Shown: in pieces, positions 1-64,000 of the stretch | Numbering within the stretch: the stretch's first letter is position 1 | Layout: the number at the start of each line of letters is the position of its first letter | NCBI RefSeq assembly: GCF_025141175.1 | Contig: NZ_CP081155.1 | Span: forward strand, 897,001 to 961,000 | Reading direction: 5' to 3' | DNA from: Jannaschia sp. M317 | Lineage (GTDB): Bacteria > Pseudomonadota > Alphaproteobacteria > Rhodobacterales > Rhodobacteraceae | Length of the DNA: 64,000 nucleotides | The notes under the pieces: generated by a model | The model's database searches: none | Seen by the model: the letters and a program-made list of their open reading frames with translations, nothing else | Told to the model about the DNA's origin: nothing | Position numbers and translations under genes: made by a program

Positions 1-429
1 GACTTCATCGCCAAGGGCAATGTCATGGACATGGCCGTCGGTATCATTATCGGTGCTGCTTTCACCGCGATCGTGACATCGCTGGTGGGCGATATCATCA
101 ATCCGATCATCGCGCTGTTCACCGGCGGCGTTGATTTTTCGGGCTGGTTCTATGAACTCGATTTCGACGGTGACACGAACTACGCCTCGCTCGATGCGGC
201 GTCCGAGGCGGGCGTGCCGGTCTTTGCCATCGGCAAGTTCATCATGTCCGTGATCAATTTCCTGATCATTGCCTGGGTCGTCTTCTTGCTGGTCAAGATG
301 GTCAACCGCGTAAAGGCCGCCGCCGAAAAGCCCGACGAAGTCGCCCCCGAGGTGCCCACCGGCCCGTCCGAGCTGGACGTCCTGCTGGAGATCCGCGACA
401 GCCTGAAGGCGCAACGCCCCGACGCCTGA
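1..429 (+). CDS. mscL: Large-conductance mechanosensitive channel MscL (5' end cut off by the window)
   Basis: Inner-membrane channel that opens under hypo-osmotic stress to release solutes. The reading frame is already open at base 1 ([14 protein letters not shown]), so the true start lies upstream and 142 residues are visible. The family pattern is clear: a first membrane helix with the glycine-rich [13 protein letters not shown] pore segment, a short periplasmic loop, a second helix (about residues 79-97) and a charged cytoplasmic C-terminal helix that ends [13 protein letters not shown]. Only a few N-terminal residues are missing relative to the usual 135-150 aa. The gene converges on alanine dehydrogenase and shares a bidirectional terminator with it. 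Identification is firm. Confidence 0.95.
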
Positions 430-441
430 GCCGAAACGAAA

Positions 442-472
442 AAGGGCCCGCGTGCCGTACACGCGGGCCCTT
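442..472. terminator. Bidirectional intrinsic terminator between mscL and ald
   Basis: A perfect 13-bp stem (442-454 pairing with 460-472) closes a 5-base loop. On the minus strand the stem is followed by a T-rich stretch (the complement of the A-run at 436-443), so it suits termination of ald. It lies 12 bases after the mscL stop and can also serve the plus strand. Confidence 0.85.
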
Positions 473-490
473 CGCCAAACCTGACGGGGA

Positions 491-1612
491 TCAGGCGGCG
501 TCGAGGACCTTCATGGGATCGACGGAGTCCATCCCAAGTGCCTCGCCGACGGCTGCGTAGGTCAGCTGACCGGCGTGCACATTCAGGCCCGCGCGCAGGT
601 GCGGGTCGGCCAGGCAGGCGGCGCGCCAGCCCTTGTCGGCCAGCGCCAGCATGAAGGGCAGCGTCGCGTTGCCCAGAGCGATGGTCGAAGTCCGCGCCAC
701 GGCACCCGGCATGTTGGCCACGCAATAGTGCATGATGCCGTCCACGTCGTAGATCGGATCCTGGTGGGTGGTGGCCTTCGACGTCTCGAAGCAGCCGCCC
801 TGGTCGATGGCGACGTCGACGATGGCGGCACCCGGCTTCATGTGGGACAGTTGCGCGCGGCTGACCAGCTTGGGCGCGGCGGCACCCGGGATCAGGACGG
901 CACCGATGACCATATCGGCCTTCACTACCATCTCGGCGGTGTTGCTGGCCGAGGCATAGCGCGTCTGAAAGACAGAGCCGAAGGCATCGTCGAGATAGCG
1001 AAGACGCGGCAGCGAGCGGTCCAGAACGGTGACGCTGGCGCCCATGCCGGCGGCGATGCGCGCCGCGTGGGTGCCGACGACGCCGCCACCGATCACGACC
1101 ACCTCGGCGGGGGCCACGCCGGGCACGCCGCCCAGCAGGACACCGCGGCCGCCATTGGCCTTTTGCAGGGTATAGGCCCCGACCTGCGGTGCCAGGCGGC
1201 CCGCGACTTCGGACATCGGTGCCAGCAGCGGCAGGCCGCCCATGCGGTCGGTCACGGTCTCATAGGCGATGCAGGTCGCGCCCGAGGCGATCAGGTCCTT
1301 CGTCTGCTCCGGGTCGGGGGCCAGGTGCAGGTAGGTGAACAGCAGCTGACCTTCGCGCAGCATGGCGCGCTCGACGGCCTGGGGCTCCTTCACCTTCACG
1401 ATCATGTCGGCCTTGGCAAAGACCTCCTCGGCGGTGTCGACCAGCTGGGCACCATAGGCCTCGTACTCCTCGTCCGAGAAGCCGGAGCCGACGCCCGCGC
1501 CGCGTTCGATGATGACCTGGTGGCCGTGGCCGATGGCCTCCATCGCGGCCGCTGGGGTCACGCCCACGCGGAATTCCTGGGGTTTGATTTCTTTGGGGCA
1601 GCCGATGAGCAT
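491..1612 (-). CDS. ald: Alanine dehydrogenase
   Basis: Catalyses NAD-dependent reversible oxidative deamination of L-alanine to pyruvate and ammonium in the cytoplasm. The start is taken at [17 protein letters not shown], which matches the usual MKIGVPKEIK opening and gives 373 aa, the normal length. An AGGGAGA ribosome site lies about 8 bases upstream. A longer reading frame adds 29 unlikely residues. Visible features are the N-terminal substrate domain, the [20 protein letters not shown]ossmann loop near residue 170, and the conserved C-terminal block. It is divergent from an Lrp/AsnC regulator, a common arrangement for alanine-responsive control, with an inverted repeat in the shared promoter region. 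Confidence 0.97.
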
Positions 1613-1700
1613 TGGAGGGTCTCCCTGTTGAGCTTTGGGCGGAACATAGGGGCGCCTTGGCACAAAGACTTTGCCAATTCTGTTGCCGACCACGATCAAT

Positions 1701-1748
1701 GCGCGTTAATTTCGCGCCATATTATCATTCTACGGGAAATTAGTGCGC
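1701..1748. promoter_or_regulatory. Imperfect inverted repeat, probable Lrp/AsnC operator between ald and its regulator
   Basis: Arms 1701-1715 and 1734-1748 match at 12 of 15 positions as an inverted repeat around an AT-rich 18-base centre. The right arm runs to 2 bases before the regulator start codon. AT-rich dyads in a divergent ald-regulator promoter fit Lrp-family binding sites. The operator role is inferred from position and symmetry. Confidence 0.5.
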
Positions 1749-1749
1749 A

Positions 1750-2211
1750 ATGCAGGACTACGACGAGACTGACAGGCGACTGCTGCGATTCGTCCAGCGT
1801 GACGCAAGCCTGTCTGCCGCGCAGCTGTCGGAGCGGGTGAACCTGTCGCCGTCCGCCTGCCACCGGCGGTTGCAGCGGTTGCAGACGGCTGGCGTGATTA
1901 CCGGCCATGTCGCCTTGCTGGACCCGCGCCGGGTCGGGCGGCCCACGACGGTGTTCGTGGAAATCAGCCTGTCGACCCAGGCGGACGAAGTGCTCGATGC
2001 CTTTGAAGCCGCCGTTGCGCGCATTCCCGACGTGCTGGAATGTCACCTGATGACCGGGGCCTACGATTACCTGCTGAAGGTCGTGGCCCGCGACTCCGAG
2101 GATTTCGCCCAGATCCACCGCCGCCATCTGGCGCGCCTGCCCGGCGTGTCCAAGATGCAGTCGTCGTTTGCGCTCAAGACGGTGTGCAAGACGACGGCCC
2201 TGCCGGTCTGA
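1750..2211 (+). CDS. Lrp/AsnC family transcriptional regulator (AldR-like)
   Basis: Amino-acid-responsive DNA-binding regulator of 153 aa, the usual family size. An N-terminal winged helix-turn-helix (about residues 5-60, with LSAAQLSERVNLSPSACHRR as the HTH) is followed by the RAM/AsnC ligand-binding beta-alpha-beta domain (about 65-145), including the GAYDYLLKVVARD strand. It is divergent from alanine dehydrogenase and is probably its activator, responding to alanine. The AzlCD exporter genes converge on it from the other side and could be under the same control. The specific ligand is inferred from the neighbour. Confidence 0.92.
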   Translation: MQDYDETDRRLLRFVQRDASLSAAQLSERVNLSPSACHRRLQRLQTAGVITGHVALLDPRRVGRPTTVFVEISLSTQADEVLDAFEAAVARIPDVLECHLMTGAYDYLLKVVARDSEDFAQIHRRHLARLPGVSKMQSSFALKTVCKTTALPV

Positions 2212-2212
2212 A

Positions 2213-2533
2213 TTAGGTCAGTATCTGACCCAAAGCAAACAGGCTGGCCCCCGCCAGAACGCCCTGCACCATGCTGCCACGCCAATAGGCCACACCCAAA
2301 GCCGCCGCGCCTGCGACCAGACGCACCGGGTCCGGCGTGCCACCCGTCGCCGCGGGCCAGACCAGCAGGGGCGCGACCAGCCCCGGCAGGATCGCAACCG
2401 CCGTATAGCGCAGGTGCCGCAGCACCCAGGCCGGCAGGGGGCGATCACCGATCAGCCCGATGAACAGGAAGCGCGTCAGATAGGTGCCCAGACCCATCAC
2501 GGCGATGATGCCCCAGATATAGCTGTCGCTCAT
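2213..2533 (-). CDS. azlD: AzlD family small subunit of a branched-chain amino acid exporter
   Basis: A hydrophobic 106-aa protein with about four predicted membrane helices (GIIAVMGLGTYLTRFLFIGL near the N-terminus). It carries the conserved R-F-L-F region and the LRYTAVAILPGLVAPLL segment typical of AzlD. With AzlC it forms a two-component exporter for branched-chain amino acids and some analogues. Its start overlaps the azlC stop by 4 bases (ATGA), so the two are translationally coupled. It ends 1 base past the stop of the convergent Lrp-type regulator. Confidence 0.88.
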   Translation of the reverse strand: MSDSYIWGIIAVMGLGTYLTRFLFIGLIGDRPLPAWVLRHLRYTAVAILPGLVAPLLVWPAATGGTPDPVRLVAGAAALGVAYWRGSMVQGVLAGASLFALGQILT

Positions 2534-3213
2534 GCCCGCCGCTCCATTTCTGCGCCCGCCGCCATGGCCAGCAGTGCCGCGAAAATCAGGCCCAGGTTCC
2601 AGGGCACCCAGGCCAGCGCCAGCGCGGCGGTCACCGACACCAGCGCCGCGACCACATGCGCCCGCGTCCGCAGCATCGGCCCGACCAGCGCCAGAAACGC
2701 CAGCGGCAATGCGAAGTCGAGCGACCAGCTCTCGGGCACCTGCGCACCCAACAGCGCCCCTATCAGGGTCGAGCCGACCCAGGCCGGAAACACCGGCAGC
2801 GCGGTACCCGCAAAGAACGCCACCTTGTCGCGCAGCGACCAGGCCGGGTTGTCGTCATAGGCGGATTGGCTCAGCGCATAGGTCTGATCGACCAGCAGAT
2901 AGGCGATGATGACCCGCTGCCAGGCGGGGGCCGGGCCCAGGTGCGGGGCCAGGCTGGCGGAATACATCACCATCCGAAGGTTCACAGCCAGGGCCGACAG
3001 GATCACGATGGCGGCGGGGACGTCATCCACCATCAGTTGAATCGCGGTAAATTGCGACGCCCCCGCGATGACCAGCGAGGTAAAGGCCATCACCTGCGTC
3101 AGGGTCAGCCCGGCCTCGGTCGCCAGGACGCCGAACAATGCGCCGAAAGGCACCAGGATGACGACGAAGGGAAACCCCTTCGCCATACCTTCCCGGAACG
3201 GGGAACTCACCAT
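2530..3213 (-). CDS. azlC: AzlC family large subunit of a branched-chain amino acid exporter
   Basis: An inner-membrane protein of 227 aa with several helices and the family motif region GFPFVVILVPFGALFGVLAT, then the SLVIAGASQFTAIQLM segment. The start at 3213 (MVSSPFREGMAKG) has a GAGG ribosome site 9 bases upstream; an in-frame ATG 9 bases earlier lies too close to that site. It works with AzlD in amino-acid export. The promoter region is shared with the divergent fdhD. Substrate specificity cannot be read from the sequence. Confidence 0.9.
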   Translation of the reverse strand: MVSSPFREGMAKGFPFVVILVPFGALFGVLATEAGLTLTQVMAFTSLVIAGASQFTAIQLMVDDVPAAIVILSALAVNLRMVMYSASLAPHLGPAPAWQRVIIAYLLVDQTYALSQSAYDDNPAWSLRDKVAFFAGTALPVFPAWVGSTLIGALLGAQVPESWSLDFALPLAFLALVGPMLRTRAHVVAALVSVTAALALAWVPWNLGLIFAALLAMAAGAEMERRA

Positions 3214-3275
3214 TGCTTGCATCCTCTTCGCCCGGCGGACACTCTGCCGATAGCCCCAAGGTTCGCAGGCCTCAA

Positions 3276-4100
3276 GTGTCCGTCCAGATCCCACCCACAC
3301 TGCGGGTCGTCCCCGACCCCGCCGACCCCCGCCTGACCCGCGCCGTGACCGGGCGCGATCAGACCGGTGCGGCCGTCGATCTGCGCGTGGTGGAGGAGCG
3401 GCCGCTGACGATCTATCTCAACAGCCGCGAAATCGTGACGGCCATGACCATCGGCGATCATCCCGAATGGCTGGCGCTGGGATTTCTGGGCAATCAGGGG
3501 ATGCTGCGGGCGTCGGACGTCGTGACCGGCGTGGACTACGACGATGAATTGCAGGTCGTCGTCGTCCGCACCGAGGTCGAGACGGACCACGAGGCCAAGC
3601 TGGCCCGCGCCACCCGCACCTCCGGCTGTGCCGTCGGCACGGTCTTCGGCGACATGATGGAGGGGTTGGAGAATCTGACCCTGCCCGACACGCCGCTGCG
3701 CGTCTCGGATCTGCGTGCGCTCAGTCATGCCATCAATCGCACGCCGTCGCTTTACCTGCAGGCGGGGGCGATCCACGGCACCTGCCTGTGTGCAGGCCCC
3801 GACCCGCTTGCCTATTTCGAAGACGTCGGCCGTCACAACGCGGTGGACAAGCTGGCCGGCTGGATGCGGGCCGAAGGCGTCACGGCAGCGGACAAGACGC
3901 TTTATACGACCGGGCGGCTGACCTCCGAGATGGTGATCAAATGCGCCTTGATGGGCATCCCGGCGCTGGTCTCCCGGTCCGGGTTCACGGCCTGGGGCGT
4001 GGAAATCGCACAGCAGGTCGGTCTGACGGTGATCGGACGGATGAAGGGCGACCGGTTCCTGTGCCTGAGCGGAGAGGAGCGCGTGGTTTGGGACGTGTGA
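3276..4100 (+). CDS. fdhD: Formate dehydrogenase accessory sulfurtransferase FdhD
   Basis: Transfers sulfur from IscS to the molybdenum cofactor before it is inserted into formate dehydrogenase. The GTG start at 3276 gives 274 aa, a usual length; a TTG at 3213 would add 21 residues lying opposite azlC. The hallmark EDVGRHNAVDKLAGW motif, the TTGRLTSEM block and the SGFTAWGVEIAQQ region are present. The active-site loop reads RTSGCAVGT with one Cys (residue 118), where the E. coli protein has a CxxC pair. It heads an overlapping operon that continues through mobA, mobB and moeA. Confidence 0.94.
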   Translation: MSVQIPPTLRVVPDPADPRLTRAVTGRDQTGAAVDLRVVEERPLTIYLNSREIVTAMTIGDHPEWLALGFLGNQGMLRASDVVTGVDYDDELQVVVVRTEVETDHEAKLARATRTSGCAVGTVFGDMMEGLENLTLPDTPLRVSDLRALSHAINRTPSLYLQAGAIHGTCLCAGPDPLAYFEDVGRHNAVDKLAGWMRAEGVTAADKTLYTTGRLTSEMVIKCALMGIPALVSRSGFTAWGVEIAQQVGLTVIGRMKGDRFLCLSGEERVVWDV

Positions 4101-4681
4101 TGCCCTGGGTGGTGCCACTGCTGGCGGCCTTCGTCGGCGGGATCGCGGTGCTTGCCGCGACGCTCTGGCTGGATGGGCGGGCGGCCATCCGGGACCAAAG
4201 GGCAGACCAGCGCGCCACGCTCGGCGATCTGATGGTGGCCGTTGCCACGGCGCGCGGTGCCTTGGCCGTCGCCAACAGCACTCAGGAAAACGGCGCGCGC
4301 ATGCAGGCCGTCTCCTCCGCCCGGCAGGAACGTCGCGCGCTGACCGGAATCATGGCGGTGGCCGAGACACGCCTGCGGCGCGACCTGCGCGCGGCTGGCA
4401 AGGCGGAAGGCACCCGGATCGCACTGGACGTCCTGCCAGAGGTAATCTGGCCTGCGCTGGATCAATTGCACCGCTGCGCGCTGCTCGGCCGTGATCGTCT
4501 GCGCCGACCAGAAGGCGGCTGTCTGACCCCTGAAATCATCGCCACGTCGCTGCGGGCCTGCGAAGCGGCGGTGCTGACCGCGATGGATGCGACCCTCGCG
4601 GCCCCCGCGACCGCAGGGGTCCGTCACGACGAAACCCGCGCCACCTGCCTCGGCCTGCCGGGCCTGCCGGTGGCACCGTGA
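4100..4681 (+). CDS. Membrane-anchored protein of unknown function, first of two tandem paralogs
   Basis: Not recognised. It is 193 aa, starting with a single N-terminal membrane helix (about residues 4-24), followed by WLDGRAAIRDQRADQRAT and a largely helical Arg/Ala-rich soluble part with several Cys residues in the C-terminal half. The start codon overlaps the fdhD stop (TGATG) and the stop overlaps the next start (GTGA), so it is embedded in the Moco operon. The stretch after the helix resembles that of the next gene: both have AT-WLD-RAA-RD, then a spaced Arg-Thr and AR-A-A. A link to molybdoenzyme maturation is suggested only by location. Confidence 0.75.
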   Translation: MPWVVPLLAAFVGGIAVLAATLWLDGRAAIRDQRADQRATLGDLMVAVATARGALAVANSTQENGARMQAVSSARQERRALTGIMAVAETRLRRDLRAAGKAEGTRIALDVLPEVIWPALDQLHRCALLGRDRLRRPEGGCLTPEIIATSLRACEAAVLTAMDATLAAPATAGVRHDETRATCLGLPGLPVAP

Positions 4682-5409
4682 CGAAAGATCGCGATTGGTT
4701 GGCGCGATTTATCGCGCATCCTGCGATCGTCGCAATGCTCTCTGCGGCTCTGGCCTTGGGCGCGACCTGGTGGCTGGACCACCGGGCCGCGGAGCGGGAT
4801 GACAGCGCCGCCATGCGTCGCACGGTCGAGGTGTTGATCGACAAAGCGTCCGCAGCTCGTATTGCCGCAGCGATGGTCATCGATGACGCGACCTCTGCCG
4901 GTCTTGTCCTGGATCAGGAGAGTCGGATGCAGAATCGTCAGTTCCTGCTCACGCAGTTTTCTGTCGCCCAAGCCGATCTGGAAAGAACGCTTCCCGCAGC
5001 TCTCCTTAGACTTCTTGAGTACTTTCCGAAGCATGAGGAGAGCATCTTCAAGCTTTTCCTCGGCCTCGACCAAGATTCCACCAGATTGTTCGCCTGTGCC
5101 AATGAAATCGGATATCTGGACCACTTTGCCGACAACGATGCAATTTTTGATATTACCGATGGCTGCGGTCTTGATACCCTACCAAACAGCGTTGGCAGCA
5201 AGACGGACTTCCTGCAGTTTGCCGGAAAATATGGCTTGGAGGCCCGGGCCATGCGGTGTGAGATTGCTGTGCTGAAACTGCTGGATAGTGCGATTGACGA
5301 TCCTTCCGTTCTTTCGGATCGGCTGGATGAATCCCTGCTTGACTGTGGGATAAGTTGGCAGGGCGACTCCCCGGTCCGATTGGTGGACGACTTGGGGGCA
5401 AAGCAATGA
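4678..5409 (+). CDS. Membrane-anchored protein of unknown function, second paralog
   Basis: Not recognised; 243 aa with a GTG start overlapping the previous stop. An N-terminal helix (about residues 13-30, AIVAMLSAALALGATWWLD) is followed by HRAAERDDSAAMRRT, which repeats the layout of the upstream paralog. The C-terminal 150 residues differ from it and are rich in Leu, Asp and Phe. Base composition from about 4900 to 5400 is visibly lower in GC than the flanking genes. The stop overlaps the mobA start (ATGA), so it is translated as part of the Moco operon. The predicted topology is a short cytoplasmic tail, one helix and a large soluble domain. Confidence 0.72.
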   Translation: MTKDRDWLARFIAHPAIVAMLSAALALGATWWLDHRAAERDDSAAMRRTVEVLIDKASAARIAAAMVIDDATSAGLVLDQESRMQNRQFLLTQFSVAQADLERTLPAALLRLLEYFPKHEESIFKLFLGLDQDSTRLFACANEIGYLDHFADNDAIFDITDGCGLDTLPNSVGSKTDFLQFAGKYGLEARAMRCEIAVLKLLDSAIDDPSVLSDRLDESLLDCGISWQGDSPVRLVDDLGAKQ

Positions 5410-6005
5410 TCCAACCACACGGCGTCATTCTTGCCGGGGGGCGCGCGACCCGTTTGGGCGGCGGTGACAAGGGGCGGCTGGCGGTCGGCGGGCGCCCACT
5501 AATTGCGCGCGTTCTGGACCGGTTGGGGCCGCAGGTGGACCGGGTGGCGTTGAATGCGAATGGTGAGGTGGGGCGCTGGGCCGATCTGGGCCTGCCGGTC
5601 TTGCCCGACAGCATCCCAGGCCATCCCGGACCGCTTGCGGGCGTTCTGGCCGGGCTGGACTGGGCGGCAGAAACCGGCTGTCCGCATATCGTCACTGCCG
5701 CCGCTGACACGCCCTTTCTGCCACCCGATCTTGTGCCACGCCTGTTGCTGGCCGCTGGCCCGTCCGGCCTGGCCCTCGCCGCCACGCAAGAGGGCACGAG
5801 AACCTGGCCGCAGCCGACCTTTGGCCTCTGGCCCGTGGCCCTGCGCGATGACCTGCGGGCAGCCATCGCGGCCGGCACGCGCAAGGTCCTGCACTGGACC
5901 GATCGCCATGACGCCGGGCTGGCCGTCTTTGCGACCGAACCGCTCGACCCGTTCTTCAACGTCAACACGCCCGAGGACCTGGCAGCGGCGGAGCGTCTGA
6001 CATGA
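5406..6005 (+). CDS. mobA: Molybdenum cofactor guanylyltransferase MobA
   Basis: Adds GMP from GTP to Mo-molybdopterin to make the MGD form used by DMSO-reductase-family enzymes such as formate dehydrogenase. It is 199 aa with the nucleotidyltransferase signature LAGGRATRLGGGDKG at residues 8-22, the AADTPFLPPDL metal-binding region and a C-terminal FFNVNTPEDL motif. The start at 5406 overlaps the preceding stop; a longer frame beginning at 5355 lacks support. It overlaps mobB by 4 bases. Confidence 0.95.
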   Translation: MIQPHGVILAGGRATRLGGGDKGRLAVGGRPLIARVLDRLGPQVDRVALNANGEVGRWADLGLPVLPDSIPGHPGPLAGVLAGLDWAAETGCPHIVTAAADTPFLPPDLVPRLLLAAGPSGLALAATQEGTRTWPQPTFGLWPVALRDDLRAAIAAGTRKVLHWTDRHDAGLAVFATEPLDPFFNVNTPEDLAAAERLT

Positions 6006-6478
6006 AACTGATCGGCATTGTCGGGCGCAAGAACGGTGGCAAGACCACCCTGACGGAGCGGCTGGTGACCCATTTGACCGCGCAGGGCCTGCGCGTTTCG
6101 ACGCTGAAGCGGAGCCACCACAGGCTCGACCTCGACAGGCCGGGCACCGACAGCCACCGGCACCGGGTCGCGGGGGCACGGCAGGTGATGCTGGTCACCG
6201 ATGCGCGCCTGACGATGATGGAGGAACTGCCCGCTCCCGCCGCTCTGGACAGCTTGCTTGCGCGGCTGGCCCCCTGCGACGTCGTTCTGGCCGAGGGTTG
6301 GAAATCCGGCACCCATTTCCGGATCGAAGCCTGGCGGAGCGCCTGCGCCGCGCCGCCCCTGTGCAGGGACGATCCGGGAATCGCCGCGCTGGCGTCGGAT
6401 ATCCCGCTTGACGCGGACCGGCCCCATTTCGATCTGAACGATATCGCGGCCATAGCGGAGTTTGCATGTTCGACCTGA
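6002..6478 (+). CDS. mobB: Molybdopterin-guanine dinucleotide biosynthesis adaptor MobB
   Basis: A P-loop GTP-binding protein that assists MobA in MGD synthesis. It is 158 aa, opening with IGIVGRKNGGKTTLTERL, which carries the Walker A motif. The HHRLDLDRPGTDSHRHRVAGA block is typical of MobB, and VVLAEGWKSGTHFRIE marks the Walker B side. Start and stop both overlap the neighbouring genes (4 bases with mobA, 13 with moeA). Confidence 0.94.
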   Translation: MKLIGIVGRKNGGKTTLTERLVTHLTAQGLRVSTLKRSHHRLDLDRPGTDSHRHRVAGARQVMLVTDARLTMMEELPAPAALDSLLARLAPCDVVLAEGWKSGTHFRIEAWRSACAAPPLCRDDPGIAALASDIPLDADRPHFDLNDIAAIAEFACST

Positions 6479-8502
6479 TCATCGCCGCCGATTGGTCCGC
6501 CGCCGCGCGCCCGACGGGGCCCCAGCCGCGCAAGGACGCGATCTGGGTCTGCGCCGATCTGAAGGGGACGCAGACGGTCGAGTACTTTCCCACCCGCACC
6601 GCCGCGCTGGACTGGATCGACGGCTGGCTGGAACAGGGCCATCGCACCCTGTTGGGGTTCGATTTCGCCTTCGGCTACCCGGCAGGATTCGCCACCGCGC
6701 TGACCGGACAGGACGCCGCGCTGCCGCTGTGGGATTGGCTGGCAGAACGGATCGAGGATGGGCCCGACAACGCCAACAACCGCTATGTCGCGGCGCAGGA
6801 AATCAACCGTCTGTTTCCCGGCATTGGTCCGTTCTGGGGGCGTCCCGCGCATCTGGACCTGCCCGACCTGCCCCCGACCGACCGGGCACGCGACGGCCAC
6901 GGATTGCCGGAACGGCGCGCGGTGGAAACCGTCGTGCCGGGGGCAAAACCGCTGTGGCAGCTGGCCTATGCCGGGGCGGTCGGATCGCAGTCGCTGGTGG
7001 GGCTGGCCGCCTTGTCGCGCCTGCGCGCTCGCTGGGGGGCCGAGATGCAAGTCTGGCCGCAGGAGACCGGCTGGACCCTGCCCCTGGCCCGGATTGCCCT
7101 GGTCGAGATCTATCCCAGCCTCTGGCCCCCCGCCCTGGCCCCGATCAAGGATCAGGGCCAGGTCATCGCCACCGCGCAGGCCCTGCGTGATGCCACACCC
7201 GACTGGTTTACCGCGCCGGGGCTGCAACCGGACGCGGACCGGATTGCGCGCGAAGAGGGCTGGATTCTGAGCGTTCAACCTGCGGCCAGTTGCTTCGCCC
7301 TGCCGCCCGGCATCCACTGGACCACCGTGGCAGAGGCGCTGGCCACCCTGCGGGCGACGTTCCCCTGTCGCCAGGCAAAGCAGCAGGTGCCGGTGGGGGC
7401 CGCGTCAGGACGGATCCTTGCCACCCCCGTGACCGCGCGCCGCGCCAACCCGCCTGCGGCCAACGCGGCGGTGGACGGCTGGGGGTTTGCCCACGCCTCG
7501 TTGCGCGCGGGTGTGATCCCCGTGGTTCCGGGCCGGGCGGCGGCTGCGACGACGACCGCCGATCCGGTTGCGCCGGGTCACGCGATCCGCATCTTTACCG
7601 GTGCGGCCCTGCCGCCCGGCGTCGACACTGTCGCCCTGCAGGAAGATGCGCGGGTCGACGACTGGGGGCTGCACCTGCGCGCGATCCCCAAGGCGGGGGC
7701 AAACACCCGCCCGGCGGGCGAAGACGTGCAAGCAGGCGATGCGATCCTGCCCGCGGGCCGGGTTCTGCGCCCGTCGGACGTGGCTTTGGCGATCGCGGCG
7801 GGCCACGGAACGCTGCCGGTACGGGCCCGGTTGCGCGTGGGGGTCTTGTCCACAGGGGACGAGATCATCGCCCCCGGTGCCACCCCGCCCGGCATCCATG
7901 ACGTGAACCGACCGATGCTGTTGTCGATGCTGTCGCGCTGGGGAGTAGATGCGGTGGATCTGGGTCATGTGCCCGACGACCCGGACGCCTTGCGCGCAGC
8001 CCTGGATGCGGCCCCGGTCGACGCGATCCTGACGTCGGGCGGTGCCAGCGCGGGGGACGAGGATCACCTGTCCCGCCTGCTGGCCGCCGAAGGCCAGGTG
8101 CATCACTGGCGCATCGCGATCAAGCCGGGGCGCCCGCTGGCGCTGGGCGACTGGAAGGGTCGCGCGTTGTTCGGCCTGCCGGGCAATCCGGTCGCGGCCT
8201 TTACCTGCGCGGCCCTGTTCGCGCGGCCCACCTTGTTGCAGATGTCCGGGGCCGATTGGGCAGAGCCGGTGCCCCTGCGCCTGCCCGCCGGTTTCGCCAA
8301 ACGCAAGAAAGACGGGCGGCGCGAGGTGTTGCGGGCCCGGCTGCGGCATGGCGCGGTAGAGGTCTTTGCCTCCGAAGGATCAGGGCGGGTGTCGGGGCTG
8401 AGCTGGGCAGAGGGGTTCGTGATGCTGCCGGACGAGGCTTGCGAGATCACGCCGGGGGACTTGGTGGATTACATCCCCTTTGCCGATTTGGGACTGGCCT
8501 AG
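6466..8502 (+). CDS. moeA: Fusion: DUF429-like N-terminal domain plus molybdopterin molybdotransferase MoeA
   Basis: A 678-aa protein, where a stand-alone MoeA has about 400. Residues 1 to about 270 form a separate domain that starts LIIAADWSAAARP and contains LLGFDFAFGYPAGF, a pattern like the RNase-H-fold DUF429 proteins. From about residue 290 the MoeA enzyme follows, with IFTGAALPPGVDTVALQEDA, STGDEI, the TSGGASAGDEDHL molybdopterin-binding block, IKPGRPLALG and LPGNPVAAF. MoeA inserts molybdate into adenylylated molybdopterin. No internal stop separates the halves. The role of the front domain is unknown. It is the last gene of the Moco operon. Confidence 0.93.
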   Translation: MFDLIIAADWSAAARPTGPQPRKDAIWVCADLKGTQTVEYFPTRTAALDWIDGWLEQGHRTLLGFDFAFGYPAGFATALTGQDAALPLWDWLAERIEDGPDNANNRYVAAQEINRLFPGIGPFWGRPAHLDLPDLPPTDRARDGHGLPERRAVETVVPGAKPLWQLAYAGAVGSQSLVGLAALSRLRARWGAEMQVWPQETGWTLPLARIALVEIYPSLWPPALAPIKDQGQVIATAQALRDATPDWFTAPGLQPDADRIAREEGWILSVQPAASCFALPPGIHWTTVAEALATLRATFPCRQAKQQVPVGAASGRILATPVTARRANPPAANAAVDGWGFAHASLRAGVIPVVPGRAAAATTTADPVAPGHAIRIFTGAALPPGVDTVALQEDARVDDWGLHLRAIPKAGANTRPAGEDVQAGDAILPAGRVLRPSDVALAIAAGHGTLPVRARLRVGVLSTGDEIIAPGATPPGIHDVNRPMLLSMLSRWGVDAVDLGHVPDDPDALRAALDAAPVDAILTSGGASAGDEDHLSRLLAAEGQVHHWRIAIKPGRPLALGDWKGRALFGLPGNPVAAFTCAALFARPTLLQMSGADWAEPVPLRLPAGFAKRKKDGRREVLRARLRHGAVEVFASEGSGRVSGLSWAEGFVMLPDEACEITPGDLVDYIPFADLGLA

Positions 8503-8664
8503 CCGCAGGCGGGGTGCTGGCACCTTGGTATTCTGCCGGAGAACGGCAAGGGCCGCCCGCGCCCCTGGGGTGGGATGCCGATTGCGTGGTTCGTTGGGGC
8601 ACGAGACAGACGCTGGACCATATGTCAGCCGCCGGGGTGTTGCAGGCGAAGGGCAAGGGCAGCC

Positions 8665-9357
8665 ATGGTTTTACGCATGATGGATAGGCTTGGAATCAGA
8701 ACGTTTCGCAACGCGGGTGTCGTTTGGTGCCTCTTTCTGCTGTCCCTGCCGGTGCTGCTCGGGACGGTCGACCGCATGACGGGTATGCCTGCGCAGGTCG
8801 CGGCCGACGATTGGGTGAACCTTCGCTATCAGGCGCATCCGGTCATCACCGCGCTGCATCTTCTGCCCGGCTTCGTGATGCTGATCCTGGGCCCATTGCA
8901 GATATCAGAGCCGCTCCGGCGTCGGTCTCCGGGCCTGCATCGCTGGTCCGGGCGCGTCTTTGTCGGTGCCGGAGCGGTCAGCGGGCTGGGCGTCCTGTGG
9001 ATGGTGTTCGCCTTCCCGGCGTTGGGCGGGGCGCTGACGCAGGCTGTGACCTGCCTCCTGGTGACTGGCATGATCGCGTCGATGACGATTTCGGTCAGGG
9101 CCGCGCGGCGTCGGCGGTTCCGGGATCACCGGGCCTATATGATGCGGGCCTATGCCGTGGCGCTGTCCGTTTCGACCGCGCGGATATTTATCGAGGCGGC
9201 GGATTTTGCATTCGACGTGCCGTTCGAGGACAGCTTCGTCCTGGCCTCCGGCTTGGGCGTGGTGGTGAACCTGCTGGTGACAGAAGTGGCGCTTTGGCGC
9301 GGAGCCAACCACGCCGGCCCCTCCGCCCAGCCACGCCAGGTCACGCCAAACCTCTGA
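8665..9357 (+). CDS. DUF2306-type integral membrane protein
   Basis: About 230 aa with six or so hydrophobic segments. The first follows FRNAGVVWCLFLLSLPVLL, and the conserved HRWSGRVFVGAGAVSGLG and RRFRDHRAYMMRAYAVALS blocks, with paired His and Arg residues, are typical of DUF2306. Function is unknown; the conserved His residues suggest haem or metal binding, but that is speculative. The start at 8665 has an AAGGGCAAGG ribosome site just upstream; the frame is open from 8575 but that part is not membrane-protein-like. The last residues are hydrophilic. Confidence 0.72.
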   Translation: MVLRMMDRLGIRTFRNAGVVWCLFLLSLPVLLGTVDRMTGMPAQVAADDWVNLRYQAHPVITALHLLPGFVMLILGPLQISEPLRRRSPGLHRWSGRVFVGAGAVSGLGVLWMVFAFPALGGALTQAVTCLLVTGMIASMTISVRAARRRRFRDHRAYMMRAYAVALSVSTARIFIEAADFAFDVPFEDSFVLASGLGVVVNLLVTEVALWRGANHAGPSAQPRQVTPNL

Positions 9358-9429
9358 CGCCTGGTGGACCCGGCTCGGCTGCGTCGGATCCACCTGTTGC
9401 GGTCTGCCTCCAGGGGGCGGGCCGCGCCG

Positions 9430-10317
9430 TCAGTCCCGGTCGATCCCGTTCGCGCGGGCGATGAAGTCGACCAGATGCGGCACGTAGTCTTCGCCCCCGT
9501 CGCCGCCGGTGTTGACCGCCAAGGCATAGCTGTTGCGGATCGCGGCCCCCATCGGGTTCGACACCTGCGCCCCGCCCGCCATGGCCGACAGATAGGTCAT
9601 ATCCTTGAGCGCATTGGTCAGGGTGAATTTATGCGCCTCGCGGTTGCCCTCGACGGCGTAGCCCATGAAGGTCTGATAGAACCCGCAATCCATCCGGCTG
9701 CCGCGGATCACGCTGTCGAAGGTCCGGGTGCCCAGTCCCGTCTTTTCAGCCAGGGCCAGCGCCTCGGCGTAAAGCGCGCCGTAGCCCATGGCGAGGAAGT
9801 TGTTCAAAAGCTTCATGCGGTGCCCGTCGGCAGGGCCGCCGACATGGGCGATGGTTCCGGCCCAGGTTTTCAGCACCGGCTCGATCCGGGCAAAGACCTC
9901 CGGCTCGGCCCCGACCATCGCGGCGAGTTCGCCCGCTTCGGCCTGTACCGGCGTGCCGCCCAAAGGCGCGTCGACCCAACCGATACCCTTCGCGGCCAAT
10001 CGCGCCGCCTGAGCCTCGGTCGAAACCGGGTTGGAGGTGGAGCAGTCGACGACGATCCCACCCTCGGCCATTTCGGCCACCAGCACGTCGACGATCCCCT
10101 CCACCTGAGGAGAGCCGGGCGCGCAGATATGGACGATGTCGCAGGCCCGCGCCAGCGCGGCCAGATCTTTGGCCTCGGTCGCGCCCTTGGCGACCAGATC
10201 ATCCACGGGCGCACGATTGCGATGCGCGATGACGGTCAGCGGATAGCCCGCCGCCAGAATGTTGGCGGCCATGCCATGCCCCATGAGGCCCACGCCGACG
10301 AAACCGATCTTTTCCAT
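9430..10317 (-). CDS. NAD(P)-dependent oxidoreductase of the 3-hydroxyisobutyrate dehydrogenase family
   Basis: A beta-hydroxyacid dehydrogenase of 295 aa, the standard length. The start MEKIGFVGVGLMGHGMAANI has a GGGAGGA ribosome site 5 bases upstream and contains the GxGxMG nucleotide-binding loop. The substrate loop DAPLGGTPVQAEAG and the catalytic KLLNN (Lys in the helix after GGPADGHRM) are intact. The substrate could be 3-hydroxyisobutyrate, tartronate semialdehyde or a related acid; the sequence does not decide. It lies 64 bases downstream of an SDR on the same strand and is probably co-transcribed with it. Confidence 0.88.
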   Translation of the reverse strand: MEKIGFVGVGLMGHGMAANILAAGYPLTVIAHRNRAPVDDLVAKGATEAKDLAALARACDIVHICAPGSPQVEGIVDVLVAEMAEGGIVVDCSTSNPVSTEAQAARLAAKGIGWVDAPLGGTPVQAEAGELAAMVGAEPEVFARIEPVLKTWAGTIAHVGGPADGHRMKLLNNFLAMGYGALYAEALALAEKTGLGTRTFDSVIRGSRMDCGFYQTFMGYAVEGNREAHKFTLTNALKDMTYLSAMAGGAQVSNPMGAAIRNSYALAVNTGGDGGEDYVPHLVDFIARANGIDRD

Positions 10318-10381
10318 AATATCCTCCCGCTTTCGGCCGGAGCCTAGCGTGGCCCGCACGGAAGGACAGGGCAAATCCGCC

Positions 10382-11134
10382 TCAGATCGATCCGGCCTCG
10401 ACCATGTAGTTGTTGGCGGTGCACATCATCGCGTCGTCCGAGGCCAGGAACAGAACCATGCGCGCCACATGCACCGGATCAATCAGATCCGGCAGGCATT
10501 GCCGCTTGCGGTGCGCCTCCAGGGCGTCGGGCGTCGCCCAGAGATCTTTCTGCCGTTCGGTCATGATCCAGCCGGGAACGACGGTGTTCACCCGGATCCG
10601 GTGTTGGCCCAGATCGCGTGCCATGGTCCGGGTCAGCCCGTGAACGGCGGCCTTGGCGGTGGCGTAGGCCGGAAATCCGCCGCCCGCTTCCCACCAGGAA
10701 TTCGATCCCATGTTGACGATGGATCCGGCCCCCTTGTCGATCATGTCGGGGGCCACCGCCTGAATGGCAAAAAACATGTGCCGAAGGTTCGTGGCCTGGC
10801 GTTCGTCCCAGTAGTCGGGCGTGACATCGGCCCAGTTGTGGCGGTCGTCGCGGGCGGCGTTGTTGATCAGGATATCGGCGGGACCGATCGCATCGCGCAG
10901 GGCCGCGACCCCGTCGCGCAGCGCGTCGATGTCGCGCAGGTCGCAGGCGTGGTGGTGCACAGCGTCAAAACGTGCCGCCATTGCCGCGCCACCCTGCGCA
11001 TCGATATCCAGAAAGCCGACGCGCGCGCCCTGGGCTGCGAACCCGGCGACGATTTCCGCACCGATCCCGGCGGCCCCGCCGGTCATGAAAACGGTCTTGC
11101 CCTTGAGGCTTGGGTAGATGGCGAAATCAGGCAT
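10382..11134 (-). CDS. SDR family oxidoreductase (sugar or polyol dehydrogenase type)
   Basis: A classical short-chain dehydrogenase of 250 aa. TGGAAGIGAEIV (residues 18-29) is the cofactor loop, NNAA the NNAG equivalent, and a Ser in NMGSNSWWEAGGG together with YATAK gives the Ser-Tyr-Lys catalytic set. An Asp follows the second strand (LDIDAQ), favouring NAD over NADP. A GGAGG ribosome site lies 5 bases before the ATG. The sequence around PGWIMTERQ resembles galactose or xylose dehydrogenases. Substrate is not determined. Confidence 0.87.
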   Translation of the reverse strand: MPDFAIYPSLKGKTVFMTGGAAGIGAEIVAGFAAQGARVGFLDIDAQGGAAMAARFDAVHHHACDLRDIDALRDGVAALRDAIGPADILINNAARDDRHNWADVTPDYWDERQATNLRHMFFAIQAVAPDMIDKGAGSIVNMGSNSWWEAGGGFPAYATAKAAVHGLTRTMARDLGQHRIRVNTVVPGWIMTERQKDLWATPDALEAHRKRQCLPDLIDPVHVARMVLFLASDDAMMCTANNYMVEAGSI

Positions 11135-11154
11135 GGGACCTCCGGCTGGATGCG

Positions 11155-11300
11155 TTGACGGGCACCCTACGGCGCACCAACGCGCTTGTGTAGGGGGCCG
11201 GATAGGTCGAAAGGGCGAGGGGGGTGCATTGAAAATGCACCCTACGGGCGGCCTGCGTTCATACGGGTAGGGTGCGCTTTCAGGGCACCCTCGGGCACGG
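11155..11300. repeat. Cluster of short palindromic GCACCCTACGG elements
   Basis: Three related copies occur in 140 bases: GGCACCCTACGG near 11163, a hairpin with arms 11223-11230 and 11234-11241 followed by CTACGGG, and a hairpin with arms 11269-11275 and 11285-11291. They look like a repetitive extragenic palindrome family. The stretch lies between the start of the SDR gene and the end of irr and has no coding potential. Confidence 0.55.
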
Positions 11301-11302
11301 CA

Positions 11303-11731
11303 TCAGGCCTTGGGGCGCAATCGGATCACCACGTCGACCTTGGCGATCTCCATCCCGTCGGGCGCATCGGGCAGGTTCAGGATCTCCAGCGCGCCGGGAC
11401 CCGCATCGGTCAGGCGGGCGTTGTCTTCCCAGTAGAAATGCGGATGGTCGTCCAGCCGTGTGTCAAAGTAGGACCCGGTGCCGTCGACCGTGATCTCCTG
11501 CACCAGACCGGCGTCGGAAAACGCCCGCAACGTATTGTAGACCGTGGCCAAAGACACCTTGTCCCCGGTGCGCCGGGCCGCGTCATGCAACCATTCCGCG
11601 GTCACATGCCGGTCACGCCCGTCGCCCACCAGCAGGGCGGCCAGGGCCACGCGCTGCTTGGTCGGGCGTACGTCGGCGCGCGCAAGCCAAGCTTCCCCGC
11701 GCGCGCGGGCGGTATCTGCGGTGGTTTCCAT
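11303..11731 (-). CDS. irr: Fur-family iron response regulator Irr
   Basis: A 142-aa Fur-type repressor. The N-terminal winged helix contains RPTKQRVALAALL and LATVYNTLRAFSDAGLVQEI. The C-terminal part has DDHPHFYWED, the His-rich stretch typical of Irr, and lacks the CxxC pairs found in zinc-binding Fur proteins. In alphaproteobacteria Irr senses haem and iron status and controls iron, haem and Fe-S genes. It is divergent from fabA, an arrangement conserved in the group. I saw no convincing ICE-type operator in the 140 bases between them. Confidence 0.9.
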   Translation of the reverse strand: METTADTARARGEAWLARADVRPTKQRVALAALLVGDGRDRHVTAEWLHDAARRTGDKVSLATVYNTLRAFSDAGLVQEITVDGTGSYFDTRLDDHPHFYWEDNARLTDAGPGALEILNLPDAPDGMEIAKVDVVIRLRPKA

Positions 11732-11871
11732 CGAATTGAATATAGGGGCGGCTTCGGCCAGGTTTCAATCGGATTCGCGTGCTGCGGCCCTCTGACACGC
11801 CGCCGGTTCACGCAGGGTTGCAGGGCTGTAACAGGCCCAGTAGACCGGCCCAAACGACCTCCGGGGGGATC

Positions 11872-12381
11872 ATGAGCCAGTTTCCGAACAGTTTTGACCG
11901 CGACGACCTGTTGAAATGCGCACGTGGGGAGCTGTTTGGCCCCGGCAACGCCCAGTTGCCCGAGCCGCCCATGCTGATGATGGACCGCATCACCGAGATT
12001 TCGGGCGATGGCGGAGCGCACGGCAAGGGGCATATCCTGGCCGAGTTCGATATCACGCCCGACCTGTGGTTCTTTGACTGCCATTTTCCGGGCAACCCGA
12101 TCATGCCGGGCTGCCTTGGCCTGGACGGGCTGTGGCAGCTGACCGGCTTCAACCTGGGCTGGCGCGGCTGGACCGGGCGTGGCTATGCGCTGGGTGTGGG
12201 CGAGGTGAAGCTGAAGGGCATGGTGCGCCCCGATCGCAAGATGCTGACCTACAAGATCGACTTCACCAAGGCGATCCAGACGCGCCGCCTGACCATGGGC
12301 GTCGCCGATGGCATCGTCGAGGCCGACGGCGAAGTCATCTATGAGGTCAAGGACATGAAGGTCGCCCTGAGCGAGAGCTGA
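11872..12381 (+). CDS. fabA: 3-hydroxydecanoyl-[ACP] dehydratase/isomerase FabA
   Basis: Makes cis-3-decenoyl-ACP, the branch point to unsaturated fatty acids without oxygen. It is 169 aa, the family length. The start at [20 protein letters not shown] follows GGGGGG by 3 bases; the frame extends 31 codons upstream without support. The active-site His is in [14 protein letters not shown] and the partner Asp is in [11 protein letters not shown]. It is followed by fabB and fabI. Confidence 0.97.
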
Positions 12382-12558
12382 GGCGGGATGGGGCGGCGGC
12401 CGTCGGTCGGCCCTCCGACCGGTTTCGGATTGCCTGCTACGGCTTCTTTTTGGGCCATTACGCCCCACTTTTGGGGGCGGTGCAGCGAATGTAACCGCCT
12501 TGCCCCGCCCCGGCCTGCCCCCTAAACAACCGCACACCTAGGACCCAAGGAGAAGCCC

Positions 12559-13788
12559 ATGCGTCGCGTCGTCGTTACCGGAATCGGGATCGTGTCGCCT
12601 ATCGGGAATACACCCGATGAGGTGGAGGCGAGCCTGCGGGCGGGCAAATCGGGCATTACCTTTGCCCCCAAATATGCCGAGCACGGTTTCCGCAGCCAGG
12701 TCCATGGCGAGCCAGATATCGACCTGACCGAGCATATCGACAAGCGGAACCTGCGATTCATGGGGCCGGGCGCGGCCTATAACTTCATCGCCATGGAGCG
12801 CGCCATCGCCGACAGCGGGTTGGAGCAGAACGAAGTCTCCAACGAGCGTACCGGCCTTGTCATGGGCTCTGGCGGGCCGTCGACGTCCAACTTCTTCACG
12901 GCCTTCGATACGGTCATCAACAAGGGCTCGCCCAAGCGGATGGGGCCGTTCATGGTGACGCGCTGCATGTCGTCCACCAACTCCGCCTGCCTGGCGACGC
13001 CGTTTGGGATCAAGGGCGTGAACTACTCGATCACCTCGGCCTGCACGACGTCGCTGCACTGCATGGGCAACGGGGTGGAACAGATCCAGTTCGGCAAACA
13101 GGACATCGTCTTTGCCGGCGGCGGAGAGGAAGTCGACTGGACCCTGTCCTGCCTGTTCGACGCCATGGGCGCGATGTCGTCCAAGTACAACGACACGCCC
13201 GAAAAGGCCTCGCGCCCTTATGACGCGACGCGCGACGGTTTCGTCATCGCGGGCGGCGCAGGCGTCGTGGTTCTGGAAGAACGCGACCGGGCGATTGCGC
13301 GGGGTGCCAAGATCTATGGCGAGGTTACCGGCTACGGGGCCACCTCCGACGGGGCGGACATGGTCGCGCCCTCGGGCGAGGGCGGTGAGCGGGCCATGCG
13401 CCTGGCGCTGAGCCAACTGCCCGAAGACCGGTCCATCGGCTACGTCAATGCGCACGGCACCTCGACGCCCGTGGGCGACATCAAGGAGATCGTGGCCCTG
13501 CGCAACATCTTCGGCGAGGGCAACACCCCGCCCGTCGGCTCCACCAAGTCGATGACCGGGCATTCGCTTGGCGCGACCGGTGTGCAGGAAGCGATCTATT
13601 CGATGATCATGATGAACAAGGGGTTCATCGCGCCGTCCATCAACGTCACCGAACTGGACCCCGCCTTGTCGGCGTCCGAGATCAACACCGAGTTGACCGA
13701 GGGCGTAGAGATCGACTCGATCCTGTCGAACTCCTTCGGGTTCGGCGGAACCAACGGTACGGTGATCATCTCGAAGCATCGGGACTGA
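12559..13788 (+). CDS. fabB: 3-oxoacyl-[ACP] synthase I FabB
   Basis: Condensing enzyme that elongates the cis-3-decenoyl branch. It is 409 aa. The Cys-His-His set is visible: Cys in [15 protein letters not shown], His in [13 protein letters not shown] and His in [12 protein letters not shown]. The C-terminal [11 protein letters not shown] is standard for ketosynthases. AAGGAGA precedes the ATG by 6 bases. A 177-base gap from fabA holds GC-rich hairpins but no clear terminator, so co-transcription with fabA is plausible. Confidence 0.97.
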
Positions 13789-13862
13789 CACGGGTCGGGC
13801 GCGGATGATACGCGCCTTGGTCGACGTGGTGCGGGATCAGGGGTGACCTTGCGACTTGCGGA

Positions 13863-13914
13863 CGGGTGCCCCCGGTTCTGGCGGCGACGGCCTGGCGTCG
13901 GGCGGGGGCACCCG
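13863..13914. repeat. Long-loop perfect inverted repeat between fabB and fabI
   Basis: Arms 13863-13874 and 13903-13914 form a perfect 12-bp GC-rich stem around 28 bases. No T-tract follows, so a classical terminator is unlikely. It sits in the 297-base fabB-fabI gap, which otherwise shows no coding potential. Confidence 0.5.
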
Positions 13915-14085
13915 CCTGCTTGGTCCCAAGGGTGACGCGCTGTCCCGCAGCCGCCCGGTCAAGGCGGACGTCTGAGCCGGGCGGGGCGCATCCTTGATGC
14001 AGGATCGCGGCAAACGGGTCGCCCCCCGTGACAATCCGTCCCGCGCGGTGCAAACCATGAGCCAGCGAACAAAGGACAAGACCCC

Positions 14086-14865
14086 ATGGACATGAACGGA
14101 AAACGCGGACTGGTCATGGGCGTGGCCAACAACCGATCCATTGCCTGGGGCATCGCCAAGGCCCTGTCCGCGGCAGGTGCCGACTTGGCCTTTACCTACC
14201 AAGGCGAAGCGTTCGGCAAACGTGTCGCGCCGCTGGCCGAAAGCCTTGGGTCCACGACCCTGCTGGATGTGGATGTGACGGACGACGCCTCGCTTGACGC
14301 CGCGTTCGCCAAGCTGGCCGAGGGCGGCAAGCTGGATTTCGTGATCCACGCCATCGCGTTCTCGGACAAGGATGAGCTGACGGGCCGGTTCGTCGACACC
14401 TCGCGCGCGAACTTCAAGCATTCGCTCGATATCTCCTGCTATTCGCTGGTCGAAATCGCCCGCCGGGCCAAGCCGTTGATGACCGAGGGCGGCAGCATCG
14501 TGACGCTGACCTTCCAAGGCGCGCGCGCGGTGACGCCGTTCTATAACGTGATGGGCGTGGCCAAGGCGGCGCTGGAATCCTCGGTCCGCTATCTGGCTGC
14601 TGACCTGGGGCCTGACGCGATTCGGGTCAACGCCATCTCGCCCGGCCCGATGAAGACGCTGGCCGGGGCCGCCATCGGTGGTGCGCGCAAGACGTTCCGC
14701 CACGCCGAGGCCAACGCCCCGCTGCGCGCCAACGCGACCCTGGAGGCGGTAGGCGGCACGGCGGTTTACCTGTGTTCCGACGCGGGTGCCTGCACCACTG
14801 GAGAGATCATTCACGTCGACGGCGGCTATCACGTCATGGGCATGCCGCATCCCGACAACATCTGA
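14086..14865 (+). CDS. fabI: Enoyl-[ACP] reductase (NADH) FabI
   Basis: Catalyses the last reduction of fatty-acid elongation. It is 259 aa with the FabI-type cofactor loop GVANNRSIAWGIA (not a TGxxxGIG loop), YNVMGVAKAALE holding the Tyr-x6-Lys catalytic pair, and ISPGPMKTLAGAAI. The start MDMNGKRGLVMG is preceded by AAAGGAC. Triclosan is the known inhibitor of this family. It completes the irr/fabA/fabB/fabI neighbourhood. Confidence 0.97.
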   Translation: MDMNGKRGLVMGVANNRSIAWGIAKALSAAGADLAFTYQGEAFGKRVAPLAESLGSTTLLDVDVTDDASLDAAFAKLAEGGKLDFVIHAIAFSDKDELTGRFVDTSRANFKHSLDISCYSLVEIARRAKPLMTEGGSIVTLTFQGARAVTPFYNVMGVAKAALESSVRYLAADLGPDAIRVNAISPGPMKTLAGAAIGGARKTFRHAEANAPLRANATLEAVGGTAVYLCSDAGACTTGEIIHVDGGYHVMGMPHPDNI

Positions 14866-14943
14866 CGAAATCGGCAGCGCTTTGCCTGCCTGTGGAAACA
14901 GTCGGCAGGGAACCGCTGAATAGTACGGTTTGTGTTCGAAATG

Positions 14944-14977
14944 GGGCAGAAATGCCCGAATGTTTGGGCGCGCGCCC
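14944..14977. repeat. Two small hairpins downstream of fabI
   Basis: GGGCA-GAAA-TGCCC (14944-14957) is followed by a perfect 12-base GC palindrome (14966-14977). They lie in the 177-base gap before the pilin-like gene and may end the fab transcript, although no T-run follows. Nothing else is evident in the gap apart from the AGGAG ribosome site of the next gene. Confidence 0.35.
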
Positions 14978-15042
14978 CTGAACTTTCGCGCATCTCCGGG
15001 GTAGTGTTGTCGTAGTTAACGCCAACCTGACAGGAGCACCCC

Positions 15043-15480
15043 ATGGCCGTTCGGCTGCCGCAGTTCTGGACCGATCAATCGGGCGCCGTCGCGCTTGACT
15101 GGATTGTCCTGACGGCTGTTCTGCTGGGCACCGGCTACGCGGTCGCGACCTCCGTGCAGGAGGGGGTGCGCTTTGCCGGTTTCGACGCGGCGACCAAGCT
15201 GCGCGGCCATGTGGTGCGGGCGTCCTTCGGGGCCGAGATCTGCACCGGTGGCATCGAAGGTGCGCAGCAGCAGGAAGATTTGCGCCTTGCACGGGGCGGC
15301 ACGGCTCCGGTCGATATCGCGCTGTGGATGGATACGCGCCTTGCGGGTCTGGGCGACGGCCCGCTGCTACTGGATCGCGACCGCCTGGCGCGTGCCCTGC
15401 CGCAGGGGCTGGGCTGGACCCGGGATCATTCGATTCTGTCGGCGATCGACTGCGAGATCGTGTTGCGCGGGCTGGACTAG
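15043..15480 (+). CDS. Type IVb pilin-like protein, DW-variant motif (copy 1)
   Basis: Not a named family to me; 145 aa. Residues 14-20 read GAVALDW, followed by the hydrophobic stretch IVLTAVLLGTGYAVATS. That is the layout of a Flp/TadE prepilin (G, then +5 Glu, +6 Tyr) with Asp-Trp in place of Glu-Tyr. The mature part has two Cys residues and no similarity I recognise. AGGAG lies 7 bases before the ATG. Two other proteins in this window (36739-37269 and 38551-39036) share the motif. A secreted or pseudopilin role is inferred. Confidence 0.68.
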   Translation: MAVRLPQFWTDQSGAVALDWIVLTAVLLGTGYAVATSVQEGVRFAGFDAATKLRGHVVRASFGAEICTGGIEGAQQQEDLRLARGGTAPVDIALWMDTRLAGLGDGPLLLDRDRLARALPQGLGWTRDHSILSAIDCEIVLRGLD

Positions 15481-15529
15481 CCCGCGACCCCCGTGCGACG
15501 GTCCCGCCGTGCGCGATAGGGGAGCATTC

Positions 15530-16216
15530 ATGGCCATCGACACCTGCATCTTCGACGCCTACGGCACCCTGTTCGATGTCACCGCCGCAGCCCGCGAAGC
15601 GGCGTCCGAGGACGGGTTCGAGGCGCTGACCGATACCTGGCAGACCGTTGCGCGCGACTGGCGCGACAAGCAGCTGCAATATACCTGGTTGCGCGCCGTC
15701 ACGGGCGAACACGTGGATTTCTGGAAGGTGACGGGCGACGGTCTCGATTGGGCATTGGAGGCATCGGCCATTGCCGACCCCAAGGTGCGCGACCGTCTCA
15801 TGCAGCTCTACTGGGAACTATCGGCCTACCCGGAGGTGCCGGCGATGCTGGGCGCGCTCAAGGATGCGGGCGTGGCCACCGGAATCCTGTCCAATGGCTC
15901 GCCCGAGATGTTGCAGGGCGCGGTCAGCTCTGCCGGGGTCGGGCGGTTGCTGGATCACGTGCTTTCGGTCGAAAGCGTCGGCATCTTCAAGCCGTCGTCA
16001 AAGGTCTATGACATGGTGGGCCGGGCGTTTGGTTGCGAAGCGGGCCGCGTCCTGTTCGTCAGTTCCAACGGATGGGATGCCTCGGCGGCCAAGGGCTACG
16101 GTTTTTGCACGGTCTGGGTGAACCGCATGGGCCTGCCGGTCGACCGGCTGGATCACAGGCCCGATCACGTGATGCCCGACCTTAGCGGCATTCCCGCGCT
16201 GGCGGCGGATCTCTGA
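15530..16216 (+). CDS. Haloacid dehalogenase type II
   Basis: An L-2-haloacid dehalogenase of the HAD superfamily, 228 aa. The nucleophile Asp is in CIFDAYGTLFDV, motif II is LSNGSPEML, the motif III Lys is in IFKPSSKVYDMV, and SSNGWDASAAKGYGF with VNRMGLP are specific to type II dehalogenases. It hydrolyses 2-halocarboxylates to 2-hydroxy acids with inversion. AGGGGAG precedes the ATG. The stop overlaps the next start (TGATG), linking it with an alpha/beta hydrolase. Confidence 0.92.
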   Translation: MAIDTCIFDAYGTLFDVTAAAREAASEDGFEALTDTWQTVARDWRDKQLQYTWLRAVTGEHVDFWKVTGDGLDWALEASAIADPKVRDRLMQLYWELSAYPEVPAMLGALKDAGVATGILSNGSPEMLQGAVSSAGVGRLLDHVLSVESVGIFKPSSKVYDMVGRAFGCEAGRVLFVSSNGWDASAAKGYGFCTVWVNRMGLPVDRLDHRPDHVMPDLSGIPALAADL

Positions 16217-17046
16217 TGCCGGAATTTCGCACCTCCGACAATTTGCGGCTGTGGTACGAGGATCAGGGCGAAGGCGATGGCCCGCCGATCCTGTGCCTGG
16301 CCGGACTGACGCGGAATTCCACCGATTTCGATTATGTGCTGCCCTATCTGCTGGGTGAACACCGGGTGATCCGGCTGGATTATCGCGGGCGGGGCAAGTC
16401 GCAGCGCTCCCCCGACTACAAGACCTACAGCATCCCGACCGAGGCGCGCGATGTGCTGGAACTGCTGGCCCACCTGGGGCTGGAACAGGTTGCCGTGCTG
16501 GGCACTTCGCGCGGGGGGCTGATCGCCATGTCGCTGGCCCTGATGGCCAAGGCGCGGCTGGCGGGGGTTTGCCTGGTCGACATCGGCCCGGAACTGGCCC
16601 CAGAGGGGCTGCAGGCGATCGCCGACTACCTGGGCAAACCGCCCGAGGCGGCAAACCTTGCCGAAGCCGCCTTGATGCGCGCCGCCCTGCTGTCCGGTTT
16701 CGAAAACGTCCCCCCCAGCCGCTGGCAGGAAGAGGCCGAGAAGCATTATCGCGAAACCCCCGAAGGCCTGGCGCTGACCTATGATGCCAAGTTGCGCGAC
16801 GCGGTCCTGGAGGGCGGGGCGCAGCCGCTGCCGGATCTTTGGCCGTTGTTCGATGCTTTGGCGGGCCTGCCGCTGGCCTGTATCCGGGGCGCCAATTCCG
16901 ACCTGTTGACGCCCGAGACATTGGCCGAGATGCAGCGCCGCCGCCCGGACATGATCGTGGGCGAGGTCGCGGGCCGTGGCCACGTGCCCTTCCTTGATGA
17001 ACCCGAGGCGCTGGAGGCGCTGAACGAATGGACGCTGCTGCTCTGA
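16216..17046 (+). CDS. Alpha/beta hydrolase
   Basis: A 276-aa cytoplasmic hydrolase of uncertain substrate. It has the oxyanion-hole region LCLAGLTRNS, a DYRGRGKSQRSPDYKTY strand, the nucleophile elbow LGTSRGGLIAM (Ser), and a C-terminal GRGHVPFLDEPE (His). It is coupled to the dehalogenase upstream by a one-base overlap, and its end overlaps the next gene by 19 bases. A joint role in degrading halogenated or ester compounds is possible but unproven. Confidence 0.85.
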   Translation: MPEFRTSDNLRLWYEDQGEGDGPPILCLAGLTRNSTDFDYVLPYLLGEHRVIRLDYRGRGKSQRSPDYKTYSIPTEARDVLELLAHLGLEQVAVLGTSRGGLIAMSLALMAKARLAGVCLVDIGPELAPEGLQAIADYLGKPPEAANLAEAALMRAALLSGFENVPPSRWQEEAEKHYRETPEGLALTYDAKLRDAVLEGGAQPLPDLWPLFDALAGLPLACIRGANSDLLTPETLAEMQRRRPDMIVGEVAGRGHVPFLDEPEALEALNEWTLLL

Positions 17047-17981
17047 GCTCTGTCACACGCGACGACATCGCCGCCGCCGCCGACCGCCTGCGCGGCCACG
17101 CGGTGCGCACGCCCCTGCTGAACGCGCCGTCGCTGGACGATGCGATCGGACGGCGGATCTGGATCAAGGCGGAGTGTCTGCAGAAAACCGGCAGTTTCAA
17201 GTTTCGCGGGGCCTACAACGCCGTGTCGCAGACGGTGGGCGATGTGCTGGCCTTTTCGTCTGGCAACCATGCGCAGGGGGTGGCGCTGGCGGCGCGTATG
17301 CTGGGGCGACAGGCGGTGATCGTCATGCCGTCGGACGCGCCTGAGGTTAAGATCGCCAACACCCGCAGCTATGGGGCAGAGGTCGTTCTGTATGATCGCG
17401 CGGGCGAAAATCGCGAAGACATCGGCGCGCGGCTGGTCGCGGATCGTGGGCTGGCGCTGGTGCGCCCCTACGACGACCCGCGCGTGATCGCCGGGCAGGG
17501 AACCTGCGGGCTGGAAATCGCCGAGGACCTGCCGGAGACGGTGTCCGAGGTGCTGGTCTGCTGCGGTGGCGGGGGCCTGACCTCTGGCGTGGCGCTGGCG
17601 TTGGAGGGGCGCGCGACGGTGCGCCCGGTAGAGCCGGAGGGCTTCGACGATGTCGCGCGGTCGCTGGCGGCGGGCGAACGACAGACCAACGCGGCACTGT
17701 CCGGGTCGCTGTGCGATGCCATCCTGACACCCACCCCCGGAGAGCTGACCTTTCCGATCCTGCAGCGCCTCTGCGGTCCGGGTCTGGTCATCACCGACGC
17801 CGAGGCGCTGCGCGCCATGGCCTTGGCCTGGCAACACCTGCGTATCGTGTTGGAACCCGGCGGTGCCGCCGCCCTGGCCGCCGCCCTGTTTCATCATTCG
17901 GACGATGTGGCCGTCGTGGCGTCGGGCGGAAATGTTGATCGTGCGGTTTTCACACAGGCGCTGGCCGGGTCGGCGGGCTAG
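17028..17981 (+). CDS. PLP-dependent threonine/serine dehydratase
   Basis: A fold-type II PLP enzyme of 317 aa, the size of catabolic threonine dehydratases and serine racemases (no C-terminal ACT domain). The PLP Lys is in TGSFKFRGAYNA, the substrate loop is SSGNHAQGVA, and the glycine-rich phosphate loop is CCGGGGLTSGVA. The likely reaction is deamination of L-threonine or L-serine. Its first 19 bases lie inside the upstream hydrolase gene. It is convergent with an MFS gene, with 9 bases between the stops. Confidence 0.9.
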   Translation: MDAAALSSVTRDDIAAAADRLRGHAVRTPLLNAPSLDDAIGRRIWIKAECLQKTGSFKFRGAYNAVSQTVGDVLAFSSGNHAQGVALAARMLGRQAVIVMPSDAPEVKIANTRSYGAEVVLYDRAGENREDIGARLVADRGLALVRPYDDPRVIAGQGTCGLEIAEDLPETVSEVLVCCGGGGLTSGVALALEGRATVRPVEPEGFDDVARSLAAGERQTNAALSGSLCDAILTPTPGELTFPILQRLCGPGLVITDAEALRAMALAWQHLRIVLEPGGAAALAAALFHHSDDVAVVASGGNVDRAVFTQALAGSAG

Positions 17982-17990
17982 CCCCTCGTC

Positions 17991-19196
17991 TCAGGCGGCG
18001 CGGCGAAACAACAGCCAACTGATCGCCATCAGGCCCGAGGCGACCAGGAACGGGGCCCCCGGAAAATGTGCCCCGCCGTCGTTGGCCAGGTTGAAGACCT
18101 GGGTCATCAACAAGGGTGAGACGATTGCGGCCACCGCCGTGATCGAGGCCAGAACGCCCTGCAACTCGCCCTGTTGATCGTCGTCCGCCGCGCGGCTGGT
18201 CACGCCCTGCACCGCAGGGGCCACCACCGCCCCCAGGGCCGACAGCGGCGTCAGCGCCAGCATCAGCCAGCCATAGGGCACGAAGGCGACGCAAAGCAGG
18301 ATGACCGCGTTGTAGGGCAGAAACCACGCGAGGGTTCGCCGCTCGCCCAGTTTCGGGATGATCACCCGGATCAGTCCACCCTGCACCACGACCATCGACA
18401 CCCCGTAGACCGCCAGCGAGATGCCGACCATCCGCGCGTCCCAGCCGAACGCGGCCTGCGTGAAATAGGCCCAGACCGCCGGATAGACCCAGTTCGCCAC
18501 CTGATAGAAAAACCAGACCGTCAACAACGCGCTCACCCCCGGCAGGGCCTTGATCGCCACCAGACTGCCCAGCGGGTTCGCGCGCCGCCAGTCAAAGGCG
18601 CGGCGCTTGCGCAGGGTTTCGGGCAGCACGATTAACCCCAGCACAAGGTTCGCCCCGGATATGACCGCCGCCGCCCAGAACGGCGCACGGGGTCCCCATT
18701 CCGCCAGAATCCCGCCCAGGGCAGGTCCCAGCACAAAGCCAAAACCAAAGCCCGCCGACAGCAGGCCAAAGTTCTGCGCCTTTTTCTCGGGGGCGGAAAT
18801 ATCGGCCATGAAGGCGGTCGCAGCGGCCATGGTGGCCGCCGCGATGCCCGCGATGATCCGCCCCAGCAGCAACAGCCAGATGGTATGGGCAAAGGCCATC
18901 AGAACATAATCAGCGCAGATCACCGCCATCGAGAGCAGCAGAACGGGCCGCCGTCCGAACCGATCCGACAGATTACCGATGGTGGGCGAGAACAGAAACT
19001 GCATCAGCGCATAGACCGAGGCCAGCACACCGCCCCAGACGGCCGCTTCGGACAGGCCAACGCCCTGCACCTCCTTCAGAAGGTCCGGCATCACCGGCAG
19101 GATGAGACCGATGCCGATGGCCTCGATCATCACCGTCAGAACGATGAAAAGAAAGGGCAGGCGCGCGTTGCGGGGCCCAGTGGCGGCGTCGGTCAT
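17991..19196 (-). CDS. MFS transporter, TetA-like (DHA1) drug or metabolite exporter
   Basis: A 401-aa protein with 12 predicted membrane helices. It has the DHA1/TCR pattern: GIGLILPVMPDLL in helix 1 and the loop 2-3 motif GNLSDRFGRRPVLLLS, with motif C glycines in helix 5 (GFGFGFVLGPALGG). It is the size of TetA efflux pumps; the substrate is unknown. The start is placed at MTDAATGPRN; 12 further codons upstream are open. It follows pcaB on the same strand with a 48-base gap. Confidence 0.85.
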   Translation of the reverse strand: MTDAATGPRNARLPFLFIVLTVMIEAIGIGLILPVMPDLLKEVQGVGLSEAAVWGGVLASVYALMQFLFSPTIGNLSDRFGRRPVLLLSMAVICADYVLMAFAHTIWLLLLGRIIAGIAAATMAAATAFMADISAPEKKAQNFGLLSAGFGFGFVLGPALGGILAEWGPRAPFWAAAVISGANLVLGLIVLPETLRKRRAFDWRRANPLGSLVAIKALPGVSALLTVWFFYQVANWVYPAVWAYFTQAAFGWDARMVGISLAVYGVSMVVVQGGLIRVIIPKLGERRTLAWFLPYNAVILLCVAFVPYGWLMLALTPLSALGAVVAPAVQGVTSRAADDDQQGELQGVLASITAVAAIVSPLLMTQVFNLANDGGAHFPGAPFLVASGLMAISWLLFRRAA

Positions 19197-19244
19197 TGTC
19201 TCGGGCCTAGCGCGGTGGCGCGGGCCGGGCAAGGCAGGGAAACC

Positions 19245-20534
19245 CTACTCCCGGACGGACTGGGCGAATCTGCGGGCCAGCGCCGGGGCCTCGCCCCATT
19301 GCCGGGCCGGGGCATAGTCCGCCGGATCGACGCCCGCGCGCGCCAAAAGGGATCCGCCTTCGACGCGCGTTTCGGCCGCCCAGGCCGCGACCTGGGCCTG
19401 CGCTTCGGGGCGGGGCATGTCGCGGGCCAGCGCAAAGGTCAGCGCCTCGGCATGGATCAGGTCATTCGTCGCGGCCAGTGTGGCGGCCATGGCGTCGACC
19501 TCGACGGTCACGCGGTCCCCGGTCAGCAGCAACAGCGCCTTGCCCGTGGCGGACATCAACTGCGGCAGGGCCAGCCACTCCGCGAACCAGGCCCCGCCGT
19601 CGCGTTGATCCGCAGGCGTTGCGGCATGCAGCGTGTGGCACAGGCCGTTGCCATGCAGCGCCAGCGCCCGCACCACCGAGGACGCGATCGGATTGCGTTT
19701 CTGCGCCATGGTGGACGACTGACCGCCGCCCATGGTCACAGCCCCCTCGCGCGATAGCAGCAGCAGGTCGCCCGCGATCTTGTCGCAGGCCTGCAGGACC
19801 CGATTGGCCCAGCTGGCTAGGGCGTGCAGATGCGATCTGTCGACCTGCGGGCTGTGCCCCGGATCGGCCAGCCCCAAAGCGCGGGCGAGCGCGGAGCGGA
19901 GCGCGGGGCCTTCGGGCCCCATGGCCGACAGGGTTCCGGCGGCCCCGTTCAGGGTGACGATACAGACGGCGGCGCGGATGTCCGGCAATTCGGACCGCAG
20001 GGCCAGCAACCCGCTGCCCCATGTCGCCACGGCTGCGCCAAAGGTCGTGACCACCGCAGGTTGCCCAAAGGTGCGGGCCAGCATCGGGGTTTCCGCATGG
20101 GCTTCGGCCAGATCGGCCAGCTGCGTCAGCAGCGCGTCCAGCCGTCCGTCCAACAGGGTCAGGACCTGACGCAGGCGCAGCGCCAGCGCCGTGTCCACGA
20201 TGTCCTGCGAATTGGCGGCCCAATGCAGATAGCGGGTGAATTCCGGGGCCTGCGCCTCTTTGCGGAAGGCGGCCAGGAGGGCGGGCACCGGGATGCCGTC
20301 GCGCGCGATCTGTGCGGCCAACCCGCCGGGGTCGATCTGCAATTCCATCGTGGCGCGGTGCAGGTAGGTCGCCGCCTCCTGGGGGATCACGCCGGCCTCT
20401 CCCTGCACCTTGGCCAATGCGCCCTCGACGATCAGCATGGCGCGCAGCGTCGCGGTGTCGGTGAACAGGCGCGACAGCTCCGCATCAGCGAAGAGGTCGC
20501 GGAACATCTGCGAATCCTGCGGGGCGACGGTCAT
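19245..20534 (-). CDS. pcaB: 3-carboxy-cis,cis-muconate cycloisomerase PcaB
   Basis: Second step of the protocatechuate branch of the beta-ketoadipate pathway: converts beta-carboxymuconate to gamma-carboxymuconolactone. A fumarase/aspartase-superfamily protein of 429 aa, with the signature GQSSTMAQKRNPIASS, the HWAANSQDIVDT region and the TFGQPAVVTTFG block. The start MTVAPQDSQMF overlaps the pcaD stop by 4 bases; the longer open frame upstream lies within pcaD. No other pca genes are in the window. Confidence 0.93.
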   Translation of the reverse strand: MTVAPQDSQMFRDLFADAELSRLFTDTATLRAMLIVEGALAKVQGEAGVIPQEAATYLHRATMELQIDPGGLAAQIARDGIPVPALLAAFRKEAQAPEFTRYLHWAANSQDIVDTALALRLRQVLTLLDGRLDALLTQLADLAEAHAETPMLARTFGQPAVVTTFGAAVATWGSGLLALRSELPDIRAAVCIVTLNGAAGTLSAMGPEGPALRSALARALGLADPGHSPQVDRSHLHALASWANRVLQACDKIAGDLLLLSREGAVTMGGGQSSTMAQKRNPIASSVVRALALHGNGLCHTLHAATPADQRDGGAWFAEWLALPQLMSATGKALLLLTGDRVTVEVDAMAATLAATNDLIHAEALTFALARDMPRPEAQAQVAAWAAETRVEGGSLLARAGVDPADYAPARQWGEAPALARRFAQSVRE

Positions 20535-21319
20535 GTTCGGGTCTCCAGCGTGGTCAGGAAATCGGTGAGGTGTCGGGCCAGGATTTCGGGCGCTTCCCAG
20601 GGGGCGAAATGACCGGTGCGCGGCAAAAGACGCAAGGACGATCCGGGGATCAGGTCCGCAACTTCCCGCAGCAGGTCGGGGGGCGTCACCCCGTCCTCCG
20701 CCCCGGCAAGCGCAAGACAGGGCAGGCGCAGACCGCTGGTGGGCGTGTAGAAATCGCTGCCTGCCATGGCGTCGCAACCGTGGGCATAGGCATCGGGCGC
20801 GGTCGCGGCAAGCGCGGCTTGCCAACGTGGCAGGTCAGGATGGGCACGCGCATCGCGGCTGAACCAGCGCGGGGTCATCTGTGCGACAAGCGGGGCCATG
20901 CCGCCTGCGCGCACCTGGTCCGCACGGCTGCGCCAGCGGTCGGCGGTTCCGATCCTGGCCGCCGTGCCGATCAGGACAAGAGCGCGGATCAGGTCGGGGC
21001 GCTTTACCGCCAGGCCCTGCGCCACCATCCCGCCCAGTCCCAGGCTCACCAGAACGACGGGCGGGCCGGGATCGGCCTCCAACACCGTCTCTGCATCGGA
21101 CACGAGCGTGCCCATACCGTAGGGCGTGCCCCCGCCCGACCCGCCATGCCCACGCAGATCGTAACGCAGGGCGCGGATCAGGGGCATCGCGGTCAGGACA
21201 TCGTCCCAAAGGTGCAGATCCGTCGCGAGCGCGTTCACGAACAACAGGCGCGCGCCAGTGCCCGGCCCGTCGCGGCCTATCCGCAAGACGGTGCCGTCGC
21301 GCGTGGTGACGCGGTTCAC
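20531..21319 (-). CDS. pcaD: 3-oxoadipate enol-lactonase PcaD-like, nucleophile Ser replaced
   Basis: An alpha/beta hydrolase of 262 aa with the length and layout of beta-ketoadipate enol-lactonases, coupled to pcaB by an ATGA overlap. The nucleophile elbow reads SLGLGGM (Ser92-Leu-Gly94), where PcaD proteins have GLSxGGM, so Gly occupies the catalytic Ser position and Ser sits two residues earlier. The other two catalytic residues appear intact: Asp209 in GAEDGVTPP and His237 in TGHFAPWE. The start is a GTG without a strong ribosome site, 13 bases after the helicase gene. Activity is therefore uncertain. Confidence 0.83.
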   Translation of the reverse strand: MNRVTTRDGTVLRIGRDGPGTGARLLFVNALATDLHLWDDVLTAMPLIRALRYDLRGHGGSGGGTPYGMGTLVSDAETVLEADPGPPVVLVSLGLGGMVAQGLAVKRPDLIRALVLIGTAARIGTADRWRSRADQVRAGGMAPLVAQMTPRWFSRDARAHPDLPRWQAALAATAPDAYAHGCDAMAGSDFYTPTSGLRLPCLALAGAEDGVTPPDLLREVADLIPGSSLRLLPRTGHFAPWEAPEILARHLTDFLTTLETRT

Positions 21320-21332
21320 GAGAGGCGCCGGA

Positions 21333-22829
21333 TCAGACGGTTTCGGCGCGCCGTTCCTCGAAGCTCATCTCGATGAAGCTGGGGACATGATCGCCCAGAC
21401 CGACGACGCGCGATCCGCCATCGTCGCGACCCCGGCCCCGACCGCCACGACGATTGTCTGAGCGGCGGCTGTCGTCACGGGCGGGTTTGTTGCGGGTCTC
21501 TTCGACCGGGGCTTCGGCCACGGGCGCGGCTTCTGCGGGGGCAGGTGCGGCGGGCGCGGCCTGCTCCGGCTCTGCGGGTTTGCGCGACCGGGACCGGGTG
21601 CGCGACGAGGTGCGCTTCGGCTCCTCCTCTGCGGCTTCGGCGGTCTGGCGGTCGGGACGACTGGGCGGGGCCCAGGGGTTTTCGCCCTTGGGAATGTCGG
21701 CTTTGACCAGGCGGGTGATCGCGTCGAGATATTTCTCGTCGGCGGGGGTGGCCAGGGTGTAGGCCGTGCCCAGCTTGCCCGCGCGCCCGGTGCGCCCGAT
21801 GCGGTGAACATAATCCTCGGCGTGGCTGGGCACGTCGAAGTTGAACACATGGCTCACGTTCGGAATATCCAGACCCCGTGCGGCCACGTCCGAGGCCACG
21901 AGGAAGGTGATCGACCCGTCGCGGAACCCGTCGAGCGTGCGCGTGCGGTGCGATTGTTCCAGATCACCGTGGATCGGCTCGGCGTTGTAGCCGTGCTTCT
22001 TCAGCGATTTGGCGACGACGTCCACCTCGGTCTTGCGGTTGCAGAAGATGATCGCGTTGCGCAGTGGATTGTCTTCCAGGGCGCGGTCCCGGTCGATGAT
22101 CGCGCGCAGAATCTCGCGCTTGTCCTTGGAGGCATAGTGTTTGGTCTTGGGGGCATGTTCCACAAGGACCTGCGTGATCGTCGCAGAGGTGGAGTTCTGA
22201 CGCTCGACCTCGATCTTCTCGGGGTTGGACAGGAACTTGTTGGTGATCCGTTCGATCTCGGGGGCCATGGTGGCCGAGAAGAACAGCGTCTGGCGGGTAA
22301 AGGGCGTCATCTCGAAGATACGCTCGATATCGGGGATGAACCCCATGTCCAGCATCCGGTCGGCTTCGTCGATGACCATGATCTCGACACCCGTCAGCAG
22401 CAGCTTGCCACGTTCGAAATGGTCGATCAGTCGGCCCGGCGTGGCAATCAGCACGTCGACACCCCGGTCGATCAGCATGTCCTGTTCCTTGAACGACACG
22501 CCGCCGATCAACAGGGCCTTTTTCAGGCGCGATCCCTTTGCGTACAGCTCGAAGTTCTCGGCCACCTGCGCGGCAAGTTCGCGGGTCGGGGCCAGCACAA
22601 GGCTGCGCGGCATGCGCGCGCGCGCGCGACCCTTGCCCAGACGTGTGATCATCGGAAGCGTGAAGGCTGCCGTCTTGCCGGTGCCGGTCTGGGCGATTCC
22701 CAGAACGTCGCGGCCTTCCAGGGCGGGCTTGATGGCCCCCTCCTGAATCGGCGTGGGGGTGGTGTAACCGGTGGCCTCGATGGCCTTGAGAACCTTCGGG
22801 TCGAGGTTCAGGTCGGAAAAGCTGGTCAT
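21333..22829 (-). CDS. DEAD-box ATP-dependent RNA helicase (RhlE-like)
   Basis: An RNA helicase of 498 aa. The start is MTSFSDLNLDPKVLKAIEA; the Q motif is TTPTPIQEGAI. Further motifs in order are AQTGTGKTAA (I), PTRELAAQ (Ia), TPGRLIDH, VIDEADRMLD (II), FSATM (III), IIFCNRKTEV, ASDVAARGLDIPNV and HRIGRTGRAG (VI). After about residue 375 comes a low-complexity Arg/Ala/Pro/Glu tail ending in an RGG-like RRGGRGRGRDDGG segment, typical of RhlE proteins acting in ribosome assembly and RNA turnover. It is the first gene of a minus-strand run into pcaD. Confidence 0.92.
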   Translation of the reverse strand: MTSFSDLNLDPKVLKAIEATGYTTPTPIQEGAIKPALEGRDVLGIAQTGTGKTAAFTLPMITRLGKGRARARMPRSLVLAPTRELAAQVAENFELYAKGSRLKKALLIGGVSFKEQDMLIDRGVDVLIATPGRLIDHFERGKLLLTGVEIMVIDEADRMLDMGFIPDIERIFEMTPFTRQTLFFSATMAPEIERITNKFLSNPEKIEVERQNSTSATITQVLVEHAPKTKHYASKDKREILRAIIDRDRALEDNPLRNAIIFCNRKTEVDVVAKSLKKHGYNAEPIHGDLEQSHRTRTLDGFRDGSITFLVASDVAARGLDIPNVSHVFNFDVPSHAEDYVHRIGRTGRAGKLGTAYTLATPADEKYLDAITRLVKADIPKGENPWAPPSRPDRQTAEAAEEEPKRTSSRTRSRSRKPAEPEQAAPAAPAPAEAAPVAEAPVEETRNKPARDDSRRSDNRRGGRGRGRDDGGSRVVGLGDHVPSFIEMSFEERRAETV

Positions 22830-23108
22830 GTGCGTCCTGATTGGGGTCCTTGGCCGAATTGCCGTGACCCGGGGGGTATGGCAGGACGCCTGATGCCGCG
22901 CGTCCCTATGTTCATCGGATAGGGTCGGCCCCGTCCGGCAGGCGTCACTTATCAAAACCGTGGCCGGGGGTCAACTTGGGGGCGGGACCGCGCCTGCCTG
23001 TGCAGATGCAAGCCCAAACAAAGGTTCATGGGCCTGTCGTTCCGCTGTCGCATCACCATGAAACGCAATGCGCCATCGACCGCCTCTCAACCTGGAAAGG
23101 ATGCTTTC
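22830..23108. other. Divergent promoter region between the helicase and a phytase-like esterase gene
   Basis: This 279-base gap lies between two divergent genes. I see no supportable gene or RNA structure. The AAAGGA ribosome site of the downstream gene lies near 23096. The region presumably carries both promoters and the leader of the helicase mRNA. Confidence 0.4.
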
Positions 23109-24431
23109 ATGACGCGTACGACCCTTCTCGCCTGCCTTCTTCTGACCGCTGCTCCGCTTGCCGCGCAGGAGATGGTTCCCGCAACCCTTGATGGTCACGC
23201 CCTGATCCCCGCCAACACGATGTCCGTTCCGCCCGCGGACGCTCCGCGCGATCTGTGGGTTTCGGGCAAGTTCACCGCCCGCGACGGAATTCGCGCCGAC
23301 GTCCCCGGTAGCCTGCAACAAGCGACCGGGCTGAACCTGCCGTTTCTTGGCCAGCCGCTGCAGGGGATTTCCGGCTTTGCCGCGACGCGGGACGCCGAGG
23401 GCAACCTCTATGCGCTGATCGACAATGGCTTCGGCACCAAGCGCAACAGCCCCGACGCCATGCTTGGCTTTCTGCGGATCGCGCCTGATTTCGCCACCGG
23501 CGAGATCGAAATCCGCGAACGTGTCTGGCTGTCCGACCCGGATCGCATCGTGCCGTTCCGCCTGTCCTACGACGCGGGCGACAGCCGCTACCTGACCGGG
23601 GGCGACTTCGATCTGGAAGGGATGCAGATCGTGGGCGAGACCGTCTGGATCGGCGATGAATTCGGCCCCTACCTGATCTCTGCCACGCTGGACGGGCGGG
23701 TGACCGGGGTCTATCCGACCCGCCTGGGCGAGGTTGAGCTGCGCTCTCCCGATCATCCCGGGCTGATCGTCGGGGCCAAGGCGGGCGTCGACTATACCGT
23801 GCCGCGCTCCGGCGGGTACGAGGGGCTGGCCCTGACGCCGTCGGGTGACACGCTCTGGGGGATGCTGGAAAAGCCGCTGATCGCGGAGGACGGTAACGCG
23901 GAAGGTGCCTATCTTCGCGTCCTGGCTTTCGACCCCGTGACCCGCGACTGGACGGGGGACAGTTTCAAGTTCGCCCTGACCGAGGGGGCCGTTGCCATCG
24001 GTGACTTCAACTTCATCGACGACACCCGTGCGCTGGTGATCGAACGCGACGGCGGGCAGGGCGACCCGAGCCTTTCCTGCGCCGACGGGCAGCAGGACGG
24101 CTGTTTCGCAAAACCGGCCCAGGTCAAACGCGTCACCCTGATCGACACCGCCCAGATCGACGCGGACGGGTTTGTCGCCCGCCTGCGGCAGATCGACCTG
24201 ATGGACATCGCCGACCCGAACGGCACCGCCCGTCTGGAGACCGATGGCGACGTGCCTGCGGGCCGTTTCACCTTCCCCTTCGTGACCATCGAAAGCGTCC
24301 TGCGCGACGGCCCGGAGCATATCCTGGTGGGCAACGACAACAATCTGCCGTTCTCGGCGGGGCGGCGTCTGGACCAACCGGATGCGAACGAGATGATCCG
24401 TCTGCACGTCCCCGAACTCCTCGCGGATTGA
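23109..24431 (+). CDS. Exported esterase-like protein of the phytase-like superfamily
   Basis: A 440-aa protein with a clear signal peptide (MTRTTLLACLLLTAAPLAAQ, cleavage likely after AAQ or nearby), so it is periplasmic or secreted. The body has the beta-propeller-like pattern of the esterase-like phytase family: GISGFAATRDAEGNLYALIDNG near the start, DLEGMQIVGETVWIGDEFGPYL, and YEGLALTPSGDTLWGMLEKPL. Acidic residues in these loops probably bind calcium. Natural substrates of this group are unclear (phosphodiesters or esters). The start at 23109 follows AAAGGA by 8 bases. No operon partner is seen on this strand. Confidence 0.85.
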   Translation: MTRTTLLACLLLTAAPLAAQEMVPATLDGHALIPANTMSVPPADAPRDLWVSGKFTARDGIRADVPGSLQQATGLNLPFLGQPLQGISGFAATRDAEGNLYALIDNGFGTKRNSPDAMLGFLRIAPDFATGEIEIRERVWLSDPDRIVPFRLSYDAGDSRYLTGGDFDLEGMQIVGETVWIGDEFGPYLISATLDGRVTGVYPTRLGEVELRSPDHPGLIVGAKAGVDYTVPRSGGYEGLALTPSGDTLWGMLEKPLIAEDGNAEGAYLRVLAFDPVTRDWTGDSFKFALTEGAVAIGDFNFIDDTRALVIERDGGQGDPSLSCADGQQDGCFAKPAQVKRVTLIDTAQIDADGFVARLRQIDLMDIADPNGTARLETDGDVPAGRFTFPFVTIESVLRDGPEHILVGNDNNLPFSAGRRLDQPDANEMIRLHVPELLAD

Positions 24432-24439
24432 CCGATCTT

Positions 24440-24469
24440 TTGTCCCGGGCGCTTCGGTGCCCGGGACAA
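24440..24469. terminator. Hairpin between convergent genes
   Basis: A perfect 11-bp GC-rich stem (24440-24450 with 24459-24469) and an 8-base loop lie 9 bases after the esterase stop and 17 bases before the end of the convergent gene. There is no T-tract on either side, so it is a weak terminator by sequence. Confidence 0.5.
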
Positions 24470-24485
24470 TCACGGATGCCTTGTG

Positions 24486-25100
24486 TCAGGTGGTCGTCGC
24501 CGAAGGATGCAGCATCGGGCGATAGCCTGCTGCCAGAACCCGGACCGTCATCGGGTTGGTCAGAACCTCGACCGGCCCATGTGGCAAAGGCGACGGCGCG
24601 CCGTATCCTCTGGGTCCATACGCCAGCGCGCGGCCGTGGGACACGAGCCAGTCCCGCCCGTCCCGACGAAACATCGCCCCCTCCGGAAGCGCCGTTGCAT
24701 CCCCTGGGTGGCGCCGCATCTCGCGCGCGCCGGGTTTGGCGCGCAGCGCGTGCAACATCGCGTCGGCCTCTTTCGGGCCGGGCCAGTGACCCGTCGCCCG
24801 CGTCCAGGCCTCGGCGAAACGGACATAGTCAGCCCGCCTGCATTCGCCGCAGGGGCGATGACCGGCGGCCAGCGCCACGGCCTCATCCAGAAAGAACAGC
24901 GCCGTCCAACGGCCCACAGGCATGATGTCGCGGTGGCGGCCCCGGAACGACAGGGCGCAGCAGACCCAGGCACGGTGCTTCCAGCGGGCCGGGCCGATCA
25001 CACCGTCCCGGTGCAGAACGCCCCGATTGCCCGTCAGCGTGCCGCGTGCGGGCGTGGCAAGAAAGGTGCCGTCTGGCTGGACCCGGTTCGGTTTTGGCAG
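24486..25100 (-). CDS. Conserved protein of unknown function, probable CTG start
   Basis: Up to 204 aa. The most conserved-looking parts are TLTGNRGVLH, GRWTALFFLDEAVALAAGHR and PCGECRRADY, with a C-terminal GHGPVEVLTNP-like segment. The first usual start codon in frame is a GTG at 25001, but the coding frame, and what I recall of relatives opening around NRVxPxGxxxATPxRG, continue upstream to 25100. The only plausible initiator there is CTG, 1 base after the preceding stop. Function is unknown; the CxxC could bind a metal. I am confident it is a real gene, not of its exact start. Confidence 0.68.
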   Translation of the reverse strand: MPKPNRVQPDGTFLATPARGTLTGNRGVLHRDGVIGPARWKHRAWVCCALSFRGRHRDIMPVGRWTALFFLDEAVALAAGHRPCGECRRADYVRFAEAWTRATGHWPGPKEADAMLHALRAKPGAREMRRHPGDATALPEGAMFRRDGRDWLVSHGRALAYGPRGYGAPSPLPHGPVEVLTNPMTVRVLAAGYRPMLHPSATTT

Positions 25101-25101
25101 G

Positions 25102-25536
25102 TCAGCCGTCCAGCAAGACGGCGTCGGTCATGACGACGGCCTGCATGGTCGACGGGTCGCGCACCAATTGCAGCATACCACGCAGCGTGGCGTGCTGAGC
25201 CTCGTCTGTGACAGGCAGCGGATCGGTCAGGCGCACCTCGATCGCGGTGCCGTGGTCGCCCGATCCGCAGAACGGACACTGGCCCAGGTCGGACACGAGC
25301 ATGTAATCCCGCGTTTCCGCCTCCCAACCGACGGCGATCAGATAGCCAGAAATCTCAAAGGTATCGACCCCGTTCTCGATCTCTGCCGGGAAGCGTTTGG
25401 TCACTGACCAACTGTCGGCGCTCTCGTGCTCGGTCACCTCGATCTGGCCCAGTAGGTGCCAGGCGGGATCGGCTTCGGCCAGGGCGGCAGAGGCGAAGGG
25501 CAGGGCAGCGAGGGACAGGGCGACAGGCTTGTGCAT
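25102..25536 (-). CDS. Exported protein of unknown function with a CPFCGS motif
   Basis: 144 aa with a signal peptide (MHKPVALSLAALPFASAALA). The mature part contains a CPFCGSGDHGTAIEV motif after a DYMLVSDLGQ strand, reminiscent of DUF3299-type periplasmic proteins, where such a Cys pair may bind a metal or form a disulfide. The start at 25536 is chosen for the signal peptide; 21 codons upstream are open but not signal-like. Function not recognised. The next gene begins 1 base after the stop. Confidence 0.7.
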   Translation of the reverse strand: MHKPVALSLAALPFASAALAEADPAWHLLGQIEVTEHESADSWSVTKRFPAEIENGVDTFEISGYLIAVGWEAETRDYMLVSDLGQCPFCGSGDHGTAIEVRLTDPLPVTDEAQHATLRGMLQLVRDPSTMQAVVMTDAVLLDG

Positions 25537-25645
25537 CGGAGGCTCCGGCTGGGCAATGGAATCGGGGCGCACCTTTGCGGCAGGCCGCACCTGCGTCAAC
25601 CTGCCGAACCTTGGGTCAGCGTCGTTCCGCCGAGGCGGCGCGGGC

Positions 25646-26005
25646 TCAGCCGTCGGTCGTGAGCCGCGCAGCCAGATCCGGGTCTTCGGCGGCTGCCTGT
25701 TCGATCCGCGCCTTCATGCCGTCCCGCGTGCCCAGATCGGCCAGAGGATCGGCCAGCAGGCCATCCGCATCCATCGTCAACCCGGCACGGATCGCGTCAA
25801 AGGCCAGGTCCGGGTCGGTTTCCATAAGATGATCCATGACGGTGCCGGTCCAGGCATCCGGCGTCTCGGTCCCCGCGTCCTCAGTGCCCAGGTAGGCCAG
25901 ATAGCGCTCCGCGAACCGCGCCAGCGGCAGGTCGCCGGGGGGCAGGGCCTCTGTGTCGGCGGGCAGGCCGAGGGCGGCGGCGACAGTGGCGCGGGGAATC
26001 TGCAT
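25646..26005 (-). CDS. Small acidic protein of unknown function, partner of the NucS-like nuclease gene
   Basis: 119 aa and strongly acidic, with Asp and Glu far outnumbering Lys and Arg. The middle reads LARFAERYLAYLGTEDAG followed by a Trp and HLMETDPDLAFDAI, which resembles the small DUF6869-type helical domains, though weakly. It starts 24 bases after the stop of the nuclease gene on the same strand, so the two are probably co-transcribed. Whether it regulates or protects against the nuclease is speculation. Confidence 0.65.
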   Translation of the reverse strand: MQIPRATVAAALGLPADTEALPPGDLPLARFAERYLAYLGTEDAGTETPDAWTGTVMDHLMETDPDLAFDAIRAGLTMDADGLLADPLADLGTRDGMKARIEQAAAEDPDLAARLTTDG

Positions 26006-26029
26006 GGGGCAACGTCCGATCAGGTCAGG

Positions 26030-26755
26030 CTACGCGAAAGTGAACCGATAGGCGTAGCGCCGCAAGGCCAGCGTCGGGACGATCCGGGCGGCGGCCTGTA
26101 CCCGGGGATGGTGATCGGAGCCGACGAGATACCCCCGCACCGCCCCGCCCTCGGCCTCTGCGATATCGGCCATGTAGCCCAGCACCTGTGCCACCGCCTC
26201 CGGCCGGGTCGATCCGGCCTTGAGCTCGACCACGACCCATGTTCCATCCTCGGCCCGGCCCAGAATATCGATGAATCCAGAGGCGACCTTCCGCTGTCGT
26301 CCGCCGTCCGCAAGGGTCAGGCCGGATTCCAACTGTCCGAGGTCGCGGCGAAGGGCTGCTTCGAGATCGGCCTCCAACCCGAAGGTCAACGCCTCGTCGT
26401 CCGGATCGCTGTCCGCCGCGTCACCCTCTTCGACCAACGCCGATACGGGGCCATTTTCCAGCGACTCCCTGAACTTGCGGTAGCTGTTCACCTGAGTGCG
26501 ATACCACGCGACCTGCGTGCGGATGTCGCCCCTGTGAATATTCATGCGGGTCGGATTGGGCTGTCCTTGCGCGGCGTCCTGCGTTGAATACAGAAATGTC
26601 TCCAGCAACGAGGTCAGCCGGTCGCCGTCATAGGCCTGGTCCAGGTCGATGCCATAGGCCTGTTCCACCCGCGCCAGCGCCCGAACGCGCATGTCCCGGG
26701 TATTTTCATTGACGGGCTGGGTATCCAGCCAGGTCGTGTAGCGGGCGGTTTGCAT
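26030..26755 (-). CDS. PD-(D/E)XK nuclease-like protein, NucS/DUF91-type
   Basis: 241 aa. The C-terminal domain has the restriction-endonuclease core: GFIDILGRAEDGTWVVVELK contains the Asp and the ExK catalytic residues, followed by AVAQVLGYMADIAEAEGG and GYLVG, as in NucS/EndoMS mismatch-type endonucleases. The N-terminal 110 residues are helical with several Tyr and Arg (YRTQVNSYRKFRESL) and may be a DNA-binding region. An acidic linker near residues 110-122 (EEGDAADSDPDDEA) joins them. Role: probable DNA endonuclease, repair or defence. A hairpin lies upstream at 26798-26830. Confidence 0.82.
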   Translation of the reverse strand: MQTARYTTWLDTQPVNENTRDMRVRALARVEQAYGIDLDQAYDGDRLTSLLETFLYSTQDAAQGQPNPTRMNIHRGDIRTQVAWYRTQVNSYRKFRESLENGPVSALVEEGDAADSDPDDEALTFGLEADLEAALRRDLGQLESGLTLADGGRQRKVASGFIDILGRAEDGTWVVVELKAGSTRPEAVAQVLGYMADIAEAEGGAVRGYLVGSDHHPRVQAAARIVPTLALRRYAYRFTFA

Positions 26756-26797
26756 CCAGGCCTTCCGAACAGTCAGGGGCGGATGCGGAGCCTAGCG

Positions 26798-26830
26798 GCC
26801 GAAGGGTTAACCCTAGATTAACGCTTCGGC
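26798..26830. repeat. Nested palindromes between prfC and the nuclease gene
   Basis: Arms GCCGAAG (26798-26804) and CTTCGGC (26824-26830) enclose a 10-base perfect palindrome GGGTTAACCC (26804-26813). It lies between the end of prfC and the start of the nuclease gene. It could end the prfC transcript or act as an operator; no T-tract is present. Confidence 0.4.
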
Positions 26831-26844
26831 CCGGCCCGGATGGA

Positions 26845-28482
26845 TCACACCATCATCTCCTTCGTCGCGCTCAGCTTGACGTCCGGGTGGTCGCGTTCGA
26901 TCCGGTCGATATCCCATTGCAGGCGCGTCAGAAAGACCGGGGCACCGTCGTTGTCATGGGCGATATGCTGCGTGTTCTTGGCCACGACACCCTCCACAGC
27001 CTCCTTGGAGCCGCTGATCCAGCGGGCGGAGGTGAACTGTGACTGGGAGAAGCTGACCGGCAGACCGTATTCCAACTCGATCCGGCTGGCGAGAACCTCG
27101 AATTGCAGGGCACCGACCACGCCCACGATGAAGCCGGAGCCGATGGCGGGCTTGAACACCTTGGCCGCGCCTTCCTCGGCGAATTGCATCAGCGCCTTTT
27201 CCAGATGCTTGGCCTTCATCGGGTCGCCTGCGCGCACCCCTTGCAGAAGTTCCGGCGCAAAGCTGGGGATCCCGGTAAAGCGCAGGGTTTCGCCTTCGGT
27301 CAGGGCATCGCCGATGCGCAGCTGGCCGTGGTTCGGAATGCCGATGATGTCGCCGGCCCAGGCCTCCTCGGCCAATTCGCGGTCGGCGGCGAGGAACAGG
27401 ACCGGGTTCGAAATCGCCATCTGCTTCTTGGACCGCACATGCGTCAGCTTCATCCCGCGTTCGAAATGGCCCGACGCGAGACGGACAAAGGCGACGCGGT
27501 CGCGGTGCTTGGGGTCCATGTTGGCCTGCACCTTGAAGACGAAACCGGTAACGGTCTTTTCATCGGCGCTGACCTGACGGGGTTCGGCGCGCTGGGGCTG
27601 AGGGGGCGGGCCGTATTCGGCGATGCCGCTCATCAATTCCTGCACGCCGAAGCTGTTGATCGCAGACCCGAACCAGATCGGCGTCAGCGTCCCTTCCAGA
27701 AAGGCCTGCGCATCCATCGGCGGCAACAGTTCGCGCGCCATCTCCAATTCGTCGCGCAACTGCGCCAGTTGGTCGGCGGGGACGTGCTCGGCCAGTTTCG
27801 GATCGTCGAGCCCGCTGATCTTGACCGTCTCGGCCACCTTGTTGCGGTCGGCCCGGTCCATCAGTTCCAGCCGGTCATGCAACAGGTCGTAACACCCGAT
27901 AAAGTCGCGCCCGACCCCGATGGGCCAGGACGCGGGGGTGACGTCGATGGCCAGGTTCTCCTGGATTTCGTCGATGATCTCGAAGGTGTCGCGGCTTTCG
28001 CGGTCCATTTTGTTGCAGAAGGTCAGGATCGGCAGATCACGCAGACGACAGACCTCGAACAGCTTCTGCGTCTGGGATTCCACGCCCTTGGCCCCGTCGA
28101 TCACCATGACGGCGGCGTCGACGGCGGTGATGGTGCGATAGGTGTCTTCGGAAAAATCGCTGTGACCCGGTGTGTCGACCAGGTTGAAGCGGTATTCATC
28201 GGCACCCTGGTGAAAGTCGAAGGACATGGCAGACGCGGAAACGGAGATGCCGCGATCCTGCTCCATCTTCATGAAGTCCGACCGCGTGCGCCGGGCCTCG
28301 CCCTTCGCGCGCACCTGACCAGCCATCTGGATCGCGCCTCCATAGAGCAGAAATTTCTCGGTCAGCGTCGTCTTGCCCGCATCCGGGTGAGAGATGATCG
28401 CGAAGGTCCGGCGACGCCCGATTTCGGGCGGCAGGTCGGGGCGGTTGGTCTGCGGACCAGCGGAGAGGGCGGTATCGGGCAT
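26845..28482 (-). CDS. prfC: Peptide chain release factor 3
   Basis: A GTPase that recycles RF1 and RF2 from the ribosome after termination. It is 545 aa, slightly longer than the E. coli protein because of an N-terminal extension before GRRRTFAIISHPDAGKTTLT (G1). The other G motifs are visible: RGISVSASAM (G2), NLVDTPGHSDF (G3), and FCNKMDRESRD (G4). The start at MPDTALSAGPQ is preferred; 16 more codons are open upstream. It is transcribed alone, with palindromic sequence on the downstream side. Confidence 0.95.
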   Translation of the reverse strand: MPDTALSAGPQTNRPDLPPEIGRRRTFAIISHPDAGKTTLTEKFLLYGGAIQMAGQVRAKGEARRTRSDFMKMEQDRGISVSASAMSFDFHQGADEYRFNLVDTPGHSDFSEDTYRTITAVDAAVMVIDGAKGVESQTQKLFEVCRLRDLPILTFCNKMDRESRDTFEIIDEIQENLAIDVTPASWPIGVGRDFIGCYDLLHDRLELMDRADRNKVAETVKISGLDDPKLAEHVPADQLAQLRDELEMARELLPPMDAQAFLEGTLTPIWFGSAINSFGVQELMSGIAEYGPPPQPQRAEPRQVSADEKTVTGFVFKVQANMDPKHRDRVAFVRLASGHFERGMKLTHVRSKKQMAISNPVLFLAADRELAEEAWAGDIIGIPNHGQLRIGDALTEGETLRFTGIPSFAPELLQGVRAGDPMKAKHLEKALMQFAEEGAAKVFKPAIGSGFIVGVVGALQFEVLASRIELEYGLPVSFSQSQFTSARWISGSKEAVEGVVAKNTQHIAHDNDGAPVFLTRLQWDIDRIERDHPDVKLSATKEMMV

Positions 28483-28591
28483 GGGCGCGATATAGGCGCG
28501 GCGCGCGGGCGGGGCAATCGCGCGCGACATTAACCGAATGGTGAGGGTTCAGCGGCTAGCCTGCGGCCCGAACGGATCAGGAGGGTGAGAG

Positions 28592-28753
28592 ATGCGCGCA
28601 TTCAGATATCAGGCCGAGGCGATCGAATGGGCCGTCATTCGGGCCGCAGGCGCGCTGAACCGCTGCACGGCGCGGCTGCGGGCGGGTCGCCAGACAGGTC
28701 CCGGGAATGCCAGAGTTTTCAAAAACTCTGGTCAAATCCTTAGAAGGATTTGA
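28592..28753 (+). CDS. Small 53-residue protein candidate ending inside a palindrome
   Basis: An ATG at 28592 follows a strong AGGAGG ribosome site (about 28579-28584). The frame encodes 53 residues, MRAFRYQAEAIEWAVIRAAG at the start, then Arg/Ala-rich, ending RRI. The last 15 codons read through two perfect palindromes and the stop TGA is the last three bases of the second. Possibly a real small basic protein whose tail was replaced by insertion of the repeat; no family recognised. Confidence 0.45.
   Translation: MRAFRYQAEAIEWAVIRAAGALNRCTARLRAGRQTGPGNARVFKNSGQILRRI
28710..28753. repeat. Two adjacent perfect 22-bp palindromes (REP-like)
   Basis: Palindrome A (28710-28731) has 10-base arms CCAGAGTTTT/AAAACTCTGG around CA. 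Palindrome B (28732-28753) has 10-base arms TCAAATCCTT/AAGGATTTGA around AG. They abut with no spacer, 8 bases from the SDR stop. I recall similar sequence pairs between genes in other Rhodobacterales genomes, which would make this a repetitive extragenic palindrome; they may also serve as a transcript end. Confidence 0.8.
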
Positions 28754-28761
28754 CTGCGCCG

Positions 28762-29574
28762 CTAGTGCACCGGCTCCACCACCGGATCGATCAGGGTCCG
28801 GCCGCCATCCACCGTCAAGATCTGCCCGATCATGAAGCCGGAGGCGTCAGAGGCCAGATATTGCACCGTTTCGGCCAGTTCCGACGGCGAAGCGATGCGC
28901 CCCATGGGCGTCGCATCCACAATGGATTGCCGTAGCGCGCTGTCCTCGGCGATCCGCACCGTCAGGTTCGACGACATCACCGAGCCCACGGCCAGCCCGT
29001 TCACCCGAATGCGTTTTGACGCCAGGAATACCGCCAGCGACCGCGTCGCCTGATCCAGGGCTGCCGCGCTGATCGAATAGGCCAAAAGCTCCGGCTGCGT
29101 GCGGCGCCCGGCGATGGAGCCGACGTTGACGATGGTGCCGATGGTCCCTTCGTCGCGGCCGTCTTCTTCGGCTTGGTGAATCATCCGCTTGGCGACCGCC
29201 TGGCTTAACCGCAGGGCCGTCATCAGGTTCTGCTCCAGCAACTTGGAGACCGTGTCGTCCTCCGGGTCCAGCGGGTCGGTGACCAGCAACTGCCGCGAGG
29301 CATTCACCAGGATATCCACGCGGTCAAAGGCGTCGATCGTCGCAGACAGCAGATTCGCGACGGTCAGCCGTTCGCGCAGATCCCCCGCGAAATACCGCAA
29401 ATGCCCCGAATCGTCGGTTTGCGCCTCGCCGACCTCGGCCTCCAGGCGGGCTTCGTCCCGGTCCGCGAACATGACGTTCGCGCCCATTTCCGCGAAATGC
29501 CGCGCGATGGCCAGTCCGACGCCGTGGGCGGCCCCGGTGACGATGGCGGTCTTGCCCGCAATGCTCAGGGTCAT
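28762..29574 (-). CDS. Atypical SDR family protein lacking the catalytic Lys
   Basis: 270 aa with an intact short-chain dehydrogenase cofactor loop, TGAAHGVGLAIA (residues 13-24), and an Asp after the second strand (ADRDEAR). The catalytic region is altered: Ser153 (NVGSIAG) and Tyr166 are present, but the YxxxK motif reads YSISA, with Ala170 in place of Lys, and the NNAG motif reads NASR. It may be a non-catalytic or redirected SDR. A 4-base overlap couples it to rsmC upstream. Confidence 0.82.
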   Translation of the reverse strand: MTLSIAGKTAIVTGAAHGVGLAIARHFAEMGANVMFADRDEARLEAEVGEAQTDDSGHLRYFAGDLRERLTVANLLSATIDAFDRVDILVNASRQLLVTDPLDPEDDTVSKLLEQNLMTALRLSQAVAKRMIHQAEEDGRDEGTIGTIVNVGSIAGRRTQPELLAYSISAAALDQATRSLAVFLASKRIRVNGLAVGSVMSSNLTVRIAEDSALRQSIVDATPMGRIASPSELAETVQYLASDASGFMIGQILTVDGGRTLIDPVVEPVH

Positions 29575-30554
29575 GGCTGTCTCCGCTTGGGGCGCGTGGC
29601 CTCGATCACCTTGTAGCCCGAGACGTCGGCGCGCACCACGGACTCGGCAAAAACCTCTGCCAGCGTCGCCTCATAGGGCAGATGCCGGTTTGCCACCATC
29701 AACAGCCGTCCGCGCGGTGACAGCAACCGCGCCGCCGCCTGCACAAAGGCACGGCCCAGGGCGGGGTCCGCCTTGCGCGATGTGTGGAACGGCGGGTTGG
29801 TCACCACGTAATCGAAGGGGCCGCCGGTCCAGGTGGTGGCGTCCGCCCAGTGGAACGTTGCCCGCGCGTCCGTCACATTGGCCCGCGCACAGTCCAGCGC
29901 GGCATGTTCCGCCTCGACCAGGGCGACCTGTCGGACTTTGTCGGAGGCCAGAATCCGTGTCGCCAGATAGCCCCACCCCGCGCCAAGGTCACAGACCTTG
30001 CCCGAGACGGCGCCCAGATGCCCGGCCAACAGGGCCGATCCCGGATCGATCCCATCGGCGGAAAAGACCCCCGCTGTCGTCACGAACCCATCGACCCGGC
30101 CCGGCACGGCGGCCCAACCCGCGGGCACCGCAGCGGGGGCGGTCACCGCGAAACACTTGCCGTGTGCCTTGGAATAGACCTCGCCCACGGCGCACACCTT
30201 CCGCAGCGTCTTCAGCAGCGAATCGATCCCCTCGGATTTTGCGCCGTCGACGATCAACGGCCCGCCGGGCCCGACCATCGCAAAGCCGCGCGCCAGCAGA
30301 TCCAGCGTCAGCGCCTTGGCCCGCGCTGCAAACACCACGACGGCCGCGGCTGGCCCGGCCTGCTGCGGTGAAACCGCGACCCCGCGCGCGGACAGGGCGT
30401 CATGGTCGGGGCAGAACCCGTGCTCTGCCGCGACCCGGTCCAGTGGCAGACCATCCAGATCCAGATCGGCGGGGGGGCGCAAAAGAACGATCCGCCCGGT
30501 GTCGGGCAGGATGACGGAACCGCCGGACAGGGCGAGGGACAGGCGGGCGCTCAT
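29571..30554 (-). CDS. rsmC: Class I methyltransferase, RsmC-like 16S rRNA (guanine-N2) methyltransferase
   Basis: 327 aa with two tandem Rossmann-like halves, as in RsmC. The N-terminal half is degenerate; the C-terminal half has the SAM loop CDLGAGWGYLATRI and the catalytic TNPPFHTSRKADPALG, where NPPF marks amino-methyltransferases. RsmC methylates G1207 of 16S rRNA in E. coli; the exact target here is inferred. It is translationally coupled to the atypical SDR that follows. Confidence 0.88.
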   Translation of the reverse strand: MSARLSLALSGGSVILPDTGRIVLLRPPADLDLDGLPLDRVAAEHGFCPDHDALSARGVAVSPQQAGPAAAVVVFAARAKALTLDLLARGFAMVGPGGPLIVDGAKSEGIDSLLKTLRKVCAVGEVYSKAHGKCFAVTAPAAVPAGWAAVPGRVDGFVTTAGVFSADGIDPGSALLAGHLGAVSGKVCDLGAGWGYLATRILASDKVRQVALVEAEHAALDCARANVTDARATFHWADATTWTGGPFDYVVTNPPFHTSRKADPALGRAFVQAAARLLSPRGRLLMVANRHLPYEATLAEVFAESVVRADVSGYKVIEATRPKRRQP

Positions 30555-30564
30555 GGTCAGAGGA

Positions 30565-30924
30565 TTACTCCTCCTTCTCCATGGTGCATTGCAGGGGGTG
30601 CTGGTTGCGACGGGCGAAATCCATCACTTGTGCGACCTTCGTTTCGGCGATCTCGTGGCTGAAGACGCCGACCACGGCCAGTCCCTTCTTGTGAACCGTC
30701 AGCATGATTTCGACCGCATGGCTGTGCCCGATGCCGAAAAACCGCTCCAATACCAGGACGACGAATTCCATCGGGGTATAGTCGTCGTTCAGCAGCAGCA
30801 CCTTGTAAAGCGGCGGCTTGGCGGTCTTCGGCTTGACCTTGGTGGCCACGCCGGTATCGCCCTCGCCATCGTCGGGGCGGTCGGCCATCGCGCGGATGGT
30901 GCGGGTCTGGTCCGTAAGAAGCAT
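30565..30924 (-). CDS. clpS: ATP-dependent Clp protease adaptor ClpS
   Basis: Delivers N-degron substrates to ClpAP. The folded domain from about residue 38 has the hallmark [20 protein letters not shown] (N-degron pocket), then [19 protein letters not shown]. Up to 119 aa; the first 12 residues are optional because a second ATG ([10 protein letters not shown]) lies at 30888 and neither start has a clear ribosome site. The disordered Asp/Lys-rich N-terminal tail is typical. clpA is not in the window. Divergent from a HAD hydrolase gene. Confidence 0.95.
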
Positions 30925-31013
30925 GGTAAATGTCCGGGGTTGGCGTGCAATCCGATGAGGCCCAGTAATATAGCCAAATGGACATCCATTTAAAGAGGGC
31001 GCGTGCAGGCACC

Positions 31014-31718
31014 ATGAACGACGTGACGACGATCGGTTTCGATGCCGATGACACCCTGTGGCACAACGAGACGGTTTTCGCCCTCACGCAGGAGAAATTC
31101 GCCGACCTTTTGCGCGACCATACAGACCCGGATCACTTGCTGGACCGGCTGTTGGAGGCGGAGCGGAGGAACCTGAAACACTATGGCTTCGGCATCAAGG
31201 GTTTCGTCCTGTCGATGATCGAGACCGCCATCGAGGTCACCGACGGCCGCGTGCCCGCACCGATCATCGCCCGCCTGCTGCACGAAGGCCGCGAAATGCT
31301 GCGCCACCCTGTCGATCTGTTGCCTGGCGTGGCCGAGACGGTCGCGGCTCTGGCGGGCAGCCACACGCTAGTGCTGATCACCAAGGGCGACTTGCTGGAC
31401 CAGGAACGCAAGTTGGCCGAAAGCGGGCTCGGAGAGCTTTTCGACGGGATCGAGATCGTCAGCGACAAGACACCCAAGGTCTACACCCGCGCTTTCGACA
31501 CCTATGGTGACGGCGCGGCGCGGGCCCTGATGGTCGGCAACTCGATGAAGTCCGACGTCCTGCCCGCGTTGGACGCCGGGGCCTGGGGTATCTTTTGTCC
31601 GTCGGGTATCGATTGGGCGCTGGAACGGGCGGACCCACCGCAGGACCATCCGCGCTATCGGCAGATCGACCGGCTGTCCGATCTGCCCGCCCTTTTGTCC
31701 GTCGTTCAATCGCGATAG
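31014..31718 (+). CDS. HAD-family hydrolase
   Basis: 234 aa phosphatase-like HAD protein with a helical C1 cap. Motif I is [12 protein letters not shown], motif [10 protein letters not shown], the motif III Lys lies in VSDKTPKVY, and motif [19 protein letters not shown]. The start at MNDVTTIGF is preferred; a further ATG 36 bases upstream gives 246 aa but has no ribosome site. Substrate unknown. It runs into queF 25 bases downstream. Confidence 0.86.
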
Positions 31719-31743
31719 CGCCGGGATCAGACCGGAGGACGCC

Positions 31744-32208
31744 ATGACCGAAAAGATCTACAGCAATCTGACACAATTGGGCGGCGACACCCGCCTGCCC
31801 GACAGCCCCGACACCGCAGAGCTGGAGCGGGTGCCAAACCCCCAGGCCGATGTCGCCTATGCCGTGCGGTTCACCGCGCCGGAGTTCACGTCGCTTTGCC
31901 CGATGACGGGCCAGCCGGACTTTGCCCATCTGGTGATCGACTACGTGCCCGGCGACTGGCTGGTCGAATCCAAATCGCTGAAGCTGTTCCTCGGCGCGTT
32001 CCGCAACCACGGCGCATTCCATGAGGATTGCACAATTTCCATCGCGCGCCGGTTGGTGGATTTTCTTGGTCCGCGATGGCTGCGGATCGGCGGCTACTGG
32101 TATCCGCGGGGCGGCATCCCGATCGACGTCTTCTGGCAGACGGGCCCCCTGCCTGATGGCATCTGGTTGCCCGATCAAGGCGTCCCGCCCTACCGCGGTC
32201 GCGGATGA
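31744..32208 (+). CDS. queF: NADPH-dependent 7-cyano-7-deazaguanine reductase QueF
   Basis: Reduces preQ0 to preQ1 in queuosine tRNA-modification synthesis. The single-domain (unimodular) type, 154 aa. The catalytic Cys is in [11 protein letters not shown], the substrate-binding Glu in [13 protein letters not shown], and FHEDC is the conserved His-Glu. No preQ1 riboswitch was recognised in the 25-base gap upstream. It follows a HAD hydrolase on the same strand. Confidence 0.96.
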
Positions 32209-32219
32209 GCGGAACTTTT

Positions 32220-32233
32220 CGTTAAGGTTAACG
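32220..32233. repeat. Short perfect palindrome after queF
   Basis: CGTTAA-GG-TTAACG lies 11 bases past the queF stop, within the gap before the convergent serS. It may be part of a transcript end, but no T-tract follows. A run of G/C-rich sequence (32250-32300) completes the gap. Confidence 0.3.
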
Positions 32234-32304
32234 CAGGCCCCCCGTTCCTCTGGCCATAAATACCGCGGGGGGCCGAAGGCGGGGGCAGGGCCCCCTCCAG
32301 CGTC

Positions 32305-33597
32305 TCAGATCAGCATGCCCTCGGCGGTCAGGGTCAGCTTACCGCCCAGCCAGGGGCCCAGCACTTCGGGCAGGCGCACCGACCCGTCCGACTGCTGTCC
32401 GTTTTCCAACACGGCGATCAGGCAGCGGCCTACCGCCAGACCGGACCCGTTGAGCGTGTGCACGAAGGCGGGCTTGCCGCCCTCGGTCGGCTTGTACCGG
32501 GCGTTCATCCGCCGTGCCTGGAAATCGCCCGTGGTCGAGCAGGACGAGATTTCCCGATAGGTATCCTGCCCCGGCAGCCAAACCTCGATGTCATGGGTCC
32601 GCCTTGCGCCAAAACCCATGTCCCCTGTGCACAGAACGACGGTCCGATAGGGCAGGCCCAGCTTTTCCAACAGGCCTTCGGCGCAGCGGGTCATGCGATC
32701 CAGCTCTTCGCGGCTCTTGTCGGGATGGGTGACGGAAACCATCTCGACCTTCTCGAACTGGTGCTGGCGCAGCATGCCCGAGGTGTCGCGTCCCGCCGAT
32801 CCGGCTTCCGACCGGAAGCACAGGGTATGCGCGGTCATCCGGCGCGGCAGGCTTGCCTCGTCCAGGATGTCGCCCGCGACCGAATATGTCAGCGTCACTT
32901 CCGACGTGGGGATCAGCCAGAACCCCTCGCGCGTCAGAAAGGAATCGTCGCCGAACTTCGGCAACTTGTCGGTGCCCAGCATCGCCTCGTCGCGCACCAG
33001 AACGGGGGTCATGTGTTCGACCAGCCCGTTTTCCTCAGTATGGGTGTCCAGCATGAACTGCGCCAGCGCCCGGTGAATCCGCGCCACCGCGCCCCGCAAC
33101 AACACGAACCGCGCCCCCGACAGTTTGGCGGCGGTCTCGAAATCCATGCCGGGTTTGACGCCCGCAATCTCGAAATGCTCGACCGGGGTGAAATCCAACG
33201 TGGGCGGGGTGCCCCAGCGATTGACCTCGACGTTGTCGGCCTCATCCGCGCCGTCGGGCACGTCGTCATAGGGCAGGTTCGGGATTTCCAGCAGGGCGTC
33301 GCGCAGGGCGACGTCCTTTTCGCGGGCCTCTTCCTCCAGTCGGGCGATCTCGGCTTTCTTGTCGGCGATCAGACCGCGCAGACGCTCGAACTCCGCGTCG
33401 TCGCCGCGGGCCTTGGCCGCGCCCACCTGTTTGGATGCAGCGTTCCGCTCCGCCAGCGCCGCTTCGGACGCGGTGATGCAGCCCCGCCGCGCCTCGTCCA
33501 GGGCCAGCAGATCCGCGGACAGGGGCGACAGGCCGCGACGGGCCAGTGCGGCGTCGAAAGCGGTGGGGTTGTCGCGGATGGCGCGGATGTCGTGCAT
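32305..33597 (-). CDS. serS: Seryl-tRNA synthetase
   Basis: Charges tRNA-Ser. 430 aa, full length. The start [20 protein letters not shown] opens the N-terminal coiled-coil arm that binds the tRNA long variable arm (to about residue 105). Class II motifs follow: TSEVTLT, motif 2 [20 protein letters not shown], and motif 3 [17 protein letters not shown]. Another 13 codons are open upstream but are not conserved-looking. Divergent from yajC. Confidence 0.97.
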
Positions 33598-33781
33598 GGG
33601 TCCGTCCTCAGGGTGTGGCGTTGTGGCAAGGGCCATAATCCGAACCGGGGGGCAAAGCCACCCAATCCGCGCGCGCGGGGTCTTCCAACCGGGCCTTGCG
33701 CCCCCTAAGTGCCCTCAGTAGGTTCGCCCACGACTTTCTCAGACAGGGGCGCGCCGACCCCAGATAGCCAAGGGATCAGAC

Positions 33782-34102
33782 ATGTTCGCAACCCCCGCCT
33801 TTGCCCAATCCGCAGGGGGCGCCGCCGGCGCCTTCGGCAGCTTTGTCCCCCTCATCCTGATCTTCGCGATCATGTATTTCCTGCTGATCCGTCCGCAGCA
33901 GAAAAAGGTGAAGGAGCATAAGGCCATGGTCGAGGCGCTGCGCCGGGGCGATCAGGTCGTCACCCAGGGCGGCATCGTCGGCAAGGTGTCCAAGGTCAAG
34001 GAAGACGGCGAGATCGAGGTCGAAATCGCCGAGGGCGTGAAGGTTCGCGTCATCCGCGGCACCATCGCGCAGGTTCTGTCCAAGACCGAACCGGCGGCCT
34101 GA
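33782..34102 (+). CDS. yajC: Preprotein translocase subunit YajC
   Basis: 106 aa, a single membrane helix (FGSFVPLILIFAIMYFLLIR) followed by the family motif RPQQKKVKEHKAMVEALRRGD and a KOW-like beta domain. A component of the SecDF-YajC accessory complex. It is 3 bases upstream of secD, forming the standard yajC-secD-secF operon. Confidence 0.97.
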   Translation: MFATPAFAQSAGGAAGAFGSFVPLILIFAIMYFLLIRPQQKKVKEHKAMVEALRRGDQVVTQGGIVGKVSKVKEDGEIEVEIAEGVKVRVIRGTIAQVLSKTEPAA

Positions 34103-34105
34103 CCC

Positions 34106-35770
34106 ATGCTGCAGATCGCGCTGTGGAAGCGTCTGTCGATCCTTCTTGTCTGCGTGATCGGATTGGCGCTGGCCGCGCCGAACCTGTTCTATGGCCCGGT
34201 GGAGCGTCATAACGACGCCGCCGACGCCCTGGAACGCGGTGCGATCTCCACGCCCGAGATCGAGGCCGCGCTGGCCGAATGGCCCGATGCCCTGCCGTCG
34301 GGCCTGGTGAACCTGGGCCTTGATCTGCGCGGCGGCGCGCATCTGCTGGCCGAAGTGCAACTGCAGGACGTCTACGAAGGCCGCCTCGACGGCTACTGGC
34401 CCGATGTCCGCGATACCCTGCGCGGCGTGCGTGAACAGGTCGGCACGATCCGCCGCCAGGACAGCCCGCCCGACGAACTCCGCATTCGCATTTCCCGGCC
34501 CGAGGGGTTGCAGGTCGCCGTCGACGCCGTGCGTGATCTGGCCCAGCCCATCGTGTCGCTGACCGGCGTGGGGGAACAGGACATCGACGTGGCCGGCGCG
34601 GGCGACATCGTCACCGTGACCCTGTCGGACGCCGAAAAGGCCGCCACCGATGACCGCACCTTGCAGCAATCGCTGGAAATCATCCGCCGTCGCGTCGACG
34701 AGGCCGGCACGCGAGAGCCTACGATCCAACGCCAGGGGGCAGACCGCATCCTGATCCAGGTTCCCGGCATCGGCTCTGCGCAGGAATTGAAAGAGCTGAT
34801 TGGCACCACCGCCAAGCTGACCTTCCACCCGGTCATCAGCCGGTCCGTGGCCGCCGACACCCGCACCGACGGCGATCAGATTGCCCTGCCGGACATGGAT
34901 GACGCCAGCCGCACGTTGCTGCTGGAACGCTCGCCCGTGGTGACCGGCGACGACCTGGTCGACAGCCAGCCCGGATTTGATCAGAACGGTCGTCCTGCCG
35001 TGACCTTCCGTTTCAACCCCTCGGGCGCGCGCAAGTTCGGCGAATACACCTCCGCCAACATCGGGGCCCCCTTCGCCATCGTCCTCGACGACGAAGTGGT
35101 GACGGACCCCACGATCCAAAGCGCGATCACCGGCGGGTCCGGGCAGATCACCGGCAACTTCACGGTCGAAGAGGCGAACCGCCTGTCGATCCTGCTGCGC
35201 GCCGGGGCCCTGCCCGCCGAGATGACCTTTCTCGAAGAACGCACCATCGGCCCGGAACTGGGCCAGGACAGCATCGACGCGGGGCAGGTCGCCTCTCTGG
35301 TGGCGATGGCCGCGGTCGTGGTCTTCATGATTGCAAGCTACGGCTTGTTCGGCGCTTTCGCGACGGTCGCGCTGGGCATCAACGTGGCTTTGATCTTCGG
35401 CATCCTGTCGCTGATCGGGGGCACGCTGACCCTGCCGGGCATCGCGGGGATCGTGCTGACCATCGGCATGGCGGTGGACGCCAACGTGCTGGTGTTCGAA
35501 CGTATCCGCGAAGAGCTCAAGACCGCGCGCGGCCCCGCCCGTGCGATCGAGCTGGGCTACGAACGCGCGCTCAGCGCCATCATCGACGCCAACATCACCA
35601 CGTTCATCATCGCGGTGATTCTCTTTACCCTCGGCTCCGGCCCGGTGCGCGGCTTTGCGGTCACGCTCGGCATCGGCATCCTGACATCGGTCTTCACCGC
35701 GATCTTCGTGACGCGTCTGTTGATCGTGATCTGGTTCGAACGCCGCCGCCCCAAGACGATCGAGGTCTGA
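34106..35770 (+). CDS. secD: Protein translocase subunit SecD
   Basis: 554 aa. One N-terminal helix, then a large periplasmic region opening with LGLDLRGGAHLLAEVQ, then the RND-type membrane domain with GAYS-like segments: LGQDSIDAGQVASLVAMAAV, IAGIVLTIGMAVDANVLVFERIREEL (the conserved Asp) and INTTFI-like DANITTFIIAVILF. Uses the proton motive force to assist late steps of protein export. In one operon with yajC and secF. Confidence 0.97.
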   Translation: MLQIALWKRLSILLVCVIGLALAAPNLFYGPVERHNDAADALERGAISTPEIEAALAEWPDALPSGLVNLGLDLRGGAHLLAEVQLQDVYEGRLDGYWPDVRDTLRGVREQVGTIRRQDSPPDELRIRISRPEGLQVAVDAVRDLAQPIVSLTGVGEQDIDVAGAGDIVTVTLSDAEKAATDDRTLQQSLEIIRRRVDEAGTREPTIQRQGADRILIQVPGIGSAQELKELIGTTAKLTFHPVISRSVAADTRTDGDQIALPDMDDASRTLLLERSPVVTGDDLVDSQPGFDQNGRPAVTFRFNPSGARKFGEYTSANIGAPFAIVLDDEVVTDPTIQSAITGGSGQITGNFTVEEANRLSILLRAGALPAEMTFLEERTIGPELGQDSIDAGQVASLVAMAAVVVFMIASYGLFGAFATVALGINVALIFGILSLIGGTLTLPGIAGIVLTIGMAVDANVLVFERIREELKTARGPARAIELGYERALSAIIDANITTFIIAVILFTLGSGPVRGFAVTLGIGILTSVFTAIFVTRLLIVIWFERRRPKTIEV

Positions 35771-35771
35771 C

Positions 35772-36737
35772 ATGCGCCTGAGACTGGTTCCCCAGGACAC
35801 CAACTGGGATTTCATGCGCTATCGCAAGTTCACCTTCGGGGCCTCGGTGGTCGCGATGGTGGGGGCGATTGCGATCTGGCTGATCGTCGGCCTGAACTTC
35901 GGCATCGACTTTCTGGGCGGCACCACCATCCGCACCGAAAGCACGGCCTCGGTCGACGTCGCCGCCTACCGCGCCGCGCTGGAACCGTTGGGCCTGGGGG
36001 ATGTGACCATCACCGAGGTTTTCGACCCCACCTTCGAGGCCGGGCGCAACGTGGCCCAGGTCCGTATCCAGGCGCAGGAAGGGGCCGAGTCGGTTACGCC
36101 GGAGGTCATAGCCGGTGTCGAAGCCGCGCTGCAGACCGTGGATCCGTCCATCACGTTCCCATCCGTGGAATCCGTCGGCCCCAAGGTCTCGGGAGAGCTG
36201 ATCACCACCGCCTTGCTGGCCGTTGGCGCATCGCTCGTGGCGATCCTGTTCTACATCTGGCTGCGGTTTGAATGGCAGTTCTCGGTCGGGGCGATTGCGG
36301 CGCTGGTGCATGACGTGGTTCTGACCATCGGCGTTTTCAGCCTGCTGCAGATCCGCTTCGACCTGGCGACCATCGCAGCGATCCTGACGATCATCGGCTA
36401 TTCGATCAATGATACCGTCGTGATCTTCGACCGCCTGCGTGAGAACCTGATTAAGTTCAAGAAAACGCCGTTGATCGATATCATGAACAAATCGGTGAAC
36501 GAGACGCTCAGCCGGACCCTGATGACCTCGGGCACGACGCTGCTGGCGTTGGTTGCACTGCTGGTGCTGGGCGGGGATGTGATCCGCGGCTTCGTCTTTG
36601 CGATCTTCTGGGGCGTGATCGTGGGCACCTATTCGTCGGTCTACGTGGCCAAGAACGTGGTGCTGATGCTGGGCGTGGACCGCGACCCGAAAAAGCCGTC
36701 GGACGCGGGCACGCAGTTCGCCAACATCGACGCCTGA
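35772..36737 (+). CDS. secF: Protein translocase subunit SecF
   Basis: 321 aa. The N-terminal helix ends in GLNFGIDFLGGTTI, the family signature. Five more helices follow, including ILTIIGYSINDTVVIFDRLR, which carries the conserved Asp, and LSRTLMTSGTTLLALVALL. It starts 1 base after the secD stop. Downstream, a pilin-like gene runs in the opposite direction with only 1 base between the two stops. Confidence 0.97.
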   Translation: MRLRLVPQDTNWDFMRYRKFTFGASVVAMVGAIAIWLIVGLNFGIDFLGGTTIRTESTASVDVAAYRAALEPLGLGDVTITEVFDPTFEAGRNVAQVRIQAQEGAESVTPEVIAGVEAALQTVDPSITFPSVESVGPKVSGELITTALLAVGASLVAILFYIWLRFEWQFSVGAIAALVHDVVLTIGVFSLLQIRFDLATIAAILTIIGYSINDTVVIFDRLRENLIKFKKTPLIDIMNKSVNETLSRTLMTSGTTLLALVALLVLGGDVIRGFVFAIFWGVIVGTYSSVYVAKNVVLMLGVDRDPKKPSDAGTQFANIDA

Positions 36738-36738
36738 G

Positions 36739-37269
36739 TCAGAGCGTGTTGGCCAGTGCGACGGTGCTGTTGGACGAGGTCCAGGCGTCGAGGTGCCACC
36801 CAAGTTCTGTCGCGATCCGCTCCAACTCGGACGGGTCGGACCCGGTGCCGTTGGGCCGCTCGCGGATCCGCTCCGCATAGGTCAGGCCGACGGCATAGGT
36901 CATGTCGGTGAGGGCATTCACCTCTTCTTCGGTGCCCGAGGCGAGCAGGCTGTTCATGTCGTTGACGAAGGCTTCGAGGATGTCGAGATCGGCATCCGAC
37001 AGGCTCGACACGTCATTGTAGACCGCCTCGTGGAACGCCTGGTCAAAGGGCTGATAGTTCCGCATCGCGGCGGCGAATGTCTCTCCGACGAAACCTTGGG
37101 TGCCCATCGTTTCTTCCATGGCGTATTGCTGGCTATGGATGCCCGCGACCAACAGGCCGGACGTCGCCAGGGCCACGCCCGCAGCCGCCGCCGTCAGCAC
37201 GACCCAATCGACCGTAACGGCCCCATGTTCGGAGCGCAGGAACCCATGACGCAAGCGGGAAAGGGACAT
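36739..37269 (-). CDS. Type IVb pilin-like protein, DW-variant motif (copy 2)
   Basis: 176 aa. After a short basic leader (SLSRLRHGFLRSEH), residues 16-22 read GAVTVDW, then VVLTAAAAGVALATSGLLVA. That matches prepilin cleavage after Gly, with Asp at +5 and Trp at +6 instead of Glu-Tyr. The mature domain is acidic and shares its whole-length pattern with the copy at 38551-39036: an Asn-Met pair in the middle, then RP-GTG, then a Leu-x-Arg-Ile-x3-Leu-Gly ending. GAGG lies about 9 bases before the ATG. Function unknown; export and processing inferred. Confidence 0.72.
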   Translation of the reverse strand: MSLSRLRHGFLRSEHGAVTVDWVVLTAAAAGVALATSGLLVAGIHSQQYAMEETMGTQGFVGETFAAAMRNYQPFDQAFHEAVYNDVSSLSDADLDILEAFVNDMNSLLASGTEEEVNALTDMTYAVGLTYAERIRERPNGTGSDPSELERIATELGWHLDAWTSSNSTVALANTL

Positions 37270-37382
37270 GACCGGAAACCTCGTCGACCTGTAAAACGTG
37301 CTGCTTTCCCTGACAGATCATTGTGGCGCGGGGGTGTCGGACCGGGGGCGGCAAGGTGCCCGCGTGCGCGTAGACGTCGACA

Positions 37383-37395
37383 AATCGCGACGATT
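37383..37395. promoter_or_regulatory. Short dyad upstream of the TauE-type permease
   Basis: AATCG-CGA-CGATT is a perfect 5-bp dyad 44 bases before the permease start, in the 170-base gap between divergent genes. It could be an operator; evidence is symmetry and position only. Confidence 0.25.
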
Positions 37396-37439
37396 GTTTC
37401 CTGCCGGGCGCTTGACCAGGCACCCGTCCAGGCGGTGCC

Positions 37440-38201
37440 ATGACCGCCTTTCATGATCTTGTCGCCGTCGACCTGCCGCAGCTTGGCTTTCTGATCGCCA
37501 TTGCCGTTCTGGCCGGCGTCGTGCGCGGCTTTTCGGGCTTCGGGTCTGCCTTGATCTACATCCCTCTCGCAGCTTCGGTCCTGCCGCCGGTCTGGGTGCT
37601 GATCACACTGACGCTGATGGATATGATCGGCCCGCTGCCCAATATCCCCCGTGCCTTGCGCGATGGCCGTCCCCGGCAGGTTGCGGCGATCGGGGGCGTC
37701 GCGGCGCTGGCGCTGTTGCCCGGGCTATGGCTTCTGGACCGCATGGACGATGGGGTGTTCCGCTGGACCGTCTCGGCGCTCTGCCTTCTGACGGTTATCC
37801 TGATGGCTTCCGGTTGGCGGTGGCACGGGCGCATGGGCCCCGGTGTGGTGCTGGGCAGCGGGGCGTTGTCCGGATTTCTGGGCGGTGTGTCCGGGCTGTC
37901 CGGGCCGCCCGTTGTTCTGACCTATATGTCGACCGCCCTCCCCGCAGCGGTGATTCGTGCGAATGTCCTGATGTACCTGGTGCTTTGGGACGGTATCCTC
38001 ATGACGACGCTGGCCGTGCAGGGGCGGCTGTCTGTCGCCCCGCTGGTCCTTGGCGCGGTGCTGATCCTGCCCTATCTGGGGGCCAATGTGATCGGGGCCC
38101 GCCTGTTCCGTCCGGAGCGGGAGGGGATCTACCGCATCACTGCCTATGTCATCATCACCGGGGCCGCGCTCATGGCCCTGCCGATCTGGAGCGGATCATG
38201 A
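37440..38201 (+). CDS. TauE/SafE family sulfite or organosulfonate exporter-like permease
   Basis: 253 aa with about eight membrane helices. The TauE pattern is present in both halves: VRGFSGFGSALIYIPL near residue 30 and GFLGGVSGLSGPPVVLTYMS near residue 145. These proteins are anion exporters, often for sulfite or sulfoacetate; the substrate here is unknown. The stop overlaps the start of the Mth938-like gene (ATGA). Confidence 0.88.
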   Translation: MTAFHDLVAVDLPQLGFLIAIAVLAGVVRGFSGFGSALIYIPLAASVLPPVWVLITLTLMDMIGPLPNIPRALRDGRPRQVAAIGGVAALALLPGLWLLDRMDDGVFRWTVSALCLLTVILMASGWRWHGRMGPGVVLGSGALSGFLGGVSGLSGPPVVLTYMSTALPAAVIRANVLMYLVLWDGILMTTLAVQGRLSVAPLVLGAVLILPYLGANVIGARLFRPEREGIYRITAYVIITGAALMALPIWSGS

Positions 38202-38554
38202 ACCTGACCGAAGTGACCTTTGACGACGCGCGCCCCTTTGACGGCTATGGTCCCGGCTTCTTCCGCATCGGCGGTGACGTGGCCAAGGGGGCGCTGGTCC
38301 TGCATCCTGGCGGTGTCGCGCCCTGGGGCGGCTACGCGGACGTGGCCACGCTGACGGCGCTGGCCGGTGACATCGATGTCATCTTCATCGGCACCGGGGC
38401 AGAAATCGCGCACGCCCCCGCTGCCCTGCGCGACGCCGTCGAAGCTGCGGGCCTGGGGTTGGAGGTGATGAACACCCCCGCCGCCTGCCGGACCTATAAC
38501 GTCCTTGTGGGCGAAGGCCGCCGCGTCGCCGCAGCGGTCCTGCCCGTCGACTAG
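38198..38554 (+). CDS. Mth938-like domain protein (NDUFAF3-type)
   Basis: 118 aa, a single Mth938-like fold opening with TFDDARPFDGYGPGFFRIGG and containing VIFIGTGAEIAHAP and NTPAACRTYNVLVGEGRRVAAAV. Related proteins include the mitochondrial complex I assembly factor NDUFAF3; bacterial function is not established. In alphaproteobacteria this gene commonly follows secF; here two genes lie between them. It overlaps the convergent pilin-like gene by 4 bases at the stop codons. Confidence 0.9.
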   Translation: MNLTEVTFDDARPFDGYGPGFFRIGGDVAKGALVLHPGGVAPWGGYADVATLTALAGDIDVIFIGTGAEIAHAPAALRDAVEAAGLGLEVMNTPAACRTYNVLVGEGRRVAAAVLPVD

Positions 38555-39036
38555 AACGTGTCGATTGCGGGCACCGTATAGCCCAGACCGGAACTGATCC
38601 GCGACAGGTCCGCCGCGTTATAGCCGGTGCCGGTCGGCCGTGTTTCACCCGCGTTGTCGTAGGCGATGTTCACCACCACATCGAGATCGTTTGCCAGGCC
38701 CACCGCGTCCGGATCGCTGCCGTCGCCGATCATTCCGTTCATCGCGTTGGAAAAGGCCGCCAGTTCGGCCCGGTCCGTTCCGTCCAGCGCCGCGACACCG
38801 CGCAGCAAGGTCTCGAACCCGGCGACGTCATGGGGCGCATAGCCAAAGCCGGTGCGCAGCCGCACCAGGACCGACGGCGCGTTCATCGCGTCGTTGATGT
38901 CGTTCACGGCTTCTTCGGTGCCGCCCGCCACAAGGGTCATCGTCGCCAGGACAAGCCCCGTTGCCGCAGCCGTCAGCACCACCCAGTCAACGGTTACGGC
39001 ACCGTGCTCGTCTGTCACAAAGGTCGAAATGAACAT
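38551..39036 (-). CDS. Type IVb pilin-like protein, DW-variant motif (copy 3)
   Basis: 161 aa. Residues 12-18 read GAVTVDW after a short leader (MFISTFVTDEH), followed by VVLTAAATGLVLATMTLVAGG. The mature part aligns by eye with the copy at 36739-37269: a MN pair, a TRPTGTGYN segment and LSRISSGLGY at the end. No ribosome site is visible; instead a perfect hairpin ends 4 bases before the ATG. No pilus assembly (tad/cpa) genes are in the window. Function unknown. Confidence 0.72.
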   Translation of the reverse strand: MFISTFVTDEHGAVTVDWVVLTAAATGLVLATMTLVAGGTEEAVNDINDAMNAPSVLVRLRTGFGYAPHDVAGFETLLRGVAALDGTDRAELAAFSNAMNGMIGDGSDPDAVGLANDLDVVVNIAYDNAGETRPTGTGYNAADLSRISSGLGYTVPAIDTF

Positions 39037-39040
39037 GGTA

Positions 39041-39069
39041 GGGACTCAATTTGCTGAAAATTGAGTCCC
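39041..39069 (-). promoter_or_regulatory. Perfect 12-bp hairpin at the start of a pilin-like gene
   Basis: Arms 39041-39052 and 39058-39069 pair perfectly around a 5-base loop. In the minus-strand mRNA the stem ends 4 bases before the start codon, where the ribosome site should be. No T-tract follows, so it is not a standard terminator. A translation-controlling structure is a plausible reading. Confidence 0.55.
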
Positions 39070-39133
39070 AGTAATAGCGGTCTTCAATGGCGGAAATGCG
39101 GCCGGTTCAACGCGAAGCTGGCAACAATAACCC

Positions 39134-39568
39134 CTACCAGTGGCCAGTGTTTCCCATGGAGGCCCAGGGCTCCTGCGGGGGCTTGCTCTCCCCCATCTGC
39201 AGCAGCTCGATCGAGATGTTGTCGGGGCTGCGCACAAAGGCCATGTGCCCGTCGCGCGGCGGCCGGTTGATCGTGATGCCTGCGTCCATCAGCTCCTGGC
39301 ACAGCGCATAGATATCTTCGACCCGATAGGCGATATGGCCAAAATGGCGGCTGTCATTGGGCAGCGCGTCGTCCCCGTCCCAATTGTAGGTCAGCTCCAG
39401 ATCGGCGTGGCCATCTGCCTGGTCCGGGGGGCAGAGGAAAACGTTGGTATAGCGCCCCGCCTCACTTTCGGTGCGGTGACGCTCGATCAGGCCCAGACGT
39501 TTGTAGAACGCCAGCGAGACGTCCAGATCCTTCACGCGGACCATGAGGTGACGATAGCTGATTTTCAT
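39134..39568 (-). CDS. Glyoxalase I-like VOC protein (lactoylglutathione lyase type)
   Basis: 144 aa, two beta-alpha-beta-beta-beta modules. The metal ligand pattern of glyoxalase I is present: His in YRHLMVRVKDLD, Glu in LELTYN, His in FGHIAYRV, Glu in SIELLQ. The Lys/Arg-rich YKRLGL region and N-terminal motif fit lactoylglutathione lyase, which detoxifies methylglyoxal with glutathione. A different VOC substrate cannot be excluded. It is upstream of and co-oriented with the pilin-like gene. Confidence 0.88.
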   Translation of the reverse strand: MKISYRHLMVRVKDLDVSLAFYKRLGLIERHRTESEAGRYTNVFLCPPDQADGHADLELTYNWDGDDALPNDSRHFGHIAYRVEDIYALCQELMDAGITINRPPRDGHMAFVRSPDNISIELLQMGESKPPQEPWASMGNTGHW

Positions 39569-39969
39569 TTCGGGTCTCCGGTTTGCGATGTTGCCCGGAC
39601 CCTATCCCTTGTGTCCGCGGCGGCAACCCCCGGCGAATGGGCCCTCTCGAATCCCCCATGGTCACCGTCGCGACATCGACCCTGATCAACAGGCTTGGGG
39701 CGGCGGATCCTCCAAGGGATGATGCCATCCACCGCCCCCAAGGCTCGGCCCACCAACAGGACCCGTCTGCCTTAGGGGTGCCACCTTGGGCCCAAACGCG
39801 CCCGCGCGCCGCGACCGTCCTGCCGGGGGTGGGGCGCAGCTGCCCGGTCGGGGCTTCGCAGGGGCGGTGCCGTCTTCGGTTCCGACGGCCCAGGTGCCCA
39901 CGACATGTTGCGTCCCCCCGTCCCGGCAAGGCACCATAGGCCCAACCTTCGAATCCCGGAATCCTACTC
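39569..39969. other. 401-base intergenic region, no gene recognised; possible structured RNA
   Basis: No supported reading frame on either strand and no tRNA fold. It contains a near-perfect stem (about 39693-39703 with 39732-39742, one bulged base) and a smaller hairpin GCCGTC/GACGGC (39869-39874 with 39884-39889). It separates the divergent glyoxalase and thyX genes, so it must hold both promoters. An unrecognised small RNA is possible. Confidence 0.35.
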
Positions 39970-40875
39970 ATGCCCCTGACGCCAGAGCAACAAGCCGACA
40001 TCGACGCACAACGCGCGCAGTCCCACACGACCCGCCGCGCCACCGTGCCGGGGATGGAGGCACATCTTTACACGGCGCAAACCGTGCTGGATCACGGCTT
40101 CGTCCGGGTCATCGACTACATGGGCGACGACAGCGCCATCACCCAGGCCGCCCGCGTCAGCTATGGGCGCGGCACCAAGGCGGTCAGCAACGACGAAGGG
40201 CTGATCCGCTACCTGATGCGGCACTGGCATTCGACCCCCTTCGAGATGTGCGAGATCAAGCTGCACGTGAAGCTGCCTGTCTTCGTGGCCCGCCAGTGGA
40301 TTCGCCACCGCACCGCCAACGTCAACGAATACTCCGCCCGCTATTCGATCCTGGATCGGGAGTTTTATATCCCCGCCCTGGACGATCTGGCGGCGCAATC
40401 GACGACCAACAACCAGGGTCGGGGCGAGGCGCTTTCAGGCGAGGAGGCGCAGCGCGTCCTAGACTGGTTACGCGACGACAGCACCCGCGCCTACGACCAC
40501 TACGAGGCGATGATTTCCGACGAAGGGCAACAGGGACTGGCGCGCGAACTGGCCCGCATGAACCTGCCCGCGAATATCTATACGCAATGGTACTGGAAAG
40601 TTGACCTCCACAATCTGTTCCACTTCCTCCGCCTGCGCGCTGACGCCCACGCCCAGATGGAAATCCGAGTCTACGCGGAAAAGATTTGCGAAATCGTTAA
40701 GGACTGGGTCCCCCACGCCTATTCCGCCTTCGAAGACTACCGGTTGGGCGGTGCCCAGCTGTCTGCCCGGGGGGTTGACTGCGTCCGCCGGATGCTGGCT
40801 GGCGAGGAGGTGACGCAGGAGACGAGTGGCATGTCTAAGGGGGAATGGCGGGAGTTTATGGGGTTGGTGGGGTGA
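39970..40875 (+). CDS. thyX: Flavin-dependent thymidylate synthase ThyX
   Basis: Makes dTMP from dUMP using FAD, NADPH and methylene-tetrahydrofolate. 301 aa. The ThyX motif is present as [15 protein letters not shown], with [20 protein letters not shown] before it and [22 protein letters not shown] after. The N-terminal residues before about 30 look like a short extension. The stop codon overlaps the GTG start of a low-GC TIR gene, so the end of thyX marks an insertion boundary. Confidence 0.96.
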
Positions 40876-41663
40876 AGAAGCTATGGATAAGCCATGCATG
40901 GGCTGACAATTCGAACCAGAGCTTCGACTACCTTGTCCAGGAACTCGAAGAGACTGGACTTGAGGTTATATATGATGACGTAGTAATTCCAACCGGCCAG
41001 TCTTTATGGTCGGTAATTGACAATACAATCGTGTGGTCAGATATTGATGGCCTCGCCTTAGTTGTGACAAAAGCGAGCCTCGCCAGTCACGCGGTTCAGC
41101 TCGAGCTAGATATGTTCGTTCGGCGCCTGCTTGCAGATTACCAATTCCCAATATTTGGTATCCTTGCTGAGGGAATTGATTATTCAGAGATTCCGTCGAT
41201 ATTGGCCACAAGGAATTGCGTTAGTCTTGAATCCGATGATTGGCGAGAGAGAATAAAGGCAGGCCTTAGTGGGGAGGCTGCAACTACTAGCAGAGAACGA
41301 GTTCACCCAATATTCTATTCGATTGACCCTCTTGGGGCGGTATGTGAGTTCCATCCAAGAGTTGGGTCCTTGTCTTCATTCTTTGTTGCTTACGATCAAA
41401 ATGAAGTTCGGGGTGGCGGCGCGAGCCTAATCGGTTGGCGCGCACCGTTTTCTGGTCCTCGAGGCAGCGCACCAGTTTCCGCACGTTCTTTTAGGAATGC
41501 GAAACGCATAAACAGAGACGGATGGGTGATTTTCGAAGTTGGAGAGAGTTTGCCGTATGGGCAAAGTGCCTTTTTTGAAATTGCACCAACGTCGACAATT
41601 ATGCGTTTCGGCGGACGGCTCGCGACTGGAGAATTAAAGTATGTTGAAGTCAGAAGGAAATGA
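40872..41663 (+). CDS. TIR-domain protein with an unrecognised C-terminal domain
   Basis: 263 aa from a GTG start overlapping the thyX stop. Residues 1-135 have the TIR layout: [11 protein letters not shown] as strand A with the Ser-His, a [20 protein letters not shown]-loop-like segment, [21 protein letters not shown] with Glu78 where NAD-cleaving TIRs have their catalytic Glu, then [10 protein letters not shown]. From about residue 145 there is a beta-rich domain ([18 protein letters not shown], then [20 protein letters not shown]) that I do not recognise. GC is far below the flanks. Probable defence or signalling effector; function is inferred. Confidence 0.78.
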
Positions 41664-41704
41664 GAATTATTGGTTTAGATCACCCGACGCAAGCGGTTGA
41701 TATT

Positions 41705-42976
41705 CTAAAACCGATCCCTAACCGCCCCCCAAACCATCCCCGCCTGCGCCGCCCAGGGCCCCAACCAGCGCCCTCCAGGCAAGGCTGGCACCGGCAGGCG
41801 TGACAGCACCTCGAACCGCGCCCGCTCGCCCCGCATCGCCTCTACCGCGACCTTCCCGAACAGCGTCGACAGCGCCAGCCCGTGGCCCGAATATCCGCCC
41901 GCCGAGAACACGCCCGGGCGGACTTCTGCCAGGTAGGGCAGGCGCGTGGCCGTCACCGCCAGCGTCCCGCCCCAGGCGTGGGTGAAGCGGACGTCGCGTA
42001 GCTCCGGGTAGACGCATGACAGGTTGCGCCGGACCCGGGCCGCGATGTCGGTGGGGAAGCGTTTGCCGTAGCTTTCGCCCCCGCCGTAGACCAGCCGCCC
42101 GTCCCGCGTCTGCCAGAAATAATTTACCACAAAACGTGAATCCGCCACCGCAGGCATACCCCGTTTTGTATCAAAAGGCGGGTTTTCCAGCGGCTCCGTC
42201 ACCGCGATGAAGTTGTTGATCGGAAGCACCCGCGCCGCCGTCTTGCCCGTCAGATGCGGCGCGTAGCCGTTCGTCGCCTGCAACACGAACCGCGCCCGAA
42301 CCCGCCCGTGGGCCGTCGCCACGGTGTCGCCGATATGGTGCACCTCGGAGGTCTCGTGGATCGAAACGCCTGCGTTTACAGCGGCTTGCGCCAGGCCTAG
42401 CACATAAGCCAACGGGTTGCAGTAGTGCGCCGACGGGTCCAGCACCCCCCCGGCGTAGGCCCTGGTCCCGATACAGGCAGAAACCTCCGCTTGATCAAGC
42501 ACTTGCAGGTCAGTCCCGTAGGTCACGTTCATCCACGCGGCCTTCTTCCGGGCATCCCGCGCCTCGGGCTCCGACAGGCTGACCGACAGGATGCCGGGAC
42601 GCGGATCCGCCAAGGGCGCGTGAGCGGAAATGAGTTTTTGCGTCAAGGACTTGGCCTCTTCCGCCAAGGTCCAGAGCGCTCGCGCATCGGTGCCCAGGTC
42701 GGCCTGGCTCCAGTTGAAACCGGACCCGATCTGACCTCCGTTGCGACCCGAGGCCCCCCAGCCAACGCGCTGTGCCTCCAGCAGCGTGACCGACAGGCCC
42801 GCCTGCGCCGCATGCAGCGCCGCCGAAAGCCCCGTCAGCCCGCCACCAATGACGCAGAGGTCGACGTCGTGATGTCCCTCAAGCCGTGGAAAAGGCGAGG
42901 GAAATGCAACGTCCTCTGCGTACCAGGTCCGGGGCCAGACGCCCCGGTCGCCGTTCGCATGCAGCCAGCTAGACAT
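41705..42976 (-). CDS. puuB: FAD-dependent oxidoreductase, gamma-glutamylputrescine oxidase PuuB-like
   Basis: 423 aa DAO-family flavoenzyme. The FAD loop is VDLCVIGGGLTGLSAALHAA, followed by LLEAQRVGWGASGRNGGQ, the glycine-rich stretch typical of PuuB, and the C-terminal SAGGYSGHGLALSTLFGK. It oxidises gamma-glutamylated amines to the aldehyde with hydrogen peroxide. The start overlaps the stop of the glutamine-synthetase-like gene by 8 bases. Exact substrate not proven. Confidence 0.9.
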   Translation of the reverse strand: MSSWLHANGDRGVWPRTWYAEDVAFPSPFPRLEGHHDVDLCVIGGGLTGLSAALHAAQAGLSVTLLEAQRVGWGASGRNGGQIGSGFNWSQADLGTDARALWTLAEEAKSLTQKLISAHAPLADPRPGILSVSLSEPEARDARKKAAWMNVTYGTDLQVLDQAEVSACIGTRAYAGGVLDPSAHYCNPLAYVLGLAQAAVNAGVSIHETSEVHHIGDTVATAHGRVRARFVLQATNGYAPHLTGKTAARVLPINNFIAVTEPLENPPFDTKRGMPAVADSRFVVNYFWQTRDGRLVYGGGESYGKRFPTDIAARVRRNLSCVYPELRDVRFTHAWGGTLAVTATRLPYLAEVRPGVFSAGGYSGHGLALSTLFGKVAVEAMRGERARFEVLSRLPVPALPGGRWLGPWAAQAGMVWGAVRDRF

Positions 42977-44324
42977 TCAGCAGCAGATGCTCCCGCTCCC
43001 AGGGCGAGATGACCTGCAGGAAAGCACCGTATTCCATGCGTTTGACCGCTGCGTAGACGCGCGCAAAATCGGGGTGCAGCACCTCGTGGATCTCGGTCGC
43101 TTCTTCGAACAGGTCCAGCGCTTCGGACAGGTGCGAGGGGATGCCATCCGCGCTGTTGTAGGCGTCGCCGGTGAACTGCGGGGCGGGGTCTATCTTGTTG
43201 ACAAGACCCAGATATCCGCAGGCGAGCGAGGCCGCGATGCCCAGATAGGGGTTGCAGTCCATGCCCGCGATGCGGTTCTCGATGCGCTTGGCTTCCGGTT
43301 CTGACACCGGTACGCGCAGCCCGGTCGTCCGATTGTCACGCCCCCATTCCAGATTGATCGGCGCGGCGAAGTCGCGAACATAGCGGCGATAGCTGTTCAC
43401 GTAGGGGGCCAGCAGGGCAATAACCGACGGCAGGTGCGTCTGCATCCCGCCGATAAAGTGCATGAATTCATCGGTTTCCGTGCCGTCGCCGCCGTCGAAC
43501 AGGTTTCGGCCCGTGGCACGGTCGACGACCGAATGGTGCATGTGCATGGCCGATCCGGGTTCATCCTGGATGGGCTTGGCCATGAAGGTGGCATAGCAGT
43601 CGTGGCGCAGGGCGGCTTCACGGATCAAGCGTTTGAAATAGAAGATCTCATCGGCCAGCTTGACGGGGTCGCCGTGGCGCATGTTCATCTCTACCTGGCC
43701 GGACCCGCCCTCCTGCAGGATGCCGTCGATCTCCAACCCCATGGCTTCGGCATAGTCGTAGATGTCGTCGATCACGGGGCCGTATTCGTCCACGGCTGAC
43801 ATGGAATAGGCCTGCCGCCCCGCTGCCCGTCTGCCGGACCGGCCCATCGGGGGCTCGACCGGTTTGGATGGATCGGTGTTGCGGGCGACAAGATAGAACT
43901 CCATCTCCGGGGCGACGACCGGCTCCCAACCGCGCGCATGGTAAAGATCGACGACCCTTTTCAAAACGTTGCGCGGAGCGGTGTGGACCGGATCCCCGGC
44001 CTGATCGTGCATGTCGTGGATGACCTGCATGGTCCAGTCAGCCGTCCAGGGCGCGGCGCAGGCGGTTTCGAAATCCGGGGTCAGGATCATGTCCGGCTCA
44101 AGGAAGGCGGTGTCGCCGTCCTCGGCCCAATCGCCGGTGATGGTCTGCTGAAAGATGGAGTTGGGCAGGTAGAACCGGGCCTGTTTGGCGAATTTGGCTG
44201 CGGGCATGGCCTTGCCGCGCGCAATGCCGGACAGGTCGGCCACGATGCATTCAACTTCGTCCAGGCGTCGCCCGTCCAGATAGGCGCGGGCATGGTCCGG
44301 GATCTGTGACAGCCAGTCAGACAT
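42969..44324 (-). CDS. puuA: Glutamine synthetase family ligase, gamma-glutamylputrescine synthetase-like (copy 1)
   Basis: 451 aa. Glutamine-synthetase fold with the ATP-grasp-like active-site segments: APEMEFYLVARNTDP, EGGSGQVEMNMRHGDPV, MAKPIQDEPGSAMHMHHS, and the ENRIAGMDCNPYLGIAASLACGY region; no adenylylation-loop Tyr motif. It probably ligates glutamate to a diamine such as putrescine, the first step of the Puu route. It overlaps puuB and the amidotransferase gene by 8 bases each. Confidence 0.9.
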   Translation of the reverse strand: MSDWLSQIPDHARAYLDGRRLDEVECIVADLSGIARGKAMPAAKFAKQARFYLPNSIFQQTITGDWAEDGDTAFLEPDMILTPDFETACAAPWTADWTMQVIHDMHDQAGDPVHTAPRNVLKRVVDLYHARGWEPVVAPEMEFYLVARNTDPSKPVEPPMGRSGRRAAGRQAYSMSAVDEYGPVIDDIYDYAEAMGLEIDGILQEGGSGQVEMNMRHGDPVKLADEIFYFKRLIREAALRHDCYATFMAKPIQDEPGSAMHMHHSVVDRATGRNLFDGGDGTETDEFMHFIGGMQTHLPSVIALLAPYVNSYRRYVRDFAAPINLEWGRDNRTTGLRVPVSEPEAKRIENRIAGMDCNPYLGIAASLACGYLGLVNKIDPAPQFTGDAYNSADGIPSHLSEALDLFEEATEIHEVLHPDFARVYAAVKRMEYGAFLQVISPWEREHLLLNV

Positions 44325-45009
44325 GGACCACCCGTGTCTTGAGAAAGCGCGCGATGGCGTCGCCCATCCGGTCGGATTGGACCGGCAATGCGATGTCGCG
44401 GCTTGCCTGGTCCATCCGGTCGTCGGGGTAGGTGCCGGTCCCGCGCCGTCGGTGAACCAGGTCGCCGATCAGGCGGTTCTGGAATTCCGGATGGGCCTGC
44501 ACGGTAAATGCGCGGGTGCCGTAGACGAGCATCGCGTTCTCGCAGAAATCGTTCTGCGCCAGTCGTTTGGCATCGGTCGGCAAGGTGATGACCTGATCCT
44601 GATGCCAGGCGTTGAGTGCGATGGGATCTGCCCCTTCGATGGCATAATCCCGGCGACCGACCGACCAGCCGCCATCGAACTTGACGACTGTGCCGCCCAA
44701 GGCGCGCGCGATGATCTGGTGGCCAAAGCAGATGCCGACCAACGGGCGATCGGCGGCATAGATGTCGCGGACGAACTGTTCCAGCGGCGCGATAAAGGCG
44801 TGGTCCTCGTAGACCCCGTGCCTGGACCCGCTGACGATCCAGGCATCGGCGGCAAGGGCGGTTTCAGGAAAGGCCATGCCCTCCACGTCCCAGCTTTGAA
44901 AGGTGAAGCCGTGGCCATCGAGGAGGCGGGCGAACATGGCGTCGTAGTCGCCATGAACCGGTTGCAGGGGGTCGAGCAGGTGCCCGCACATGAGGATGCC
45001 GATATGCAT
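44317..45009 (-). CDS. Class I glutamine amidotransferase-like hydrolase
   Basis: 230 aa. The triad is visible: Cys in PLVGICFGHQIIARALGG, His and Glu in FTVQAHPEFQNR. Stand-alone class I GATase domain proteins next to PuuA/PuuB often hydrolyse gamma-glutamyl products, which is the likely job here. The start at 45009 opens MHIGILMCGHLLDPLQPVHG. It is the first gene of the run amidotransferase-puuA-puuB. Confidence 0.88.
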   Translation of the reverse strand: MHIGILMCGHLLDPLQPVHGDYDAMFARLLDGHGFTFQSWDVEGMAFPETALAADAWIVSGSRHGVYEDHAFIAPLEQFVRDIYAADRPLVGICFGHQIIARALGGTVVKFDGGWSVGRRDYAIEGADPIALNAWHQDQVITLPTDAKRLAQNDFCENAMLVYGTRAFTVQAHPEFQNRLIGDLVHRRRGTGTYPDDRMDQASRDIALPVQSDRMGDAIARFLKTRVVHV

Positions 45010-45201
45010 GGGGTTTTCCAGTTGGGATTGTGGCGACGCTAGGCGCGGCGCGCGGGCTGGGCAAGGTGCTTGCACATGTCTCGGCCGTTGGCCATGCTCT
45101 CTCAAGCCAGATTTCGCGTGTTTCCGTCTTGCTGATGTCGGGGTTTGATCCCATCGACAGGATGCGCAATCACGGGGGGATACCGCCGAAGGAAGAACGC
45201 C

Positions 45202-45711
45202 ATGATTGCACGGTTCACGATGTTTGCGGGGCTCTGCCTTGCCTTGGTCGCTTGCCAGGACGCACCAGAGGCCGGCGTGCCGGCCGCCAGCCTGTCGAGC
45301 GGCGGGGCCACCGGTGTCTCCGATGTACGCCCATCTGGCGGCGCGCTTGGTTTGACCAACACGGAGCGGGGCGCGCGCGGTCTGGGCACCCTGTCCCGCG
45401 ATGATCGTCTTTTGCGGGCGGCGCGCAAGCACGTCGCCTGGATGGCCAAGAATGGCCGGATGAGCCATCGCGGTACTGGCGGCAGCACGATGAGCGATCG
45501 GATCAAGGCCGAAGGCTACCGCGCCTGTTTCGCCGCCGAGAACGTGGCCTTCGGCCAAAAGACGGCCACCGATGTGACCGAGGCCTGGATGGCGTCCAAG
45601 GGGCACCGGACCAACATCCTCGACCGCCGGGCGCAACACGGGGCCGTGGCCCATGCGGTCGACGGGGCCGGTCAGACCTATTGGGTGATGGTGCTGGCGC
45701 GGCCCTGCTGA
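45202..45711 (+). CDS. CAP-domain (SCP/PR1) lipoprotein
   Basis: 169 aa with a lipoprotein signal, TMFAGLCLALVACQ, and the lipidated Cys17. The CAP fold follows: NTERGARGLGTLSRDDRLLR, ARKHVAWMAKNGRMSHRG with its His, MSDRIKAEGY, ENVAFGQ and AWMASKGHRTNILD (the second His). Function of bacterial CAP proteins is generally unclear, possibly cell-wall related. It is opposite in direction to the flanking Puu genes and ends 3 bases from the next stop. Confidence 0.9.
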   Translation: MIARFTMFAGLCLALVACQDAPEAGVPAASLSSGGATGVSDVRPSGGALGLTNTERGARGLGTLSRDDRLLRAARKHVAWMAKNGRMSHRGTGGSTMSDRIKAEGYRACFAAENVAFGQKTATDVTEAWMASKGHRTNILDRRAQHGAVAHAVDGAGQTYWVMVLARPC

Positions 45712-45714
45712 GGA

Positions 45715-47073
45715 TCAGACGGTATCGAGGTAGAGGTCCATCCGCTCCGCTTCGGTCAGCTCTTCGATGTCGCGCAGCTCCTGCCGTTTGGTCAGGACCA
45801 TGTTCTCGATCAATCCCTGCGGCAGCAGACGACGCGTCCAAGGGTCGGTTTCGAAGCGGTCGATGGCCTCGGCCCAAGTGCCCGGCGTCTGGGGCAGGTC
45901 CAGCGCATAAGCGTTGCCGGTGATCGGCGCGGTCGGTTCCGCCGCATCCTCGATGCCACGCAGCGCGGCGGCCAGGATCACGGCCAGCAGCAGATAGGGG
46001 TTCACGTCTCCGCCTGAAATACGGTGCTCGATCCGGCGCGCGACATTCGGGCTGGACGGGATGCGAATGGCCGCTGTGCGGTTTTCGTAGGCCCAGGCCA
46101 GACCCGTGGGGGCATGGGCCCCCGGCACCAACCTGTCGTAGCTGTTGAGATGGGGCGCAAAGATCAGGGTCGATGCGGGCGCGGCGGCCAACAGTCCGGC
46201 GACCGCGTGGCGCAACATGTCGGACCCCTGCGGCGTGCCATTGTCGAACACGTTGCGCCCCTCGGCGTCGAGAACCGAGAAATGCACATGCATCCCGTTG
46301 CCCGCATAATCCGGGTAGGGTTTCGCCATGAAGCTGGCGGCAAAGCCGTGGCGCCGCGCCAGCCCGCGCAGGGCCAGCTTGAACAGCCAGGCGTCGTCGG
46401 CCGCCTTCAGCGCGTCGGGCTGATGGGCCAGATCGATTTCGAACTGGCCGATCCCCGCCTCGGAGATGGCGGTGTTGGCCGGAATGTCCATCGCTTCGCA
46501 GGCGTCGTAAAGCTGGGTGAAGAACCCGTCAAAGGCATCCAGTGCGCGCATCGACAGCGTTTCGGCACCCGGACGCCGCTTGCCCGAGACCGGTGATTTG
46601 GGCACCCGCAGCTGCCGCGTGGAATCGTCGATCAGGTAGAATTCCATCTCGGTCGCGACCACGGGCGTCAGGCCCCGTTTGGCATAGCTGGCCAGAACGG
46701 CGGCCAGCGCATGACGCGGATCGCCTGCAAACGGCCGCCCGTCACCGTGGTACATCCACACCGGCAACAGGGCCGTCGGCGTGTCCAGCCAGGGCATTGG
46801 CACAAATCCACGTTCCGTGGGCTTCAGGATGCCGTCAGCATCGCCGGTGTCGAACACCAGCGGGCTGTCTTCGATATCCTCGCCCCAGATATCGAGATTC
46901 AGGATCGAGAAGGGAAAGCGCGTGCCCTCCGTCTCCAGCTTGTGCGCGAAACGGCGGGGGATGCGTTTGCCCCGCGCCTGAGCATTCAGGTCACAGGCGG
47001 CGGCGCGGACGGAGTGGATGTGGGGATTGGCATGCAGCCAGCCCTGGGCTTGGTCGACGGGTGCGTCGTTCAT
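45715..47073 (-). CDS. Glutamine synthetase family ligase (copy 2)
   Basis: 452 aa, the same family as the copy at 42969-44324 but distinct. Motifs: ATEMEFYLIDDSTRQLR, SEAGIGQFEIDLAHQPD, MAKPYPDYAGNGMHVHFS, ENRTAAIRIPSSPNVARRIE and ISGGDVNPYLLLAV. Probably another gamma-glutamyl-amine ligase with a different amine substrate. It overlaps the ABC permease gene upstream by 4 bases, which ties it to uptake of its substrate. Confidence 0.88.
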   Translation of the reverse strand: MNDAPVDQAQGWLHANPHIHSVRAAACDLNAQARGKRIPRRFAHKLETEGTRFPFSILNLDIWGEDIEDSPLVFDTGDADGILKPTERGFVPMPWLDTPTALLPVWMYHGDGRPFAGDPRHALAAVLASYAKRGLTPVVATEMEFYLIDDSTRQLRVPKSPVSGKRRPGAETLSMRALDAFDGFFTQLYDACEAMDIPANTAISEAGIGQFEIDLAHQPDALKAADDAWLFKLALRGLARRHGFAASFMAKPYPDYAGNGMHVHFSVLDAEGRNVFDNGTPQGSDMLRHAVAGLLAAAPASTLIFAPHLNSYDRLVPGAHAPTGLAWAYENRTAAIRIPSSPNVARRIEHRISGGDVNPYLLLAVILAAALRGIEDAAEPTAPITGNAYALDLPQTPGTWAEAIDRFETDPWTRRLLPQGLIENMVLTKRQELRDIEELTEAERMDLYLDTV

Positions 47074-47879
47074 CTGATGATCTGGGGTAGCAGCCGGGGG
47101 CGTCGCCCTGCGGCCTGGGGGAGGTGCCGGTTCAGGTGCCGGTTGATCGCTCCCATGATCCCGATGATCACCAGGGTCAAGAGGATGAAATACCCGGCGA
47201 GGATCGGATAGGGCACGAAGGGATTGAACGTCTTGTCTGCGAAGTACTGCGCGTAATAAAGCGCGTCGCCCTTTTGTTGCCGTGCCGGAAAGCCGGTGAA
47301 GAAGACCAGCGTCGTGGCATGGAACAGAAAGATCGCTTCGTTTGTGTAGGCAGGCCAGGCCAGCCGCAGCATCGTGGGCCAGGTGATGCGCCGGAACTTG
47401 ACCCAGCCGGTCAGCCCATAAGCCTCGGCCGCTTCCTGGTCACCCTTGGGGACAGATTGCAGGGCACCGTAGAAAATCTCGCCGGAATAGGCCGCCGTGT
47501 TGAGAAACAGCACGACCAAAGCTCCGAGCCAGGCCGAGGAGAAGGGTTCGGCCCAAGGGGCCACCTGTTTGAGCGACAAGAACAGGAAGTAGGCAAAGAA
47601 GAACTGAATGAAGAGCGGCGACCCTCGGAACAGGAACACGAACCACTGGGCAGGTTTTCTCGCCAGCGGATTGCTGGATGCCTTGCCCACCGCCACCAAG
47701 GTCGCCAGCGCGAACCCCGAAATCAGGGCCAGAATGCCAAAATAGACGTTCCAGATCATCCCCGACCCGATCAACGTCACCTGCTGGCAAAGCGTGAAGT
47801 CGGTTCGCGGCAACAGCCGTTCCCCGATGCCAAGCGACCGCAGGCCGTAGTCGGCGATCGTGGTGAAACAATCCTCCAT
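47070..47879 (-). CDS. Amino-acid-type ABC transporter permease (HisM/ArtM-like)
   Basis: 269 aa inner-membrane protein with five or so helices and the permease EAA-type loop near EAAEAYGLTGWVKFRRITWP. The start MEDCFTTIADYGLRSLGIG is chosen because a longer frame runs into the partner permease gene. It shares one base with the partner stop (TGATG). It transports a polar amino acid or polyamine-related compound with the other subunits here. Confidence 0.9.
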   Translation of the reverse strand: MEDCFTTIADYGLRSLGIGERLLPRTDFTLCQQVTLIGSGMIWNVYFGILALISGFALATLVAVGKASSNPLARKPAQWFVFLFRGSPLFIQFFFAYFLFLSLKQVAPWAEPFSSAWLGALVVLFLNTAAYSGEIFYGALQSVPKGDQEAAEAYGLTGWVKFRRITWPTMLRLAWPAYTNEAIFLFHATTLVFFTGFPARQQKGDALYYAQYFADKTFNPFVPYPILAGYFILLTLVIIGIMGAINRHLNRHLPQAAGRRPRLLPQIIR

Positions 47880-48760
47880 CACACGCCTGCCTTTCGCATG
47901 GCTTCGCCCGCTGCCGTGGCCTGGCCGCGCGACAGCCGGCGGCCCAGGCGGTCGATCACGATCTCGGAGACGCGGGTAAAGGCGAGATAGAAGATCAGCA
48001 GCGCCAGAAAATACCACATCCGCCAATCCGGATGCGGGTAGTCCGAGAAACGGGGGGTCTTGGCCGCCCCCAGTTCACGCGCCCAATAGACGATGTCTTC
48101 GACGCCCAGCAGAAACAGCAACGGGGTCGCCTTGATCAGCACCATCCACAAATTGCCCAAACCCGGCAACGCATAGACCCACATCTGCGGCACCACGATC
48201 CGGCGAAACGTCTGCCGGCGCGACATGCCATAGGCCTCGGCGGTTTCGACCTGTGCCCGTGGCACGGCCTTCATCGCGCCATAAAGGACGTTCGCCGCGA
48301 AGGCCCCGAAGACAATGGCGAATGTCAGCACGGCGATGGCAAAGCCATACCCCTCGTGCACCCATTGCGGCGCAGAGCCGAGCGGAAGCTTGGCCTCGGG
48401 GCAGACGAGGAAATCGGTTCCCTGCCGCACCGGTTCGGTCCAGTCCGGGCATTTCACCTGATGGCGCACCCATTCGACCGCCTGGTCCAGGGCGATGACG
48501 AAAAACAGGAAAAAGGCGATGTCGGGCACGCCGCGCACGATCGCGATATAGCCCTTGCCGAACCAGCGCAGCGGCGCGAAGTCGCTGCGGGCGGCCATGG
48601 CCCCACCGAACCCGAAGGCCAACGCGGTCGGGGCGGTGATCGCCAGCAGGATCAGCACGGTCCCGAAGGCACCGTAGAAATTCATGTGCTTGCCGGTGGT
48701 CAGATAACAGACCAGCCAGTTCAGTCCTTCGAGCGTGCCGGGATCAGTGCAGGCGAACAT
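47879..48760 (-). CDS. Amino-acid-type ABC transporter permease (HisQ/ArtQ-like)
   Basis: 293 aa with an N-terminal extension (MFACTDPGTLEGLNWLVCYL), then membrane helices, a periplasmic insert containing two Cys (VKCPDWTE and FLVCPEAK, possibly a disulfide), and the EAA loop VETAEAYGMSRRQTFRRIVV. Its start codon immediately follows the stop of a decayed hydrolase gene. The pair of permeases forms the membrane channel of the transporter. Confidence 0.9.
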   Translation of the reverse strand: MFACTDPGTLEGLNWLVCYLTTGKHMNFYGAFGTVLILLAITAPTALAFGFGGAMAARSDFAPLRWFGKGYIAIVRGVPDIAFFLFFVIALDQAVEWVRHQVKCPDWTEPVRQGTDFLVCPEAKLPLGSAPQWVHEGYGFAIAVLTFAIVFGAFAANVLYGAMKAVPRAQVETAEAYGMSRRQTFRRIVVPQMWVYALPGLGNLWMVLIKATPLLFLLGVEDIVYWARELGAAKTPRFSDYPHPDWRMWYFLALLIFYLAFTRVSEIVIDRLGRRLSRGQATAAGEAMRKAGV

Positions 48761-49160
48761 CTACGCGGCCTCTCGCAGGGCTGTCAGCAGGGCGGCGCCG
48801 GTTGTCTCGGGGTCTTCCAGCTGCGGCAGGGCATTGAAGATCATCGGAAAGCGGCTCGACCTCGGCTGTGAATCTTTCGTCGGCCAGGGTGAACTGCGCG
48901 AAGAAGGTGGCGCGGCCCGCCTCGGACAGCCGAGGGGCGGCCTGGTCGGGGGCGCGACCCGGTGCGAGGTCGGAGCGTCCGAAGCCCGGCATATCGTAGA
49001 AATGCACGTGGTAGTGGGCCGCCAGCGCCGGGTTCACGCGTTGCCAGGCATAGGACGAGCAGGGCCAGCCGTGTGCCAGCACCAGCGGAGGTCCCGCGCC
49101 CGCGCGCCCGGCAGCAACGCGCCCGGCGGAGGTTTCATATGACTCGGACAGGTCCCACAT
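48761..49160 (-). pseudogene. Decayed alpha/beta hydrolase gene
   Basis: The first 65 codons or so look like the start of an alpha/beta hydrolase (PPLVLAHGWPCSSYAWQRVN, then YDMPGFGRSD). The frame then jumps to a segment like the C-terminal third (SEAGRATFFAQFTLADERFT), without the nucleophile Ser region. The last part shifts frame: MIFNALPQLEDPETTGAAL and a stop codon abutting the permease start are in another frame. A functional enzyme needs about 280-300 codons; only 133 remain. Internal deletion plus a frameshift is the simplest explanation. Confidence 0.75.
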
Positions 49161-49199
49161 GGGCGGTCGGGCGGGGCCGGTTGGCCCCGCCGCTCCGGA

Positions 49200-49931
49200 T
49201 CACTCGTAGACTTTGGCGTCTTCGCCGAACCACTTGACGATCAGCGCGTTCAGGCTGCCGTCTTCCTTCATGGAGGTGATGGCGGCATCGAACTTGTCAC
49301 GCAGTTCGGTGTCGCTTTCGCGCAGGCCCATGCCGACGCCTCCGCCCAGCGGCACATCGTCGCCCGCAAAGGTCAGCTCGCCGCCGGATTCCTCGACCGT
49401 AGGGGCCAGGGCGTCCTTGTCGGCAAACACTGCGTCTGCCTCGCCATTGCGGACGGCCGCGACGGTTTCGTCGTAGGTGGCATATTCCAGAAGGGTCGCA
49501 CCGGATTCCGCGATGAACCCGGCCTGGATCGTGTTGGTCTGAGCCGCGACGACACCGCCGGTCAGGTCGGCATCGGCGGACAGGGCGACATAGGCCGAGG
49601 CGGCGGGCGGGAAGTAGTTCTGGGTGAAGTCGATGACCTCGTCACGCTCGTCGGTGATGCTCATGCCCGCGATGATCGTGTCGTAGTTGCCCGAGGTGAG
49701 GTTAGGGATGATCGAGTCCCATTCGTTGGTGACCCATTCGCAGGTCAGCTCGGCGCGGGCGCACAGCTCATCACCGACCTCTTTCTCGAAGCCGTCGATC
49801 TCACCGGCGTCGTTGAGGAAGTTATACGGAGGGTACGCCCCTTCGGTGCCCATGCGAACGACGGAATGGGCATCGGCAAAGGCCATGGTGGCCGTGGCGG
49901 CAAGCGCGGCGGCGGTCAGGATCAGTTTCAT
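49200..49931 (-). CDS. Periplasmic substrate-binding protein of the polar amino-acid type
   Basis: 243 aa with a signal peptide (MKLILTAAALAATATMAFAD). Family 3 binding protein: GTEGAYPPYNFLNDAGEIDG, the substrate-contact segment SGNYDTIIAGMSITDERDEV, then FTQNYFPPAASAYVAL. The ligand is not determined; the Puu neighbours favour an amino acid or glutamylated amine. Between it and the permeases lies the decayed hydrolase. The ATPase is encoded next, on the upstream side. Confidence 0.92.
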   Translation of the reverse strand: MKLILTAAALAATATMAFADAHSVVRMGTEGAYPPYNFLNDAGEIDGFEKEVGDELCARAELTCEWVTNEWDSIIPNLTSGNYDTIIAGMSITDERDEVIDFTQNYFPPAASAYVALSADADLTGGVVAAQTNTIQAGFIAESGATLLEYATYDETVAAVRNGEADAVFADKDALAPTVEESGGELTFAGDDVPLGGGVGMGLRESDTELRDKFDAAITSMKEDGSLNALIVKWFGEDAKVYE

Positions 49932-49977
49932 CTCGGTCTCTCTCTGTTGGTGGGCCGGCCTTGGCGGCAGGTCCCGG

Positions 49978-50751
49978 TTATGCGGCTGTGGCGGACAGGA
50001 ACCCGCGCAGCCGGTCTGATTTCGGCTGACCGAAAAGCGTGGCCGGCGGCCCCTCTTCTTCGATCAGGCCCTGGTGAAGGAAAATGACATGGTCGCTGAC
50101 GTCGTGGGCCAGCTTCATGTCGTGGGTGACGATGACCATGGTGCGGCCTTCGTCGGCCAGCGCCTTGATGACGCGCACCACCTCCTGCTCCAACTCTGGG
50201 TCGAGCGCCGAGGTCGGTTCATCGAACAAGAGCGCCTTCGGCTCCATCGCCAACGCGCGGGCGATGGCGGCGCGCTGCTGCTGACCACCGGACAGCTGAG
50301 CGGGCCAGGCATCCGCCTTGTCACCGATGCCGACCTTGTCGAGGTATTCGCGGGCCTTCGCCTCCACCTCGGCGGGGTCGCGTTTCATGACCTGAACGGG
50401 TGCCTCCATCACGTTCTGAAGAATGGTCATGTGCGACCACAGGTTGAACGACTGGAAGACCATCGACAGGTTTGTGCGGATGCGGGTGATCTGGGCGGCA
50501 TCGGCGGGGCGACGGGCGTGGGCGCTGCCTTTCCATTTTACCGGTTCTTCGCAGAACAGGATTTCGCCCTGCTGGCTGTCCTCCAGCAGGTTGGCACAGC
50601 GCAGAAGCGTGGATTTCCCGGACCCGGACGATCCGATCAGCGACACCACCTGTCCCTGGCACGCCCGCAGGTCCACACCCTTCAGCACTTCCAGATTGCC
50701 ATAGGCCTTGTGCAGGCCGCGGATCTCGATGACGGGCGGGGATGTGGACAA
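49978..50751 (-). CDS. Amino-acid-type ABC transporter ATP-binding protein (HisP-like)
   Basis: 257 aa. Walker A is LIGSSGSGKSTLLRC, the signature is QLSGGQQQRAAIARALA, Walker B is ALLFDEPTSALDPE, and the H-loop IVTHDMKLA. The TTG start at 50751 is chosen because AGGAAA lies 5-6 bases upstream; the open frame continues 20 further codons with poor support. It powers the transporter; an insert after EEPVKWKGS is typical of histidine-type ATPases. Confidence 0.93.
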   Translation of the reverse strand: MSTSPPVIEIRGLHKAYGNLEVLKGVDLRACQGQVVSLIGSSGSGKSTLLRCANLLEDSQQGEILFCEEPVKWKGSAHARRPADAAQITRIRTNLSMVFQSFNLWSHMTILQNVMEAPVQVMKRDPAEVEAKAREYLDKVGIGDKADAWPAQLSGGQQQRAAIARALAMEPKALLFDEPTSALDPELEQEVVRVIKALADEGRTMVIVTHDMKLAHDVSDHVIFLHQGLIEEEGPPATLFGQPKSDRLRGFLSATAA

Positions 50752-50838
50752 TGGATTTCCTGCGGCTGCTCGTGTCCGCACGTTTACGCCGGAAAACCGG
50801 GGCGAATGCAATGGGGGCGCGGCGTCAGAGACAGGGTC

Positions 50839-51498
50839 CTAGTCGAACTGCCTGCGGGTCCACTGCTCCCAGACGAAAGGATATGAAAAATCGGGCAGGT
50901 GCGAATGTTCGATCTGTTGGATCAGGTCCGACCGTTCCTGCAGATGGGCGCGGGTGTAGAGGTGGAACTGCACCTGCAACACGTCGATACGCCCCAGGGC
51001 ACCGGTTTCGATCAAGGCGGGCAGCAGGTCATATTCGCCGCCCTCGATGTTGACCTTTGCGACGGCAAACCGCGCCTCGGGCAGGGTCGGCAGGACATCG
51101 GACAGGGCGCGCACCTGGCCCGTCACCCGGCCCTCACCAGACAGGGCCGAAGAGGCGTCGCCATCGTCCGAGAGGGTCAGCTCGCCATCGTGGGAGCCGA
51201 CCGCATAGGGGTGCACCGTGACGGCAGGCGTGTCGGCGAACCGTCTGGTCAGGCGGTCAGCGAAGGCGGGGTGCGGTTCGAACACATGGACCTTGCAGCC
51301 GTGGGTGCGGTGCATGTGATCGGCCCAATTGCCCTCGAACCCGCCGAAGTCCAGAACCGTGTCATCGGGGCCAAGGCCGTCGAAGCGCATGCGGATCGCG
51401 TCCCCGCCATCCGCGTGCCAGGCGACCGTGGCATGCGCCGCCGGTGCGCGCCAGGTGTTGAAGGTGCGGGCGATCCAGCGTTTGAAGGCGCGGCGCAT
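50839..51498 (-). CDS. FkbM-family methyltransferase
   Basis: 219 aa SAM-dependent methyltransferase with the loop VLDFGGFEGNWADHM, an acidic end of strand 2 (VFEPHPAFADRLTRRF) and KVNIEGGEYDLLPAL, the FkbM signature. Such enzymes O-methylate sugars or polyketides; the substrate here is unknown. The start MRRAFKRWIARTFN lies just past the stop of the TerB-like gene. The longer frame is a shadow of that gene. Confidence 0.87.
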   Translation of the reverse strand: MRRAFKRWIARTFNTWRAPAAHATVAWHADGGDAIRMRFDGLGPDDTVLDFGGFEGNWADHMHRTHGCKVHVFEPHPAFADRLTRRFADTPAVTVHPYAVGSHDGELTLSDDGDASSALSGEGRVTGQVRALSDVLPTLPEARFAVAKVNIEGGEYDLLPALIETGALGRIDVLQVQFHLYTRAHLQERSDLIQQIEHSHLPDFSYPFVWEQWTRRQFD

Positions 51499-51502
51499 CG
51501 GA

Positions 51503-51943
51503 TCAGAGGCTCTGTTCGACGCGAAGACGCGCGAGGTTGCTGTCACGGTCGTTGATGCCCAACAGGTTCGCCAGAAGGCGCAGCAGCGAATCCTCGTCCG
51601 CATCGCGGGTGCCGTCGGCCAGGACAACCGACCAGAGCGCCTCGATGACCGCTGTGCGGTCCTCCAGCGAGACGGCATCCTTGATGGCCTTGGTGAAACG
51701 AACGGTGTCCGGGGCCTCGGCCTCCAGGGCCTCGGCTTCGGTGCGCAGCGCCCCTGCGGCATCGGCGTCCAGGCCGTGGCGGCGCATCAGGATACGGTCG
51801 ATACGGGACACTTCGGCGGCGGCATAATCGCCGTCGCTGCGCGCCACGCGAACCATCAATGCAGCAAGGGCCAGCCGCGCGTCGGGGGCGGGCAGGTGCC
51901 CGGGGTCGGTGGCCGTCAGGCGGCGCAAGAGATCAGCAAACAT
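51503..51943 (-). CDS. TerB-family protein
   Basis: 146 aa, all-helical, with the two acidic TerB-type segments VRVARSDGDYAAAEVSRIDR and VLADGTRDADEDSLLRLLAN, which probably bind a metal. TerB domains occur in tellurite-resistance and phage-defence loci, but stand-alone copies are widespread and of unknown role. The FkbM gene starts 4 bases downstream. The start at MFADLLRRL is preferred over the longer open frame. Confidence 0.85.
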   Translation of the reverse strand: MFADLLRRLTATDPGHLPAPDARLALAALMVRVARSDGDYAAAEVSRIDRILMRRHGLDADAAGALRTEAEALEAEAPDTVRFTKAIKDAVSLEDRTAVIEALWSVVLADGTRDADEDSLLRLLANLLGINDRDSNLARLRVEQSL

Positions 51944-51975
51944 TGGCCTGATATAGGGTCGGAGCGGCGGGGGGG

Positions 51976-52269
51976 CTAGCCCTCCCAGCCCTCGGCGATG
52001 ACCAGATCGCTTTCGCTGATGCCGTGGCGCAGCTTGAGTGCGGCCTGGTAGGCGTCGCTGTGATAACACTCGAGCGCGGCCTGGTAGCTGGGGAATTCGA
52101 TGACGACGGTACGGGGCTTGGCGGCACCCTCGACCAGTTCACGCGCGCCGCCGCGCACCAGGAACCGGCCCCCGAATTCCGCCAGCGGCGCGGCATTGGC
52201 TGCACGATAGAGATCGTATTTCTCGACGTCGTCGACCCGCCCGTGGGCGATCCAGTAGCCTTTGGTCAT
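51976..52269 (-). CDS. DUF1330-type protein
   Basis: 97 aa ferredoxin-like dimeric alpha-beta barrel protein: MTKGYWIAHGRVDDVEKYDL, then KPRTVVIEFPSYQAALECYH and LKLRHGISESDLVIAEG. Function is unknown for the family; some members resemble monooxygenases. The start overlaps the rlmJ stop by 4 bases, so they are co-translated. Confidence 0.9.
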   Translation of the reverse strand: MTKGYWIAHGRVDDVEKYDLYRAANAAPLAEFGGRFLVRGGARELVEGAAKPRTVVIEFPSYQAALECYHSDAYQAALKLRHGISESDLVIAEGWEG

Positions 52270-53051
52270 TGGGTATCCTCCTGGAAAATCTGTGTCAGGC
52301 GCGTGGCTTCCTCGGCAAGACCCCACGGCGGATTGACCACCGCCATGCCGGAGCCTTGCATCCCATGCCCGGCCCGCGCCACGGGAAAGCGCACCTCCGA
52401 GACCAGCATGTCGGGCAGGGCGGTGCGCAGTTGGCGCAGCATTGGCGCATGCCGACGGTCGGCCAGCAAGGGATACCAAAGCATTAGCACACCGACCCCC
52501 CATTTCCGGTGAAGCCGCGGCAGCAGGGCGGCGACCAGGTCGTAGTCGCCGCGCACCTCCCAGGAGGGGTCTATCAACAGAACGCCCCGGCGCGGATCGG
52601 GCGGGGTCAGGGCCTTGGCCATTTCCCAGCCGTCACGCTTGTGAAGGCGCGTGTTCGGGCTTTCGGGCATGGCCGCGCAAAGAGCGTCGTATTCCTGGGG
52701 GTGCAATTCCGCCAGGTCGATCCGGTCGAACCGGCGCAGCAGATGCGCCGCCAGCAGCGGAGAGCCGGGGTAGCATTGATCACCCTCGCGGTTGCGCAAC
52801 GCCTCGACCGCGCTGCGCCAGGGGTGATCTTGTGCAAACCGATCCAGCAGGCGCCCGACACCGGCCTGCGCCTCGCCTGTCTTGAGCGCCGAAGCCGCGC
52901 CCAGATCATAAAGCCCGCGCCCGGCGTGCGTTTCCAGATAGGACAACGCCTTGTCCTTGCGCGTCAGATAGCTGAGCACCCAAGCAAGAATCGCGTGTTT
53001 GTGCACATCGGCGGCGTTTCCCGCGTGATAGCTGTGTTGGTATGACAACAT
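52266..53051 (-). CDS. rlmJ: 23S rRNA (adenine2030-N6)-methyltransferase RlmJ
   Basis: 261 aa. Opens MLSYQHSYHAGNAADVHKH, the RlmJ signature, followed by SYLETHAGRGLYDL and the catalytic motif IDPSWEVRGDY. The usual motif IV is DPPY or DPPF; here the second Pro is Ser, a rare but possibly tolerated change. Methylates A2030 of 23S rRNA in E. coli. Linked to the DUF1330 gene by a stop-start overlap. Confidence 0.93.
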   Translation of the reverse strand: MLSYQHSYHAGNAADVHKHAILAWVLSYLTRKDKALSYLETHAGRGLYDLGAASALKTGEAQAGVGRLLDRFAQDHPWRSAVEALRNREGDQCYPGSPLLAAHLLRRFDRIDLAELHPQEYDALCAAMPESPNTRLHKRDGWEMAKALTPPDPRRGVLLIDPSWEVRGDYDLVAALLPRLHRKWGVGVLMLWYPLLADRRHAPMLRQLRTALPDMLVSEVRFPVARAGHGMQGSGMAVVNPPWGLAEEATRLTQIFQEDTQ

Positions 53052-53185
53052 AGGGCGGGGCTAATCGCGTCCCGGGCCGCTGTCACGCAAAATGACGCAA
53101 TATTGAGGATGCGGAAACCTTTCTGCGTGCTAGATCGTTTAAACGACGGACTGACCCGTCATGATCTTCACGCCCGGTGCCCCCG

Positions 53186-53992
53186 ATGTTCAAACGCCTT
53201 GCCGTTGCTGCCCTCCTTGCCCCTGTGTCCGTGGCCGCACAGGATGTGTCGCAACCGCTGTCCTCGCCCGTGCTGTCCAGCCAGGGGGCCGGCCCCGCGA
53301 TCGGGTTCACCCTGCGCGGCGGGGTTGCCGCGACGCCGACCTACTTCGGATCGGATTCGACCGAGGCGGGCCCGGACCTGGGATTCGGTCTGAACTATCT
53401 GCGACTGGGTGGATTCACCTTTGGCGATCCTGACCCGCTCTATGTGCCTGAGGGGTTCGGGATCACCGGCTCCTTCCGCTACATCGAAGAGCGGAGCGCG
53501 ACCGACGATCCGGAACTGGCAGGCTTGGCCGATGTCGATGCCGCGTTGGAACTGGGCGGTGGCCTGCGGTATGCAACGCGCGATTATCAGGTGTTCGGAA
53601 ACCTGCGCTATGGCGTCGTCGGCCATGAAGCCTGGGTCGGTGAACTGGGGGCCGACGTGTTCCTGCGCCCGTCCGAGAACCTGACACTGCGCGCCGGGCC
53701 GCGCGCCTTCTTCGGTGACAGCGATTATGCAGCCACCTATTTCGGCGTCTCCGCTGCCGAAGCTGCGGCGCCGGGCACCAACTTTGCGACGGCCTACAGC
53801 CCCAGTGGCGGTCTGCTGTCCGCCGGGATCGAGCTGGGTGCCGGGTACCGGATCAACGACGATTGGGGCATCGATGCCGCGATCCGCTATGAACGGTTGC
53901 AGAACGACGCGGCGGCCAGTCCGATCACCCGCGACGATGATCAATTGTCTGCGCGGATCGGCCTGACCCGACGGTTTACCCTGGGATTCTGA
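53186..53992 (+). CDS. MipA/OmpV family outer-membrane protein
   Basis: 268 aa with a signal peptide (MFKRLAVAALLAPVSVAAQ). A 10-12-stranded beta-barrel pattern follows, with alternating hydrophobic strands: GFTLRGGVAATPTYFGSDS is the family opening, and the last strand ends RRFTLGF with a terminal Phe. Role: outer-membrane scaffold or porin-like, not well defined. The ATG at 53186 is preferred; a GTG three codons upstream is possible. Overlaps the convergent phzF gene by 17 bases. Confidence 0.88.
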   Translation: MFKRLAVAALLAPVSVAAQDVSQPLSSPVLSSQGAGPAIGFTLRGGVAATPTYFGSDSTEAGPDLGFGLNYLRLGGFTFGDPDPLYVPEGFGITGSFRYIEERSATDDPELAGLADVDAALELGGGLRYATRDYQVFGNLRYGVVGHEAWVGELGADVFLRPSENLTLRAGPRAFFGDSDYAATYFGVSAAEAAAPGTNFATAYSPSGGLLSAGIELGAGYRINDDWGIDAAIRYERLQNDAAASPITRDDDQLSARIGLTRRFTLGF

Positions 53993-54818
53993 TCCGTCCT
54001 TCGGATACCGGCACCGCGTGACCCGAAATCCGGACGGCGGTGATCTGGCCGTTTGCGACATCTGCTTCGAATCCGATCCGAGAGGGGCGGCCCATGTCCT
54101 CCCCCTGTCGGATCGTCAGCCCGGTCGTGCCCTCAGCCAAAGCTCCGTTCGCCAAAAGCTGCGCGGACAGGATCGCGGCGGCAGAGCCGGTGGCGGGGTC
54201 TTCGGCGGTCGCGGTGAACTTTCTGGCGTTCAGCTCCGGATCGTAGAGCCAGACGCTGCGCAGACCGAGAGGCGACATCAGCGATTTCCAGGCCGGTTGA
54301 CTGGGTCGTGCCTGCGCCAACGCCTGTCGGTCGCGCACCGGGACATACAGAAACGTCGGTCCCCCAGTGAACGCCGCTGGCACATGGGGGCCGATCTGGT
54401 CCAACCGCAGGCCAAGCGCCGCCGCGCAGGCCGCCGGATCAAACCGCCCCGTGACCGGTTCGGGCAGGACAGGGGCCGTGAATTGCGCGGCACCCCGGTC
54501 GATCGTAACGGACACGAGGCCCACCTCTTCCTCCAGGGAGACGTGTTCCAGACCGTCGCGCGCCGCGAGGCAGAGCGCGGCCCCAATCGTCGGATGACCC
54601 GCGAAGGGTGTCTCGGCGGTGGGAAAGAAGATCCGCGCGCGGGTCGTATGTGCCCGATCGCGAGGCGGCATCAGAAAGATCGTCTCAGACAGGTTGAACT
54701 GGCCCGCGATGGTTTGCATCTGCGCGGTCGTCAGGCTGCCGTCGGTGTCGACAATGGCCAGCGGATTGCCGGCAAAGGGCCTGTCGGTAAAGACGTCCCA
54801 GACTTCAAAACGCAGCAT
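53976..54818 (-). CDS. PhzF-family isomerase-like protein
   Basis: 280 aa, two similar halves of the diaminopimelate epimerase fold. The catalytic Glu is in FNLSETIFLMPP, and EDPATGSAAAILSAQL near the C-terminus is the second signature; FPTAETPFAGHPT is also conserved. PhzF proper acts in phenazine synthesis, but no other phz genes are present, so it is an uncharacterised PhzF-like enzyme. Confidence 0.9.
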   Translation of the reverse strand: MLRFEVWDVFTDRPFAGNPLAIVDTDGSLTTAQMQTIAGQFNLSETIFLMPPRDRAHTTRARIFFPTAETPFAGHPTIGAALCLAARDGLEHVSLEEEVGLVSVTIDRGAAQFTAPVLPEPVTGRFDPAACAAALGLRLDQIGPHVPAAFTGGPTFLYVPVRDRQALAQARPSQPAWKSLMSPLGLRSVWLYDPELNARKFTATAEDPATGSAAAILSAQLLANGALAEGTTGLTIRQGEDMGRPSRIGFEADVANGQITAVRISGHAVPVSEGRIRIPG

Positions 54819-54915
54819 TGGCCCCTCCGGTATTCAGGCAGGCCCAGTCTGCGCCACGGCTTGCGCGGCGCAGAAGCGTTAAATTGTCGGGGTTACAATT
54901 TCCCTGCGGCAGGGG

Positions 54916-56559
54916 TCACACCAGCCGCGACTGTTCCTTGGCAGCGCGAACAAAGTCGGCAAACAGGGGGTGCGGCTCAAAGGGTTTGGACTTCAGCTCG
55001 GGATGGAACTGTACGCCGATGTACCAGGGGTGGTCCTTGACCTCGACGATTTCCGGCAGGCGACCATCGGGCGACATGCCCGAGAAAATCAGGCCTTGCT
55101 GCTCCAACTGCTCGCGGAACTTGATGTCGACTTCGTAGCGGTGGCGGTGGCGTTCCTCGATGGCGGTGTCGCCATAGACCTTGGCGACGCGGGACCCGTC
55201 CGTCAGCACCGCGTCATAGGCACCCAGGCGCATCGTGCCGCCCTTGTCGTCGTCCTTCTTGCGGGTGACCTTGGCATTTCCCTGCACCCATTCCTTCAGG
55301 TGGTAGACCACGGGGGTGAAGCTGCGCGGGTCGACGCCCTCGGCGAATTCCTCCGAGGCGGCGTTGCCCATGTCGGCCATGTTGCGCGCGGCCTCGATCA
55401 CGGCCATCTGCATGCCCAGGCAGATCCCCAGATAGGGGATGCCCCGTTCGCGCGCGAATTGTGCGGCCTTGATCTTGCCCTCGGTTCCGCGTTCGCCAAA
55501 GCCGCCAGGCACCAGGATCGCGTTGAATTGTTCCAGATGCGGGGCGGCATCCTCGCGGTCGAAGATTTCGCTGTCGATCCATTCGGCACGGACCTTGACC
55601 CGGTTCGCCATGCCGCCGTGGGTCAGCGCCTCGGCAATCGATTTATAGGCGTCTTCCAGCTGGGTGTATTTCCCGACAATTGCGACCCGCACTTCGCCGT
55701 CGGTGTTGTGGATGCGGTCCACGACGTCTTCCCAGCGGTCCAGGTTCGGTTTGGGCGCAGGGCTGATCCCGAAGGCGTCCAGAACGGCCTGATCCATCCC
55801 TTCGCGGTGATAGGCCAGCGGGGCTTCGTAGATCGACTTCAGGTCCTGCGCGGCGATGACCGAATCGGGGCGTACGTTGCAGAACAGCGCAAGCTTCTCG
55901 CGCTCCTTCTCGGGGATCGGCCCTTCGGAGCGGCAGACAAGAATGTCGGGGGCCAGGCCGATGGACCGCAGCTCCTTGACCGAATGCTGGGTGGGCTTTG
56001 TCTTCAACTCGCCCGACGCCTTGATGAACGGCAGCAGGGTCAGGTGCATGAACAGGCACTGACCGCGCGGTTTTTCCTGACTGAACTGACGGATCGCCTC
56101 GAAAAATGGCAGCCCTTCGATGTCGCCGACCGTACCGCCGATCTCGCAAAGCATGAAATCGACCTCATCTTCGCCGATACGAATGAAGTCCTTGATTTCG
56201 TTGGTAACGTGCGGAATGACTTGGATCGTTTTGCCCAGGTAGTCGCCGCGGCGCTCTTTCTCCAAGACGTTGGAATAGACCCTGCCGGAGCTGATCGAAT
56301 CAGTCGCGCGCGCGGCCACGCCGGTGAACCTTTCGTAGTGGCCCAGGTCCAGGTCGGTTTCGGCCCCGTCATCGGTGACGAAGACCTCGCCGTGCTCGAA
56401 CGGGCTCATCGTGCCGGGGTCGACGTTCAGATAGGGGTCCAGCTTGCGCAGGCGGACCGTATAGCCCCGCGCCTGCAACAGCGCGCCCAGCGCCGCCGAT
56501 GCCAGCCCCTTGCCGAGCGAAGACACCACACCGCCGGTGATGAAGATAAAGCGCGCCAT
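54916..56559 (-). CDS. pyrG: CTP synthase
   Basis: Aminates UTP to CTP using glutamine. 547 aa, full length. The N-terminal synthetase domain starts [20 protein letters not shown] with the P-loop, followed by [12 protein letters not shown] and [15 protein letters not shown]. The C-terminal GATase has Cys in [12 protein letters not shown] and His-Glu in [19 protein letters not shown]. It follows secG on the same strand. Confidence 0.98.
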
Positions 56560-56705
56560 GTCCAGAATTCCCCGCGGATGTCTCTGCTCCGGCCCATGCC
56601 GGAATCGATGCTCACGGGACTCAAGTCTAACAGAGGCAGCGCCCGGCCCGCAACCGCGACCCGCTACATCCTGTTAACACGCGCCCCGCAAACGCTAAGT
56701 CTTGG

Positions 56706-57059
56706 TTATTCCGAACGCGGCGGCGCCAGAGGCGCGCTGTCAGGCGTCGGCGGCAGCAGGCTTTCGCCGCTGGGCAGGCCCGGAACGGTGCTGGATTCCT
56801 CGGTGGGAACCAGGTCGACGACCGACCCGCCAGAGGCGTTTTGCGCCGCAATCACGGTCAGCACGATGGAGTTGATCAGGAACACGGTGCCGAACAGCCA
56901 GGTCAGTTTGGTCATCGCGGTCGCCGCCTGACGCCCGGTCATGGCCCCACCGCCACCGCCGCCCATGCCCAGCCCGCCGCCTTCGGAGCGTTGCAGCAAC
57001 ACGATGCCGATCAGGCATAGCGCCACGATCAGGTGGATGAGCAGCAGGACGTTTTCCAT
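56706..57059 (-). CDS. secG: Protein-export membrane protein SecG
   Basis: 117 aa with two helices (VLLLIHLIVALCLIGIVLLQ and LTWLFGTVFLINSIVLTVIA) separated by the glycine-rich RSEGGGLGMGGGGGGAMTGR loop, then a Ser/Pro-rich tail ending PLAPPRSE. Component of the SecYEG channel. It lies 146 bases upstream of pyrG. A terminator was not recognised between them. Confidence 0.95.
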   Translation of the reverse strand: MENVLLLIHLIVALCLIGIVLLQRSEGGGLGMGGGGGGAMTGRQAATAMTKLTWLFGTVFLINSIVLTVIAAQNASGGSVVDLVPTEESSTVPGLPSGESLLPPTPDSAPLAPPRSE

Positions 57060-57207
57060 GGGGGACCTCGGTTCCGTATCGGGGGCTACCTAAAGACCGC
57101 GCCCCCGCGCCGCAAGACCCGACCGCCCCGACATGATCGCCAAGCCTTTCGCCCGCCGTCTGTGCGCGCTAAGGGAGCGCGGTCTCAGCAATTAGGAAGG
57201 ACCTCGC

Positions 57208-58503
57208 ATGGCCAACGTCGTGGTTGTCGGCGCCCAATGGGGTGACGAAGGCAAGGGCAAGATTGTCGACTGGCTGTCGGAACGGGCCGACGTCATCGCC
57301 CGCTTTCAGGGGGGGCACAACGCCGGTCATACGCTGGTCATCGACGGCGAGGTCTACAAGCTGTCGTTGTTGCCGTCGGGTATCGTGCGCGGTGGAAAAC
57401 TGTCGGTGATCGGCAACGGCGTGGTCCTCGACCCCTGGCACCTGATCAAGGAAATCGCCCAGCTGCGCGAACAGGGCGTGGAAATCACGCCCGAGACCCT
57501 GATGATCGCCGAGAATACGCCCCTGATCCTGCCGATTCACGGTGAACTGGACCGCGCCCGCGAGGACGCCTCGGCCAAGGGCACCAAGATCGGCACCACC
57601 GGACGCGGCATCGGCCCGGCCTACGAGGACAAGGTGGGCCGCCGTGCGATCCGCGTCGCCGACCTGGCCGATCCCGCCACGCTGGAGGCCCGCGTCGACC
57701 GCGCCCTGGCCCACCACGACGCGCTGCGCCGGGGCCTTGGATTGGACCCGGTCGATCGCGACGCTCTGCTTGCGGCCCTGCGCGAGGTTGCGCCGACGGT
57801 TCTGGAATATGCGGCCCCCGTCTGGAAGGTGCTGGATGAAAAACGCCGTGCCGGCAAACGCATCCTGTTCGAGGGCGCGCAGGGCGCGCTGCTCGACATC
57901 GATTTCGGAACCTATCCCTTTGTGACCTCGTCCAACGTCATCGCGGGGCAGGCGGCCACGGGCACGGGCATCGGGCCGGGATCGGTCGATTTCGTCCTGG
58001 GCATCGTCAAGGCCTATACCACGCGCGTAGGCGAAGGTCCGTTCCCGGCCGAGCTGGACGATGCGGACGGTCAGCGTCTGGGCGAGCGGGGCCACGAATT
58101 CGGAACCGTCACAGGGCGCAAGCGTCGCTGTGGCTGGTTCGATGCGGTGCTGGTGCGCCAGACCTGCGCGACCTCTGGTGTGAACGGCATCGCGTTTACC
58201 AAACTCGACGTTCTGGACGGGTTCGAGACGCTCAAGATCTGCGTGGGTTATGATCTGGATGGCACACGGCTGGACTATTTGCCCACTGCCGCCGACGCAC
58301 AGGCCCGTTGCACCCCGATCTACGAAGAGATGCCGGGCTGGTCGCAATCGACCGAAGGCGCGCGCAGCTGGTCCGATCTGCCAGCAGAGGCGATCAAATA
58401 CGTCCGCCGGGTCGAGGAATTGATCCGGTGCCCGGTCGCGCTATTGTCCACCTCGCCGGAACGCGAAGACACGATCCTGGTGACCGACCCCTTCGAGGAC
58501 TGA
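57208..58503 (+). CDS. purA: Adenylosuccinate synthetase
   Basis: Converts IMP and aspartate to adenylosuccinate with GTP. 431 aa, full length. [20 protein letters not shown] holds the GDEGKGK loop, then [29 protein letters not shown] and the C-terminal ERVG-like [16 protein letters not shown] block. AGGAAGGAC lies before the ATG. Divergent from secG; a small DUF2842 gene follows by 1 base. Confidence 0.98.
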
Positions 58504-58504
58504 G

Positions 58505-58732
58505 ATGGCGTTGACCTACAAGACCCGCAAACGGCTGTCGCTGCTGGTGCTGACCATCGGTTTGCCACTTTATATCATGGTCGCCGTCAGCCTTGTTGCG
58601 CTGTTGCCGCCGATGCCGGTCTTGGTCGAGCTTTTGGTCTATACGGTGTTGGGCATTGCCTGGGTTTTCCCCCTGAAGGCGGTCTTCATCGGGGTCGGCA
58701 AAGCGGACCCCGACGCGCCAGGCGAAGACTGA
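58505..58732 (+). CDS. DUF2842-type small membrane protein
   Basis: 75 aa with two predicted helices (LSLLVLTIGLPLYIMVAVSL and ELLVYTVLGIAWVFPLKAVF) and a short acidic end (DPDAPGED). The family is common in alphaproteobacteria and uncharacterised. It starts 1 base past the purA stop and ends before a strong bidirectional terminator. Confidence 0.9.
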   Translation: MALTYKTRKRLSLLVLTIGLPLYIMVAVSLVALLPPMPVLVELLVYTVLGIAWVFPLKAVFIGVGKADPDAPGED

Positions 58733-58781
58733 GGGCCGCGCCGCCTGGCGGCGGTTGGGCGGCGATCGCTTTGCCACAAGA

Positions 58782-58815
58782 AAAAGCCCGGTGCGCTGAT
58801 ACGCACCGGGCTTTT
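58782..58815. terminator. Bidirectional intrinsic terminator
   Basis: A perfect 14-bp stem (58782-58795 with 58802-58815) and a 6-base loop, with A-rich sequence on the left and T-rich on the right. It serves the purA/DUF2842 transcript (plus) and the large acidic-protein gene (minus). Confidence 0.95.
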
Positions 58816-58831
58816 GTCTTCTTTGTTTGGC

Positions 58832-61243
58832 TCAGCCTGCCCGCCGTTCCGCCTGGGTGCGGAAGCGTGAGTCGGCGCCCAGAGCGAACGTGCCGCGGCT
58901 GACCTTGCGCAGGGTGCCTGCACGCAGCAGTTGGCCAAACCCGCGCAGGCCGTCCTCGCGGCTCAGATCGTCCACCGCTTCGGCGGCAAGATGCAGAAGC
59001 CGTGGGCGAGAGAAGCTGTCCTGCCCCATCACCGTCGCGCTATAGACGGCCGCAGCCTCCAACACGTCGGCCAGGTCGACAGCCCCAACGTCCTGAGCGA
59101 ATTGTTCGAAATCATCCCCTGCATCGGGACGGCGGCGGCGGTTTGCCTTGGCCTCGACTTCCTCCTGGACGTGGTCGGCTTCGGACAGGCGCGGCGCGCG
59201 GCGGGGCACGACGGCGGCCGCTGGCGCTTCCTGTCGGGCGTTGGCCTCAGTCTCCTCTGCGACGCGCTGTTCGGAGACGAGCACAAGCGGCGCGGGACGT
59301 TCAGGACGCGGGGTGCGGGCATCCTCGGCGCGGGGGGCGCGACGGGGGCGGACCGTGCTGGCCAGATCGGCGCGGTAGGCACCAGTGTCGTCCGTCTCGG
59401 GCGTCTCCATCGTGTCGTCTGCGCGGCGCGCGGCAACGGCGGCCTTCAGGTGCGAGATATTGGCGTGACGGCGGGATGTATCCTCGCCCGAAAGCCGGCT
59501 GTCGGTCGCGGCAAAGAGACGTTCCAGATCTTCTGGATCTTCCTTGCGATCCGTCGGGGCCAGCGCTTCGTCAGCGTCAGCGTCGGCGAGCACATCCTCT
59601 GGCGCGGACGTCGCGTCCTCTTCGGGTGCGGTCTCTTCTGCGACGACTTCGGCGGCCTCTTCGTGACTGTCCTCAACGGGGGCCTCGTCCTCGAAGGTCT
59701 CGGGCGCACCGGAGATGTCGGCCAGCGTATCCACGGCTTCGAACTCTTCGTCCGAGTCCTCGTCCAGGGCACGGCTCAGCGCGTCGATATCGAACCCATC
59801 ATCGTCTTCGTCGTCATCTTCGGCACGGATCGCGGCCAGTTCGGCGAGAAGCTCATCCTGCTCCTCTGCGACATCGGCTGTGCTCTCCTCCTCGATGGCG
59901 GCATCGGTGTCCTCGGAAGTCTTGCCGGTGGCGTCGCGGTCCAGCTCTGCCTCGATCGCGGCGAGTTCCGCCATCAGATCGGCCTCGTCATCGTCCTGCA
60001 GGTCGGGCGCATCGGCTGCAATCGACGGTGCTTCGACGGCGGCCTTGTCCTGCGCCACGGGTGCCTCGGCCCGCGGAGCAGCCTCCGCCTCGGGGAGGCC
60101 GGCTGCGACGGCTGCGGTAGAGGCGGCGGCGGACACCAGGTCGGAACGGCGGATCTTTCGCACGCGAATGCGGCGCACCGGCTGGGCGGGGGCAGTGTCC
60201 TGTTCCTGGGCCGCGGGCTGATCCGGGGCGGTCGGCTCATCCTCGGCGACCGCCTCTGTCATGTCTGCGACGGAGGCCTCGTCTGCGGCGGTGGAGGGGG
60301 TTTCCGGCGCGTCGTCATCGCTCAGCAGGGCGGCGACATCTGCGGCAACGGTGTCGGTGCCCGCGAATTCGGTGTCGTTCTCCTTGCTGTCGGACAGATC
60401 GTTCTCGGCGTCAGCCACCTCCGGTTCTACCGTCTCATCCGCTTCCGGTTCCGCGTAGGCCTCTGCCGCATCCTCTTCGATGGCCACGGGCGCGGCGTCT
60501 TCGATGGGGGCGTCCAAGGTGTCGTCGTCGAACAGAGCGGCGAGCGTGTCTTCGATTTGCGTCGAAACCTCGTCTTCGTCGGTATCTTCGAATGCGTCGC
60601 TGTCCTCAAAGGCCTCGGCGTGCTCATCCTCGGAATAGGAGACGCTGGCGCGTTCCGCATCGACGACGTGGCGCAGGCGGGCCAGCTTGGCGGCGACGCT
60701 GTTTTCAGCGTTTTCTTCGCTGGCGTCGGCGAGGGCCGCGATCAGGTCCGCGTCTTCGACCTCCAGGGTATCGGCCTGATGGGACGGCTGATCGAGATCC
60801 GCCGCTTCGACGACGTCAGCCTGGGGCGCAGGGGCATCTGCCACATGGGTCTCGGCGAGGGCCTCGGGCATCTCGGCGGCCAGATCATCCTCTTGGTCGA
60901 TCTGTGCATCGGCGGCGGCCAGAATTTCGGTAGCGGTCACCGTGGGGCCGTCCGCGTCCGTGGGCAGGTCGGCAGCAAGTGGTGTCGCGAGCGAGGGGCG
61001 CAGGGTCACGCCCTTGTCGTCGGTGCTGGCCTCGACCCGGCCACGGGATGTCGTTTCGGCGATCTGGCGCAACATGGCCATGTCAGGGGTCGGGGGTTCG
61101 GCGCCGAAATAACGGTCCTCGGCGGCGAGGCCCCGGAAATACTCGGCGATATCGGTCATCGTGGAGAAGGGATCGTCGAACCCCTCAAGCGTGCAGGAGA
61201 AGGTCCCATATGCGACCGTGAGGATCTTGTTTGCAGGCACCAT
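58832..61243 (-). CDS. Large acidic low-complexity protein, conserved ends, function unknown
   Basis: 803 aa from ATG 61243 (a GTG pair at 61255/61252 is also possible). Residues 1 to about 60 are ordered and look conserved ([20 protein letters not shown], then [16 protein letters not shown]). About residues 75-690 are mostly Asp/Glu/Ala-rich low complexity, predicted disordered, with a basic patch [13 protein letters not shown] near residue 370 and a second basic patch. The last 110 residues form another ordered block ([20 protein letters not shown], then [14 protein letters not shown]). Family unnamed to me. It is divergent from the thiamine diphosphokinase gene. Confidence 0.8.
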
Positions 61244-61390
61244 GACTGTCACCACTTCCTTCCCAACTGGGAGAACTGTTTCACTTCAGCTTGCACATAA
61301 CAAAACGATTCCATTCAAATCGTGCCCAGTTCGGGACCATTTAACGAAAACTCGGGCGGATTTTTGCCAGATTCGGAGCTAATCTCCATC

Positions 61391-62095
61391 GTGACATCCT
61401 CAATTGACCATCATTCACTGCCCGAAACGGCGGCAGAAACCCTTGTCGGTGGGGCACCGGTTAGCACGGACATCCTTGCCATAGCCTTAACGCGGGCCCC
61501 GCGATTGGTTGCGGCGGACGGCGGCGCGGACACTGTGCTGGCTGCCGGACTGCGACCGGCGCGTGTGATCGGCGACATGGACAGTGTGTCGCAGGCGGCC
61601 CGCGCGGCCTTCTGCGACGTGCTGGCACCCGTCACGGAACAGGATAGCACAGATTTCGACAAGGCGCTGCGGCAGTCGCAGGCACCGTTCGTGATCGGCG
61701 TCGGGTTCATCGGGGCCCGTGTCGATCATTTCCTGGCGTGCCTCACCACGCTTGCCCGGCGGCGCGAGGCCGCCCCCTGCCTCCTGCTGGGGGACGAGGA
61801 TTGCCTGTGCATCCTGCCTGCCGAGGTGCGCCTGAAGGTTCCCATCGGCACCCGCGTCTCCCTCTGGCCGCTGGGCCCCGCGACGGGACAAAGCCGGGGG
61901 TTGGAATGGTCCATCGACAGGATCGAATTTTCACCGGGCGGGCGCGTGGGAACCTCCAACCGCAGCACCTTGCCGGACGTGTGGATCGCGACCCAGGGGG
62001 CGCCCATGGCGCTGATTCTGCCGGCGTCGCAATTGGACGCCATGCTGGAGATGCTGAAAATCTGGCCTCGCGATGCCGGGGCGAGCGCTCTATAA
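61391..62095 (+). CDS. Thiamine diphosphokinase
   Basis: Phosphorylates thiamine to thiamine diphosphate. 234 aa from the GTG at 61391; GGAG lies 12 bases upstream. A GTG at 61322 would add 23 poorly supported residues. The catalytic blocks are LVAADGGADTVLAAGL, VIGDMDSVSQAA and QDSTDFDKALRQS, with the C-terminal domain ending LEMLKIWPRD. It precedes rpiA by 30 bases. Confidence 0.92.
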   Translation: MTSSIDHHSLPETAAETLVGGAPVSTDILAIALTRAPRLVAADGGADTVLAAGLRPARVIGDMDSVSQAARAAFCDVLAPVTEQDSTDFDKALRQSQAPFVIGVGFIGARVDHFLACLTTLARRREAAPCLLLGDEDCLCILPAEVRLKVPIGTRVSLWPLGPATGQSRGLEWSIDRIEFSPGGRVGTSNRSTLPDVWIATQGAPMALILPASQLDAMLEMLKIWPRDAGASAL

Positions 62096-62125
62096 CCAGC
62101 CTATTGGCGACAAAGGTTCAGACAA

Positions 62126-62914
62126 ATGGCGGCAAAGCTCAATCCGATCGACATGGCGAAATACGTCTCAGCGCGTCGGGCGCTGGACTATGTCGAGGAC
62201 GGCATGCGGATCGGGCTGGGCACCGGATCCACCGCCGCCTGGATGGTGCGCTGCCTGGGCGACATGGTGCGAGAGGACGGGTTGCGGGTCACCGGCGTGC
62301 CGACGTCCAGCCGAACGGCGGATCTGGCCCGGCAGGTGGGCGTGCCCATCGCCACGCTGGAAGACGTCAAGTGGCTGGACCTGACCATCGATGGCGCCGA
62401 CGAGTTCGATCAGGATCTGAACCTGATCAAAGGCGGCGGCGGCGCGCTGTTGCAGGAAAAGATCGTGGCGACCGCGTCTGACATGATGGTGGTGATCACC
62501 GATGCCTCCAAGAACGTCGAAACGCTGGGGGCCTTTCCCTTGCCGGTCGAGGTCATTCCCTTTGGCTGGCAGACCACCAAGGCCCTGATCGAGGAAAGCC
62601 TGATCGGCATGGATGTGGGCGGTCGTGCCGTCACCTTGCGGCTGAACCGCGATGCACCTTTCCGTACCGATGAGGGAAACCTGATCCTGGACCTGCACGT
62701 CAAGCGGATCGGCAATCCACGGCAACTGGCGCTGGTGCTCAACCAGATTCCAGGCGTGGTCGAGAACGGTCTGTTCCTCGACATCTGCGACGTGGTCATC
62801 GTCGGCACCGCCGATGGGGCGGTCGAGGTGCGGGATATCAATTCGGGCACGATCACGACCGAGCAGGTCGATCTGCGCGATGACGACAATATTTTCGTCA
62901 ACGTCAGCGACTGA
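62126..62914 (+). CDS. rpiA: Ribose-5-phosphate isomerase A
   Basis: Interconverts ribose 5-phosphate and ribulose 5-phosphate. 262 aa. Phosphate loop GLGTGSTAAWMV, the DLTIDGADEFDQDLNLIKGGGGALLQEKIVA region with the catalytic Asp, Glu and Lys, and GNLILDLH. It starts 30 bases after the thiamine diphosphokinase gene, so co-transcription is likely. The 260 bases to gor carry no recognised gene. Confidence 0.97.
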   Translation: MAAKLNPIDMAKYVSARRALDYVEDGMRIGLGTGSTAAWMVRCLGDMVREDGLRVTGVPTSSRTADLARQVGVPIATLEDVKWLDLTIDGADEFDQDLNLIKGGGGALLQEKIVATASDMMVVITDASKNVETLGAFPLPVEVIPFGWQTTKALIEESLIGMDVGGRAVTLRLNRDAPFRTDEGNLILDLHVKRIGNPRQLALVLNQIPGVVENGLFLDICDVVIVGTADGAVEVRDINSGTITTEQVDLRDDDNIFVNVSD

Positions 62915-63174
62915 TCGCAAGGCCGTGCCGGGTCGCGGCCCCGCACCGGCCCATCCCCGAGGCCTGCGGGTCTGCGCGGCGAAGAATGCGCGCACCTTCT
63001 GGCGAACGAGGCCCGGTCCGATGCACCGCGTCGGGACCTGTCGTTTCCCCGCGCGCCGCGCCTGACCCCTGCGGCGGCGCAGGCGGGCCTTTCGCACCCC
63101 CGCACCGCATGCGCGTTGCGATATGGGGTCGGGTTGCGTAGGCACAGGCTGATTTCGGCGTAGGAGCGTGACCC
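62915..63174. other. Intergenic region between rpiA and gor
   Basis: 260 GC-rich bases. I see no supportable coding frame, tRNA or terminator. The AGGAG ribosome site of gor sits near 63162. Confidence 0.4.
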
Positions 63175-64000
63175 ATGGACTTTGACTATGACCTCTTCGT
63201 GATCGGCGGTGGCTCTGGCGGCGTGCGCGCGGCGCGGCTGACGGCGCTGGGCGGCAAAAAGGTCGGATTGGCCGAAGAAAGCCGTATGGGCGGCACCTGT
63301 GTGATCCGGGGCTGCGTGCCCAAGAAGCTGATGGTCTACGCATCCGAATACCCCGAAGCGATCGAGCAGGCCCGCAACTATGGCTGGGGTGCCGAAAAGG
63401 GCAGCTTCGACTGGGACACCTTCAAGGGGCATCTCAACAAGGAGTTGGACCGCCTGGAAGGGGCCTATGAGGGCAACGCCGAAAAGGCGGGTGTCGATAT
63501 CTTCAAGCAGCGCGGCAAGGTGGCCGATGCCCATACGGTCGAACTGGCCGATGGCACCCGCAAGACCGCCAAGCACATCCTGATCGCCGTCGGTGGCCGC
63601 CCGGCGCGCCCCGAGATGGACGGCGCAGAGCATGGCATCGTCTCTAACGACCTGTTCAATCTGCCGAAACTGCCGGGCAAGATGCTGATCGTGGGCGCGG
63701 GCTATATCGGTTGTGAATTCGCGGGCATTTTCAACGGGCTGGGCGTCGACGTAGAGATGTTCATCCGCAAGGCGCAGATCCTGCGCGGCTTTGACGACGA
63801 GGCGCGCGGCCATGTCGCCGATTGCATGCAGGCGCGCGGCGTGACGTTCCACACCGGCTGTGCCCCCATCGCCATCGAAAAGCGGGGGGACAAGGTCTGG
63901 GTCAAGGGATCGAACGGACACGAAGAAGAATATGACACCCTGCTCTGGGCGACGGGGCGCAAGCCCAACACCGATGGCCTTGGCCTCGAAGAGGTCGGGG
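63175..64000 (+). CDS. gor: Glutathione-disulfide reductase (3' end cut off by the window)
   Basis: The first 275 residues are visible. FAD loop DLFVIGGGSGGVRAARLTA, redox-active GGTCVIRGCVPKKLMVYAS with the Cys pair, NADPH domain VGAGYIGCEFAGIFNGLGVD with Arg-type recognition further on (FIRKAQILRGFD), and ATGRKPNTDGLGL. GRxPNT and GCVPKK indicate glutathione rather than dihydrolipoyl dehydrogenase. The start is MDFDYDLFVIGGG with AGGAG upstream. Confidence 0.95.
   Translation, partial: MDFDYDLFVIGGGSGGVRAARLTALGGKKVGLAEESRMGGTCVIRGCVPKKLMVYASEYPEAIEQARNYGWGAEKGSFDWDTFKGHLNKELDRLEGAYEGNAEKAGVDIFKQRGKVADAHTVELADGTRKTAKHILIAVGGRPARPEMDGAEHGIVSNDLFNLPKLPGKMLIVGAGYIGCEFAGIFNGLGVDVEMFIRKAQILRGFDDEARGHVADCMQARGVTFHTGCAPIAIEKRGDKVWVKGSNGHEEEYDTLLWATGRKPNTDGLGLEEVG

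What the first reader, a model, noticed from the sequence alone, without database searches (positions are those of the whole stretch)
40872..41663. Low-GC TIR-domain gene inserted on the thyX stop codon, with an unrecognised C-terminal domain
The sequence shows a sharp fall in GC that begins at the thyX stop and ends at the puuB stop, enclosing one gene. The N-terminal half has a TIR layout with a candidate catalytic Glu78 after a Ser-His. The C-terminal 120 residues are beta-rich and match no domain I know. TIR proteins in bacteria are often NAD-cleaving or signal-producing defence effectors. A lone TIR gene without a visible sensor partner suggests either that the C-terminal domain is the sensor or that this is a single-gene system.
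Basis: partly seen in the sequence, partly recalled or inferred. Interest (0 to 1): 0.75.

Follow-up and report, generated by a model that had tools for sequence, protein, structure and literature searches.

The report
Swappable defence genes behind thyX
A one-off TIR gene behind the housekeeping gene thyX in a marine bacterium turns out to be one filling of a slot that most related species fill with a different foreign-looking, often defence-like gene, whose start often lies in the tail of the housekeeping gene itself.

Summary
The low-GC TIR gene is real (40872-41663; GC 0.48 between thyX 0.63 and puuB 0.67; TIR_2 above cut-off; E78 aligned with E77 of a SPARTA TIR chain). Its C-terminal domain is an orphan: no other relative found in 5.8 billion proteins.

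The larger finding is the site. The window is Jannaschia (Rhodobacteraceae). In 62 of 86 thyX loci GC falls behind the thyX stop; 44 of 86 carry a same-strand low-GC ORF starting within 60 nt, against 2 of 327 control gene ends. Fifty such cargo proteins form 37 clusters: TIR, CAP12-TIR, reverse transcriptase, AAA, HSDR_N, HEPN, others. In 21 of 50 the cargo start overlaps the thyX stop by 4 nt; the G-rich thyX tail offers a Shine-Dalgarno-like run and the start codon. parE (22 of 30) and odhB (11 of 30) are further slots. A GTAG-type REP motif follows 15 of 50 thyX cargo (1 of 184 control gaps).

Best reading: core-gene tails act as expression slots for exchangeable single genes, many defence-like, swapped mainly by homologous recombination through the core gene. 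Slot, coupling geometry and turnover are shown; expression, defence function and recombination route are inferred.

The parts
39970..40875 (+). thyX, the slot's host gene (flavin-dependent thymidylate synthase)
   Evidence: Pfam Thy1 PF02511 E 1.2e-55; found in 20 of 20 Jannaschia genomes
40839..40875 (+). thyX tail: G-rich, C-poor last codons with a GGGG run at 40860-40863 (8 nt before the GTG) that could serve as ribosome binding site for the cargo; includes the thyX stop TGA 40873-40875
   Evidence: tail codon usage differs from the rest of thyX over 96 aligned genes; motif TGGCGGGAGTTT in 42 of 62 loci with a GC drop and 7 of 24 without
40872..41663 (+). cargo gene: TIR protein, 263 aa, GTG start overlapping the thyX stop by 4 nt (alternative start ATG 40845)
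40887..41249 (+). TIR domain, residues 6-126
41103..41105 (+). codon of candidate catalytic Glu78
   Evidence: alignment with E77 of 8fex; invariant in 5 aligned TIR proteins
41304..41660 (+). C-terminal domain, residues 145-263, orphan
   Evidence: no other protein at E <= 10 in the word-based search of 5.8 billion, no PDB sequence at E <= 10, no Pfam match
41705..42976 (-). puuB-like FAD-dependent oxidoreductase, right flank, convergent
   Evidence: Pfam DAO PF01266 E 1.1e-62; a homologue lies within about 2.5 kb of thyX in 16 of 20 Jannaschia genomes (coordinates)

Best explanation
The TIR gene is the current occupant of an expression slot at the 3' end of thyX. The last codons of thyX offer a ribosome binding site and a start codon that overlaps the stop, so a gene body placed directly behind thyX should be transcribed from the thyX promoter and translated by coupling. 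Across Rhodobacteraceae, and most clearly in Jannaschia, this slot is filled by low-GC genes, usually one at a time, of many unrelated families, many of them defence-like; other slots of the same build lie at parE and odhB. Shown: position, strand bias, start overlap, tail sequence, diversity, turnover between species. Inferred: cargo is exchanged mainly by homologous recombination through the core gene, the tail travelling with the cargo; the cargo is expressed with the core gene; the TIR protein hydrolyses or converts NAD through Glu78 when its orphan C-terminal domain senses infection.
For: GC drop of at least 0.08 behind thyX in 62 of 86 loci (18 of 20 Jannaschia, ours included) against 27 of 327 control gene ends; coupled low-GC same-strand ORF (start <= +60) in 44 of 86 against 2 of 327. 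Over 80 named loci (78 long enough), 50% drop by more than 0.10 in the first 200 nt; 0-4% in every 200-nt bin outside 0..+1400. Of 54 cargo ORFs 50 lie on the thyX strand; 30 of those 50 starts overlap the stop, 21 by exactly 4 nt. parE: 26 of 30 drop, 22 of 30 coupled ORF (start -25..+60), 15 overlapping; odhB: 16, 11 and 2 of 30. 50 same-strand cargo in 37 clusters. Slot fidelity: of 95 cargo ORFs, 22 related pairs lie within one slot (1836 possible) and 1 across slots (2629 possible) (not corrected for kinship). A second TIR family (L020 in Jannaschia, L174 in another genus, 45% identical) sits behind thyX in both. Starting from the cargo: 2 of 8 CAP12-TIR genes in 290 genomes lie behind thyX; one of the two looks like the genome already seen as L065. 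Limimaricola pair L099/L109: last 600 nt of thyX 95% identical, right flank 89%, different cargo, similarity ending inside the thyX tail.
Against: No expression, coupling or phage data. Right flanks differ: puuB was not found within 1.5 kb in the 10 other-genus loci checked, so double crossover does not explain transfer between genera. Sequence support for recombination in thyX is weak: pairs sharing a cargo family have slightly more similar thyX 3' ends than expected (mean percentile 0.67, n = 15). REP motifs at cargo ends hint at another mechanism. Four of 54 thyX cargo ORFs lie on the other strand; 8 of 62 loci with a drop have no qualifying ORF (one of them, L012, has a 173-aa same-strand ORF that my longest-ORF rule passed over). 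At parE 4 loci and at odhB 3 loci list a low-GC ORF on the other strand. At most 8 of 37 parE and odhB cargo match a Pfam family and 1 a PADLOC model at E <= 1e-6, so defence is not shown for them. The loci are not a random sample.
Confidence: 0.66

Rival explanations
1. A dedicated cassette mechanism fills the slots: cargo genes bounded on the right by GTAG-type REP palindromes are moved by a REP-associated tyrosine transposase or another recombinase acting in trans, with the core-gene tail as left boundary.
For: REP motif within 200 nt of the cargo stop in 15 of 50 thyX cargo, against 1 of 184 intergenic gaps; 7 of 22 at parE and 3 of 11 at odhB. REP copies are few (4, 15 and 17 hits in 3 genomes), yet some lie behind low-GC genes at thyX, parE, pncB, odhB and lepA. 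At odhB two Jannaschia have the REP 14 and 8 nt behind the stop with no cargo. A REP-associated transposase ORF spans one REP pair. A second copy of the lepA tail precedes one cargo.
Against: 35 of 50 thyX cargo, the window's own included, lack the motif. In the window's own genome only 2 of about 9 REP sites stand behind a low-GC gene, and the other odhB loci without a GC drop have no REP there (2 of 14 do). No copy of the thyX tail repeats behind the cargo. Cargo families stay with their slot. REPs may simply be 3' end elements. The motif was written after seeing these ends.
Confidence: 0.2
2. Ordinary mobile elements (prophages, islands, transposons) have entered behind thyX many times and decayed, leaving single cargo genes.
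For: Low GC and patchy distribution; ORFs that look like insertion-sequence transposases stand near the slot in L014/L038 and L011 (read by eye).
Against: No integrase or phage family among the 25 Pfam families shown (of 36) for 57 cargo proteins; narrow insert size (median cargo ORF 270 aa), start overlap and strand bias are not expected from decay. Flanking genes were not scanned for integrases.
Confidence: 0.09
3. The TIR gene is simply a lone single-gene defence system that landed here by chance.
For: TIR domain with the candidate catalytic Glu, no partner gene beside it.
Against: Seventeen of 19 other Jannaschia genomes show a GC drop at the same place, 14 with another low-GC same-strand ORF.
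Confidence: 0.05

Closest known systems
[quoted passage not shown] passages seen, abstract included)
   Same: Variable genes beside fixed core genes, no integrase among the cargo families seen, high turnover.
   Different: Here usually one gene, on the strand of the left core gene, start codon often in that gene's tail, the same host gene used across a family, and the right flank not shared between the genera checked.
Core defense hotspots cDHS1/2 of Pseudomonas aeruginosa (PMC10250203; passages seen) and E. coli defence hotspots (PMC10121019; passages seen)
   Same: Fixed flanks, defence content; cDHS1 is not tied to one group of mobile elements.
   Different: cDHS1 is 1-224 kb, median 26 kb; here the median cargo ORF is 270 aa and the start overlaps the host gene's end.
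Integron gene cassettes (recalled)
   Same: Promoterless single genes of unknown or defence function expressed from a fixed upstream site.
   Different: Usually one cargo gene rather than an array; the host site is a coding gene. No attC search was made.
TIR effectors of SPARTA / CBASS / Thoeris
   Same: TIR domain and candidate catalytic Glu; PDB sequence matches include SPARTA TIR-APAZ chains.
   Different: No such partner gene beside it and an orphan C-terminal domain.
GTAG-type REPs and RAYT transposases (PMC3733652; passages seen, abstract included)
   Same: GTAG end, head-to-head pairs, a RAYT ORF at one pair.
   Different: Few copies in the three genomes searched and enriched at ends of cargo genes.

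Membership tests
TIR-domain NAD-processing effector | TIR domain by sequence profile | tested here: met
   TIR_2 34.5 bits, cut-off 28
TIR-domain NAD-processing effector | catalytic glutamate | tested here: met
   E78 aligns with E77 of 8fex and is invariant in A3; that E77 is catalytic is recalled
TIR-domain NAD-processing effector | NAD hydrolysis or conversion | not testable with these tools
   needs an enzyme assay
SPARTA (short pAgo with TIR-APAZ) | APAZ domain and neighbouring short Argonaute gene | tested here: not met
   PDB matches end at residue 126; C-terminal part has no Pfam match; neighbours are thyX and puuB
CBASS TIR-SAVED | SAVED domain and CD-NTase partner beside it | tested here: not met
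   the PADLOC SAVED5 match covers residues 3-116 only, the TIR part; neighbours are thyX and puuB
Thoeris | ThsA partner next to the TIR gene | tested here: not met
   neighbours are thyX and puuB; ThsB match weak, E 9e-4. A distant ThsA was not searched for
hotspot exchanged by recombination at flanking core genes | different accessory genes beside the same core genes | tested here: met
   puuB homologue within about 2.5 kb in 16 of 20 Jannaschia genomes (coordinates)
hotspot exchanged by recombination at flanking core genes | no mobility genes in the hotspot | tested here: inconclusive
   none among the 25 Pfam families shown of 36; transposase-like ORFs by eye in L014/L038 and L011; a RAYT ORF near lepA in L220; flanking genes not scanned
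hotspot exchanged by recombination at flanking core genes | raised recombination in the flanking core gene | tested here: inconclusive
   mean percentile 0.67, n = 15 pairs
integron cassette | integrase and attC sites | not tested
   no attC profile search and no integrase search of the genomes was run
element inserted at an attachment site in the core gene tail | direct repeat of the tail on the far side of the insert | tested here: not met
   longest shared words no longer than control, 7.9 against 8.7 nt, in 72 loci; one exception elsewhere: a lepA tail copy in L220

The most novel reading that the evidence does not exclude
Rhodobacteraceae keep a set of core-gene tails (thyX, parE, odhB, probably pncB and lepA) as docking and expression sites for a dedicated single-gene cassette system, with the core tail as left boundary giving ribosome binding site and start codon, a GTAG-type REP pair as right boundary, and a RAYT-like or other single-strand recombinase moving them: an integron-like immune exchange without an integron integrase.
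Probability: 0.18. Interest if true: 0.93.

Novelty: new variant of a known kind. Interest (0 to 1): 0.78.

Why it matters
The tails of a few housekeeping genes can be used as an address list for undescribed genes, many of them probably defence genes: read what stands behind thyX, parE and odhB in any Rhodobacteraceae genome. At most 8 of 37 parE and odhB cargo match a Pfam family. It also offers a testable case of how promoterless genes get expression on arrival, through a start codon overlapping the host gene's stop, and of how small genes are exchanged without visible mobile elements in a family known for gene transfer agents (recalled).

Tried and rejected

C-terminal relatives: none by whole-protein search, region search, genome contigs and viral contigs, or tblastn at E under 1 over all loci then held, apart from our own copies.

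Attachment-site idea: no duplicated thyX tail behind the cargo. A GTTRRRY-like look of some tails was considered by eye and dropped because the bases vary. Rfam: nothing in 39000-43000 at E <= 0.1.

That cargo families live only at thyX: rejected. DUF6161 has 3 matches in 295 genomes, 1 behind thyX; CAP12-TIR 2 of 8; TIR_2 1 of the 30 loci checked, out of 68 genomes with matches. Of the L174 family, 290 genomes held only L174 itself and one hit over the TIR part alone.

Beyond the family: 4 of 29 alphaproteobacterial thyX loci meet the 0.08 drop in 300 nt, 3 of 29 drop by more than 0.10 in 200 nt, so the slot looks family-specific.

Biases: the 80 named loci are the best 80 of at least 587 by similarity to this thyX. 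Four duplicate loci were dropped and ten skipped for short flank or low thyX GC before the 86 were counted. Cargo thresholds were set by me. 57 of 71 low-GC ORFs went into the family scans, and 37 of 40 from parE and odhB. The REP pattern was written after seeing cargo ends, though a plain 9-mer count put the same sequence first. Control gene ends are long ORFs picked by rule, not annotated genes. The names parE, pncB, odhB, lepA and puuB are mine: Pfam shows a gyrase-B-type topoisomerase, NAPRTase, 2-oxoacid dehydrogenase E2 and an FAD oxidoreductase; lepA is by eye.

The statement that this is not in print rests on paper searches in open-licence PMC only. PMC8224337, found by one of them, names thyX only as a phage auxiliary gene (passage seen).

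Full report

The site. The window belongs to the genus Jannaschia: four genomes that the panel calls same genus have thyX contigs of the same lengths as named Jannaschia contigs. None of the 19 other Jannaschia genomes has this TIR gene. Yet their thyX ends are not empty: 18 of 20 Jannaschia genomes, ours included, show a GC drop there, and 15 of 20 have a qualifying low-GC ORF on the thyX strand, each in a different cluster. I extended this to 80 named Rhodobacteraceae loci. After removing four duplicates and skipping ten loci with a short flank or AT-rich thyX, 86 loci were examined: 62 drop by at least 0.08 GC in the first 300 nt; 54 of these have a low-GC ORF starting within 150 nt, 50 of them on the thyX strand; 30 of those 50 starts overlap the thyX stop and 21 overlap it by exactly four bases. 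Over the named loci no 200-nt bin from -4000 to +4000, other than those from 0 to +1400, drops by more than 0.10 in more than 4% of loci. Among 327 other gene ends in the same loci 27 show a drop and 2 have a coupled low-GC ORF (start -20 to +60), against 44 of 86 at thyX. In 29 alphaproteobacterial thyX loci outside the family 4 meet the same drop.

The tail. The last codons of thyX are unlike the rest of the gene: Gly GGG 0.67 against 0.29, Phe TTT 0.74 against 0.25, Leu TTG 0.61 against 0.10 (96 genes). Loci with a GC drop have fewer C in the last 36 nt (2.9 against 5.8) and carry TGGCGGGAGTTT more often (42 of 62 against 7 of 24, p 0.0016, not corrected for kinship). In many of the 4-nt overlap cases a GGGG run stands 7-8 nt before a GTG that shares two bases with the thyX TGA. 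I read this as a ribosome binding site and start codon carried by the host gene; that ribosomes use it is inference.

The cargo. The 50 same-strand cargo proteins fall into 37 clusters; 11 clusters have two or three members, in the named cases from different genera. In 57 of the 71 low-GC ORFs, Pfam finds CAP12/Pycsar TIR (3), DUF6161 (3), AAA_15 (2), AAA_21 (2), DUF6338 (2), TIR_2 (2), HSDR_N (2), RiboL-PSP HEPN (2), and single cases of BglII, DUF3644, MT-A70, reverse transcriptase, ion channel and DUF4062, among others (25 of 36 families shown). NCBIfam matches at E <= 1e-5 include Drt3b/Drt4, Cap12, PtuA and a retron effector (cut-offs not checked). A few loci carry two cargo genes (for example L094, L095, L107). 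A second TIR family with its own C-terminal part (L020 in Jannaschia, L174 in another genus, 45% identical) stands behind thyX in both genera, in L174 with the GTGA overlap.

More slots. Following GTAG-type palindromes that end some inserts, I found the same build at other core genes: in the window's own genome parE followed by an AAA ATPase gene and pncB followed by a 534-aa gene; in G004 parE, odhB and lepA. Tested over 30 genomes each (20 Jannaschia and 10 others): parE 26 drops, 22 coupled ORFs, 15 overlapping starts; odhB 16 drops, 11 coupled ORFs, 2 overlapping starts. Four parE and three odhB loci list a low-GC ORF on the other strand. The parE tail has GGRGGAGYTGGATG in 25 of 30 loci, a ribosome-site-like run with an ATG a few bases before the stop. 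Of 95 cargo ORFs, 22 related pairs lie within one slot and 1 crosses slots (parE in our genome and thyX in G018). At most 8 of 37 parE and odhB cargo match a Pfam family; AbiTii, AbiU2 and HEPN appear.

Right ends. 15 of 50 thyX cargo have a GTAG-REP motif within 200 nt behind the stop, against 1 of 184 intergenic gaps in the flanks. The motif was written after seeing these ends, but a plain 9-mer count ranks the same sequence first. Similar at parE (7 of 22) and odhB (3 of 11). At odhB our own genome has the REP 14 nt behind the stop and no cargo, and G009 8 nt; the other 12 odhB loci without a drop have none. In our genome only 2 of about 9 REP sites stand behind a low-GC gene. One REP pair lies within a RAYT-like ORF of which 87 residues match the model. 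The window's own TIR gene has no such motif.

How it works. Shown: fixed place, strand bias, overlapping start, variable content. Inferred: transcription and translation from the host gene. For exchange, slot fidelity, similarity ending inside the thyX tail in a close pair with different cargo, a puuB homologue within about 2.5 kb in 16 of 20 Jannaschia and absence of attachment repeats favour recombination through the core gene, the mechanism that Oliveira and colleagues propose for hotspots without mobile elements (PMC5635113, passages seen). The direct test is weak: pairs sharing a cargo family have slightly more similar thyX 3' ends than expected (mean percentile 0.67, n = 15). Between genera the right flank is not shared, and the REP association leaves room for a dedicated mechanism.

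Known or new. Defence hotspots at core genes are known; in P. aeruginosa cDHS1 has a median of 26 kb. My ten paper searches of the open PMC library found no account of thyX, parE or odhB as such slots; subscription papers and preprints were not searched. I rate this a new variant of a known kind, with an unproved chance of something categorically new.

Noticed in passing
L217 (own genome, C1:2861500-2866500): parE is followed by a 426-aa low-GC AAA ATPase gene overlapping its stop and then a REP pair; its relative (phmmer E 1e-94) is the thyX cargo of G018 (L005).
   Followed up: yes
L218 (own genome, C1:1282500-1288500): pncB is followed after 38 nt by a 534-aa low-GC gene without Pfam match, with a REP pair 6 nt behind its stop.
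   Followed up: partly
L220 (G004, C41:127500-133000): A second copy of roughly the last 100 nt of lepA precedes an AAA_15/AAA_21 cargo gene, as if a cassette brought its own lepA tail; a RAYT-like ORF with a REP pair inside it lies beyond.
   Followed up: partly
L070, L081, L111 and L009 behind thyX: The thyX tails of three named genera end in codons for NDPA, and L009 in NPA; in L081 and L111 a palindrome-like stretch, seen by eye, lies between the stop and the cargo.
   Followed up: no
L054, L059, L090, L091, L111 behind the thyX cargo: A second class of GC-rich hairpin repeat (GGGCAGCGCCCG type) follows several cargo: its pattern is in 6 of 49 ends against 27 of 4572 background chunks.
   Followed up: no
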